Origin: Methylotenera sp.
GTDB taxonomy: Bacteria; Pseudomonadota; Gammaproteobacteria; Burkholderiales; Methylophilaceae
Direction: 5' to 3'
Length of the DNA stretch: 41,529 nt
Assembly (NCBI RefSeq): GCF_029945705.1
Contig: NZ_JAQSDC010000011.1
Coordinates: 1-41,529, forward strand
The notes under the pieces were generated by a model. It saw only the letters and a program-made list of their open reading frames with translations, was not told the origin of the DNA and searched no databases. Each line of letters begins with the position of its first letter. The stretch's first letter is position 1. Positions 1 through 41,529 of this stretch are shown here, in pieces. The position numbers were made by a program, and so were the translations under genes.

Positions 1-53
1 CGCAACTGGTCACGATAGTCCGTTTTGATCGGTCACGATAGCCGTAATACGCA
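1..53. mobile_element. Terminal end of an IS21-family element (remnant, cut by window edge)
   Basis: Two copies of GGTCACGATAG lie at 8-18 and 31-41, each followed by a CCG-containing segment, and the stretch ends in ATACGCA at 53. Read on the other strand it begins TGCGTATT and contains two ATCGTGACC repeats. IS21-family ends are known to begin with TG, end with CA and carry several internal repeats, often of this ATCGTGACC type, where the IstA transposase binds. No transposase gene is visible because the window starts here. The assignment rests on recall of family end sequences, so it is moderate. Confidence 0.55.
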
Positions 54-268
54 CTTATCGGATAAGCACTATGATGCATGCAAATATTGTGAATATAAAA
101 TAGGATGGGTTGTCTGGGTATAAGAGTAGTTGGTATCAGCAATAAGTTATTTGGTGATTATCAACGAATAAAGGGATATCTAAATTTAAGTAAAAAAGAC
201 CGTTAATGCCTCATAAATACTTATCTAAGACAGGTTAGCAGCTGACGTACAATCAATCGAAAGTGTGT
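54..268. other. Non-coding stretch between IS end and epsB
   Basis: No open reading frame or convincing terminator for epsB is seen here. A short palindrome CTTATC-G-GATAAG (54-66) abuts the presumed IS end. The rest is AT-rich and unremarkable. Confidence 0.5.
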
Positions 269-1711
269 TTAGTAGGCATTTTTCTCACCTTTAAATACTA
301 CGCTTATTGTTCTAAATACAATGTAAATATCTAGTTTAGGGCTCCAATTACGCAGATACTCTAAGTCAAAATCAATGCGTGCCTTCATTTTGTCCAGCGT
401 TTCTGTTTCGCCACGTAATCCATTCACTTGAGCCCAGCCTGTGATGCCAGGTTTAACTTTATGGCGAATCATATATCCTTTAATAAGCTTGCGATACATT
501 TCGTTGTGTGAAACAGCGTGAGGGCGCGGCCCTACCACACTCATGCGACCTTGAAGCACATTGATGAATTGAGGTAATTCATCTAAGGATGATTTACGCA
601 AAAAGGCACCCAGTTTAGTCACACGCTGGTCATTTTTTGTTGCTTGTGTAACTGCCCCACCATCCTCGCAAACAGACATGGATCTAAATTTATAGACAAG
701 GATTTCTTTTCCATCAAGACCGTATCTACGTTGCTTGAAAATAATTGGACCAGGTGAGCTTAACTTAACACCAATTGCAATAATAATAAGTATCGGCAAT
801 ATGAGTAAAAGTACAGCTAGTGAAAATACAACGTCGGCCGCACGCTTAATAATTCCATTAAAGCCAGTGAATGGTGTTTCGCAAACAGCAACAACAGGAA
901 TATCATCGACTTGTCCCATACGCCCCTGAATGAGGTCAGTCATGAAAATGTCTGGAATAAAGTAGATTGAAGCGGTAGTATCCTTGAGGTCATCAAGTAG
1001 TTTAAGAATGCGCGGATGACCAGACATTGGTAAAGATAAGTAGATGATGTTAACTTGATGAGACTTGATATACTCAGCTAGTTCATCAATAGTTCCTAGA
1101 ATCGATACGCCTATTTCTCCATTAAGCAGTACATCAATGTCCGTAGTTTCTGCAACACGTTTTAGAGTTCGATCTTCAAAAAAACCGATAACGTTTGTGG
1201 ATTGAAGTTTTGTATCATTTAATCTAAGTGCAAGTTCTATGCTCTGCGTGTTAATTCCTGCAATAACAGCCTGTTTGATTGGACCTTGTATAGACATGAT
1301 GAGCGGTGCCATGCTTCGAAGTAGCAGTAAAGCAAGTACTTGTATGATTGGCGTTAAAATAACCCATAAGACAATAGTTTGAGTGGAAAACAAATACATA
1401 TAACGAGTTGTATACGCAAACATTATCAGTAACGAAGACAAGATTATCCATGTGGCGATTATATTCGTTACGCCTTTAATAATGGGAAGGTTTACTTTTG
1501 ACTCACCCGGATACGAGAGGAAAAAGATAATGAGCGAAAGAAATAGATAGATAGGTCCTAAGTGACCTTCTTGAATGAAAGCCACAGCCCATAAACCTAT
1601 AACTGCTAACAATGGGTCGGCTAAAGATTCTATAATTGAGAGAATATTGTCGCGGGCTAATCTAATGCCTGATGCTCTTCGAACGAGAGGGAGATGATTT
1701 TTATTGCTCAT
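269..1711 (-). CDS. epsB: Undecaprenyl-phosphate glucose phosphotransferase EpsB
   Basis: Membrane polyprenyl glycosylphosphotransferase that moves a hexose-1-phosphate, probably glucose, from its UDP-sugar to undecaprenyl phosphate and so starts the EPS repeat unit on the cytoplasmic face. Of 480 residues, about 30-135 form a hydrophobic bundle, 145-260 a nucleotide-fold-like central domain, 290-318 a membrane helix, and 320-480 the catalytic domain. That domain carries KFRSM (341-345), the acidic DELPQ motif (377-381), GPRPHA (394-399) and PGITGWAQ (421-428), all typical of the WcaJ/WbaP class. Full length. Its ATG overlaps the epsA stop by one base, so the two genes are translationally coupled. 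Family is certain; glucose as substrate is inferred. Confidence 0.93.
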   Translation of the reverse strand: MSNKNHLPLVRRASGIRLARDNILSIIESLADPLLAVIGLWAVAFIQEGHLGPIYLFLSLIIFFLSYPGESKVNLPIIKGVTNIIATWIILSSLLIMFAYTTRYMYLFSTQTIVLWVILTPIIQVLALLLLRSMAPLIMSIQGPIKQAVIAGINTQSIELALRLNDTKLQSTNVIGFFEDRTLKRVAETTDIDVLLNGEIGVSILGTIDELAEYIKSHQVNIIYLSLPMSGHPRILKLLDDLKDTTASIYFIPDIFMTDLIQGRMGQVDDIPVVAVCETPFTGFNGIIKRAADVVFSLAVLLLILPILIIIAIGVKLSSPGPIIFKQRRYGLDGKEILVYKFRSMSVCEDGGAVTQATKNDQRVTKLGAFLRKSSLDELPQFINVLQGRMSVVGPRPHAVSHNEMYRKLIKGYMIRHKVKPGITGWAQVNGLRGETETLDKMKARIDFDLEYLRNWSPKLDIYIVFRTISVVFKGEKNAY

Positions 1712-2496
1712 TAAGATTGATATGTTCGATTATATTTAGTAGCAGCTTGCGCCCGATTTAAAACATCTAATTTTTTAAAAATACGCTGTAAGTGATTTTT
1801 CACGGTAAAAGCACTGATGTTAAGTATCATTCCAATTTCGTGATTAGTTTTACCCATCTTAACCCACAGCATGATTTCTGACTCTCTTTCAGAGAGTATA
1901 TCAACAAATTCACTTTCTGGTTCGTCACGTGTTACTTGTACCACTGGAAGTTGCTCAGGCAGATGTTCCAACTGCCTTAAAGCTGAATCAATAAAAGGTA
2001 AGAATACAGGGGTCATCTTGCTTGTGCGATTAAGTATTCTAGCTGTAGCATTAATGAAAACATATAAGCAGTCATGACCGCCCCTAAAATCTTTTATGCC
2101 ATGAACGATAGCACATTTCATTTTTTTTAGGTTGATGTTCGCTTCAATACAGCCTAACTCATGCTCATGAAATATGCCTTTATCTACATTCAGGGTAAAG
2201 GGAGATTTAGAGTTTTCAAGCCAATATTTAAAAAGGCTTTGCATCAGAGCGGTTAGGCTCTTACTGGAAATTTTTCCCGTTCTAACTCCTGGCAGTGCTG
2301 AAACAATATCAACGTATACTATACCCAGTGAAAAGTCGCCCCAAGCGGCAATCATCACTTCGTGAGGAATGTAGCGTTGAAAGTCTCCCTGCAGCCAGAA
2401 TAGTAATTCAACATGTGAGCGAATATGCAAGGACTCTTGAATTAATTTCTTAAGCCCTGACTCACGCCTATTCATTAAATGTTCTTCTATTATCAT
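1711..2496 (-). CDS. epsA: LuxR-type transcriptional regulator EpsA of the XrtB/EPS locus
   Basis: 261-residue regulator. The C-terminal LuxR-type helix-turn-helix is at about 201-258, with LSERESEIMLW, the TNHEIG turn and the TVKNHLQRIFKKL recognition helix. The N-terminal 190 residues form the sensory domain seen in EpsA proteins of exosortase-B loci; no receiver or PAS motif is recognisable. It is divergent from the export operon and co-transcribed with epsB, so it is the likely pathway-specific regulator. Met1 (2496) and Met8 (2475) are both possible starts, and neither has a strong ribosome site. A near-consensus sigma-54 promoter lies at 2655-2670. DNA binding is certain by family; its targets are inferred. 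Confidence 0.88.
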   Translation of the reverse strand: MIIEEHLMNRRESGLKKLIQESLHIRSHVELLFWLQGDFQRYIPHEVMIAAWGDFSLGIVYVDIVSALPGVRTGKISSKSLTALMQSLFKYWLENSKSPFTLNVDKGIFHEHELGCIEANINLKKMKCAIVHGIKDFRGGHDCLYVFINATARILNRTSKMTPVFLPFIDSALRQLEHLPEQLPVVQVTRDEPESEFVDILSERESEIMLWVKMGKTNHEIGMILNISAFTVKNHLQRIFKKLDVLNRAQAATKYNRTYQS

Positions 2497-2610
2497 TTAA
2501 GGTTTCTTTTCAAAGAAGAGAGTTGCTTTCAGAGGTCATTATATTTGTTATAGATGCATTCGGACTATTGAAAGTGATGTTTAAAGGTTATATTATCAAA
2601 CAGAAATATT

Positions 2611-2710
2611 TTGTATGGTAATACTTTGTAAAATTAATAGATACAGTTCAGGTGAGCACGAAGCGTGCCAATTTTTGGCTACTATAATAATGGAAAATGT
2701 TGTATGGTAA
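2611..2710. repeat. Direct repeat TTGTATGGTAA (two copies, 89 bp apart)
   Basis: Exact 11-bp copies at 2611-2621 and 2700-2710, flanking the sigma-54 site within the divergent region. Both are followed within a few bases by TTTGT. They could be binding sites for EpsA or an enhancer-binding protein. Function is unknown. Confidence 0.45.
2655..2670 (-). promoter_or_regulatory. Sigma-54 (-24/-12) promoter for epsA-epsB
   Basis: The minus strand reads TGGCACGCTTCGTGCT. Against the consensus TGGCACG-N4-TTGCW the fixed positions differ only once (G for T just before TGC). GG and GC are separated by the required 10 bases. The -12 element predicts a start near 2645, about 150 bases before the epsA ATG. 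The same bases form the small inverted repeat GCACG-AAG-CGTGC. Sigma-54 control of exosortase/PEP-CTERM systems is established in related bacteria. Confidence 0.75.
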
Positions 2711-2750
2711 GGTTTGTTTAGAAGTGAAGTAAATAAGGGTGCTAAATGAA

Positions 2751-3293
2751 ATGATGAAAAGAGAAATTATGGAGTTGCATCCAGACTTAGTTTATTTAGG
2801 TGGGGCAGATCAATATGAAGAAGAGATTTTTGAAATAATTGAAGATATTAAGCTTTTCGAGGCTTTTAGCCTTGATGAGGTGAGAACTCTATGTCAGTTG
2901 ATGCAATGTTACGCGGCGCCCAAAGATATGACTTTGTTAAAAGAAGGTGATGCGGGAGACTTTTTAATCTTAATCTTAACTGGCACTGTCGAAGTGACTA
3001 AAACGATTTCAGTTGGAGATGTAAAGTTAATATCACAAGTTGGTGTGGGCGCTACACTTGGTGAGATGTCTATGATAGATGGGTGTCCAAGATTTGCCAG
3101 TTGTGTCACGCTTTTGCCAACAGATTTTGCTGTCTTAACACGTGAAACGCTCAATGACGTTCTCTTACAAATGCCTAGATTAGGAAATAAGCTATTACTA
3201 ACTTTACTACAAACTATGAGTATTAGGCTTCGTGAAGCCATTGTTCACACAAAGACAGATATTTCTAATGGATCGTATGTTGCATCGCTGTAA
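2751..3293 (+). CDS. Cyclic nucleotide-binding domain protein, single domain (position of epsK)
   Basis: About 180 residues, almost entirely one CRP-like cNMP-binding beta-roll. The phosphate-binding cassette reads GEMSMIDGCPRFAS: the Gly-Glu pair and the Arg-x-Ala that contact cyclic nucleotide in this family are all present. There is no DNA-binding helix-turn-helix after the domain, so it probably acts through protein contacts rather than as a CRP-type regulator. First gene of the rightward EPS operon. Start chosen at ATG 2751, preceded by AAGGG (2735-2739); a GTG at 2739 is an alternative with GAAG upstream. Its position, between epsA and epsL, matches epsK of the methanolan cluster as I recall it. 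Ligand unknown. Confidence 0.8.
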   Translation: MMKREIMELHPDLVYLGGADQYEEEIFEIIEDIKLFEAFSLDEVRTLCQLMQCYAAPKDMTLLKEGDAGDFLILILTGTVEVTKTISVGDVKLISQVGVGATLGEMSMIDGCPRFASCVTLLPTDFAVLTRETLNDVLLQMPRLGNKLLLTLLQTMSIRLREAIVHTKTDISNGSYVASL

Positions 3294-3333
3294 AATTTCC
3301 TTTGTGAAGCATAAACACAATAAAAATGCTTTG

Positions 3334-4524
3334 ATGAAGTTTACCTTAGCCTTTTCTAGTTTGTTGTTACAGATTACGACAACCTTTGCTTACGCAGATG
3401 GAGACGATACTGTTAATTTTTTAATTGGGACTGACTACAGGCATTATGATAATTTGTTTTTATTGCCAGAGGGTGTAAGTCCAGGCGGTAGTGCAAAGCG
3501 ATCTGATAATGTACTTGCAACAAATTTTGGCATTAATTTAAATAAGAAGTATGGTCTACAGACCTTCAAGTTTGATTATTCGCACATAGATAATAAATAC
3601 GATAATGCTGATTTTTTAAATTTCAATTCAAATAATTATAATGCGGCTTGGCTTTGGGCGCTTACTCCTAGCCTAACTGGATATTTATCATCTCAGCGCA
3701 AAGTTGATTTGATTCCATTTATCGATAATAGAAACTCAAACACGCAAAATGTACGCACGCTTGAATTGCAGTTATTCACTTTTGATTGGTCACCGCATAA
3801 TGTTTGGCATTTGCTAGGCGGATATACTAAGGTAAATAGTGTTAATAGCCAGACATTTTTGCAAGAAACTAGTTTTAAGCTGGACGCTTTCGATGTCGGT
3901 GTTAAGTATACATTGCCATCTGATAGCTTTATTGCGTTGAAGCTACGCACAAGTAATGGTGAGAATCAAGAAATTAATATCTCGAACCAAGTTGGTAAGG
4001 GTTTCTCTGAAAATGAAGCTGAGTTAAGCGCATTCTGGAAGTTGACAGGAAAGTCTAGTTTAAAGGCGAATTTAGGTCATAATATTCATTCTGATGACGA
4101 ATACAACCTGCGAGATTTCTCTGGTTATTTTGGAGGAGTTAACTACTCTTGGGATGCAAGCGAAAAGCTAAATATAAGTGCTAATTTGACTAGAAAACTT
4201 TCATCTTATCAAGATGTTACAAGTAGCTACACTGTTAACGACGAGCTAAGTATAAGGCCAACTTGGGCTTTAACTTCAAAAGTTGTTATTGGAGGCTCTT
4301 TGTTAGCAAGCAAAAGAAAATTTCTCGGTGATGGTCCTTCAGCCAGTGCAACAACGTCTACTCGGATTGATGATGGGTTTACGTATGGTATGAATGTGAC
4401 TTGGATGCCAAGAAGTACTATGCAGTTTGGTGTTACTTTGCAGCATGATGAGAGAGATTCAAACTTTGCAGATAGAGATTTCTCATCAAATACGGTGGGT
4501 CTCAATGGGCAGCTTACTTTTTAA
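3334..4524 (+). CDS. epsL: Outer membrane beta-barrel protein EpsL
   Basis: Predicted outer-membrane barrel of XrtB-type EPS loci. It has a signal peptide (MKFTLAFSS..., hydrophobic core, cleavage near AYA/DG) and about 370 residues of alternating hydrophobic/polar strands rich in Asn, Ser and aromatic residues, ending in the classic C-terminal phenylalanine (GLNGQLTF). No enzymatic motif is seen. The frame is open from 3232, but that would overlap the preceding gene and bury the signal peptide. GTG 3304 would give a longer, more basic n-region and is the main alternative start. It probably provides the outer-membrane passage or a docking barrel for EpsE; that role is inferred. Confidence 0.85.
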   Translation: MKFTLAFSSLLLQITTTFAYADGDDTVNFLIGTDYRHYDNLFLLPEGVSPGGSAKRSDNVLATNFGINLNKKYGLQTFKFDYSHIDNKYDNADFLNFNSNNYNAAWLWALTPSLTGYLSSQRKVDLIPFIDNRNSNTQNVRTLELQLFTFDWSPHNVWHLLGGYTKVNSVNSQTFLQETSFKLDAFDVGVKYTLPSDSFIALKLRTSNGENQEINISNQVGKGFSENEAELSAFWKLTGKSSLKANLGHNIHSDDEYNLRDFSGYFGGVNYSWDASEKLNISANLTRKLSSYQDVTSSYTVNDELSIRPTWALTSKVVIGGSLLASKRKFLGDGPSASATTSTRIDDGFTYGMNVTWMPRSTMQFGVTLQHDERDSNFADRDFSSNTVGLNGQLTF

Positions 4525-4548
4525 TCTACTTACAAGGTTTTTATACTG

Positions 4549-5514
4549 ATGAATAAAATTCTAAAACTTTTTCTTGTTATTGTTTTTTGCAATTTAGCTG
4601 CGTGTGGTAAGGGCGGTGAAAAAGCTGCAAGTTCACAAATAGCGGCTAAAGTAAATGATGTGGAGATTACAACGCACCAAATAGACGCTGTGATGAAGGG
4701 CGCACAAAACGTAACAGCAGAAAACGTTGCGGAATTCAGAAAAAAAGCCTTAGACAAGTTGATTGATCAGCAACTTGTCATTGATAAAGCCAGTAAAGAG
4801 AGTTTGGATAGAACGCCTGACGTTATTTTAGAAATAGAAGCGGCTAAAAAAGAAATACTAGCAAGAGCCTATTTAAAGAAAATGTTGGCTAACTCCTCAG
4901 AAATGAATGATAGCGAATTCAAAAAATATTACGATGAGCACACCGAGCTGTTTTCTAAACGTCGTATATATAACCTACAAGACATCAGTGCTCAAAATAG
5001 TGCGCAGACACTTGATCTGCTTAAGGAAAGTGTAGCCGCTCAGAAATCTATGATGGATATTGCTGATAGCCTAAAAGCTAAAGGCATTAAGTTTTCAAGT
5101 GGCTCTTTTACACGCCCAGCAGAACAACTGCCCTTGGATATTTTACCTAAAATGCAGTTGCTTAAAGGTGGTGATATGTTTGTTTGGCAGTCGGGTGATA
5201 TTGCTCATGCGATTAAATTAACCAGTATTGAAGAGTCGCCAGTCGGCTTGATTGAAGCTACACCAATGATTAAAAATTACTTCATTAATACGCGAGGTAA
5301 GCAAATGGTTGAAGATAAAATAAAAAAATTCCGCCAAGAGGCTAAGATTGAGTATTTAGGTGCATTTGCAAATCAACAAGCTGCTAATTTAGCAGATAAT
5401 AACCAAGTGAAGCCTTCTGTAACAGAGGGAACTAATTCTGCTGCTATTGCAGGTGAGCAAAAGAAAGCAAAGAAAGACTTAACTATTGAAGCTGGTGTAG
5501 CAGGCTTAAAGTAG
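4549..5514 (+). CDS. epsD: EpsD-family peptidyl-prolyl isomerase-like lipoprotein
   Basis: 321-residue periplasmic lipoprotein. The signal peptide ends in a lipobox LAAC with the lipidated Cys at residue 19. The body resembles SurA/PpiC chaperones: an N-terminal helical domain with QLVIDKASKE (about 75-84), then a parvulin-like segment (about 125-225, YYDEHTELFSKRRIYNL...). The parvulin fold is divergent, so chaperone activity is more likely than strong isomerase activity. It sits between epsL and epsE, which fits assembly of the EPS outer-membrane barrel. The Lys/Ala/Asn-rich C-terminal 50 residues look disordered. AAGG lies 13 bases upstream of the start, a weak site. Confidence 0.85.
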   Translation: MNKILKLFLVIVFCNLAACGKGGEKAASSQIAAKVNDVEITTHQIDAVMKGAQNVTAENVAEFRKKALDKLIDQQLVIDKASKESLDRTPDVILEIEAAKKEILARAYLKKMLANSSEMNDSEFKKYYDEHTELFSKRRIYNLQDISAQNSAQTLDLLKESVAAQKSMMDIADSLKAKGIKFSSGSFTRPAEQLPLDILPKMQLLKGGDMFVWQSGDIAHAIKLTSIEESPVGLIEATPMIKNYFINTRGKQMVEDKIKKFRQEAKIEYLGAFANQQAANLADNNQVKPSVTEGTNSAAIAGEQKKAKKDLTIEAGVAGLK

Positions 5515-5553
5515 TGTGACTAAATCTTATAACTTTATATTCAGGGACATATT

Positions 5554-6627
5554 GTGAAACTACGTTTTTTAAGATTCATTACTACAATAGGTTTGTTTTT
5601 GACAATTTTGTCGTTTAACAACATTGCTAATGCGGGTGACAAGCAGGACTATTTATTGGGTGCAGGTGATTCAATTCGCATTAATGTTTTTCAAAACCCT
5701 GAATTAACCACTGAAACTCAAGTTTCTGGGGCTGGGTTAGTGACGTACCCGCTCATTGGACAGGTTAAGGTTGGTGGGAAAAGCATCCCAGCCGCGGAGC
5801 AATTAATTGCTCAAGCCTTAATCAAAGGTGGATATGTAAAAGAGCCACAAGTAAATATTGTATTGTTATTAGTGAGGGGCAATCAAGTAGCTGTGCTAGG
5901 TATGGTGAATAGACCAGGGCGTTACCCGCTAGAAACTTCAGATATACCACTTAGCCATGTTTTAGCGACGGCTGGTGGCGTATCAATTAATGCTGGCAAT
6001 GGTATGGCGCTATTATTAGGCACTCGTGATGGTCAGTCATATAAATATGAGGTTGACCTTGCGTCCTTATTTCTAGGTGATAAAAAGGCCGAAGACGTGC
6101 TAGTAAGCAATGGTGATGTGATCTACGTTACACCTGGGAATCAGGTTTCAATTATTGGTCAAGTGTTGCGACCAGGTAGGTTCCCTTTAGATGGTGTTAA
6201 AATGCGACTAGTCGATGCACTTGCAATGGCGGGTGGAATGATTCCTAGTGCATCAGATTCTGTTGTTGTGACAGGAATACATGATGGACAGCCATTCAAA
6301 AAAGAGTTTGATGTTGCAGGCATTTTCCTCTCGAATGAAACCACTGAAGATATCAATGTTGTTGCCAATGACCAAATCTACGTGCATCGCGCACCGGTGT
6401 ACTATATTTACGGTGAAGTGCAACGCCCTAGTAGCTATAGAGTAGAAAGAAATATGACCGTAGTGCAAGCCTTAGCTCAAGGTGGTGGCCCAACTGTACG
6501 TGGTACACAACGGAATATTAAATTAATGCGACGTAATGATGCTGGTGTGGTAGAAAAGGTAGTGCCTAAGTTGACTGACTTAATTAAAGCAAATGATGTG
6601 TTGTATGTTGAAGAAAGTCTATTTTAG
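5554..6627 (+). CDS. epsE: Polysaccharide export (OPX) protein EpsE
   Basis: Wza-related periplasmic/outer-membrane export protein of 357 residues. It has a signal peptide (cleavage near ANA/GD), a Poly_export domain (about 33-105, starting DYLLGAGDSIRINVF) and three SLBB domains beginning near 109, 208 and 283, each with the repeated pattern GxVxRPGxYPL...ALAxAGG. Unlike Wza there is no lipobox cysteine, and the protein stops right after the third SLBB (DVLYVEESLF), so the C-terminal helix that forms Wza's outer-membrane pore is missing. It therefore probably depends on a separate barrel, with EpsL the obvious candidate. GTG start with AGGGA at 5543-5547. Confidence 0.9.
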   Translation: MKLRFLRFITTIGLFLTILSFNNIANAGDKQDYLLGAGDSIRINVFQNPELTTETQVSGAGLVTYPLIGQVKVGGKSIPAAEQLIAQALIKGGYVKEPQVNIVLLLVRGNQVAVLGMVNRPGRYPLETSDIPLSHVLATAGGVSINAGNGMALLLGTRDGQSYKYEVDLASLFLGDKKAEDVLVSNGDVIYVTPGNQVSIIGQVLRPGRFPLDGVKMRLVDALAMAGGMIPSASDSVVVTGIHDGQPFKKEFDVAGIFLSNETTEDINVVANDQIYVHRAPVYYIYGEVQRPSSYRVERNMTVVQALAQGGGPTVRGTQRNIKLMRRNDAGVVEKVVPKLTDLIKANDVLYVEESLF

Positions 6628-6635
6628 GGATATTT

Positions 6636-8039
6636 ATGAATTTACTTCAATTTTTATTGATATTAAAAGCTCGTTACAAAGTTATTCTGATTACTTTCCT
6701 TATTACGGTATCAACGGCCACTGTAGTGACATTATTTTTACCCAAGAACTACACTGCAACAACTTCACTACTACTCAATTATAAAGGCATGGACCCTGTA
6801 ACAGGCATGGTTCTGCCAGCACAATTAATGCCAGGCTACATGGCAACACAGAACGATATTATACAAAGCCGAAATATTGCACTTAAAGTGGTTAGTCAAC
6901 TTGGGCTGGATAAGTCGGAGCAAGCACAAGAGCTATTTAGAAAATCAGCTAAAGGTGTCGGCGATATTAAAAACTGGTTGTCTGATTTATTGCTGAAAAA
7001 CCTTACGGTGAAGCCATCTAAAGAAAGCAGTGTAATAGAAATCTCGTTTAATAGTGAGGATCCTAATTTTGCAACTGTTGTGGTCAATTCGTTTGCAGAA
7101 AACTATCAACAAACTAGCACTCAATTAAAAGTGGCTCCAGCGCAGCAGGCTGCAGGTTATTTTGGTCAGCAAGTGAAAGTTTTGAGGGATGATTTAGAAT
7201 TAGCACAATCTAAGTTATCATCTTATCAACAAGAAAAAGGCATTACAAATCCAGAACAGACATTAGACGTAGAAAGCATTCGTTTGAATGAATTATCTAC
7301 ACAATTGAGCATGGTGCAAGCAGCCTCGATAGACTCTCAATCACGTAATGCAAATGCTCAGAGAAGTGCATTAGATTCACCAGATATTGCATCTAGCCCG
7401 ACAATACAAGGCCTTAAATCTGATTCTGCTCGGGCAGATGCTAAATTAGCTGAGTTAGCCCAGCGTTTAGGTAAAAATCATCCTGCATATAAATCTGCAG
7501 AAGGTGAGGCTAATAAAATTAGAAGTCAGTTGCATGAAGAGGCTCAGCGCTTATCAAACAGTATAGGTAATTCGGCCAGTATCAATCAGCAACGAGAGTC
7601 ACAACTTCGCGCTCAAGTTGAGATGCAAAAGAAAAAAGTACTATCGTTAAATCGCTTAAGAGATGAAATGGGCATTCTGCAGAAAGATGTAGAGGTGGCA
7701 AAAAAAGCGATAGATGCTGTCACACAGCGTTTTAGCCAAACCAGTATTGAAGGGCAATCAAATCAGAGTGATATTGCTATTTTAAATCCTGCAATTCCAC
7801 CAACTTCCCCAAGTAGTCCGAGAGTACTTTTAAATATAGTCTTGGGCGCATTTGTGGGTATGGTGCTAGGCATAGGTTTTGGACTATTAGCTGAATTATT
7901 AGATAGACGAGTTCGTGGTAGAGATGATATTTCTATCATATTAGGCGTACCAGTATTTGCCGTGATTGAGGGCAATACTACAAAGACGAGTGAAAACTTA
8001 TTGCTAGGGCAAGCAAGAAAACTGCTTACTTCTAATTAG
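6636..8039 (+). CDS. epsF: Chain length determinant protein EpsF (Wzz-type co-polymerase)
   Basis: 467-residue inner-membrane polysaccharide co-polymerase that sets EPS chain length. It has an N-terminal membrane helix (about 16-36), a large periplasmic part with coiled-coil helices (about 165-385), and a second helix (about 408-432) after the proline-rich motif NPAIPPTSPSSPR that marks Wzz proteins. A short basic cytoplasmic tail follows. There is no fused kinase domain; the partner EpsG is the next gene, 6 bp away. Start at ATG 6636 with AGGGA immediately upstream, 8 bp after epsE, so translation is probably coupled. Confidence 0.92.
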   Translation: MNLLQFLLILKARYKVILITFLITVSTATVVTLFLPKNYTATTSLLLNYKGMDPVTGMVLPAQLMPGYMATQNDIIQSRNIALKVVSQLGLDKSEQAQELFRKSAKGVGDIKNWLSDLLLKNLTVKPSKESSVIEISFNSEDPNFATVVVNSFAENYQQTSTQLKVAPAQQAAGYFGQQVKVLRDDLELAQSKLSSYQQEKGITNPEQTLDVESIRLNELSTQLSMVQAASIDSQSRNANAQRSALDSPDIASSPTIQGLKSDSARADAKLAELAQRLGKNHPAYKSAEGEANKIRSQLHEEAQRLSNSIGNSASINQQRESQLRAQVEMQKKKVLSLNRLRDEMGILQKDVEVAKKAIDAVTQRFSQTSIEGQSNQSDIAILNPAIPPTSPSSPRVLLNIVLGAFVGMVLGIGFGLLAELLDRRVRGRDDISIILGVPVFAVIEGNTTKTSENLLLGQARKLLTSN

Positions 8040-8045
8040 AAACAT

Positions 8046-8927
8046 ATGGGTGATATTAACGTGGATAAAAAGCAATTAGTGCCAAATGATGCTCGCAAAG
8101 CCGACTCAAGTATCGGTAAGTTACTACTTGATTTAGGAAAGATAAATCCAGAAGACGCTGAGCGTGTTCTTAGATTACAAAAAGCAGAAAATATTCGCTT
8201 TGGTGACGCGGCTCAAAAACTTGGTTTAATTACTGAGGCCGATATTAAGCAAGTATTGTCATTGCAATTTGATTACCCTTATCTTCAGCCTAATGAAGGT
8301 CAATTTAGTAAAGAGCTTGTAGCCGCTTATAAACCTTTTTCTAAACAGGTTGAGGCACTAAGAGCTTTAAGAAGCCAGTTAATCCTTCGGTGGTTTAATG
8401 AGGGTTATAAGTCGTTAGCGATTGTTTCTGCAACATCAGGAGACGGATGTAGTAACTTGGCGGCAAACCTAGCCGTAGTGTTTTCTCAGTTGGGCGAGCA
8501 AACCTTGCTTGTTGATGCCAACCTAAGAGAGCCTGTTCAACATAAGATTTTTAACTTAAACGAATCAAGAGGGCTTTCCGATATTTTAGTAGGTCGCGCA
8601 GGTCTTGAGGTCGTAAAAAAAGTAGACTCATTTGTAGATTTAACTGTGTTAGGTGCAGGTACGGTACCTCCAAATCCACAAGAGCTACTAAGTCGTTCTA
8701 ACTTTGTAGAGTTTATGAAACAGGCAACCGCACATTATGATGTAGTGATTGTCGATACCGCACCTGCCGTTGAAACCTCTGATGCGCAAACTGTAGCAAG
8801 TCGCTGTGAAGGAGCATTGCTAACATCTAGGCTCAATCAAACGCGACTGTCAGATTTAACCAATATTCGCGATCAACTAACACTTGCTGGTGTTCAAATT
8901 GTTGGGGCTGTGGTTAACGACTTTTAA
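8046..8927 (+). CDS. epsG: BY-kinase-like protein EpsG with MshEN-like N-terminus and degenerate ATP site
   Basis: 293-residue cytoplasmic partner of EpsF. Residues about 100-293 form the BY-kinase/MinD-like fold: Walker A region SATSGDGCSN (128-137), A' motif LLVDANLREP (D157), Walker B VVIVDTAP (D237). Residues 22-74 are two 24-residue motifs spaced by five residues, the layout of the MshEN domain (see findings). Oddities: the Walker A lysine is replaced by Cys135, the usual second Asp of the A' motif is Asn159, and the C-terminus (VVNDF) has no tyrosine cluster. It may regulate chain length without tyrosine phosphorylation. EpsG family is clear from sequence and context; activity is doubtful. 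Confidence 0.88.
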   Translation: MGDINVDKKQLVPNDARKADSSIGKLLLDLGKINPEDAERVLRLQKAENIRFGDAAQKLGLITEADIKQVLSLQFDYPYLQPNEGQFSKELVAAYKPFSKQVEALRALRSQLILRWFNEGYKSLAIVSATSGDGCSNLAANLAVVFSQLGEQTLLVDANLREPVQHKIFNLNESRGLSDILVGRAGLEVVKKVDSFVDLTVLGAGTVPPNPQELLSRSNFVEFMKQATAHYDVVIVDTAPAVETSDAQTVASRCEGALLTSRLNQTRLSDLTNIRDQLTLAGVQIVGAVVNDF

Positions 8928-9029
8928 GCATTTAAGTTAAGTGTAATAATTTAGACAGTAATACAACTGCGCTACCTTTGGAAAATAGCCATTAACTACT
9001 CAGCTTCAAATTTAAGCAAAAACTACCTA

Positions 9030-9890
9030 ATGCCGCTATTGCCATTTCTAACAATATTGCTTGGCCTTTTAGTTGTTTATGTACCCACATTTTATGATTT
9101 ATTTCATGGCATTTGGAAAACAGATCAACAAGCTCATGGCCCAATTGTATTTGCTGTAGCGCTGTGGTTTTTCTATTACAAGGCTAAGCTATTAGTTAAC
9201 ACTAAAATTCCTATTATTCCCGCTCCAAAGTTAGGATGGCCTGTTTTAGTGATTGGCTGTATATTTTATGCTATTGGCAGATCTCAATCACTCTATATTT
9301 TTGAAGTAGGTTCATTCGTGGTTGTGCTCCTTGCTTTAACCCTCATGTTTTTTGGCGTTGGCATAGCTAAACACTTCTGGTTTGCATTCTTTTTTATGTG
9401 CTTTATGGTGCCGTTGCCACCCTCTGTGATTGATATTATCACCCAGCCAATGAAGATGGCTGTTTCTTACGCATCTGAGCATTTGCTATATCAAATGGAC
9501 TACCCTGTCGCTAGAAATGGAGTCATCATCTATATCGGGCAATATCAGCTGTTAGTTGCCGATGCATGTGCAGGCTTAAACTCATTATTCACATTAGAAG
9601 CACTAGGCTTACTCTATATGAACGTGATGAGACATGAATCACCCATGCGCAATGCATTGCTAGCCACCTTGATAGTACCGATATCTTTCGCCTCTAATGT
9701 CACAAGAGTGATTGTATTAGCGCTCATTACTTTTTACTGGGGGGATGAAGCAGGCCAAGGCTTTGTACACCAATTTTCAGGCATGTTTTTATTTATGACA
9801 GCATTAATGTTGATTATGGGTGTTGATAGCTTATTAAGAGTTATTACAAGTAAGTTAGAAAAGCGCTCAACAACGGCGCTTAAGAGTTAG
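9030..9890 (+). CDS. xrtB: Exosortase B (XrtB)
   Basis: 286-residue polytopic inner-membrane transpeptidase with about eight membrane helices. The exosortase catalytic triad is present: Cys180 in DACAGLNSL, Arg226 in SNVTRV and His247 in HQFSG. Exosortases cut and transfer proteins bearing a C-terminal PEP-CTERM signal (Pro-Glu-Pro, membrane helix, basic tail). No protein with that tail is encoded in this window, so substrates must lie elsewhere or be unusual. It lies 102 bp after epsG and is followed after 5 bp by epsI, the invariant partner arrangement of the B type. No clear ribosome site precedes the ATG. Confidence 0.94.
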
Positions 9891-9895
9891 CGAAC

Positions 9896-10609
9896 ATGAT
9901 GAAAATCAACATGTTCGTTTTTCCTCAAATCACTCAAAGAAAAAGCCTATTAGTTGCAGCGCTTTTGATTATAGCCGCATTATTTGCCATTAAACTAACA
10001 CCAACCTTGCACGCCGTAGATACCACGCCAGATCTTGACAAGATTATCCCAACAGCGTTTGGTGAGTGGAAGCAGATTGCAGACCCATTTACGCAAGTAA
10101 GCTTGACTACGGGGGGCAATGACCTAGCTAGTCAGCTCTATGACAAAATAGTAATGCGCACATATGCCAATAGAAATGGCGATAGAGTTATGCTAGCCAT
10201 AGCCTATGCACGCGAGCAGAAACAAGATATTAAAATTCACCGCCCAGAGGTTTGTTATGTAGCTCAAGGATTTCAGCTATTAAGTAAGAAAAACAACACC
10301 ATCAATATGCAAGATGCAAAACCTATCAAGGCTCAGCGTTTGTTAGTGAGCAACCAAAATCGTTATGAAACCGTTAGCTATTGGATAAGAATTGGTGATG
10401 ACTACCCTGCAAGCGGTATGGCGGCTAGGCTGAAGATATTACGTGATGGTTTAAAAGGAAGGGTTTTAGATGGCGTGTTAGTTAGAGTATCAACTGCAAT
10501 TAGCGACCCTGCTAATGCAGAAGCTACGTACAAAAAACAAGAGGCATTTCTAGTTGAGTTAGTTAACTTTACTAACGCTAAGATCCCTAGTGTGCTAGTT
10601 GCTAAGTAG
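9896..10609 (+). CDS. epsI: EpsI family protein, exosortase-B associated
   Basis: 237 residues with one N-terminal membrane anchor (about 16-36) and a periplasmic domain carrying the EpsI signature HRPEVCY (His115-Cys120). The family always accompanies exosortases, either fused or adjacent, and its biochemical role is not settled. The conserved His and Cys suggest it takes part in substrate handling or transfer. It is 5 bp downstream of xrtB. ATG 9896 and ATG 9899 are equally possible starts. Confidence 0.92.
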   Translation: MMKINMFVFPQITQRKSLLVAALLIIAALFAIKLTPTLHAVDTTPDLDKIIPTAFGEWKQIADPFTQVSLTTGGNDLASQLYDKIVMRTYANRNGDRVMLAIAYAREQKQDIKIHRPEVCYVAQGFQLLSKKNNTINMQDAKPIKAQRLLVSNQNRYETVSYWIRIGDDYPASGMAARLKILRDGLKGRVLDGVLVRVSTAISDPANAEATYKKQEAFLVELVNFTNAKIPSVLVAK

Positions 10610-10681
10610 TTCGCACATTAAAATAAAGTATTTATTTTGAAAGACTTCTTTGATCAACTTTAATTTCCGAACTTACAATAA

Positions 10682-12097
10682 ATGACTGCCGCATCGAACT
10701 CTAGATGGGCAGCAGTAGGGCAGTCAGCAAGAATATTATCTCAGTTAGCTAATATTTTCATATTAGCAAGAATTCTACCACCATCAGACTATGGATTAAT
10801 GGCAATGGCAGGGGTTGCCACAAATCTAGCTTTATTGCTAAGGGATATGGGGACTGCGGCGGCTGTCGTACAAAAAAATGAATTAGATCATCATATTGTC
10901 AACGCAGTGTTTTGGTTAAATGTGGCAATGGGCTCAGCTCTTGCAATAGTGCTGGTTGCCACCTCACCTTTAATAGCAAATGTGTTTAAAACACCGACAT
11001 TAGTCGGCGTCTTATGCAGCTTAGCCATAGCCTTTCCGTTATCAAGTTCTTCCGCAGTACATCAAGCATTGCTGGAGAGGCAGTCACAATTTAAGCGTTT
11101 AGCACTAATTGATGTAAGCTGCGCCATCCTCTCTATGGCAGGAGCCGTAGCCGCAGCAATGTATGGATTAGGGGTTTATAGTTTGGTTATACAATCAATA
11201 CTAACCGCAGGGCTAACAACATTATTTTTATGGCTAAACTCCACTTGGAGACCCAGTAAAGATGTTCAGATGTCACGCCTAAAAGAACTATTTGCTTTTA
11301 GCAGCAATATGGCTGGATTTCAATTGGTAAATTATTTGTTTCGAAATGCGGATAGCATCGTAGTTGGTCGCTTGCTAGGTCAAAGTGCGCTAGGAGTTTA
11401 CTCTATTGCGTATAAAATAATGCTAATGCCCGTGCAGAATATTACTTGGGTATCTTCTAGAGCAGTATTCCCAGTGATGAGTCGGCAGCAAAATGACATA
11501 CCAGCGATGGCTGAGTTGTATTTAAGTACCGTGCGAACAATATCATTTCTAGCGGCACCCATTATGGCGGGCATATTTGCAGCGCGACATGATTTTGTCG
11601 CACTTACTTTAGGCCAGCAATGGGGGGCAGTGGCAACATTACTAGGCGTCATGGCTCCTATTGGGTATTTGCAGTCTATCAATGCTTCAGCAGGGCCTGT
11701 ATTTATGGCGCAAGGTAAAACATCTGTGATGTTAAAATTGGGTATCTATAGTGCAATAATACATATTATTGCTTTTATTCTTGGTAGTAAGTGGGGAGTT
11801 CAAGGTGTGGTTTGGAGCTATTTAACAGCCTCTCTACTTGTAATAATACCTAACTTGTACGTTGTTCAAAAAGCACTATCGTTACATATTTTAGATACAA
11901 TCAAAGCCATTCTACCCTCGGCTATAACGGCAATATTTGCAGCAATAGCGGTGTTACTATTTCAGCAGAGCGCTATGCAAACAAAATATTTAACAGCTAA
12001 CTTGTTTTTACAGTTTTTAATAGGAGCAAGTATATATTTATCTATATTATTTTTTTTCTTAAAACCATATTTCGTTAATGTTTTAAAACGAAAATAA
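10682..12097 (+). CDS. Oligosaccharide flippase (Wzx/polysaccharide transporter family)
   Basis: 471-residue membrane protein with about 12-14 helices. The opening SQLANIFILARILPPSDYGLMAMAGV is typical of the lipopolysaccharide/colanic-type flippases (MOP superfamily) that turn undecaprenyl-PP-linked repeat units to the periplasmic face. An in-frame TAA directly precedes the ATG, so this start is the earliest possible, yet no Shine-Dalgarno is visible. Its position between the export block and the sugar genes fits the Wzx of a Wzx/Wzy pathway. The substrate is this locus's repeat unit by inference. Confidence 0.88.
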   Translation: MTAASNSRWAAVGQSARILSQLANIFILARILPPSDYGLMAMAGVATNLALLLRDMGTAAAVVQKNELDHHIVNAVFWLNVAMGSALAIVLVATSPLIANVFKTPTLVGVLCSLAIAFPLSSSSAVHQALLERQSQFKRLALIDVSCAILSMAGAVAAAMYGLGVYSLVIQSILTAGLTTLFLWLNSTWRPSKDVQMSRLKELFAFSSNMAGFQLVNYLFRNADSIVVGRLLGQSALGVYSIAYKIMLMPVQNITWVSSRAVFPVMSRQQNDIPAMAELYLSTVRTISFLAAPIMAGIFAARHDFVALTLGQQWGAVATLLGVMAPIGYLQSINASAGPVFMAQGKTSVMLKLGIYSAIIHIIAFILGSKWGVQGVVWSYLTASLLVIIPNLYVVQKALSLHILDTIKAILPSAITAIFAAIAVLLFQQSAMQTKYLTANLFLQFLIGASIYLSILFFFLKPYFVNVLKRK

Positions 12098-13003
<906 letters not shown>

Positions 13004-13171
13004 GCATATTGATAGTAGTGAATGTACTGGTTAGCTATGTTGTTAAAAGATGGCAATTGCTGGAGTGTTAATAAGGTCACACAAGCGACTGTTTAATTTA
13101 ATGAAATTACGGTGCATTAATGTGTGTTACTAAAAAGTCAGAAATTCAAAAAGTTTTTTTAAAGGCGTAAT

Positions 13172-14020
13172 GTGAAAATCTCAATATATACACCAACCAA
13201 AAATAGAAAAGAAGCTTTAGCAAAAGCTATTGATTCAGTTTTGAATCAGACTTATCAAAATGTTGAAATGATAGTGGTCAATGACGGCTCTACTGATGGC
13301 ACTGCTGAGTATTTAGAAGGTAGGGCAAAGCTTGATAGTCGCCTTAAATTTTTTAATAAAACAGATTCAGAAGGCGCGCCTGTAGCCAGAAATCTTGCTA
13401 TTACAAACGCCACAGGTGAGTTTGTGACGGGTTTGGATGACGATGACGAATTTACACCAGAACGAATTCAAGCGTTTGTTGAGTATTGGGATTTATTAAC
13501 CAGAATAGGAGTAAAGCCATCATGTATTTATGCGCAAGATATTTTTGTTCGCAACGGTGAGGTTTGTTTTACTACTCAAAAAAAAGGTATGGTGAATGCG
13601 GATGATTTATTTGAATTTAATCATATAGGCAATCAAGTTTTTGCACCTAAATCGCGTTACATTGAGGCAGGGTTGTTTAATGAAAACTTGCCAGCATGGC
13701 AAGACATGGAAATGTTTATGAGAATTGTAAAGATGTATGGCACAGCCCATTTGCTTGATTGTGGCACACAACTTTATGATGACTCACCTAAGCCAGATAG
13801 AATTTCAATTAAAGCAGAAAGTAAAGTTCGAGATGCATTCAGGCAGTTTTCTGCCTTGCACGCAGCAAATAAACCGAGAAGTGCTCAGTCTTTAATGTTG
13901 CAGATGTTCTCTAAGCACTACGGAGTGAGACCAGGTATTACTGATTTTATAAATTTTATTAAGTTAGGTTTTTGGTCTAAAGGTTTACTTAAAATGGTTC
14001 GAGCGTTATTCAGAGTTTAA
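13172..14020 (+). CDS. Family 2 glycosyltransferase
   Basis: 282 residues, soluble GT-A fold. The N-terminal nucleotide-binding part reads YTPTKNRKEAL...VVNDGSTDGT, the metal-binding acidic cluster is GLDDDDEF (about 88-95) and the acceptor/catalytic region is AWQDMEMF (about 188-195). Likely adds one sugar to the lipid-linked EPS unit at the cytoplasmic membrane; donor and acceptor are not predictable. GTG start at 13172 with AAAGGCG just upstream. The 168-bp gap before it, after kdsA, shows no terminator. Confidence 0.88.
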   Translation: MKISIYTPTKNRKEALAKAIDSVLNQTYQNVEMIVVNDGSTDGTAEYLEGRAKLDSRLKFFNKTDSEGAPVARNLAITNATGEFVTGLDDDDEFTPERIQAFVEYWDLLTRIGVKPSCIYAQDIFVRNGEVCFTTQKKGMVNADDLFEFNHIGNQVFAPKSRYIEAGLFNENLPAWQDMEMFMRIVKMYGTAHLLDCGTQLYDDSPKPDRISIKAESKVRDAFRQFSALHAANKPRSAQSLMLQMFSKHYGVRPGITDFINFIKLGFWSKGLLKMVRALFRV

Positions 14021-14064
14021 AGAACTAGTATTTATTTTTAATTTCAAAGATGGGTTGATTTAGT

Positions 14065-15240
14065 ATGAAATCTTACAAAATATGTATTGCTGGAACAGGT
14101 TATGTCGGGCTCTCAATTTCTGTTTTATTAGCGCAAAATCATGAGGTTGTTGCTTTAGATATAGTGCCTGAAAAAGTAACAATGCTTAATAATAAGCAAT
14201 CAACCATTGCTGATAATGAAATTGAAGAATATCTTAAAAGTAAAGCATTAAACTTTAAGGCTACGCTTGATAAGCAAGAGGCTTACGTAGGTGCTGATTA
14301 CGTAGTGATTGCTACGCCTACAGATTATGATTCTGAAAGCAACTCTTTTAATACTGGCTCTGTTGAGCGAGTGATTCAAGATGTAATTTCTATTAATCCT
14401 AAAGCGGTGATGGTGATTAAATCAACCATTCCAGTTGGGTTCGTGGCGAGTGTCAAACAAAAGTATCAGACTGAAAATATCATTTTTTCACCAGAATTTC
14501 TGCGAGAAGGTAAAGCTCTATATGACAACCTTTACCCGTCGCGCATTGTGATGGGCGAGCGGTCAGAGCGTGCTGAAATTTTTGCAGGCTTATTGCAGCA
14601 AGGTGCCATAAAAGAAAATATACCAACGCTGTACACAGATAGCACTGAAGCTGAGGCTATTAAATTATTCTCAAATACTTATCTAGCGATGCGCGTAGCT
14701 TACTTTAATGAGCTTGATACTTATGCTGCTAGCCATAACCTAGATACTCGCCAAATTATTGATGGCGTATGTTTAGATCCACGAATTGGGCAGCACTACA
14801 ACAACCCTTCATTTGGCTATGGGGGCTATTGCTTGCCTAAAGATACCAAGCAGCTACTAGCCAACTATCAAAATGTACCGCAAACCTTAATTCGTGCAAT
14901 TGTTGATGCGAACACCACTAGAAAAGACTTTATTGCGCAGGATGTACTCAAACGAAACCCACAAGTAGTAGGGATTTATAGGCTGATTATGAAGGCTGGT
15001 TCTGATAACTTTAGAGCTTCTAGCATTCAGGGTATTATGAAGCGCATAAAAGCTAAGGGTATTGATGTGATTGTTTATGAGCCTGTTATTACTGAGTCTG
15101 AATTTTTTAGATCGCCAGTAGTAAACAATCTTGAAGAATTCAAAAAGCGCGCTGACGTGATTATTGCTAACCGCATTACCGATGATTTAAGCGATGTGCT
15201 TGATAAAATTTATACGCGTGACTTGTTTTCCAAGGATTAA
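14065..15240 (+). CDS. ugd: UDP-glucose 6-dehydrogenase
   Basis: Oxidises UDP-glucose to UDP-glucuronate with two NAD+. 391 residues, the short form like E. coli Ugd. N-terminal Rossmann motif GTGYVGLS (10-17), substrate loop [13 protein letters not shown] (142-154), Lys200 in [10 protein letters not shown], and the catalytic Cys256 in [11 protein letters not shown]; the C-terminal UDP-binding domain follows. Close relatives can use other UDP-sugars, but nothing here suggests it. Together with GalU it implies glucuronic acid, an acidic residue, in the polymer. Confidence 0.93.
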
Positions 15241-15326
15241 CAATAGCTTGAATATATGAAAATCATAGCAATTATTAGGGCTGAGTAAATGTTAAGAGTT
15301 AATAATTTATTAGTTAGGTTATGCAC

Positions 15327-15839
15327 ATGGGCACAGATTTAGATTGGGCTGCTGATTTAGCTCGTTATCCAGAAAAAAGACCTTTTTTAAAAGAGCAGTC
15401 AATATGGGCTATATGGGTTTATCGTTTTGGGCGGAGAGTTGATGCTAGTCCAGATGGAGTAAAGAAAAACCTCTTGAATATGATTTACTGGCTATTGTTT
15501 CGTATGATAGAAACAGTTACGGGTATTAGCTTGCCTAAGTCTGCTTTGATTGGCGGTGGTTTACGTATTTGGCATTTCGGTGGTGTTTTTATTAATTCAG
15601 GCGCTGTTATTGGTAAAAACTGCACCTTGAGACAAGGCGTGACGATCGGTAATAGAACAGAAGACGGACAATTGCCTGTAATAGGTGATAATGTCGATAT
15701 CGGTGCTTATGCACAAGTTCTCGGCGGCGTTAAAATCAGCAGCAACAGTAAAATTGGTGCTATGTCGGTTGTGTTAACTGACGTGCCAGAGGGGGCAACT
15801 GCCGTTGGCAATCCTGCTCGAATAATTAAAAAAAGTTAA
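15327..15839 (+). CDS. Hexapeptide-repeat acetyltransferase (serine O-acetyltransferase-like)
   Basis: About 170 residues. The N-terminal helical part (WAADLARYPEKRPF..., about 4-70) resembles CysE-like and EPS-locus acetyltransferases. Left-handed beta-helix hexapeptide repeats follow from about 80 (GGGLRIWHFGGVFIN, IGKNCTLRQGVTIG, IGDNVDIGAYAQVLGGV, SKIGAMSVV). The conserved histidine in RIWHFGG fits the acyltransferase active site. In this setting it probably O-acetylates a sugar or a lipid-linked intermediate rather than serine. ATG 15327 is preferred because AGG at 15316-15318 is 8 bases away; ATG 15321 is the alternative. Confidence 0.82.
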   Translation: MGTDLDWAADLARYPEKRPFLKEQSIWAIWVYRFGRRVDASPDGVKKNLLNMIYWLLFRMIETVTGISLPKSALIGGGLRIWHFGGVFINSGAVIGKNCTLRQGVTIGNRTEDGQLPVIGDNVDIGAYAQVLGGVKISSNSKIGAMSVVLTDVPEGATAVGNPARIIKKS

Positions 15840-15912
15840 TAAGGTAAGCATGATCCCAAGGCATAGCTTATAGTATGGACTATATTACCTGTGTTACTTT
15901 AAGGATAATTAA

Positions 15913-17310
15913 TTGACAAAATATGTCTCATCATCAACATCGACGTTGTTTTTTATCCTAATAGGATTGTTTGTAGCCGTATTCGTTGGTATTTTTGTTG
16001 CTCTTTTTGGGTCTACAGTTGGAGAGCACTATGGTGCTCTCCTAGCTCTCCCTGCAGTAATGATAATAGGCATCTGGTTTTTCTTTGATCGATATAGCCT
16101 ACTTTTCATAATCTTGCTATCTAGAGCATCAATAGATATGATTTTAGAAGGAACTAGGTTTGGTAATTTTGGATTAGGGGCAGTTCTAAATGCGCTGGTA
16201 ATCATTATTGCTTTGATAGCAATTTTCGAGAAGTCTACTCTAATACAAAAAACTATTCGGCAAACTTGGATGGTATTTTTAGGTATCGCCTTTGTTTCTG
16301 TATTCTTATCACCAGCGCCATTGGTTGCTGTAAAAAGCTTCTTAGTTCTATTGTCTTACGCGTCCATATTCGTAATATCAATCGTACTGATAAAGAGTGA
16401 AGAGGATTATGGGAGGTGGATGAGAGCTATATTTCTGTCTTCTGTAATACCCGTACTTTACGCATTTGTGGACATTGCACATGGGGGCTTTAGATCACAG
16501 GAGTCAGAAGGTTTTAGAATTAGTAGCACATTCGCACATCCTAATATATTTGCATTTTACTTGGTGCTAATTATTAGCATGGGATTTTTTGTGTTCAAAA
16601 CCAAAGCTACTTATATGCCAGTATACATGCGTAAATTGTTGCCAGTTTTTATTCTTCTCCTACTCGGGTTGTTAGTGCTAACTAAAACCAGAAGTGCATG
16701 GGCGTCTTGCTTTGCTTTTTTTGCGATATATGCTTTGCTTTATGAGCGCAAGTATCTGTTGTATATTTTATTGGCATTAGTGCTAGCTTTAATGATTCCT
16801 GAAATAAGGGATAGGCTAACAAATCTAGGGCAAGGCAATGAGGTTGTTAATTATAGTAAGTTAAACTCTTACGCTTGGCGTAAACAAATTTGGCATGACG
16901 GTTTAAGCTTTATGACTCCAAGTCATTATTTTTTTGGTTATGGGTTGGAAGCATTTAAAGAGCGCTCCCCTGATTTCTTTACAATGTCTGGCGGGGCAAA
17001 AAGTGGTGCACATAGTGTTTTTGTGCAGCTATTTTTTGAGACAGGTGCATTGGGCTTACTAGCATACATCTGGCTACATATTAAAATGGTGACTCTACTT
17101 GTCCCATTTTATAAAAAAAATAAACTGATGATTTTTACCATAGTGATGTTTATTCTGGAGTTCGCCTTTGAAGCCTATGCGGATAATATGCTGAGTTACT
17201 TATCTTATATTTGGTATCTATGGTTTGTAATTGGTGCGACTTATGCAGTAAATATAGTTAAACAACATAAATATGTTGATGAGTCATCTAAAGTGGTTGC
17301 AAATACCTAA
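15913..17310 (+). CDS. O-antigen ligase/polymerase family protein (Wzy-type)
   Basis: 465-residue polytopic membrane protein with roughly 11-12 helices and a large periplasmic loop (about 310-360, YAWRKQIWHDGLSFMTPSHY...GAHSVFVQLFFETG). This is the Wzy_C/O-antigen ligase pattern with conserved Arg in TKTRSAW and His in the loop. It most likely polymerises EPS repeat units on the periplasmic side. TTG start at 15913 is supported by AAGGA at 15901-15905. Sequence alone cannot separate polymerase from ligase, but the locus needs a polymerase and has no other candidate. Confidence 0.87.
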   Translation: MTKYVSSSTSTLFFILIGLFVAVFVGIFVALFGSTVGEHYGALLALPAVMIIGIWFFFDRYSLLFIILLSRASIDMILEGTRFGNFGLGAVLNALVIIIALIAIFEKSTLIQKTIRQTWMVFLGIAFVSVFLSPAPLVAVKSFLVLLSYASIFVISIVLIKSEEDYGRWMRAIFLSSVIPVLYAFVDIAHGGFRSQESEGFRISSTFAHPNIFAFYLVLIISMGFFVFKTKATYMPVYMRKLLPVFILLLLGLLVLTKTRSAWASCFAFFAIYALLYERKYLLYILLALVLALMIPEIRDRLTNLGQGNEVVNYSKLNSYAWRKQIWHDGLSFMTPSHYFFGYGLEAFKERSPDFFTMSGGAKSGAHSVFVQLFFETGALGLLAYIWLHIKMVTLLVPFYKKNKLMIFTIVMFILEFAFEAYADNMLSYLSYIWYLWFVIGATYAVNIVKQHKYVDESSKVVANT

Positions 17311-17374
17311 AGTGAGCTATGAAAAACCATTTATTAAGACTGGTGTACATTACATATAAGGAGTTATTTCGTAA

Positions 17375-18355
17375 GTGAGCGCTGTGAGGTTTAATGTTTT
17401 AGATGGATGGAGAGGTATCAGCATTTTGCTGGTACTAGCATGCCATCTGTTGCCTATAGGCCCTTCGTTTTTACATCTCAACTTTTTAGTTGGGGTGCTG
17501 GGGATGGCCTTATTTTTTACGTTATCAGGTTTTTTGGTTACACATTTCTTAATTGGACGGCCGTATGTTATTGATTTCTTAATCAGAAGGTTTTTACGGA
17601 TTTTGCCGCTTGCTTGGCTATATATATTAGTCGCACTTTTTTTAAATCCTGTTACCAGAGAAGTTTGGTTAGCTCATTTGTTTTTTTACGCTAATTACCC
17701 CCCCAAACCTCTGATACATGTAACAGACCATCTTTGGAGTTTATGTGTAGAAATGCATTTTTACCTAGGGTTGGCTTTAATAGTTTCTCTTTTAAAAAAG
17801 AAAGGATTATTGTTAATTCCAGTTCTTTGTATAGTAGTGACTCTACTTAGAGTTATTAACTCTGAGCATGTGAGCGTTATTACGCATTTTCGCGTAGATG
17901 AGATATTAGCTGGCGGTATACTTGCTCTTATCTACAATCGCAAGTTAGGCGATGGACTGATTAAAACACTTAGCCATGTTAATTACGTTTACGTTTTAGT
18001 TTTGCTATTAGTTTCCTGTCATATAGATGGAGGTTTTATGAGTTATTTTAGGCCATATTTAGCTGCGATATTAGTTGGAGCAACTTTATATAATCAAAAT
18101 ACTCGCTTTGCTAAACTTTTAGAGCACAAATGGTTGTTCTATATTGCCTCTATATCTTATGCGTTATATGTCATACATCCATTATTAGCTTCTTCATGGT
18201 TGGGTAGTGGCGATTTAATTGAAAAGTACAGTAAGCGACCATTGTTATTTATCGTACTATTTTTATTAGCACATTTTTCAACTTTTTATTATGAGCATCG
18301 ACTTATGGCGTGGGGGAAAGCGACTTTTCTGAAACTTAAGCTTAGTAAATTATGA
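17375..18355 (+). CDS. Acyltransferase family 3 membrane protein
   Basis: 326 residues with about 9-10 membrane helices. Motifs of the acyltransferase_3 (OafA/NodX) family are present: DGWRGISILLVLACH (about 9-23, His23 being the conserved catalytic His), RRFLRILPL and DHLWSLCVEMHFYL. It transfers acyl groups, typically acetyl, to sugars on the membrane. No SGNH extension, so it is the single-domain form. GTG start with AAGGAG (17358-17363) upstream. Probably decorates the EPS repeat; specificity unknown. Confidence 0.88.
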   Translation: MSAVRFNVLDGWRGISILLVLACHLLPIGPSFLHLNFLVGVLGMALFFTLSGFLVTHFLIGRPYVIDFLIRRFLRILPLAWLYILVALFLNPVTREVWLAHLFFYANYPPKPLIHVTDHLWSLCVEMHFYLGLALIVSLLKKKGLLLIPVLCIVVTLLRVINSEHVSVITHFRVDEILAGGILALIYNRKLGDGLIKTLSHVNYVYVLVLLLVSCHIDGGFMSYFRPYLAAILVGATLYNQNTRFAKLLEHKWLFYIASISYALYVIHPLLASSWLGSGDLIEKYSKRPLLFIVLFLLAHFSTFYYEHRLMAWGKATFLKLKLSKL

Positions 18356-18383
18356 TGAATTATTTTTAAGGGAGGTTCTTTAG

Positions 18384-19400
18384 ATGGCTCTTGTAATGAT
18401 GCAGAATACTTTTAAGAAATGTATGTGGATAGCGTGTTTGTGTGCTGCTATTTCACCTATGGCAGTGCAGGCAGATTTAATCACAGATCACATTTTTTCC
18501 TCTACTAGCTTTTGGTACACCCCAATACCAAGCATAGTGCCTCTGCACCCAAATTCGGCTGGATTTGTATCTGATTTTATTCGACAAAAGAAAACTTATT
18601 ACGGTACTGTAGGTGTGAACACGACTTTTAAATATTCCAGTCCTGTCTATTATGTTGACGCAAGTGTGCGTAAGGTTAAGGTAACACAATGGGATTGTAC
18701 AAATAGAGGCACGACTGATGCCGGTTTAGCAGCCCAATGGGCAGAGGTACCTATTCCCAGTTATGCAAAGCCTGCAGATGCTAGTGATTCAGAAATGACT
18801 ATTTACCAACCTTCTACTGATACTATTTGGGAGTTTTGGAAAACTCGGCAAGTGAATGGACAGTGGCAAGCATGTTGGGGAGGGCGCATGCAGAAAGCAT
18901 CACAGAGCGATGGTGTTTTTAATACTTATTATGGTACTACCGCCACTAGTTTGCCTTTCTTGGGCGGACAAATTACAGCTGAAGAGTTGCAACGAGGTGA
19001 GATTAAACATGCTATTGGAATTGCACTTGTAGAAACGGAGGGCGCCAAAGTTTTTTCATGGCCTGCGCATCGTTCAGATGGGCTTAATCCAAACAACGCA
19101 GCTAATCGTATTCCAGAGGGAATGCGCTTTAGGTTGGATCCTACAGTGAATGTAGATGCATTAAACATGAATCCAGTTGGTAAAATTATTGCGAAAGCCG
19201 CTCAGAAGTATGGCTTTATTGTTTGGGATAAAGCTGGCGCAGTTGTGATACGCGCACAAAATCCTTACTCATATACTGTGTTTAGTAAGCCGAATCCTTA
19301 TGATGCATTACTTAATGGAGCTCCAAATTGGAGCATTTTACAGAACTTTCCATGGGAACGATTGCAGTTTCTACCCATGGATTATGGTAAGCAAAAGTAA
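18384..19400 (+). CDS. Secreted protein of unknown function in the EPS operon
   Basis: 338 residues. Signal peptide: basic FKK, hydrophobic core MWIACLCAAISPMAV, cleavage after VQA (about residue 30). The mature part begins DLITDHIFSSTSFWYTPIP and contains WEFW, CWGGRM, TATSLPFLGGQIT (about 190-202), IKHAIGIAL (about 211-219), FSWPAHRSDG (about 229-238) and IPEGMRFRLDP. From memory, proteins with the same successive motifs occur as uncharacterised secreted proteins, many in actinobacteria. I know no assigned activity. Two cysteines (in QWDC and QACWGG) could form a disulfide. Excellent ribosome site AAGGGAGG, 8 bases before the ATG. Conserved His, Arg and Asp would allow a polysaccharide-cleaving or -modifying enzyme, but this is speculative. 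Confidence 0.8.
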   Translation: MALVMMQNTFKKCMWIACLCAAISPMAVQADLITDHIFSSTSFWYTPIPSIVPLHPNSAGFVSDFIRQKKTYYGTVGVNTTFKYSSPVYYVDASVRKVKVTQWDCTNRGTTDAGLAAQWAEVPIPSYAKPADASDSEMTIYQPSTDTIWEFWKTRQVNGQWQACWGGRMQKASQSDGVFNTYYGTTATSLPFLGGQITAEELQRGEIKHAIGIALVETEGAKVFSWPAHRSDGLNPNNAANRIPEGMRFRLDPTVNVDALNMNPVGKIIAKAAQKYGFIVWDKAGAVVIRAQNPYSYTVFSKPNPYDALLNGAPNWSILQNFPWERLQFLPMDYGKQK

Positions 19401-19444
19401 TGTTTTCATGAGTAACTACCAACATCAACTTGAAGCAATCATTT

Positions 19445-20188
19445 ATGCTAAATAAAAACACAGTGATGATTGCAAAATTTCCTGTGCAAATGACATCGCC
19501 AGATGAATTAACCGAGCATATATACGGTTGCATAGGTGCATCAAAAAAAAGTATTTTATTTTTTGCAAATACCAATTTCGTTGTTAAATGCAAGCTGCTG
19601 GTAGAGCGCTTTTTAAATGATGATGTTGTGATTGTTAACGATGGCTTAGGCATGGATATTGCATGTATGTTGTTACATGGGCGCAAGTTTAAATCTAATT
19701 TGAATGGTACGGATTTTATGCCGTATTTTTTTTTGCAATCTAAGCAGAAGTTACGCGTATTTTTGTTGGGTGGCCAACCTGAGACTTTAAATGGCGCTGC
19801 TTATTATTTAGCTCATACGTTGGGGCATGTGGTGGTAGGTACTTGTGATGGCTACGATGGTATAAAAAATGCTCAAAATTTAGTTGATACTATCAATGAG
19901 GCTTGTGTTGATGTCGTGCTAGTTGCTCTAGGTAATGCTGAGCAAGAGGAGTGGATACTGACTAATTATCAGCAAATCAACGCAAAATTTTTTGCGGGTG
20001 TTGGGGGGTTGTTTGATTTTTGGAGTGGTGATAAACCTCGTGCACCAAAGTGGATGCAAAATATTCGAATGGAATGGTTTTACCGATTATGTTTAGAGCC
20101 TAAACGGCTTTATAAACGCTATACGGTTGATGCTTTAAAGTTCCTAATCAGCTGTATTAAATATAGAAAGCAGCGTGTTAGATCATGA
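19445..20188 (+). CDS. WecG/TagA/CpsF-family glycosyltransferase (first copy)
   Basis: About 247 residues, GT26 family, a peripheral membrane enzyme adding a sugar (ManNAc-, ManNAcA- or glucose-type in known members) to an undecaprenyl-linked acceptor. Family motifs: FFANTNFVV, IVNDGLGMDI (with the conserved catalytic Asp), NGTDFM, VFLLGGQPE, VLVALGNAEQEEWI and the C-terminal GGLFDFWSGDKPRAPKWM...EWFYRL. The C-terminal basic tail (KRLYKRY...KYRKQRVR) probably anchors it to the membrane. ATG 19445 is preferred (GAAG 9 bases upstream); TTG 19430 is in frame. Divergent in its N-terminal third from the second copy at 24606. Confidence 0.86.
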   Translation: MLNKNTVMIAKFPVQMTSPDELTEHIYGCIGASKKSILFFANTNFVVKCKLLVERFLNDDVVIVNDGLGMDIACMLLHGRKFKSNLNGTDFMPYFFLQSKQKLRVFLLGGQPETLNGAAYYLAHTLGHVVVGTCDGYDGIKNAQNLVDTINEACVDVVLVALGNAEQEEWILTNYQQINAKFFAGVGGLFDFWSGDKPRAPKWMQNIRMEWFYRLCLEPKRLYKRYTVDALKFLISCIKYRKQRVRS

Positions 20189-20235
20189 TGTTTTTTGATA
20201 GTCAGCTTAGTTAAGTGCAACCTGTTGGAGAATGA

Positions 20236-21207
20236 ATGAAAATATTAGTGGTTGGTGGGGCGGGTTATATAGGCTCTCACATGGTGAAAATGCTTCATGA
20301 CTTAGGTAATCAGGTTTTTACGTTCGATAACTTGTCCTCTGGGTTTAGAGATTCAGTATTGGGTGGAGAGTTTGTACAGGGCGATTTGGCCGATATCTCA
20401 TCTATTGAAAAAGTATTTCAGCAATATCAGCCAGATGCTGTGATGCACTTTGCTTCCTACATTCAAGTAGGTGAGTCCGTGCTATATCCTGATAAATATT
20501 ATTTAAATAATTTCACAAATACGCTTAACCTTTTAAATGTGATGGTGAAATATGATGTCAAGAATTTCATTTTCTCTTCAACCGCGGCTGTATTTGGCGA
20601 GCCAGAGTATGTTCCAATTGATGAAGCACATCCAAAGGCGCCGTTAAATCCTTATGGTCGTTCAAAATGGATGGTAGAGCAGGTGCTGGCAGATTATGAG
20701 CGAGCATATGGTTTAAAGTCTGTTTGTTTGAGATATTTTAATGCGGCAGGAGCGGATCCGTCTGCTTTGCTGGGGGAGCGTCATGAGCCTGAAACGCACT
20801 TAATCCCACTGGTATTACAAGCTATATCAGGAAAACGGCCCCACATCAGTGTGTTTGGTCGCGATTACGATACGCCAGATGGCACATGTGTTCGTGATTA
20901 TATTCATATTGTAGATCTATGCTCAGCACATCTATTAGCGCTGAAACAATTAGCGATAGATGGGGTGAGCAAGCGATTTAACCTTGGCAATGGTGCAGGT
21001 TTCTCAGTGCAAGAGGTTATTTCAGTCGCCGAGCAAGTGACTGGCAAGAAAGTGAAGGTGATTGATGCGCCTAGGCGGGATGGCGATCCAGCTAGACTAG
21101 TGGCAGATGCAACATTAGCAAAAAGCACACTTGGATGGACGCCTATTTATTCTGACTTAGCGACTATTATTATGCATGCATGGGCTTGGGAGCTAAAACA
21201 TAAGTAA
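20236..21207 (+). CDS. galE: UDP-glucose 4-epimerase
   Basis: Interconverts UDP-glucose and UDP-galactose using bound NAD+. 323 residues, SDR fold: GGAGYIGSH (7-15), FSSTAAVFG with the catalytic Ser/Thr, and Tyr140/Lys144 in NPYGRSK. The substrate-domain motifs RYFNAAGADP and VRDYIHIVDL are typical of GalE. GGAG (20227-20230) is 5 bases before the chosen ATG 20236; another ATG at 20232 is out of frame. Activity on UDP-GlcNAc cannot be excluded. Supplies galactose donor for the EPS. Confidence 0.93.
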   Translation: MKILVVGGAGYIGSHMVKMLHDLGNQVFTFDNLSSGFRDSVLGGEFVQGDLADISSIEKVFQQYQPDAVMHFASYIQVGESVLYPDKYYLNNFTNTLNLLNVMVKYDVKNFIFSSTAAVFGEPEYVPIDEAHPKAPLNPYGRSKWMVEQVLADYERAYGLKSVCLRYFNAAGADPSALLGERHEPETHLIPLVLQAISGKRPHISVFGRDYDTPDGTCVRDYIHIVDLCSAHLLALKQLAIDGVSKRFNLGNGAGFSVQEVISVAEQVTGKKVKVIDAPRRDGDPARLVADATLAKSTLGWTPIYSDLATIIMHAWAWELKHK

Positions 21208-21276
21208 TGCTGGGATAAATCGCCATTTAATTGAGTATTTATAAAATGGATCAGCTAATAATTGAGTTAAAATAAA

Positions 21277-22137
21277 ATGACTGCGGCTTTTGTAATACTG
21301 GCTCACCGTAAACCTGAACAAGTTGCACGTTTAACTAAGCGGCTTGCACCACACTATGTATTTGTCCATATCGACTCTAAAGTAGAGGATAGCGTTTATA
21401 ACGAATTTTGCCGTTTGTTGGAGAATTTGCCACATGTCACATTAATTAAGAGGCATCGTTCTGTATGGGCATCATGGGGGATTGTTGCTGCAGTATTAGA
21501 GGGGATTAAAGCTTCGCTTAAGCAAACTGGTTGGACTCACGTTATGGTGATTAGTGGACAAGACTACCCTTTGATAAGCTCAGCCCAAATGGAGGATTTC
21601 TTCAATCAATATATTGGTAAGTCTTTCGTGGCTAATTGGGAGTTACCAACAACTCTGTGGGGTAAAGATGGGGGAATGTATCGCGTTAAATACTGGCATT
21701 TACCATTTAAAGGCAGGCGATTGTTTATACCAATTCCTAGGCGACAACCGGCAGGAATTAAGCATATAGGCGGATCAATGTTCAGTTGCTTAAGTCGAGA
21801 TATGGCTAACGAAGTGCTTTCATTTACAGAGAGTGAGCCTGAAGTCACCAGTTTTTATAAACATGTTTGGATTCCAGATGAGCTTTTTATCACAACAGTC
21901 GTAATGAATACTGCTCGCAAAGACTCTGTGATAGGTGAGAATTTATCTTATATTAGGTGGTCGAGTCCTGGGTCGCCCCACCCAGATGAGCTAAAAGCTG
22001 AAGATGCGCATGAGCTAATTTGTGCAGGGAAATATGGGTCAAGTGTTGGTGGATATGGTCGTAAAAAACTATTTGCTAGAAAAGTTTTTATGGAAAATCA
22101 TTCTCAATTATTAGATGCACTAGATCAAGTAACTTAA
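21277..22137 (+). CDS. GT14-like glycosyltransferase (core-2/I-branching enzyme family)
   Basis: 286 residues resembling bacterial members of the beta-1,6-N-acetylglucosaminyltransferase (Branch) family. Motifs: AFVILAHRKPEQV (3-15), VHIDSKV, HRSVWASWGIVAAVLEGI, MVISGQDYPL and VWIPDELFITTVVMNT. No signal peptide or membrane segment, so it acts in the cytoplasm. In animals the family makes branches; bacterial members act in EPS and capsule loci with unknown linkage. It could add a side-chain sugar here. Start ATG 21277 has only a poor ribosome site. Confidence 0.82.
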   Translation: MTAAFVILAHRKPEQVARLTKRLAPHYVFVHIDSKVEDSVYNEFCRLLENLPHVTLIKRHRSVWASWGIVAAVLEGIKASLKQTGWTHVMVISGQDYPLISSAQMEDFFNQYIGKSFVANWELPTTLWGKDGGMYRVKYWHLPFKGRRLFIPIPRRQPAGIKHIGGSMFSCLSRDMANEVLSFTESEPEVTSFYKHVWIPDELFITTVVMNTARKDSVIGENLSYIRWSSPGSPHPDELKAEDAHELICAGKYGSSVGGYGRKKLFARKVFMENHSQLLDALDQVT

Positions 22138-22167
22138 TAACTACAATTAAAAACAAGGAAATTTAGT

Positions 22168-23400
22168 TTGAGCAACATCAAAGTAGCATATTTAACTAGC
22201 CAATATCCTAAAGTAAGCCACAGCTTTATTAGGCGAGAAATTTTTGCGCTAGAAAATAATCATGTTGAGGTGAGTCGTATATCAGTTCGCGGTTGGGATG
22301 GTGAGCTAGTAGATCCAGTTGATATAGACGAGCGTACAAAAACACAATATATTTTAAAAAATGGTATTACAGGTTTGCTCTCTGCTTCTGTAAGAGTGTT
22401 TTTGAGGAATCCCATTAGTTTTTTTAAAGCACTAGGGTTAGCGGTGAAACTAGGCTTAAGAGCTGATAGGTCTTGGCCTTATCATTTAATTTATGTGCTT
22501 GAGGCATGCCAAGTGCTGTTGTGGCTCAAACAAAGTAATGCACAGCATATGCATGTACATTTTGGTGCAAATGCAACTGAAGTGGCTTTACTGGTGCGCA
22601 GTCTAGGTGGGCCTAGTTATAGCTTTACTATTCATGGTCCAGAAGAGTTTGATAAGCCTGAATTTATCAAGATTGCTGAAAAAATTAATGGCTGTGCTTT
22701 TGTCGTTGCAATTTCATCCTACTGTCGTAGTCAAATTTTTCGCTGGATCCCTTATTCTCAGTGGTCAAAAGTAAAAGAGGTGCATTGTGGTATTGAGGAT
22801 GCTTTCCATAATATCAGCCCTGTGCCTATCACCGAAAAGCCACAGTTGGTGTGTGTGGGTAGAATTTGCGAACAAAAAGGTCAGCTTTTGTTGATCGATG
22901 CGGCAAATATTTTGGCTAAAAAAGGCATTGATTTTGAGCTTGTATTAGGTGGCGATGGTGAAATGCGTTCAGAGGTTGAGGCGCAAATTAAGCGTTATGG
23001 CCTGAACGACAAAGTACGTATTACAGGCTGGATTAGTAGCGACCAAGTGCGTAATGAAATTTTAAATGCAAAAGCATTGGTATTGCCTAGTTTTGCAGAA
23101 GGCTTGCCTGTGGTTATTATGGAAGCTATGGCACTTAGACGGCCTGTAATTAGCACTTATATTGCGGCGATTCCTGAGTTGGTGATTAATGGTGTGAATG
23201 GTTTTCTTTTCCCCGCGGGGGATGTAGATGCTTTGGCTGAGACGCTTGAGAAGTTCTTAGCTTTACCAAATGAGCATTTAACTCAAATGGGTGAGTTAGC
23301 ATATAAACGTGTATTAGAAAGACATTCGGTGGATACTGAGGCTCATAAATTGACGCAGTTATTTAATAATGCAATTGCTAATAATAAGGCTAACGCATGA
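22168..23400 (+). CDS. Family 4 glycosyltransferase (WcaL-like)
   Basis: 410 residues, GT-B fold. The N-terminus KVAYLTSQYPKVSHSFIRREI is characteristic of the colanic-acid WcaL-like group. The C-terminal donor site has LVCVGRICEQKGQ and EGLPVVIMEAMALRRPVIST, the E-x7-E motif near 311-319. Retaining transferase that probably adds a galactose- or glucose-like sugar to the lipid-linked unit; heptose or other donors remain possible. TTG start at 22168 is supported by AAGGAA at 22155-22160. Its stop overlaps the next ATG (ATGA), so the two are coupled. Confidence 0.87.
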   Translation: MSNIKVAYLTSQYPKVSHSFIRREIFALENNHVEVSRISVRGWDGELVDPVDIDERTKTQYILKNGITGLLSASVRVFLRNPISFFKALGLAVKLGLRADRSWPYHLIYVLEACQVLLWLKQSNAQHMHVHFGANATEVALLVRSLGGPSYSFTIHGPEEFDKPEFIKIAEKINGCAFVVAISSYCRSQIFRWIPYSQWSKVKEVHCGIEDAFHNISPVPITEKPQLVCVGRICEQKGQLLLIDAANILAKKGIDFELVLGGDGEMRSEVEAQIKRYGLNDKVRITGWISSDQVRNEILNAKALVLPSFAEGLPVVIMEAMALRRPVISTYIAAIPELVINGVNGFLFPAGDVDALAETLEKFLALPNEHLTQMGELAYKRVLERHSVDTEAHKLTQLFNNAIANNKANA

Positions 23401-24578
23401 TAATGCTGGAAACTCTTTTCTGTGCAGCAATTGCTGTCATTAGCATTCCCGTGTTTACTTTTTTTGTGCAAATTGTCATGTCACTACTACCTTTAAGCAA
23501 CAAAAGTAGCAATGACAAACTTACGTTATTAACAACAATATTGATTCCTGCACATAATGAATCCACAGGCATCACTCAAACTTTATTGTCTATTAAGGCG
23601 CAATCAACATCGAACATTAAAGTGTTGGTGGTAGCCGATAACTGTAACGATAATACAGCCGAAGTAGCTAGAAGCCATGATGTTGAAGTGATTGAACGTT
23701 TTCATGAAACTAAGCGCGGTAAAGGCTTTGCACTCGATTTTGGTATTCAGCATTTAGCTGCAAATCCGCCAGAGATTGTGCTGATTCTAGATGCAGATTG
23801 TGTATTAGGTGAAAATGCAATTTCAACCTTAGTAGATGAAGCAATACAATATAAACGTCCTGTTCAGGGCTTATATTTAATGCGAGCTAAAGTCGACTCA
23901 CCTCTGAAAATTAAGATTGCAGCATTTGCTTGGGCAGTTAAGAACTGGGCTAGGCCGCTGGGGTTTTATCGTTTAGGTCTAGCTTGTCATCTTTATGGTT
24001 CTGGTATGGCTTTCCCATGGCAGGTTATTAAGCAGGTAAATTTGGCGAGTGGACATATTGTTGAGGATATGAAACTTGGTGTAGATTTGGCTAAATTAAA
24101 CCTAGCCCCTAAATTTTGTCCGCAAGCACTGATAACAAGTGAGTTTCCTAGTAGTGAAGAGGGCATTAAAACTCAGAGAACTCGTTGGGAGCATGGGCAT
24201 CTAGGGATGATTGTGAAAGAGGGCTTGCCGTTAATTTTAGACGGTATTAAGCATGCAAATTTAAATATGCTGGCAATCGCGCTTGATATGTGCCTACCCC
24301 CGTTAGCGCTACTGGTGTTAATCATTGGTACATTAAGTATTATTGGGGTTGTTCTAAGTATCGCAACTCAGCAATTTATGCCTTGGTGCTTGATTCTAGT
24401 AGATTTTATTTTGGTAGCAATTGCTGTGATACTAGCCTGGTATAAATTTGGCAGAAATATAGTTAAATTTTCAGAGTTGATGACAGTGCCTTATTATGTG
24501 TTAGCTAAAATTCCGCTTTATATTAAATTCATTTTTAAGCGTCAATCAGAATGGGTACGCTCAAAGCGTGATAATTAA
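23397..24578 (+). CDS. Membrane-bound family 2 glycosyltransferase
   Basis: 393 residues. One N-terminal helix (about 8-30), a GT-A catalytic domain with PAHNES (51-56), DADC (132-135), the VEDMKLG acid pair (about 222-228) and QRTRW (260-264), then two or three C-terminal helices (about 290-380). The D, DxD, ED and QxxRW set is that of processive-type GT2 enzymes such as cellulose or hyaluronan synthase. Many single-transfer EPS enzymes share it, and the locus already has a Wzx/Wzy system, so single addition is more likely. Start overlaps the previous stop by four bases. Confidence 0.88.
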   Translation: MIMLETLFCAAIAVISIPVFTFFVQIVMSLLPLSNKSSNDKLTLLTTILIPAHNESTGITQTLLSIKAQSTSNIKVLVVADNCNDNTAEVARSHDVEVIERFHETKRGKGFALDFGIQHLAANPPEIVLILDADCVLGENAISTLVDEAIQYKRPVQGLYLMRAKVDSPLKIKIAAFAWAVKNWARPLGFYRLGLACHLYGSGMAFPWQVIKQVNLASGHIVEDMKLGVDLAKLNLAPKFCPQALITSEFPSSEEGIKTQRTRWEHGHLGMIVKEGLPLILDGIKHANLNMLAIALDMCLPPLALLVLIIGTLSIIGVVLSIATQQFMPWCLILVDFILVAIAVILAWYKFGRNIVKFSELMTVPYYVLAKIPLYIKFIFKRQSEWVRSKRDN

Positions 24579-24605
24579 TAAAGTTTTTTGAGAGTCCTAA
24601 AAAAT

Positions 24606-25385
24606 ATGGCAAATATCATTACAAAAAAAATTAACTTATTTGGGGTTACGATTAATCCTCTCACGATGAACGAAACGGTAGATTTCGTGAGTACATGGAT
24701 AAAGTTTGCAGAAAGTGATTGCAAGTTTATTGTGACACCAAATGTGAATTGCGTTGTGCAGTTAAGTAAAAATCAAGCTTATCGAGATGCCTTTGAAAAT
24801 GCCTCAATGGTCGTGGCCGATGGTAAGCCCGTAGTATGGACTGCTAGGCTAATGGGTGAGGAGATTCCAGGCACAGTCACTGGTAGTGACTTAGTGCCAG
24901 CTATTTTTCAACACTTTCACGATGAAGCGGATGCTGAATTAAAAGTTTTTTTACTTGGCGCAATGCCTGGTGTGGCGGAGCTTGCTGCAAGTAATATTGA
25001 GCGTACATATCAGAAGGTTAAAGTGACAGGCTTGTATAGTCCGCCATTTGGATTTGAAAAAGATGCCGTGGAGTGTGAGCGAATTTGCCAGATGATTAGC
25101 CACTCTGGAGCAGACTTTTTGCTGATAGGTCTTGGAGCGCCAAAACAAGCAACATGGGTTAACCAGTATGCTAAACAATTACCTGTTAAAGTCGCAATAT
25201 GCGCAGGTGCAACGATAGATTTTTTAGCTGGCAATAAGCCGCGCGCACCTAAATGGATGACTAATATTGGCATTGAGTGGTTTTACCGCATGGTGATTGA
25301 ACCTAGGCGTTTGGTAAAACGTTATGCTGGTGACGCGCTAGTGTTTCCAAAGTTGGTTTGGAAAGAGTGGAAGAGTCGTCATTAA
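24606..25385 (+). CDS. WecG/TagA/CpsF-family glycosyltransferase (second copy)
   Basis: About 259 residues, GT26. It is closer to the family consensus than the first copy: FIVTPNVNCVVQL (with the conserved Thr), VVADGKPVVW (catalytic Asp), PGTVTGSDLVP, VFLLGAMPGV, LLIGLGAPKQATW and AGATIDFLAGNKPRAPKWM, then EWFYRM and a basic tail. Likely adds a second sugar of the repeat unit; donor unknown. ATG 24606 is preferred (GAGAG 11 bases upstream); TTG 24588 is in frame. It is the last gene of the plus-strand EPS run and ends 12 bp from the convergent acyltransferase. Confidence 0.88.
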   Translation: MANIITKKINLFGVTINPLTMNETVDFVSTWIKFAESDCKFIVTPNVNCVVQLSKNQAYRDAFENASMVVADGKPVVWTARLMGEEIPGTVTGSDLVPAIFQHFHDEADAELKVFLLGAMPGVAELAASNIERTYQKVKVTGLYSPPFGFEKDAVECERICQMISHSGADFLLIGLGAPKQATWVNQYAKQLPVKVAICAGATIDFLAGNKPRAPKWMTNIGIEWFYRMVIEPRRLVKRYAGDALVFPKLVWKEWKSRH

Positions 25386-25397
25386 AGAGCCCAGGTG

Positions 25398-26486
25398 CTA
25401 TCTTGAATATTTTTTTCTTATTTGAATCAATCTTACTTCTACTTGCTTATGAATAATATAGGCAATTAGGAGTGACAAAGTGGCGGCAGCTAATCCAAGT
25501 AATAGCATAGAATATTCAGGAAAGTAGTCGTTTAAAGTTTCGATAATAGTGTGATGTACTAAGTAAAAAGAGTAGGACAGCACACCGATAAAGCGGACTG
25601 ACTTTAAATTCAGGATTTTGAATAACCCCCAATCAGGAAGCCTAATAGCCGCGATGAAAATTGGAATTAAAGCAACGCCTTGAATAGTGTATCTGAAAGT
25701 CTCTCTAAATAAATCTGATCGATATACAAGTGAAAATACAAGCATGCTTATGCCGATAGGCAGCCAAACATATTTAAGTAAACTCTCACTCATTTGATGA
25801 TTGGTATCAATGACGGGATTTTTGAAAAGAGCAAGGCCACAACCAAATAGTAGGCTGTCAAATCTTGTATCTGATGCGTAATAAGTCCTGTGTTGCGGAG
25901 CATGCTCTAGCAATACTAAATAAACTCTCCAAAACAATGCAATAAAGCATAGTGTAATAATTATAGCTAACAATTGATCTTGGGTGATCTCAGGTTTGAA
26001 TTTTAATAAGTAAATATATATCAGTGGGAAGACTAGATAAAAGTGCTCTTCAACCGCTAGTGACCAAAAAACTCCAGTGCCAATGGTCGTTCCAACCCCG
26101 CCCCAGAAAATACCATAATAATTTGCCAAGTGAAGCACTTGCGCCAGCATGCCCTCCAAATTAACTTTACCAGGAATAATATTCAGTGCGGTTAAGATTG
26201 CTCCTAAAAATAAAACCAAATAGAAATTAGGCCAAATACGCAACATTCGACGAATGTAAAATTTCTTGAGGTCTATTTTTCCAGTTTTAATGTGTTCTAA
26301 TCTTAGTAAAGTCGTAATTAAATAACCACTTAGAAAAAAGAAAATAGTAACGCCAAGTCCACCAGGAATTACTTTGCTTAAACCTGCATGCGAGAGAAAA
26401 ACGATACAAATAGCAACTGCTCTTAAGCCGTCAAGGGAGGGTATGTGGAATTTGTTAGGCGCAGATTCTAGGGAGTTATTATTCAT
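25398..26486 (-). CDS. Acyltransferase family 3 membrane protein (heptose operon)
   Basis: 362 residues with about ten membrane helices. Motifs: PSLDGLRAVAICIVFLSHAG (about 16-35, catalytic-type His), FFFLSGYLITTLL, RRMLRIWPNFY and FWSLAVEEHFYLVFPL. Typical OafA-like O-acyltransferase with no SGNH domain. It is the last gene of the minus-strand GDP-heptose operon, 67 bp after gmhB, so it may acetylate the heptose or the polymer. It shares its family with the gene at 17375 but is clearly a different lineage, with its FWSLAVEE motif against LWSLCVEM there. Confidence 0.87.
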   Translation of the reverse strand: MNNNSLESAPNKFHIPSLDGLRAVAICIVFLSHAGLSKVIPGGLGVTIFFFLSGYLITTLLRLEHIKTGKIDLKKFYIRRMLRIWPNFYLVLFLGAILTALNIIPGKVNLEGMLAQVLHLANYYGIFWGGVGTTIGTGVFWSLAVEEHFYLVFPLIYIYLLKFKPEITQDQLLAIIITLCFIALFWRVYLVLLEHAPQHRTYYASDTRFDSLLFGCGLALFKNPVIDTNHQMSESLLKYVWLPIGISMLVFSLVYRSDLFRETFRYTIQGVALIPIFIAAIRLPDWGLFKILNLKSVRFIGVLSYSFYLVHHTIIETLNDYFPEYSMLLLGLAAATLSLLIAYIIHKQVEVRLIQIRKKYSR

Positions 26487-26553
26487 TTATTTTTGTAAAG
26501 CTATTTGCTGAAATTTAGAGTGTAAATGAGACTGTTGATCATTGCGTTTGTTA

Positions 26554-27129
26554 TTAAGTATTCGATAAGCTTACTTGTTTGAGTGATGAAATAGTTTTAA
26601 TCTGAAGCTTTTTTGCTTGAGCTTCCTCTATTTCAGTGATAGTTCGGTCTATGCTGCTACTAATAAATAAATTCGATAGTCCCACTCCTGCAGCAATGGC
26701 AGCTTCTAAATCAGAGATGTTATCGCCAACCATCACAGAGGCTTGCATATCAATATTAAATGCGGCCTGAGCTTCTAAAAACATGCCTGGCGCTGGTTTT
26801 CTGCAGTCGCATTGAGTATGATATTTATCTAACCCATGCACTGGGTGGTGTGGGCAAAAGTAAATTTCATCAATATGGGCGTAATTGCGGCTAAACTCAT
26901 TTTTCATCCAAGCGCTGAAGTCTAGAAATTGTGTTTCTGTGTAATAGCCACGTGCAATACCAGCTTGGTTAGTAACGACGATCACTTTGTAGCCTAGTGC
27001 ATTAGCACGCTTCACTAGGTCGAAAATACCCTCTACAAATATACAATCTTCTGGTTTATGTAAGTAGCCTACATCAACATTAATAACGCCATCTCTATCT
27101 AAAAATAGCGCAGGAGTGGGTGCTATCAT
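26554..27129 (-). CDS. gmhB: D-glycero-manno-heptose 1,7-bisphosphate 7-phosphatase GmhB
   Basis: 191-residue HAD phosphatase that removes the 7-phosphate from heptose 1,7-bisphosphate. Motif I is FLDRDGVIN (nucleophile Asp), motif II VVTNQAG, and motif III/IV CRKPAPGM ... MVGDNISDL. The zinc-binding loop CPHHP ... CDC between them is the hallmark of GmhB and histidinol-phosphatases. The heptose neighbours decide for GmhB. Eight bases separate it from hddC. Confidence 0.92.
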   Translation of the reverse strand: MIAPTPALFLDRDGVINVDVGYLHKPEDCIFVEGIFDLVKRANALGYKVIVVTNQAGIARGYYTETQFLDFSAWMKNEFSRNYAHIDEIYFCPHHPVHGLDKYHTQCDCRKPAPGMFLEAQAAFNIDMQASVMVGDNISDLEAAIAAGVGLSNLFISSSIDRTITEIEEAQAKKLQIKTISSLKQVSLSNT

Positions 27130-27137
27130 TGTTGCAA

Positions 27138-27845
27138 CTACTTATTTAATACCATAGCGGGAACTTTTTTTTGTGCTATTGCGTAGTCTTCAGGAATGCC
27201 AATATCAATGAAGTCAGTTACTTGGTCGTAAGCAATTAAATTTAATTCACTAATATGTTTCATGAGTATTTCAGTTTCAAATGAAAACTTATTGGGTAAA
27301 TCAAAATCCTTAAACAAGGTCTTATTGAGTATATAAATGCCAGCGTTGATTAAACCTTCACCAGATTTTCCCTTTTCAGCGAAGCCTGTAATTTGCCTAT
27401 CTTTAAGAATCACTGTGCCATAACGACCGGCATCACTGACTTTAGCAACTGCTAAATGTAGCTTGGATATAAATTCATTAGAAAACGCTATAAATTTATT
27501 CAAGTCTGTTTTAGCTAGTGTGTCGCCATTTAAGATTAATACTACTTCCTCAGGTATTTGTTGGCATGCGTTAAGTATTGCTCCTCCCGTGCCAAGTGGC
27601 TCTGACTCTACAATGTAGTGAAGACTCACTTGGTTAAACATAGACCCGAAGTAATTTTGAATATGCTCATGCATGTAGCCGACTGAAAGATACACATCTT
27701 TTGCACCTTGATTTTCCAGCTCTTGTAACAACCACCATAAAAATGGTTTGCCATTCACATCTGCCAAGGGTTTTGGTAAATCTGGCACAACACTTTTAAG
27801 GCGCGTGCCAAAGCCGCCTGCTAGAATTAGAACGGGATGCATCAT
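27138..27845 (-). CDS. hddC: D-glycero-alpha-D-manno-heptose 1-phosphate guanylyltransferase (HddC-like)
   Basis: 236-residue nucleotidyltransferase with the sugar-nucleotide signature ILAGGFGTRL (about 5-14) and KPLADVNGKPF. It makes NDP-heptose from heptose 1-phosphate and NTP. GTP specificity is inferred from the adjoining HddA kinase, because the alpha-anomer route leads to GDP-heptose in known systems. The frame is open further upstream, but ATG 27845 overlaps the gmhA stop as ATGA, the natural coupled start; a second ATG follows at 27842. Confidence 0.87.
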   Translation of the reverse strand: MMHPVLILAGGFGTRLKSVVPDLPKPLADVNGKPFLWWLLQELENQGAKDVYLSVGYMHEHIQNYFGSMFNQVSLHYIVESEPLGTGGAILNACQQIPEEVVLILNGDTLAKTDLNKFIAFSNEFISKLHLAVAKVSDAGRYGTVILKDRQITGFAEKGKSGEGLINAGIYILNKTLFKDFDLPNKFSFETEILMKHISELNLIAYDQVTDFIDIGIPEDYAIAQKKVPAMVLNK

Positions 27846-28450
27846 GTTGGTGCGTATTGTTCGCGAGGAAATATTTGAAGTTCTACTAGGCCGCAAATGA
27901 TATGACCTAAAAGTAAATGACCTTCTTGTACTTTTGGTGTCTCTGGAGACGGAATTTCAATAGAGAAATCGACTAGGTCTGGTCTGCTCCAGCCTTTTTG
28001 GCCAGTAAAACCAATCACTTTCAAACCTAGTTGTTTTGCAGTTTCCATTGCGGCAATAATATTGGCTGATTTACCTGAGGTTGAATATGCCCAGAAAATA
28101 TCTCCTGGCACACTGACCGCTTGAATTTGCCTAGAAAATAGCTTTTCGTAGCCATAATCGTTGCCAATAGCCGTTAATATTGAGGTGTCTACTGTGAGAG
28201 CGAACGCGGCTAGACCAGGTCTGTCGTAATTAAAGCGGCTGACAAACTCACCAGCAATGTGTTGTGCATCCGCCGCGCTGCCGCCATTGCCGGCCAGCAA
28301 AACTTTATTTTTGTTGCCAAGAGCGGCACAAATTTCAGTCACGCAAACTTCAACTTGAGAAAGTAGTTTCTCATTGCTCAGAATGCTAGAAAACGTATTG
28401 ATTGATTTCTCAATCTCTTGATTGATGAATGATCTCAAGCTTTTCTCCAT
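27842..28450 (-). CDS. gmhA: D-sedoheptulose 7-phosphate isomerase GmhA
   Basis: 202-residue SIS-domain isomerase that converts sedoheptulose 7-phosphate to D-glycero-D-manno-heptose 7-phosphate. Recognised by LLAGNGGSAADAQHIAGEFVSRF (about 53-75), SILTAIGNDYGYEKLFSRQ, STSGKSANI and QEGHLLLGHIICGLVE. Overlaps hddA by 16 bases and hddC by four, so the operon is tightly coupled. It could also feed the ADP-heptose route for LPS core, but its partners here point to GDP-heptose. Confidence 0.93.
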   Translation of the reverse strand: MEKSLRSFINQEIEKSINTFSSILSNEKLLSQVEVCVTEICAALGNKNKVLLAGNGGSAADAQHIAGEFVSRFNYDRPGLAAFALTVDTSILTAIGNDYGYEKLFSRQIQAVSVPGDIFWAYSTSGKSANIIAAMETAKQLGLKVIGFTGQKGWSRPDLVDFSIEIPSPETPKVQEGHLLLGHIICGLVELQIFPREQYAPT

Positions 28451-29475
28451 GATTGTGTGCCAGTATCAGTAAAGTTACATGTAGATACTTGGCCGTTAAA
28501 TTTAGACAATGCCCGCATCACATAGGGGCGCTGCGCGGGGTCAACAAAAAACATGATGAATCCACCACCGCCTGCACCTGAAACTTTACCTGCTTTCGCG
28601 CCAGCTGCAATAGCAGCATTATAGATCTCTTCTATCATTGGGTTAGAAATACTCTTAGCCATTTTCTTTTTAGATTCCCAACCATGCTGCATCGAGGACG
28701 CAAAAGCATCAAAATCAGCTTTTAATATAGCCTCTTTCATGCTGACGGCCTCAGCTTTAATCGCATGTAAAGGCTCTAAATACTTAGCATCCCCTGTTTT
28801 TACATTAGTTGTTTGCTCATCCACCAGTTTAGCAGACTCTCTAGAGACACCAGTGTAAAACAGCACTAATGAGGATTCAAGCTCCGCTTTAATGTGAGCC
28901 TTAATGCGTAACGGATTAACTATGACACGGTCTTTATAAAACTCCATAAAGTTTAGCCCGCCGAAAGTGGCTGCGTATTGGTCTTGTTTACCGCCTGTTA
29001 AGCCTAAGTCATTACGTTCAATTTGATAAGCAAGTTGCGCAATTTCATATTCACCTAATGGCAAGGAGAGCAACTCGCAGAATGCCTGAACTAACGCAAC
29101 GACCATGGTGGATGATGAGCCTAAACCTGAGCCTGGGGGGGCTTCGGAGTGGGTGATGATGCTTAGTGATAGTGGCTTGTTGTTATTGAAGTCTTTGATG
29201 ATGCGGTTATACACTCCAACGTGTAAATCGACACCAGAAACACGCTCAAGTTTTGGCGACATTTTGCCAAACCAACGATTATTATTATCCGCAGCAATGA
29301 GTTCTACGTGATCATCGTGACGACGTATGATGGTTGCGTAAGCATATTTATCGATAGTTACGTTAAGGACTAAGCCGCCAAATTCATCTGAATAAGGCGA
29401 CACATCTGTACCTCCGCCAGCTAAACCAAGCCTTAAAGGGGCTCTAGCTCTTATTGTTGAGTTGTCGTTATTCAT
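28435..29475 (-). CDS. hddA: D-glycero-alpha-D-manno-heptose 7-phosphate kinase HddA
   Basis: 346-residue GHMP-family kinase adding phosphate at C1 to give heptose 1,7-bisphosphate. Family motifs: APLRLGLAGGGTDV (12-25), the ATP loop PPGSGLGSSSTMV (about 113-125) and KVSGAGGGGFIMFF near the C-terminus. First gene of the operon hddA-gmhA-hddC-gmhB-acyltransferase. A strong sigma-54 promoter lies at 29552-29567. The main alternative, a fucose- or mannose-type sugar kinase, is disfavoured by the gmhA and gmhB neighbours. Confidence 0.91.
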   Translation of the reverse strand: MNNDNSTIRARAPLRLGLAGGGTDVSPYSDEFGGLVLNVTIDKYAYATIIRRHDDHVELIAADNNNRWFGKMSPKLERVSGVDLHVGVYNRIIKDFNNNKPLSLSIITHSEAPPGSGLGSSSTMVVALVQAFCELLSLPLGEYEIAQLAYQIERNDLGLTGGKQDQYAATFGGLNFMEFYKDRVIVNPLRIKAHIKAELESSLVLFYTGVSRESAKLVDEQTTNVKTGDAKYLEPLHAIKAEAVSMKEAILKADFDAFASSMQHGWESKKKMAKSISNPMIEEIYNAAIAAGAKAGKVSGAGGGGFIMFFVDPAQRPYVMRALSKFNGQVSTCNFTDTGTQSWRKA

Positions 29476-29796
29476 ATGCCCGTAGTTAATAATTGTTGAA
29501 TTGGATTAAGTCTTAAGATGTACTTCAATTGTGAGTTTACTATAAATATTAAGCAAGCATTATGCCAAAGTCAAATAACTAATATTTGCGGTTTTTACAA
29601 AGATGTGTCTGATTGCAGATAATAGTTATCATAACGATGAAACTATCTGGTAGGTAAAAAATCACTGCAATATTTAGAATATTACTGATTTATTTTATGG
29701 TTTATAATAAAACCAAACCTAATATTTACATTAGTTGCTATATACAAAGCATATTTAAAATACAATTTTGTTAACCTTTTTGGATGATTGGTCATA
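29476..29796. other. Divergent intergenic region hddA / galU
   Basis: A 321-bp gene-free, AT-rich stretch. Besides the sigma-54 site facing hddA it has the palindromes GATAA-TAG-TTATC (29618-29630) and TGGTTT-ATAATA-AAACCA (29698-29715). The second contains a TATAAT (29703-29708) that could be the -10 of a galU promoter, although the -35 is poor. Nothing else is seen. Confidence 0.5.
29552..29567 (-). promoter_or_regulatory. Sigma-54 (-24/-12) promoter for the heptose operon
   Basis: The minus strand reads TGGCATAATGCTTGCT. Compared with YTGGCAYG-N4-TTGCW only the base after TGGCAT differs (A for G). GG and GC are exactly 10 bases apart and the -12 TTGCT is perfect. The predicted start is near 29541, about 65 bases before the hddA ATG. 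Confidence 0.78.
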
Positions 29797-30684
29797 ATGA
29801 AAAAAGTCACTAAAGCAGTTTTTCCAGTTGCCGGTTTAGGTACACGTTTTTTACCCGCTACAAAAGCAAATCCTAAGGAAATGTTACCTATTGTAGATAA
29901 GCCATTGATTCAATATGCAGTTGAAGAGGCTGTTGCTGCGGGAATTACTGATTTAATTTTTATTACAGGTAGAAATAAACGTTCTATATCAGACCATTTT
30001 GATATGGCTTATGAGTTAGAGAATGAGCTTGAGCGTAACGGTAAAACCGAGTTGCTCAAAATTGTACAAAATATTGTTCCTAAAAACGTTAATTGTATTT
30101 ATATTCGTCAAACGCAAGCTCTGGGTTTAGGTCATGCCGTGCGCTTGGCTAAGCCTGTGGTGAATGATGATGCTTTTGCTGTGATTTTGGCGGATGATTT
30201 GCTTGATGGAAAAAAACCCATCATGAAGCAAATGGTTGATGCTTATGACTACTACCGCTGCTCTTTATTAGGTGTTGAAAACGTACCCGCAGATCAAACT
30301 AAGAGCTATGGGATTGTTGCAACTTCGCCGCTCAATAAGGATATTGAGCAGGTTTCAGCGATTGTAGAAAAGCCTGATCCAAAAGATGCACCTTCAACAT
30401 TGGCGGTGGTGGGGCGTTACATTCTGACCTCTAGAATTTTCCATCATTTAGATAATGTTAAAGCGGGTGCAGGCGGTGAAATACAATTAACTGATGGTAT
30501 TTCAGCATTGCTTACGGAAGAGCAAATACTGGCGTATCGATTCGATGGTGTTCGTTATGATTGCGGCTCTAAATTTGGTTACTTAGAAGCAACGATTCGT
30601 TTAGGGTTAAAACATCCAGAAGTTTCTAAAGATCTACGCGCTTTGTTAGAGTCCATTGTGAACGATAAAAAGAAGGCTAACTAA
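29797..30684 (+). CDS. galU: UTP-glucose-1-phosphate uridylyltransferase
   Basis: Makes UDP-glucose from UTP and glucose 1-phosphate. About 295 residues with the GalU signature [24 protein letters not shown] near the N-terminus, [23 protein letters not shown] and [13 protein letters not shown]. It feeds EpsB, Ugd and GalE, which all use UDP-glucose. ATG 29797 (MKKVTKAVF) is preferred over in-frame TTG 29788. Monocistronic, with its own terminator. Confidence 0.94.
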
Positions 30685-30708
30685 AGCCTGAATTGATTTT
30701 AAGTTTAA

Positions 30709-30738
30709 AAAAATGCCCACAGTGATGTGGGCATTTTT
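30709..30738 (+). terminator. Intrinsic terminator after galU (probably bidirectional)
   Basis: Perfect 13-bp stem: AAAAATGCCCACA (30709-30721), loop GTGA, TGTGGGCATTTTT (30726-30738). The GC core is followed by a T-run on the plus strand and mirrored by A-residues, so it could act in both directions. It starts 25 bp after the galU stop and separates the polysaccharide genes from the molybdenum module. Confidence 0.92.
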
Positions 30739-30789
30739 ATTGATGATGTTAATAACTTTCAATGCAATTAAACAGCAGGAGTTGTTTCA

Positions 30790-31389
30790 ATGATAGGTAT
30801 TTTATTGGCGGCGGGCTTCTCTAGACGGTTTGGCGCATCTAACAAGCTATTAGAGGTTTTACCAAATGGCGACACCGTAGCACTAGCGTCAGCTAAAAAT
30901 CTTATTGGTGCTATTCCTTTTTCCATTGCAGTTGTTCGACCTGAAAATAAGGCGCTTGCCGATTTGTTGCAGGAGGCTGGGCTCAAGGTATTTTTTTGCA
31001 GTGAGCAAGACACAGAAATGGCAGACAGCTTATCTGCAGCCATTAGATTTTCTGCCGCTTTTACTGAGTCTAGTGATGGCTTTATTATTGCATTGGCTGA
31101 TATGCCCTATATTGACTCGCAGACTACCGCTGCTATCGCGACCAAGCTGAATGAGGGCACCTCTATCGTTGTACCTACTTATCAAGGCAAGCGCGGGCAT
31201 CCTGTTGGGTTTTCTGGCAAGTTCCGTGATGAGCTAGCAAGCCGGCAAGGTGATGAGGGCGCGCGCTCTATACTGAAACGTTACCCAGAAGAGGTTATTT
31301 TTTTGGAATGTAATGACTCAGGAATACTAGCTGATATTGATACACCAGCAGACCTTGATCAGCAATTGGCACTGCGCGTTAAGCGCTAG
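30790..31389 (+). CDS. MocA-like molybdenum cofactor cytidylyltransferase
   Basis: 199-residue MobA-like nucleotidyltransferase: ILLAAGFSRRFGASNKLL (4-21), the metal-binding DMPYID (about 103-108), GKRGHPVGF (about 133-141) and DIDTPAD near the end. MocA enzymes attach CMP to molybdopterin for xanthine-oxidase-type enzymes, and such an enzyme, with XdhC, lies just to the right. AGGAG (30777-30781) is 8 bases from the ATG. Convergent with xdhC; the two stop codons overlap. A purine-degradation or other NTP transferase is possible, but context favours MocA. Confidence 0.84.
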   Translation: MIGILLAAGFSRRFGASNKLLEVLPNGDTVALASAKNLIGAIPFSIAVVRPENKALADLLQEAGLKVFFCSEQDTEMADSLSAAIRFSAAFTESSDGFIIALADMPYIDSQTTAAIATKLNEGTSIVVPTYQGKRGHPVGFSGKFRDELASRQGDEGARSILKRYPEEVIFLECNDSGILADIDTPADLDQQLALRVKR

Positions 31390-32369
31390 GCAGCGCAATA
31401 TTTATTAATTGGATTTGAGGCATTAGCCTTTAATTGCTGCGCTCGTACTTGAATAAGTTCGGCTAGTATCGCGATAGCAATTTCTGCAGGCGTACGACTG
31501 CCGATAGGTAGGCCAACTGGCCCGTGCAATGTTGCAATCTCTGATTCAGTCAGGTCGAACATACGCATACGCTCACGTCGTTTGACTTGGTTTTTGATTG
31601 AGCCAAGCGCTCCAACATAGAATGCATTTGATTTGAGTGCTTCAAGTAAGGCCATATCATCAAGCTTTGGATCATGTGTAACCGCTACAATAGCAGTGTA
31701 AGCATCGGGGTTGATTTCTAGCACGGCATCGTCTGGCATTTCATAAATCCACTCCACGCCTTCTACATGCCACTCTGCACGAATTTCTGCACGTGGGTCG
31801 CAAATAAGTACGTCAAAATCCAAAACCTGCGCCATGCTCGCCAAAACAGAGCCAAGTTGATTGGCGCCAATAATCAGTAAGCGCCATTGCGGACCAAAGT
31901 AGCTATGAAACCAATCGCCTTCTAATTTTGGCGGCCCTTCAGGCAGTACTTGATTAATCGTTACTTGACCTGTGCTTAGACTAACGGAGCGTTTGATTAA
32001 CTTGCGCTGCTCTATATTTTGCAACAGCAATGATAGGTGTGCAGAATCACTTAAAGGCTCCACAAATATCTGTAAACGACCGCCACATGGAATGCCAAAG
32101 CGATGCGCATCATCATTGCTTACGCCATATTCTACTATCGTTGCTGTTTGTGGCAGCTCTTGATGGCGCGCTTTGTCCGCGAGGTCATCTTCAATACAGC
32201 CCCCTGACACTGAGCCAATAAGATGTCCATCCTCGCGTACAACCAACAATGCCCCTGGCAGGCGTGGTGCTGATCCCCAAGTGTGAATCACCGTAAATAA
32301 GTGTGCTTTATAGCCACTATCCAGCCATTCAACAGCGCGGCTCAGTACTTCCCAATCAAGCGATTTCAA
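31386..32369 (-). CDS. xdhC: XdhC-family molybdenum cofactor insertion/sulfuration protein
   Basis: About 327 residues. XdhC binds the molybdenum cofactor, promotes its sulfuration and hands it to xanthine-dehydrogenase-type enzymes in the cytoplasm. N-terminal domain: HTWGSAPRLPGALLVVREDGHLIGSVSGGCIEDDL (Cys in SGGCIE conserved). C-terminal Rossmann domain: LLIIGANQLGSVLA, ... AIVAVTHDPKLDDMALLEAL, YVGALGSIKN, GLPIGSRTPAEIAIAILAE. The frame is open to 32438, but homologues begin near LKSLDWEVL, which points to TTG 32369, five bases after the stop of the molybdopterin subunit. The start is uncertain for lack of a clear ribosome site. Confidence 0.85.
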   Translation of the reverse strand: MKSLDWEVLSRAVEWLDSGYKAHLFTVIHTWGSAPRLPGALLVVREDGHLIGSVSGGCIEDDLADKARHQELPQTATIVEYGVSNDDAHRFGIPCGGRLQIFVEPLSDSAHLSLLLQNIEQRKLIKRSVSLSTGQVTINQVLPEGPPKLEGDWFHSYFGPQWRLLIIGANQLGSVLASMAQVLDFDVLICDPRAEIRAEWHVEGVEWIYEMPDDAVLEINPDAYTAIVAVTHDPKLDDMALLEALKSNAFYVGALGSIKNQVKRRERMRMFDLTESEIATLHGPVGLPIGSRTPAEIAIAILAELIQVRAQQLKANASNPINKYCAA

Positions 32370-32373
32370 TGTT

Positions 32374-34551
32374 CTAAGCCAGTTGGTTGCCGATTGGCAG
32401 GGTACGAATACGTTTACCTGTCGCAGCAAAAACTGCATTAGTGACTGCAGGGGCTACAGGTGGTAAACCGGGCTCACCAACACCGCCCATTTTTTCAGTA
32501 TTTTGCACGATGTAAACTTCTACTTTAGGCATGTCAGCCATACGCATGACCTTGTAGTCATGGAAGTTTGATTGTTCTACCATGCCATCTTTGAAAGTAA
32601 TCTCACTTTGCATTGCAGCGCCAAGGCCGAAAGAAATGCACGATTCCATTTGTGCTTTCAGTGAATCTGGATTAACTGATAAACCGCAATCAATCGCGCA
32701 TACCATACGATGCACTTTTACTTCGCCTTTATTCACTGAGACCTCTGCCACTTGTGTGACAAAGCTACCGAACGATTCATGTACAGCAATCCCGCGGAAT
32801 ACGCCTTTAGGTAAGGGTTTGCCCCAACTTGCTTTCTCAGCAGCTAAGTTAAGTGTAGCCAAATGGCGTGGGTGATCATTCAGTAACGCTCGACGATACT
32901 CTAGCGAATCTTTTCCAGCGGCATGAGCTAGCTCATCAACCAAGCTCTCCATGACGAAGGCTGAATGGCTGTGCCCAACTGACCGCCACCACAGCACTGG
33001 TACGCCAGTTTTTGGCGTGTGTAAACTCACTAGGTGATTTGGCGTGCCTTTTATATAAGGTGAATCTGCTACGCCTTCTACAGAGGTTGCATCGACGCCA
33101 TCTTTAATTTGAAAAGCTTCAAATGGCGTGCCTAGCATAATGGATTGGCCCACAGCGGTATGCTCCCAAGCGACTGGCAAACCTTTAGCATCAACAGCAA
33201 TTTTGGCTTGATGTAGGTACATAGGGCGGTAATAACCACCTTTAACATCATCCTCACGGCTCCACACGGTTTTCACTGGAACGCCTGCCGCTTTGGCTAC
33301 TTGAACCGCTTCAGAGACAAAGTCCGCTGCCGGATTGGCGCGCCTGCCAAAGCCACCACCAAGAAACAATGTATGTATCTTCACCTGCTCAGGTTTCAAA
33401 CCAAGTATTTTTGCGGCAGCTTGCTGGTCGGTGCCTTGCATTTGCGTACCAGTCCAAATTTCACAGCTGTCTTGACTGATTCTCACTGAGCAATTCAGTG
33501 GCTCCATTGGCGAATGCGCTAAATACGGTAAAACATATTCTGCTTCAATTATTTTTGTGGCTTTAGAGGCCGCTGTTTTAATATCACCCGCTTTGGCGGC
33601 TGGTAATCCTTGAGTAGCCGCCATTTTGCGGTACTCGCTGACTAGTGCTTTTGAATCAAGACCTGCGTTTGGACCTAAATTCCATTCTACTTTAAGCGCA
33701 TCACGGCCTTGTTTTGCCGCCCAGTAGTTATCGGCAATCACTGCTACACCAGTCGGCACTTGCACTACTTGGTGTACACCTTTAATTTTCTTTGCAGCAC
33801 TTGCGTCGAAAGACTTAACTGATCCGCCAAATACTGGCGAGCGAGCGACCATCGCGGTCATCAAGCCGTCAAAATGAACATCCTGACCAAAGATTGCCGT
33901 CCCGTTAATTTTTTCAGGGCCATCTAGACGTTTAGTGGCTTTGCCGATGATTTTCCAATCTTTTGGTTCTTTAAGCGTGACCGCTTTCGGTGTTTCCAGT
34001 TTGGCTGCTGCTTCAGCTAAGTCGCCATAACTAATTTTTTTATCGCCACTGATAGCGAAACCATTTTCTGTTTTAATACTTTCAGCCGCAACACCTAATT
34101 TTTTTGCAGCCGCGTTAACCAATAGTGCACGAGTTAAAGCACCAGCCTGACGATAGCGGTCAAATTCAGACCACGTGGTTGAAGAGCCGCCAGTGATTTG
34201 AATGCCATAAGCGGTATGGATATATTCTGGCGCAGCTGGCGCATGCATGACTTTGATTTTGCTCCAGTCCGCATCTAGCTCTTCAGCAATCAGCATTGGC
34301 AGTGTGGTCCAAATGCTTTGGCCCATTTCACTGTGCGCCAACATCACTGTAATCGTGTTATCTGTGCCTACGCGCAAAAAAGCGTTTGGTGTCGGTAGTT
34401 TGCTAGCTTCTTCGCTTGCATTGGCATCCGAGATACCTGGCAACAGAAAGCGTTTAGCGTTGGGGATAGAAAAGGCAATCACTAAACCACCAACAGCTAA
34501 GGCTGTGGCTTTAATGAAAGTGCGTCTTGAAATATTTAAAGGTGAGTTCAT
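32374..34551 (-). CDS. Molybdopterin-binding subunit of a xanthine-dehydrogenase-family enzyme (IorB/aldehyde oxidase-like)
   Basis: 725 residues with a Tat signal (SRRTFIK at 8-14, then a hydrophobic stretch to about 30), so it is exported folded. Domain order follows isoquinoline 1-oxidoreductase beta subunits: substrate and molybdopterin domains with [30 protein letters not shown] and [18 protein letters not shown], and the catalytic Glu693 in [10 protein letters not shown]. Such enzymes hydroxylate N-heterocycles or oxidise aldehydes, passing electrons through the [2Fe-2S] subunit encoded just upstream. No FAD subunit is present, as in IorAB. Actual substrate unknown. Confidence 0.88.
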
Positions 34552-34561
34552 GGTTGGCTCC

Positions 34562-35020
34562 TTAAGCTAACTTGTTCGCAGCTTCGTGGATAGCCGCACG
34601 AATTCTAGGGTAAGTACCGCAACGACAAATGTTGCCGCTCATCGCTGCATCAATATCGTCATCGGTCGGTTTTTTATTGCTGGTGAGTAGGGCAGTTGCC
34701 GCCATGATTTGTCCTGATTGACAGTAACCGCACTGTACAACATCAACCGCACTCCAAGCCGCTTGCACCGCCTGACCAACTTTGTCATTTTGCATGTGTT
34801 CGATGGTGGTGATTTTTTTGCCAACAGCGGCAGTGACTGGGGTAACGCATGAGCGTATGGCTTGCCCGTCGAGATGCACGGTACAAGCACCACATTGCGC
34901 CATGCCGCAACCAAATTTAGTCCCTGTCAGATGCACAACATCTCGTAATGCCCACAAAATTGGCATATCGTCTGGAGCGTCGAGTTGTACGTCTTTACCG
35001 TTAATGTTCAAAGTAATCAT
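34562..35020 (-). CDS. [2Fe-2S]-binding subunit of the molybdenum hydroxylase (IorA-like)
   Basis: 152 residues. Plant-type cluster cysteines C38, C43, C46 and C58 ([17 protein letters not shown]) and second-cluster cysteines C97, C100, C132 and C134 (CGYC ... CRCG) are all present. It has no signal peptide, so it is probably carried across the membrane with the Tat-tagged large subunit. AAGGA lies about 11 bases before the ATG. First gene of the operon iorA-iorB-xdhC (minus strand), with 10 bp to the next gene, and divergent from the LysR regulator. Confidence 0.91.
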
Positions 35021-35170
35021 GTTGGCTTGTCCTTCGATTTATCTTAAATTTGGCTTTATTTTAAAGTGGACTTGTCTAATCTATTTGGATTTTTAAAATA
35101 TTAAAAATTTAGAATAAATTAATATTTATTTTCGATACTATCGCATAGTGTTAGTTGTCATAGTGTGGAA

Positions 35171-35197
35171 TAATTTGGAATTGATGATTCCAAATTA
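35171..35197. promoter_or_regulatory. Perfect 11-bp palindrome at the LysR gene start (putative operator)
   Basis: TAATTTGGAAT (35171-35181), spacer TGATG, ATTCCAAATTA (35187-35197). It ends on the A of the first in-frame ATG of the LysR gene. A partial half-site TATTTGGAT lies at 35082-35090, nearer the divergent hydroxylase operon. The size and symmetry fit autoregulation by the LysR protein; that is inference. Confidence 0.65.
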
Positions 35198-35198
35198 T

Positions 35199-35202
35199 GG
35201 AG
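35199..35202 (+). promoter_or_regulatory. Ribosome binding site that decides the LysR start
   Basis: GGAG lies 9 bases before ATG 35212. ATG 35197, the first in frame, has no such site and overlaps the palindrome. The second ATG is therefore the more likely start. Confidence 0.65.
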
Positions 35203-35211
35203 CAATTCGAT

Positions 35212-36114
35212 ATGCAAAATCAGTTAGACATGCTGCGTATTTTTAAAGTGGTCGCAGAGTCCACAAATTTTAGAGAAGCTTCTAAAAGACTAGGTGTTTC
35301 ACCACAGTCTGTCACGCGTGCTATAAAAGAGCTTGAAGAATTATTAGGAGAGCCGCTATTTTATAGAAGTACTCGCAATACCAGCATCACCGAATTTGGC
35401 AAGCTGATGGCCTTGAGAAGTGAAAGCGTGATTGATCAAATGGATGCGCTCTTTCAACTTAATAAAATTCCAGATACTAAGCGAATCGAAGGGGCAGTGA
35501 AAATCACCATGTCTTCTTCTCTAGGGCGGAAATATTTGCTACCTGCACTCAATGATTTGGTGAAAGATTACCCTGGTATTCAGCTCGACCTCAGATTCTC
35601 TGATCTAATCGATAATGTCGTCACAGATCAGATGGATATTGGCGTAAGGATAGGTTTTTTCGGTGAGAGTCGAAACGTTGCAAGAAGAGCCCGAGAAATT
35701 AAATTTTACATTGTTGGTACTCCCGAGCTTATTGCGAAGGTTGGAGTACCTCAACAAGTGAACGATCTCTGTCAAATGCCACACACAGCTTTGATTGATC
35801 AGAACACTGGCAGAATTTGGCCGTGGACTTTTGCAAATGAGCCAGATTGCTTACCCACCGCACCCGCATTTATCACTAATGATCCTGAGGCTGAGTTAGA
35901 GGCGGTACTGGCAGGTATGGGTTATGGTCAGCTTGCTGATTTTCTATGTGCAAAGTATATTCGTACAGGTCAATTGGTGTCGGTATTGCCAGATCAGTCA
36001 CCTGAACCTTGGGGTGTGTATGTTTATCGTCCACAACGAGGCCCAGTGGCTGAACGTGTAAGATTGGTGTTTGATCACTTGGTGAAAACACTGAGTAACG
36101 TTAATTTATATTAA
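35212..36114 (+). CDS. LysR-family transcriptional regulator
   Basis: About 300 residues. N-terminal winged helix-turn-helix: LRIFKVVAESTNFREASKRLGVSPQSVTRAIKELEELLGEPLFYRSTR (about 5-52). The effector-binding domain follows from about 88 (GAVKITMSSSLGRKYLLPAL...). Divergent from the molybdenum-hydroxylase operon, which it probably controls together with its own gene. Its stop overlaps that of the HlyD-type gene by four bases in convergent orientation. Effector unknown; an aromatic or aldehyde substrate of the hydroxylase would be a natural guess. Confidence 0.89.
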   Translation: MQNQLDMLRIFKVVAESTNFREASKRLGVSPQSVTRAIKELEELLGEPLFYRSTRNTSITEFGKLMALRSESVIDQMDALFQLNKIPDTKRIEGAVKITMSSSLGRKYLLPALNDLVKDYPGIQLDLRFSDLIDNVVTDQMDIGVRIGFFGESRNVARRAREIKFYIVGTPELIAKVGVPQQVNDLCQMPHTALIDQNTGRIWPWTFANEPDCLPTAPAFITNDPEAELEAVLAGMGYGQLADFLCAKYIRTGQLVSVLPDQSPEPWGVYVYRPQRGPVAERVRLVFDHLVKTLSNVNLY

Positions 36115-36983
36115 CTTTTTGGATGAACAATCACGGTGCACGTCATCCCCGCCACTAAAATCATATTTTTAGGTATTTCATCAAGCGTAATTCTTACTGG
36201 TATTCGCTGTGACAACCTTACCCAATTAAAACTCGGGTTAACGTTTGCAAGTAACCTCACATCAGTAGGATTGTCGCGGTCAGTAATGCCTCGCGCGAAG
36301 CTTTCTACGTGACCTTTTAATATTTGGTTAGAGCTTATTAGCCTTATTTCTGCAGGGTCGCCTATTTGCATCAGTGCGAGTTTGTGCTCTTCAAAATAAC
36401 CATAAACCCAGAATGAGTGTTGGTCTATCACCGCTAGTTTAGGAGCGCCTATCTGAGCAAAGTCGCCGGGTCGCACTAGTAAATTCGACACCCAGCCATC
36501 AACAGGTGAGCGTACAACTGTACGTGATAAATTCAATTTAGCTAGGTCTAACTCAGCCATTGCCGCGTCATATTCAGCTCTGGCACTAGTGGCTATGAGT
36601 GAGCTGTCTTCACGATTTTCTTGCGAGATGACTTGGTCGTCAATCTCAGCGCGTCGTTTGGCCTGACCACGTTTCATGGTGAGTTCAACTTTGCGCTGCT
36701 CAACCAAGGCTTTTGTTTGGGCAACGGCTGTTTTGTAATGCTCAGCATCAACGGTAAATAGCACATCGCCACGATGCACGAATTGATTATCGCGCACGGC
36801 AACTGAGGTGACTAAGCCATTCACATCAGGTGCAATATTCACGATATCAGCCCTCACTCTGCCGTCACGCGTCCATGGTGAATCCATATAGCGTACCCAG
36901 AGCATGCGGCCAAGAATAATAGCGGCAATCACGAGTGTCAGCGTAATTGATAGACGAATCAGTTTTTTGCTAAGGTCGTTCAT
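36111..36983 (-). CDS. HlyD-family periplasmic adaptor (AaeA/EmrA-like)
   Basis: 290 residues. One N-terminal membrane helix (about 9-29), a biotinyl-lipoyl-like half (VAPDVNGLVTSVAVRDNQFVHRGDVLFTVD, about 47-77), a helical hairpin (about 80-135), the second lipoyl half (VRSPVDGWVSNLLVRPGDFAQIG) and a beta-barrel domain. Links the FUSC pump in the inner membrane to the outer-membrane factor. Length and motifs match AaeA, the p-hydroxybenzoate efflux adaptor. AGGAATG precedes the ATG. Last gene of the efflux operon. Confidence 0.9.
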   Translation of the reverse strand: MNDLSKKLIRLSITLTLVIAAIILGRMLWVRYMDSPWTRDGRVRADIVNIAPDVNGLVTSVAVRDNQFVHRGDVLFTVDAEHYKTAVAQTKALVEQRKVELTMKRGQAKRRAEIDDQVISQENREDSSLIATSARAEYDAAMAELDLAKLNLSRTVVRSPVDGWVSNLLVRPGDFAQIGAPKLAVIDQHSFWVYGYFEEHKLALMQIGDPAEIRLISSNQILKGHVESFARGITDRDNPTDVRLLANVNPSFNWVRLSQRIPVRITLDEIPKNMILVAGMTCTVIVHPKS

Positions 36984-36995
36984 TTTTCATTCCTA

Positions 36996-37193
36996 TTAGT
37001 AAATCCACAGCCCGCTCAAGGCGAACATGCAAGCAAAAGCCGCTAATCTAAACAATGCGGGATACCAAATATAGCGGTATAAATGATAGCGTGTGAGTAA
37101 CCAATCTATGATGAGTGAGCCGCAACTTGCAGCTAAAAAGCCAAATAGCAAGGTAGGGACTAGCGCGTCTAGTAGTGCTATTTCACGTGGCAT
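36996..37193 (-). CDS. DUF1656 small membrane protein (AaeX-like)
   Basis: 65 residues with two hydrophobic helices (about 8-30 and 42-64) and the opening PREIALLDALVPTLLFGFL typical of DUF1656. These proteins are encoded between FUSC pumps and their adaptors, and AaeX is the E. coli relative; their precise role is unknown. GGAG precedes the ATG, and only two bases separate it from the FUSC stop. Confidence 0.87.
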   Translation of the reverse strand: MPREIALLDALVPTLLFGFLAASCGSLIIDWLLTRYHLYRYIWYPALFRLAAFACMFALSGLWIY

Positions 37194-37195
37194 GG

Positions 37196-39361
37196 TTAGA
37201 TTTTCTCCTGAGTAACTAACACAGACTCTTCATCTAATAATGCGCTATGTATAAAGTGCAGCATTGACAGTGCTTGGCGCCTAAGCGCGTGCGCTGCTTC
37301 AGGCATGGCTATATCGTTAGAGATATCTAACGTGAGGTTTTCGATGGCATTATCGATTGCATGCAAAGCTTTTATACGTAGCGCTTCCGTGGGCGTTTCA
37401 TGCAGTACTGCAATAGCCTCGAGGCTTGTAAGCAAAAGATCAGAAAAATATGGATGATTAATTTCAGGCTTAAGCTCTCGAAGTGCAATCACGGCATGAC
37501 CAATTTCAAGCGTGGATAACAACCAGTCAATCACCAGTCTATCTTGCTCTTCAGCAATACGCTGAGCGCTGCCCGCACGCTGAACCAAATCGAAAGCGGC
37601 ATTTTCTAGCTGTACGCGCTTCATAATCAATGGACTTTTGCACGCCTTGACCACTAATCCACGCAGGGTTGTCGCGATACGACGCCTAGACCATTGACTA
37701 CTACTAATATCAATAAGACCATACATCACGCCGGAAACGAGCACTGCCAGCAAATCTGCAATGGCATCGTTAAGAAACGTGACGGGGTTAGCGTTGTACG
37801 TGCTATTAAAGCCAATATGCATTAAAAATACGATAAAAATACCTGAGCCAACCACAGCAATTGAAGGTTTGGTTGTTAACCAAGTAGCAAAGATGATAGT
37901 TGGTGTAACCGCTAAGGCTAGCATCCAAAAGCCCTGCGCTTGAGTGAGTAAATGGAAGTTGCAAATATAGGCTGAGACAGTACCAATAATCGCGCCTATC
38001 ATAAACTGTTTAATGGTTTTATTAGGTGAGGGTGACGTCGCGAAAAGCGTACTGGTAATCACGCCAATAGTGATAGCTTCTATCCCAGAACGCCAGTCAG
38101 TTAATAGCCACAATGCTGTCATAATGCCTAGCGTCAGCGTGCCTCTAACACCTGCTAAGGCAACGGCTATAGCGTCAAAATGCATTTCTAGTTTTGGCGT
38201 CGCTAGAGTTTCGCTTGAACTCAGTTTATTTTCACTACGGTTTATTGATGCGTAAGTAGCGGCATAGGCATGCAACTCATGCGCAAGACGCTGCAATAAC
38301 TCGGCTCCCGTTTCAAAATCCAGAAGCTCTCGTTCACTCAAGTTCTGCGGCAGCTGCATTCTGTAAAAAGTCATATTTTGAGTAAAAGAATTGCTAAAAG
38401 TCGCCAGTTGATTTGTCACAAGCGCAGCCTCTTGTTCATTACGTGCGCTATTTCCATTTAGTGAAATTGCCTCGCTTAACTGAAGATACATCGTTGCTAA
38501 TGACGCGCCTACTTCAGGATGTCCATTGTTTCGTTGACGACGTAGCAGTTCCTCTAGCGCATGAAAAGTCGTCGCTACTGCCATGAACTCCTTATTCATT
38601 TCGCTAATGCGTATGCGATTATGTTTAGCGCCGTCATTTTCCATGATGGCAGAGGCGCGGAAAGACTCTAAGCTATAAATGTCGCCGATGAATCTTAATA
38701 GCACTTGCTTTGAGCTTTTAGTAGAAGCTGAGCTTTGTGCGGTGGTGCGTAATAAATCAGAAAAGTCACTGAACCGCTGTCTTACTTTGGCTTGAATGAC
38801 ATCCCATAGGCGTTGTGGAAAAACTAAATCACTGACCATGGTTGCGCATATCAACCCAATGAGAATCTCAGAAATTCGAGTAACGGCAATATTGAATGTG
38901 AGCTCAGGGCTAATAGCGGCAGGCAAGCCAACGATACATAACGTATAACCTGCCAATACAAATCCATACGATTGATGGTTACGGTAAACCATAGAGCCTG
39001 CCGTACATAAACCAATCCATAGCGCCATGCTCAACAAAAATAACACGCGCTCTTGTGCAAACAATGCGACTAGGACAAGTGATACGGTAATACCAACCAA
39101 TGTGCCCAATAAGCGGTAATAGCTTTTTGCAAACACCATGCCAGAGCGCGATTGCATCACAATCGCTACTGTTAACATGGCTGTGCGTGGCTGATCTAGC
39201 TCGAATTTTAGCGATAGCCACATGGCAAATAGGCTGGCTAACAGTACTTTTAACAGATAGCCAAAAACGGGCGCATCTTCTTTTAACCATTCACTTAAAG
39301 CGGCGCTGCAAGTCATTAGCTGTTTACTTTTTCTACTTTTTATTAAATGCAACACACTCAT
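37196..39361 (-). CDS. FUSC-family inner membrane efflux protein (AaeB-like)
   Basis: 721 residues with two hydrophobic six-helix blocks (about 32-185 and 400-545), separated and followed by soluble helical regions. This is the duplicated FUSC/aromatic-acid exporter layout. Early motif LKFELDQPRTAMLTVAIVMQSRSGMV matches the family. It probably exports aromatic carboxylates or similar weak acids with the adaptor, DUF1656 protein and outer-membrane factor of the same operon. Its ATG overlaps the nodT-type stop (ATGA). Confidence 0.9.
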   Translation of the reverse strand: MSVLHLIKSRKSKQLMTCSAALSEWLKEDAPVFGYLLKVLLASLFAMWLSLKFELDQPRTAMLTVAIVMQSRSGMVFAKSYYRLLGTLVGITVSLVLVALFAQERVLFLLSMALWIGLCTAGSMVYRNHQSYGFVLAGYTLCIVGLPAAISPELTFNIAVTRISEILIGLICATMVSDLVFPQRLWDVIQAKVRQRFSDFSDLLRTTAQSSASTKSSKQVLLRFIGDIYSLESFRASAIMENDGAKHNRIRISEMNKEFMAVATTFHALEELLRRQRNNGHPEVGASLATMYLQLSEAISLNGNSARNEQEAALVTNQLATFSNSFTQNMTFYRMQLPQNLSERELLDFETGAELLQRLAHELHAYAATYASINRSENKLSSSETLATPKLEMHFDAIAVALAGVRGTLTLGIMTALWLLTDWRSGIEAITIGVITSTLFATSPSPNKTIKQFMIGAIIGTVSAYICNFHLLTQAQGFWMLALAVTPTIIFATWLTTKPSIAVVGSGIFIVFLMHIGFNSTYNANPVTFLNDAIADLLAVLVSGVMYGLIDISSSQWSRRRIATTLRGLVVKACKSPLIMKRVQLENAAFDLVQRAGSAQRIAEEQDRLVIDWLLSTLEIGHAVIALRELKPEINHPYFSDLLLTSLEAIAVLHETPTEALRIKALHAIDNAIENLTLDISNDIAMPEAAHALRRQALSMLHFIHSALLDEESVLVTQEKI

Positions 39362-40836
39362 GGCAAAGGCATCGCTTTTGCTGTGGTTTCATCAATCGTG
39401 CCGCCGCCAAGTGCGCGCATCAAGCCTGCATAAGCATCCAGTCGAACCGCTTGTAATTGCGTGCGTATTTCTTGTTGGCGTATCACCACGCTGCTTGTGT
39501 CTAATACATGCTGATAGTTGCTTAAGCCGCCGCTATAACTTACTTCGGCTAAATGATGGGCTTTTTTCGCTGATGCTAACGCCATATCAACTTGTTGAAT
39601 TTGTTTGCCATTAGACTGCATGATGACCAACTGATTTGACACATCTTGAAGCGCTTTAACCAGCACGCCATTGTAATTTTCTACCGCAATATCGTAGCTG
39701 GCAGTTTTAGCAGATAAATTTCCACGCCGTCTGCCACCATCAAATATAGGTAAAGAAATTGCTGGGCCTGCCCCCGCAATTCCCGCAGCACTGCTCAGCA
39801 ACTGTCCAAACCCTAACGCCTGAAAACCAATAAATCCCATCAAGTTTATATTTGGATAAAAAGCTTTCTTTGCCCCTTCAATATTTTCTTGAGCGGCTTC
39901 CACATGCAATCGATGGGCTAACACGTCTGGCCTCCGTCCAACTAAGTTGGCTTGCAGTGTGTCAGGCAGACCAGCGCTTGCTTCGAGCGTCATGGATGGT
40001 CGAGTAATACTTTCACCAGCACCCGGCCCTTGACCAGAAAGCGCCGCTAATTGATTACATAACAGCTTAATGCGTTCGTCAATGGCTTCAACTCTGACTC
40101 TTGCTAATGGCAAGGGTGTTTCAGCCTCAATCACTTCCATCTCTGTGCCAAGCCCAGCTTTCATGCTGCGTTGCGTAATAGCTACACGTTGTTTGATTTC
40201 AGTTAAATATTCTTCGGCTAGATCTCGTAAGTGATATTCCATAGCTAGTTGAATATAACTTCTTGTAACAGCATTAACCAGTTCAAGTTTAACTTGTTGC
40301 AACTCTAATTTGCTTGCATTGGTTTCATCCACTGAAGCATTCCATAGGCTTTCTTGCCTGCCCCATAAATCAAGGTCATAGGCGATGGATGCGGTCATTT
40401 TATTGTCCCAATCCCAGTTGCCTGCCGATGGCGGTGGAATGAACTGGAGTTCGGTAAAGCGTTGTCGAACTGCGGAAGCATCAGCGCCGATATTAGGCAA
40501 TGTTTCTGCGTGCATGCTGTCAGCGTAAGCTTGCATCAGGTTCACGCGACTCTGCGCCATGTGCACTGTTGGGCTATCGTTTACAGCATTATCAATTAAG
40601 GTGTTTAGCTGGCTGTCTTGATAAGCTTTCCACCAATCTACCTTTGGCCATTCAATGTGTGAAGCGGACGTAATAGCCTGACCTGATTTCAACGACATAG
40701 CTTGAGTAGTTTTCGCTTTAGGGTTGATACCAGACATGCTGACACAGCCCACCAACGAAAACATCAAGCCAGCCACTAAGATATGGCTAGCGATATGAAT
40801 GAATGTGCTTTTATTAAATTTGTGAAATTTAAACAT
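39358..40836 (-). CDS. Efflux outer membrane factor, NodT family lipoprotein
   Basis: 492 residues, TolC-like channel. Lipoprotein signal with lipobox LVGC (Cys31), then two outer-membrane-efflux repeats (about 80-275 and 290-480). Motifs: WPKVDWWKAYQDSQL, LPNIGADASAVRQ, YDLDLWGRQESLW, GRRPDVLAHRLHVEAA and FYPNINLMGFIGFQ. Completes the three-part efflux system. First structural gene after marR. A promoter with a palindromic operator lies just upstream (40848-40865). Confidence 0.92.
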   Translation of the reverse strand: MFKFHKFNKSTFIHIASHILVAGLMFSLVGCVSMSGINPKAKTTQAMSLKSGQAITSASHIEWPKVDWWKAYQDSQLNTLIDNAVNDSPTVHMAQSRVNLMQAYADSMHAETLPNIGADASAVRQRFTELQFIPPPSAGNWDWDNKMTASIAYDLDLWGRQESLWNASVDETNASKLELQQVKLELVNAVTRSYIQLAMEYHLRDLAEEYLTEIKQRVAITQRSMKAGLGTEMEVIEAETPLPLARVRVEAIDERIKLLCNQLAALSGQGPGAGESITRPSMTLEASAGLPDTLQANLVGRRPDVLAHRLHVEAAQENIEGAKKAFYPNINLMGFIGFQALGFGQLLSSAAGIAGAGPAISLPIFDGGRRRGNLSAKTASYDIAVENYNGVLVKALQDVSNQLVIMQSNGKQIQQVDMALASAKKAHHLAEVSYSGGLSNYQHVLDTSSVVIRQQEIRTQLQAVRLDAYAGLMRALGGGTIDETTAKAMPLP

Positions 40837-40846
40837 TGATATTTAT

Positions 40847-40875
40847 TTAGTACGGTTCCGAACTATATGTGTAAA
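40847..40875 (-). promoter_or_regulatory. Promoter and MarR-type operator in front of the efflux operon
   Basis: On the minus strand TTTACA (40875-40870), 17 bases, then TACTAA (40852-40847) form a tolerable -35/-10 pair. The palindrome TAGT-n-CGG-nn-CCG-n-ACTA at 40848-40865 (14 of 18 positions symmetric) covers the spacer and the -10, as expected for a repressor site. Confidence 0.62.
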
Positions 40876-40887
40876 AAAACTAGTGTG

Positions 40888-41391
40888 CTATTTCATTACA
40901 TCAAGGCCAGCAGATAAAATGTTCACATTAACCAGCAAATTTTCTCGTTGATTAGCATTAAGAAGTGACATAAGCGCACTGACTTTTTTATAGTAATCTG
41001 GCAGCACCATATCTAACTTTTGCTGGCCAGTATGAGTCAATTTAATAAGAAGTTTTCTGCGATCAACATCATCTGTAATCCTTGTAACTAAGCCTTCTCT
41101 AACCAGACCATCAATAAATCCTGTCATGGTTGCTTTAGTCACACCAGCTTTTTCAGCCAAATCTGTGGGGGTGGAAGTCAGATCATCCTGACGCATTAAC
41201 AATACAAGTACCCACCAGCGTCCTTGCAAAAGCTCATGTTTAGCCAGTAGTTTATCGAGCGCCGTAGAAATGTCTGAGCTTGCACGAAGTAAGTTCACAA
41301 AGTCAGAAATAGCCGCGATGTCAGCGTCTGGATAGCGCTTTACAAACTTTTCAAGGCTTTTAGAGGTAGGTAATTCTTTAAGTAGCAACAT
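40888..41391 (-). CDS. MarR-family transcriptional regulator
   Basis: 167 residues. A winged helix-turn-helix spans about 65-130: LTSTPTDLAEKAGVTKATMTGFIDGLVREGLVTRITDDVDRRKLLIKLT, with the wing DDVDRRK intact. Flanking helices form the dimer. It is upstream of, and in line with, the efflux operon and is probably its ligand-released repressor. Related palindromic sites lie in front of both marR and nodT. Effector unknown, presumably an aromatic acid or another pump substrate. Confidence 0.9.
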   Translation of the reverse strand: MLLLKELPTSKSLEKFVKRYPDADIAAISDFVNLLRASSDISTALDKLLAKHELLQGRWWVLVLLMRQDDLTSTPTDLAEKAGVTKATMTGFIDGLVREGLVTRITDDVDRRKLLIKLTHTGQQKLDMVLPDYYKKVSALMSLLNANQRENLLVNVNILSAGLDVMK

Positions 41392-41405
41392 AGTATGGAC
41401 AATGA

Positions 41406-41423
41406 TAATATGGCTCCGTACTT
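41406..41423 (-). promoter_or_regulatory. Second MarR-type operator, in front of marR
   Basis: The segment TAATATGGCTCCGTACTT matches 11 of the 14 defined positions of the site before nodT (TAGT-n-CGG-nn-CCG-n-ACTA). On the minus strand it sits between TTGCAT (-35-like) and the AT-rich TATTAT/ATTATC (-10-like), 15 bases before the marR ATG. Fits autorepression. Confidence 0.55.
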
Positions 41424-41529
41424 TAATGCAAGCTTAATTTCTTTAGAAATATCATTCTTATGATAGCAATAACTTTGTAATGGTCTAACAAACTGCCACA
41501 CTTGCTAAGGTTTTTTGCTGATACTTTTG
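41424..41529. other. Upstream flank of marR, no gene seen
   Basis: The last bases of the window hold no open frame of note and run off the edge. Confidence 0.4.

Follow-up and report, generated by a model that had tools for sequence, protein, structure and literature searches.

The EpsG protein of XrtB-type exopolysaccharide (EPS) loci plausibly represents a two-part regulatory subunit, in which a MshEN_N domain that binds c-di-GMP is joined to a non-catalytic BY-kinase fold; we favour this reading with some reserve. The basis is computed and consists of domain homology, residue conservation, the loss of catalytic residues, the retention of the EX2RX2R motif, and the linkage to epsF. The analysis suggests that c-di-GMP, and not tyrosine phosphorylation, sets the activity of EpsG.

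The window, the whole stretch of 41,529 nucleotides of Methylotenera sp. DNA that was analysed, contains an XrtB-type EPS locus, in which all seven genes listed here exceed the cut-off of their own NCBIfam model. These genes are epsL (3232–4524), epsD (4549–5514), epsE for a polysaccharide export protein (5554–6627, forward strand; TIGR03028, 410 bits), epsF for a transmembrane polysaccharide co-polymerase (Wzz/GNVR) of 467 amino acids (6636–8039, forward strand; TIGR03017, 615.8 bits; Pfam Wzz and GNVR), epsG for a protein of 293 amino acids (8046–8927, forward strand; TIGR03029, 418.5 bits against a cut-off of 313.8), the exosortase B (XrtB) gene (9030–9890, forward strand; TIGR03113, 352.4 bits), and epsI (9896–10609). 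EpsG comprises a MshEN_N domain (residues 22–74), a linker (75–99), and a degenerate BY-kinase domain (about 100–293), and its AF2 model has a mean pLDDT of 86.7. The closest named EpsG among the matches listed is that of Methylotenera sp. U-2020 MAG001, with 98% identity.

EpsF is the presumed partner of EpsG, and Pfam and NCBIfam searches matched no kinase domain in its 467 residues. In the 80 named loci (the best 80 of 104 encoding a relative), EpsF adjoins EpsG without exception, EpsE is present in 79, and a basic (D/E/N)RR(V/I/L)R element lies within the last 100 residues of EpsF in 73. Within a flank of up to 3 kb, XrtB was found in 63 of these 80 loci and not in the other 17, one of these being truncated. 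A 775-residue frame in genome G431 was considered as a fusion of EpsF, MshEN, and kinase and was rejected; because EpsF is encoded there as a separate frame of 473 residues, the long frame is read as a GC-rich read-through.

Elsewhere in the window, positions 2739–3293, just upstream of the epsL frame as listed and overlapping with it, encode a 184-residue protein that resembles CRP-type cyclic-nucleotide sensors. No NCBIfam model matched this protein over its cut-off, and it might feed a further nucleotide signal into the EPS locus. Two similar glycosyltransferase genes (19430–20188 and 24588–25385) occur in the one EPS locus; judging by eye, we take them to be of the WecG/TagA type.

The first-pass annotation had likened the start of EpsG to the MshEN architecture of two 24-residue motifs separated by five residues, and profiles, fold, and conservation all bore this reading out. 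The 24-5-24 spacing at 8109–8267 is exact, with motif I (SIGKLLLDLGKINPEDAERVLRLQ; residues 22–45, 8109–8180), the linker KAENI (8181–8195), and motif II (RFGDAAQKLGLITEADIKQVLSLQ; residues 51–74, 8196–8267) following one another on the forward strand. Gly3, Gly10, Leu21, and Gln24 are present in both motifs, as described. At positions 1, 2, 3, 10, 17, 21, and 24, motif I reads Ser, Ile, Gly, Gly, Ala, Leu, and Gln, and motif II reads Arg, Phe, Gly, Gly, Ile, Leu, and Gln; the leading Arg in motif II only and the Ser-Ile start of motif I had both been pointed out correctly. Further deviations, additional to those noted earlier, are Lys at position 11 and Ala at position 17 (Leu25 of MshE) in motif I, and Phe, Gln, and Ile at positions 2, 7, and 17 in motif II. 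A six-frame translation of the window (83,054 residues) contains the eight-residue double-motif pattern once.

The N-terminal domain of EpsG is almost certainly homologous to MshEN_N. The NCBIfam model NF053729 (MshE-related c-di-GMP_motif) matched residues 23–74 with an E value of 3.1e-10 and 39.7 bits, a narrow margin over the cut-off of 38, and the protein scored 43.0 bits in the genome-wide search. All 49 aligned EpsGs matched this model at a threshold of E ≤ 0.001, which is not the bit cut-off. Profile recognition, for which the MshEN and T2SSE_N families had been proposed, therefore held for NF053729 and failed for Pfam T2SSE_N, which gave no match to EpsG at E ≤ 1. The NfrB model produced weak matches in 6 of the 49 EpsGs. 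A PDB sequence search with the first 96 residues retrieved PilF (E = 6.1e-10) and MshE (E = 0.006), and the sequence profiles ranked these two before all other proteins. The expected structural match was also obtained: the N-terminal model is a four-helix bundle like that of MshE with c-di-GMP, and its top structural matches include c-di-GMP-bound MshE and PilF-GSPIIB. No MshEN_C subdomain was seen in the EpsG model.

For the conservation analysis, EpsG frames were gathered from 80 named loci (the best 80 of 104) and from the genome-search loci among the matches listed. An EpsG family HMM retrieved 163 open frames at E ≤ 1e-5; 130 of them scored at least 190 bits and, after the removal of 10 duplicates including the window's own copy, left a set of 120 EpsGs. 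The 29 frames scoring 60–190 bits served as BY-kinase-type controls, and 4 frames below 60 bits were omitted. The double-motif segment is 53 residues long in all 120 EpsGs. The glycines corresponding to the MshE contacts G11 and G40 are each present in 120 of 120, and the glutamines corresponding to Q32 and Q61 in 117 and 119, respectively, in keeping with the conservation that the MshEN reading had predicted. The first Arg of motif II (MshE R38) is found in 106 members. At the first residue of motif I (MshE R9), we found Ser in 76, Asn in 17, Arg in 6, Lys in 5, and other residues in 16; the Ser-Ile start, which had been taken as a possible weakening of the site, is real, yet Ser or Asn at this position (93/120) is the family norm. 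The positions of the MshE leucines are occupied by Ile (Leu10, 103/120), Ala (Leu25, 83/120, with Leu in 4), Leu (Leu29, 97/120), Phe (Leu39, 115/120), Ile (Leu54, 112/120), and Leu (Leu58, 118/120).

In 107 of the 120 EpsGs, both glycines and both glutamines are accompanied by hydrophobic residues at position 17 of motif II and, in each motif, at positions 2 and 21. With R/K/L also required as the first residue of motif II, 99 EpsGs remain, and with R/K/L required first in both motifs, 6 remain. The mean entropy of the 12 contact positions is 0.60 bits, against 1.55 bits for the non-contact, non-core positions. Random draws of 12 positions from the 53 were as conserved with P = 0.0014, or P = 0.0011 on 45 sequences below 70% identity. 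A regular expression for the double motif, which is stricter than the alignment, matched 114 of the 120 EpsGs and none of the 29 BY-kinase-type controls.

Judged by its residues, the EpsG MshEN_N domain probably binds c-di-GMP, with an affinity that is uncertain because motif I mostly carries Ser or Asn instead of Arg. Compared with the contact consensus R/K/L1, L2, G3, L17, L21, and Q24, the EpsG of the window keeps the glycines and glutamines, has hydrophobic substitutions at Ile23, Phe52, and Ile67, and deviates at Ser22 and Ala38. Published binding data point in both directions. PilF GSPII-B, whose motifs have Lys and Leu at position 1, binds c-di-GMP at 6 nM (PMC11731258), and changes of Arg9, Asp12, and Gln32 in MshE shifted the affinity by not more than fivefold (PMC5013675). 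By contrast, PilF GSPII-A constructs in which motif II had Ser as its first residue and Ala in place of the contact Gly no longer bound, and helix α1, extended and capped, blocks the site (PMC12002112). Helix 1 in the EpsG models starts ahead of motif I, with low confidence.

Ser and Asn, the residues at position 1 of motif I (8109–8111 in the window) in 93 of the 120 EpsGs, are good helix N-caps; the known binders carry Arg, Lys, or Leu there. This feature may point to a form of the binding site peculiar to the family, and a helix-capping role is one idea for it.

Alternatively, the MshEN fold might have been retained for a structural purpose or for docking to EpsF, EpsE, or some other partner, without binding c-di-GMP any longer, as in XpsE or PilF GSPII-A. 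Non-binding MshEN domains are known (PMC5013675, PMC12002112), and the scarcity of Arg at position 1 of motif I (6/120) and the replacement of Leu25 by Ala in 83 members would fit such a role. However, the published non-binders, as far as they are described there, are without the contact glycines and glutamines (G11V, G40L, and Q61V in XpsE; His33, Ala41, and Arg62 in PilF-A), whereas EpsG retains both glycines throughout the family and the glutamines nearly so, and its contact positions are more constrained than the rest of the domain. We therefore regard a non-binding module as unlikely. That the double motif resembles MshEN by chance, within a generic four-helix bundle, has a very small probability, given that MshE and PilF lead the profile matches, that the spacing is fixed in every EpsG, and that none of 200,000 shuffles of EpsG residues 1–96 reproduced the pattern.

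The kinase half of EpsG led us away from the "BY-kinase" label of the first-pass annotation. Foldseek matched this half to the CapAB and Wzc kinase domains (CapAB, E = 1.3e-18), and the ring-interface motif EX2RX2R of BY-kinases is present as E103-R106-R109 (8352–8372). Further downstream on the same forward strand lie a degenerate Walker A, GDGCS, with Cys135 in place of the catalytic Lys (8439–8453); a Walker A', LLVDANLR, with Asn159 in place of the second Asp (8505–8528); and a Walker B region, VVIVDTAP, with Asp237 (8742–8765). EpsG thus has the fold and EX2RX2R, and is without the Walker A Lys, the Walker A' Asp, and the C-terminal Tyr cluster; it is most likely a pseudokinase.

The same pattern was seen across the family. 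The Walker A Lys occurs in 2 of 120 EpsGs and in 29 of 29 BY-kinase-type controls; the second Asp of Walker A' occurs in 10 EpsGs (Asn in 110) and again in all 29 controls; and the Walker B Asp is retained in 115 EpsGs. The entropy at position 135 is 2.46, compared with a mean of 1.34 over the protein, and this column ranks as the 46th most variable of 269. Every EpsG has at most one residue beyond the final strand, never a Tyr (0/120), whereas a tail with one or more Tyr residues is found in 28 of the 29 controls. The last 20 residues contain at most one Tyr in each EpsG, and at least three in 26 of the 29 controls, with none in the other 3. EX2RX2R is intact in all 120 EpsGs and in 24 of the 29 controls. 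Half of the octamer interface of BY-kinases is formed by EX2RX2R and half by the Tyr cluster (PMC3795738); in Wzc, the K540M variant, which is not phosphorylated, forms an octamer, and the ring becomes less stable on phosphorylation (PMC8285477). With the catalytic residues lost and EX2RX2R kept, EpsG therefore looks like a pseudokinase that retains an assembly surface, and on these residues we consider it very probably a BY pseudokinase devoid of kinase activity.

The two EpsGs with a Walker A Lys (L019 and L023) are without a Tyr tail, and both have the 53-residue segment with the contact Gly and Gln residues, L023 having Arg at position 10 of motif II. Since they keep the Lys without the tail, they may record an intermediate in kinase loss.

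The family model TIGR03029 is named for a tyrosine kinase, and a BY-kinase that works with an atypical Walker A, its activity modulated by MshEN, would agree with the Walker B Asp in 115 EpsGs and the Walker Lys in two. Such an enzyme is improbable in view of the variability of position 135, the near absence of the Lys and of the Walker A' Asp (10/120), and the complete absence of the Tyr tail, features that are intact in both the BY-kinase-type and the XrtA-type controls. The latter set (TIGR03018) comprised 30 loci, 26 of them over the cut-off; all 30 kinases have the Walker Lys, the Walker A' Asp, and a tail with three or more Tyr residues, and all 30 carry Lys as the third residue of EX2RX2R. 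The double-motif regular expression matched none of the 30. These XrtA-associated tyrosine autokinases, like EpsG, are BY-kinase-family members of exosortase-linked EPS loci; unlike EpsG, they are canonical and without the double motif.

There are 32 GGDEF domains in the assembly (completeness 100, 60 contigs), all on contigs other than that of the window, and c-di-GMP is therefore very likely made. Five MshEN matches were found in the genome, namely two EpsGs and three P-loop frames of 567–684 amino acids that, by eye, are probably pilus or secretion ATPases. The second EpsG, which is over the family cut-off, belongs to another eps locus (contig C38, 98000–112000) with EpsL-, EpsD-, EpsE-, EpsF-, exosortase-, and EpsI-like frames (named by eye); position 10 of its MshEN motif II is Lys, not Gly, and its epsF and epsG frames, as listed, overlap. 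With the BY-kinase model TIGR01007, the genome yielded seven matches: the two EpsGs, a 656-residue co-polymerase fusion, and four that on inspection read as ParA/Mrp-type ATPases. The fusion (contig C4, 4050–6020 of the extracted region) joins the co-polymerase to a BY-kinase-like domain with the P-loop GEGVT, which has no Lys, and its C-terminal end is without a Tyr cluster; it represents a further type of pseudokinase co-polymerase that this genome encodes. No low-molecular-weight (LMW) tyrosine phosphatase was matched in the genome. We rejected this absence as a general sign of a phosphorylation-free system, as the phosphatase occurs in 100 of 150 Methylophilaceae genomes and in 56 of the 61 that bear EpsG (two by short end fragments).

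Several known systems share parts of this arrangement. EpsG resembles the MshEN domain of Vibrio cholerae MshE (PMC5013675) in its 53-residue double 24-residue motif with a five-residue linker, its four-helix bundle, and its contact Gly and Gln residues; it differs in a model without MshEN_C, in a motif I without Arg, and in being joined to a BY-kinase-like fold where MshE has a secretion ATPase. CapA/CapB and Wzc share its fold and the EX2RX2R ring-interface motif, but are active kinases with the Walker Lys and the Tyr cluster. NfrB, a c-di-GMP-activated glycosyltransferase of E. coli, is likewise an MshEN-bearing protein of polysaccharide production, as far as described, but is a synthase and not the partner of a co-polymerase; going by the model's name, we take it to be the MshEN protein of the phage N4 receptor pathway.

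EcpK of Myxococcus and HfsB of Caulobacter define stand-alone BY pseudokinases that pair with co-polymerases (PMC12004946). EpsG fits this description, having a stand-alone BY-kinase fold without the Walker A/A' residues and the Tyr tail, the Walker B Asp being kept (115/120), and a co-polymerase without a kinase domain, EpsF, encoded next to it. Set against the published descriptions of EcpK and HfsB, EpsG has in addition MshEN and an invariant EX2RX2R (120/120). The main text of the EcpK paper contains no occurrence of EpsG, MshEN, or c-di-GMP (PMC12004946).

The first-pass annotation knew of no description of a link between EpsG and c-di-GMP, and this was right in part. The EpsG family was named from the methanolan cluster, which is part of the basis for the following identification. 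Wang et al. 2016 list exopolysaccharide biosynthesis of Methylobacillus sp. among MshEN-containing systems, citing the methanolan gene-cluster paper, and their main text does not name EpsG (PMC5013675). We infer that EpsG is the MshEN protein that they meant. The link is thus foreshadowed by that entry and by the NCBIfam domain model that matches EpsG, while the protein itself is unnamed in the text. Within the open-access literature, in the text available, no paper joined EpsG/EpsF chain length or a BY pseudokinase with MshEN and c-di-GMP, and EpsG and MshEN came up together only through a type II secretion pseudopilin EpsG in a reference.

In active BY-kinases, phosphorylation of the Tyr tail sets ring assembly. 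EpsG has no Tyr tail and almost never a Walker Lys, and ligand-dependent folding of MshEN is therefore proposed to set assembly in its place. The MshEN_N domain, linked to the BY-kinase fold by ~25 residues, would bind c-di-GMP, and the pseudokinase would dock on the cytoplasmic tail of EpsF, by analogy with CapA/CapB and EcpK/EpsV, with the EX2RX2R half of the kinase-ring interface retained. The ligand would change the fold or the position of MshEN_N, directly upstream of the EX2RX2R helix, and this change would set the assembly of the EpsF-EpsG ring in replacement of the phosphorylation cycle; the proposal is left undirected as to assembly or disassembly. The assembly state would in turn affect export or chain length. 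We hold control of EpsF by c-di-GMP through EpsG to be evenly balanced in probability. A doubtful extension is that c-di-GMP-loaded MshEN replaces the Tyr cluster as the switchable second half of the ring interface. In Betaproteobacteria and methylotrophs with XrtB-type EPS loci, a second messenger would then stand in for tyrosine phosphorylation in governing how the co-polymerase assembles and how long the polysaccharide becomes.

The 2025 EcpK paper asks by what means co-polymerases of the pseudokinase type are switched and leaves the question open (PMC12004946), and a later paper from this field describes post-translational control of Wzx/Wzy pathways as incompletely understood, in contrast to the c-di-GMP control of synthases (PMC12802240). 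With a ligand-binding domain on a pseudokinase, EpsG is a concrete candidate answer to the switching question. If the reading is correct, the annotation "chain length determinant protein tyrosine kinase EpsG" would need correction, and chain-length control in Wzx/Wzy-type EPS production would stand directly under c-di-GMP.
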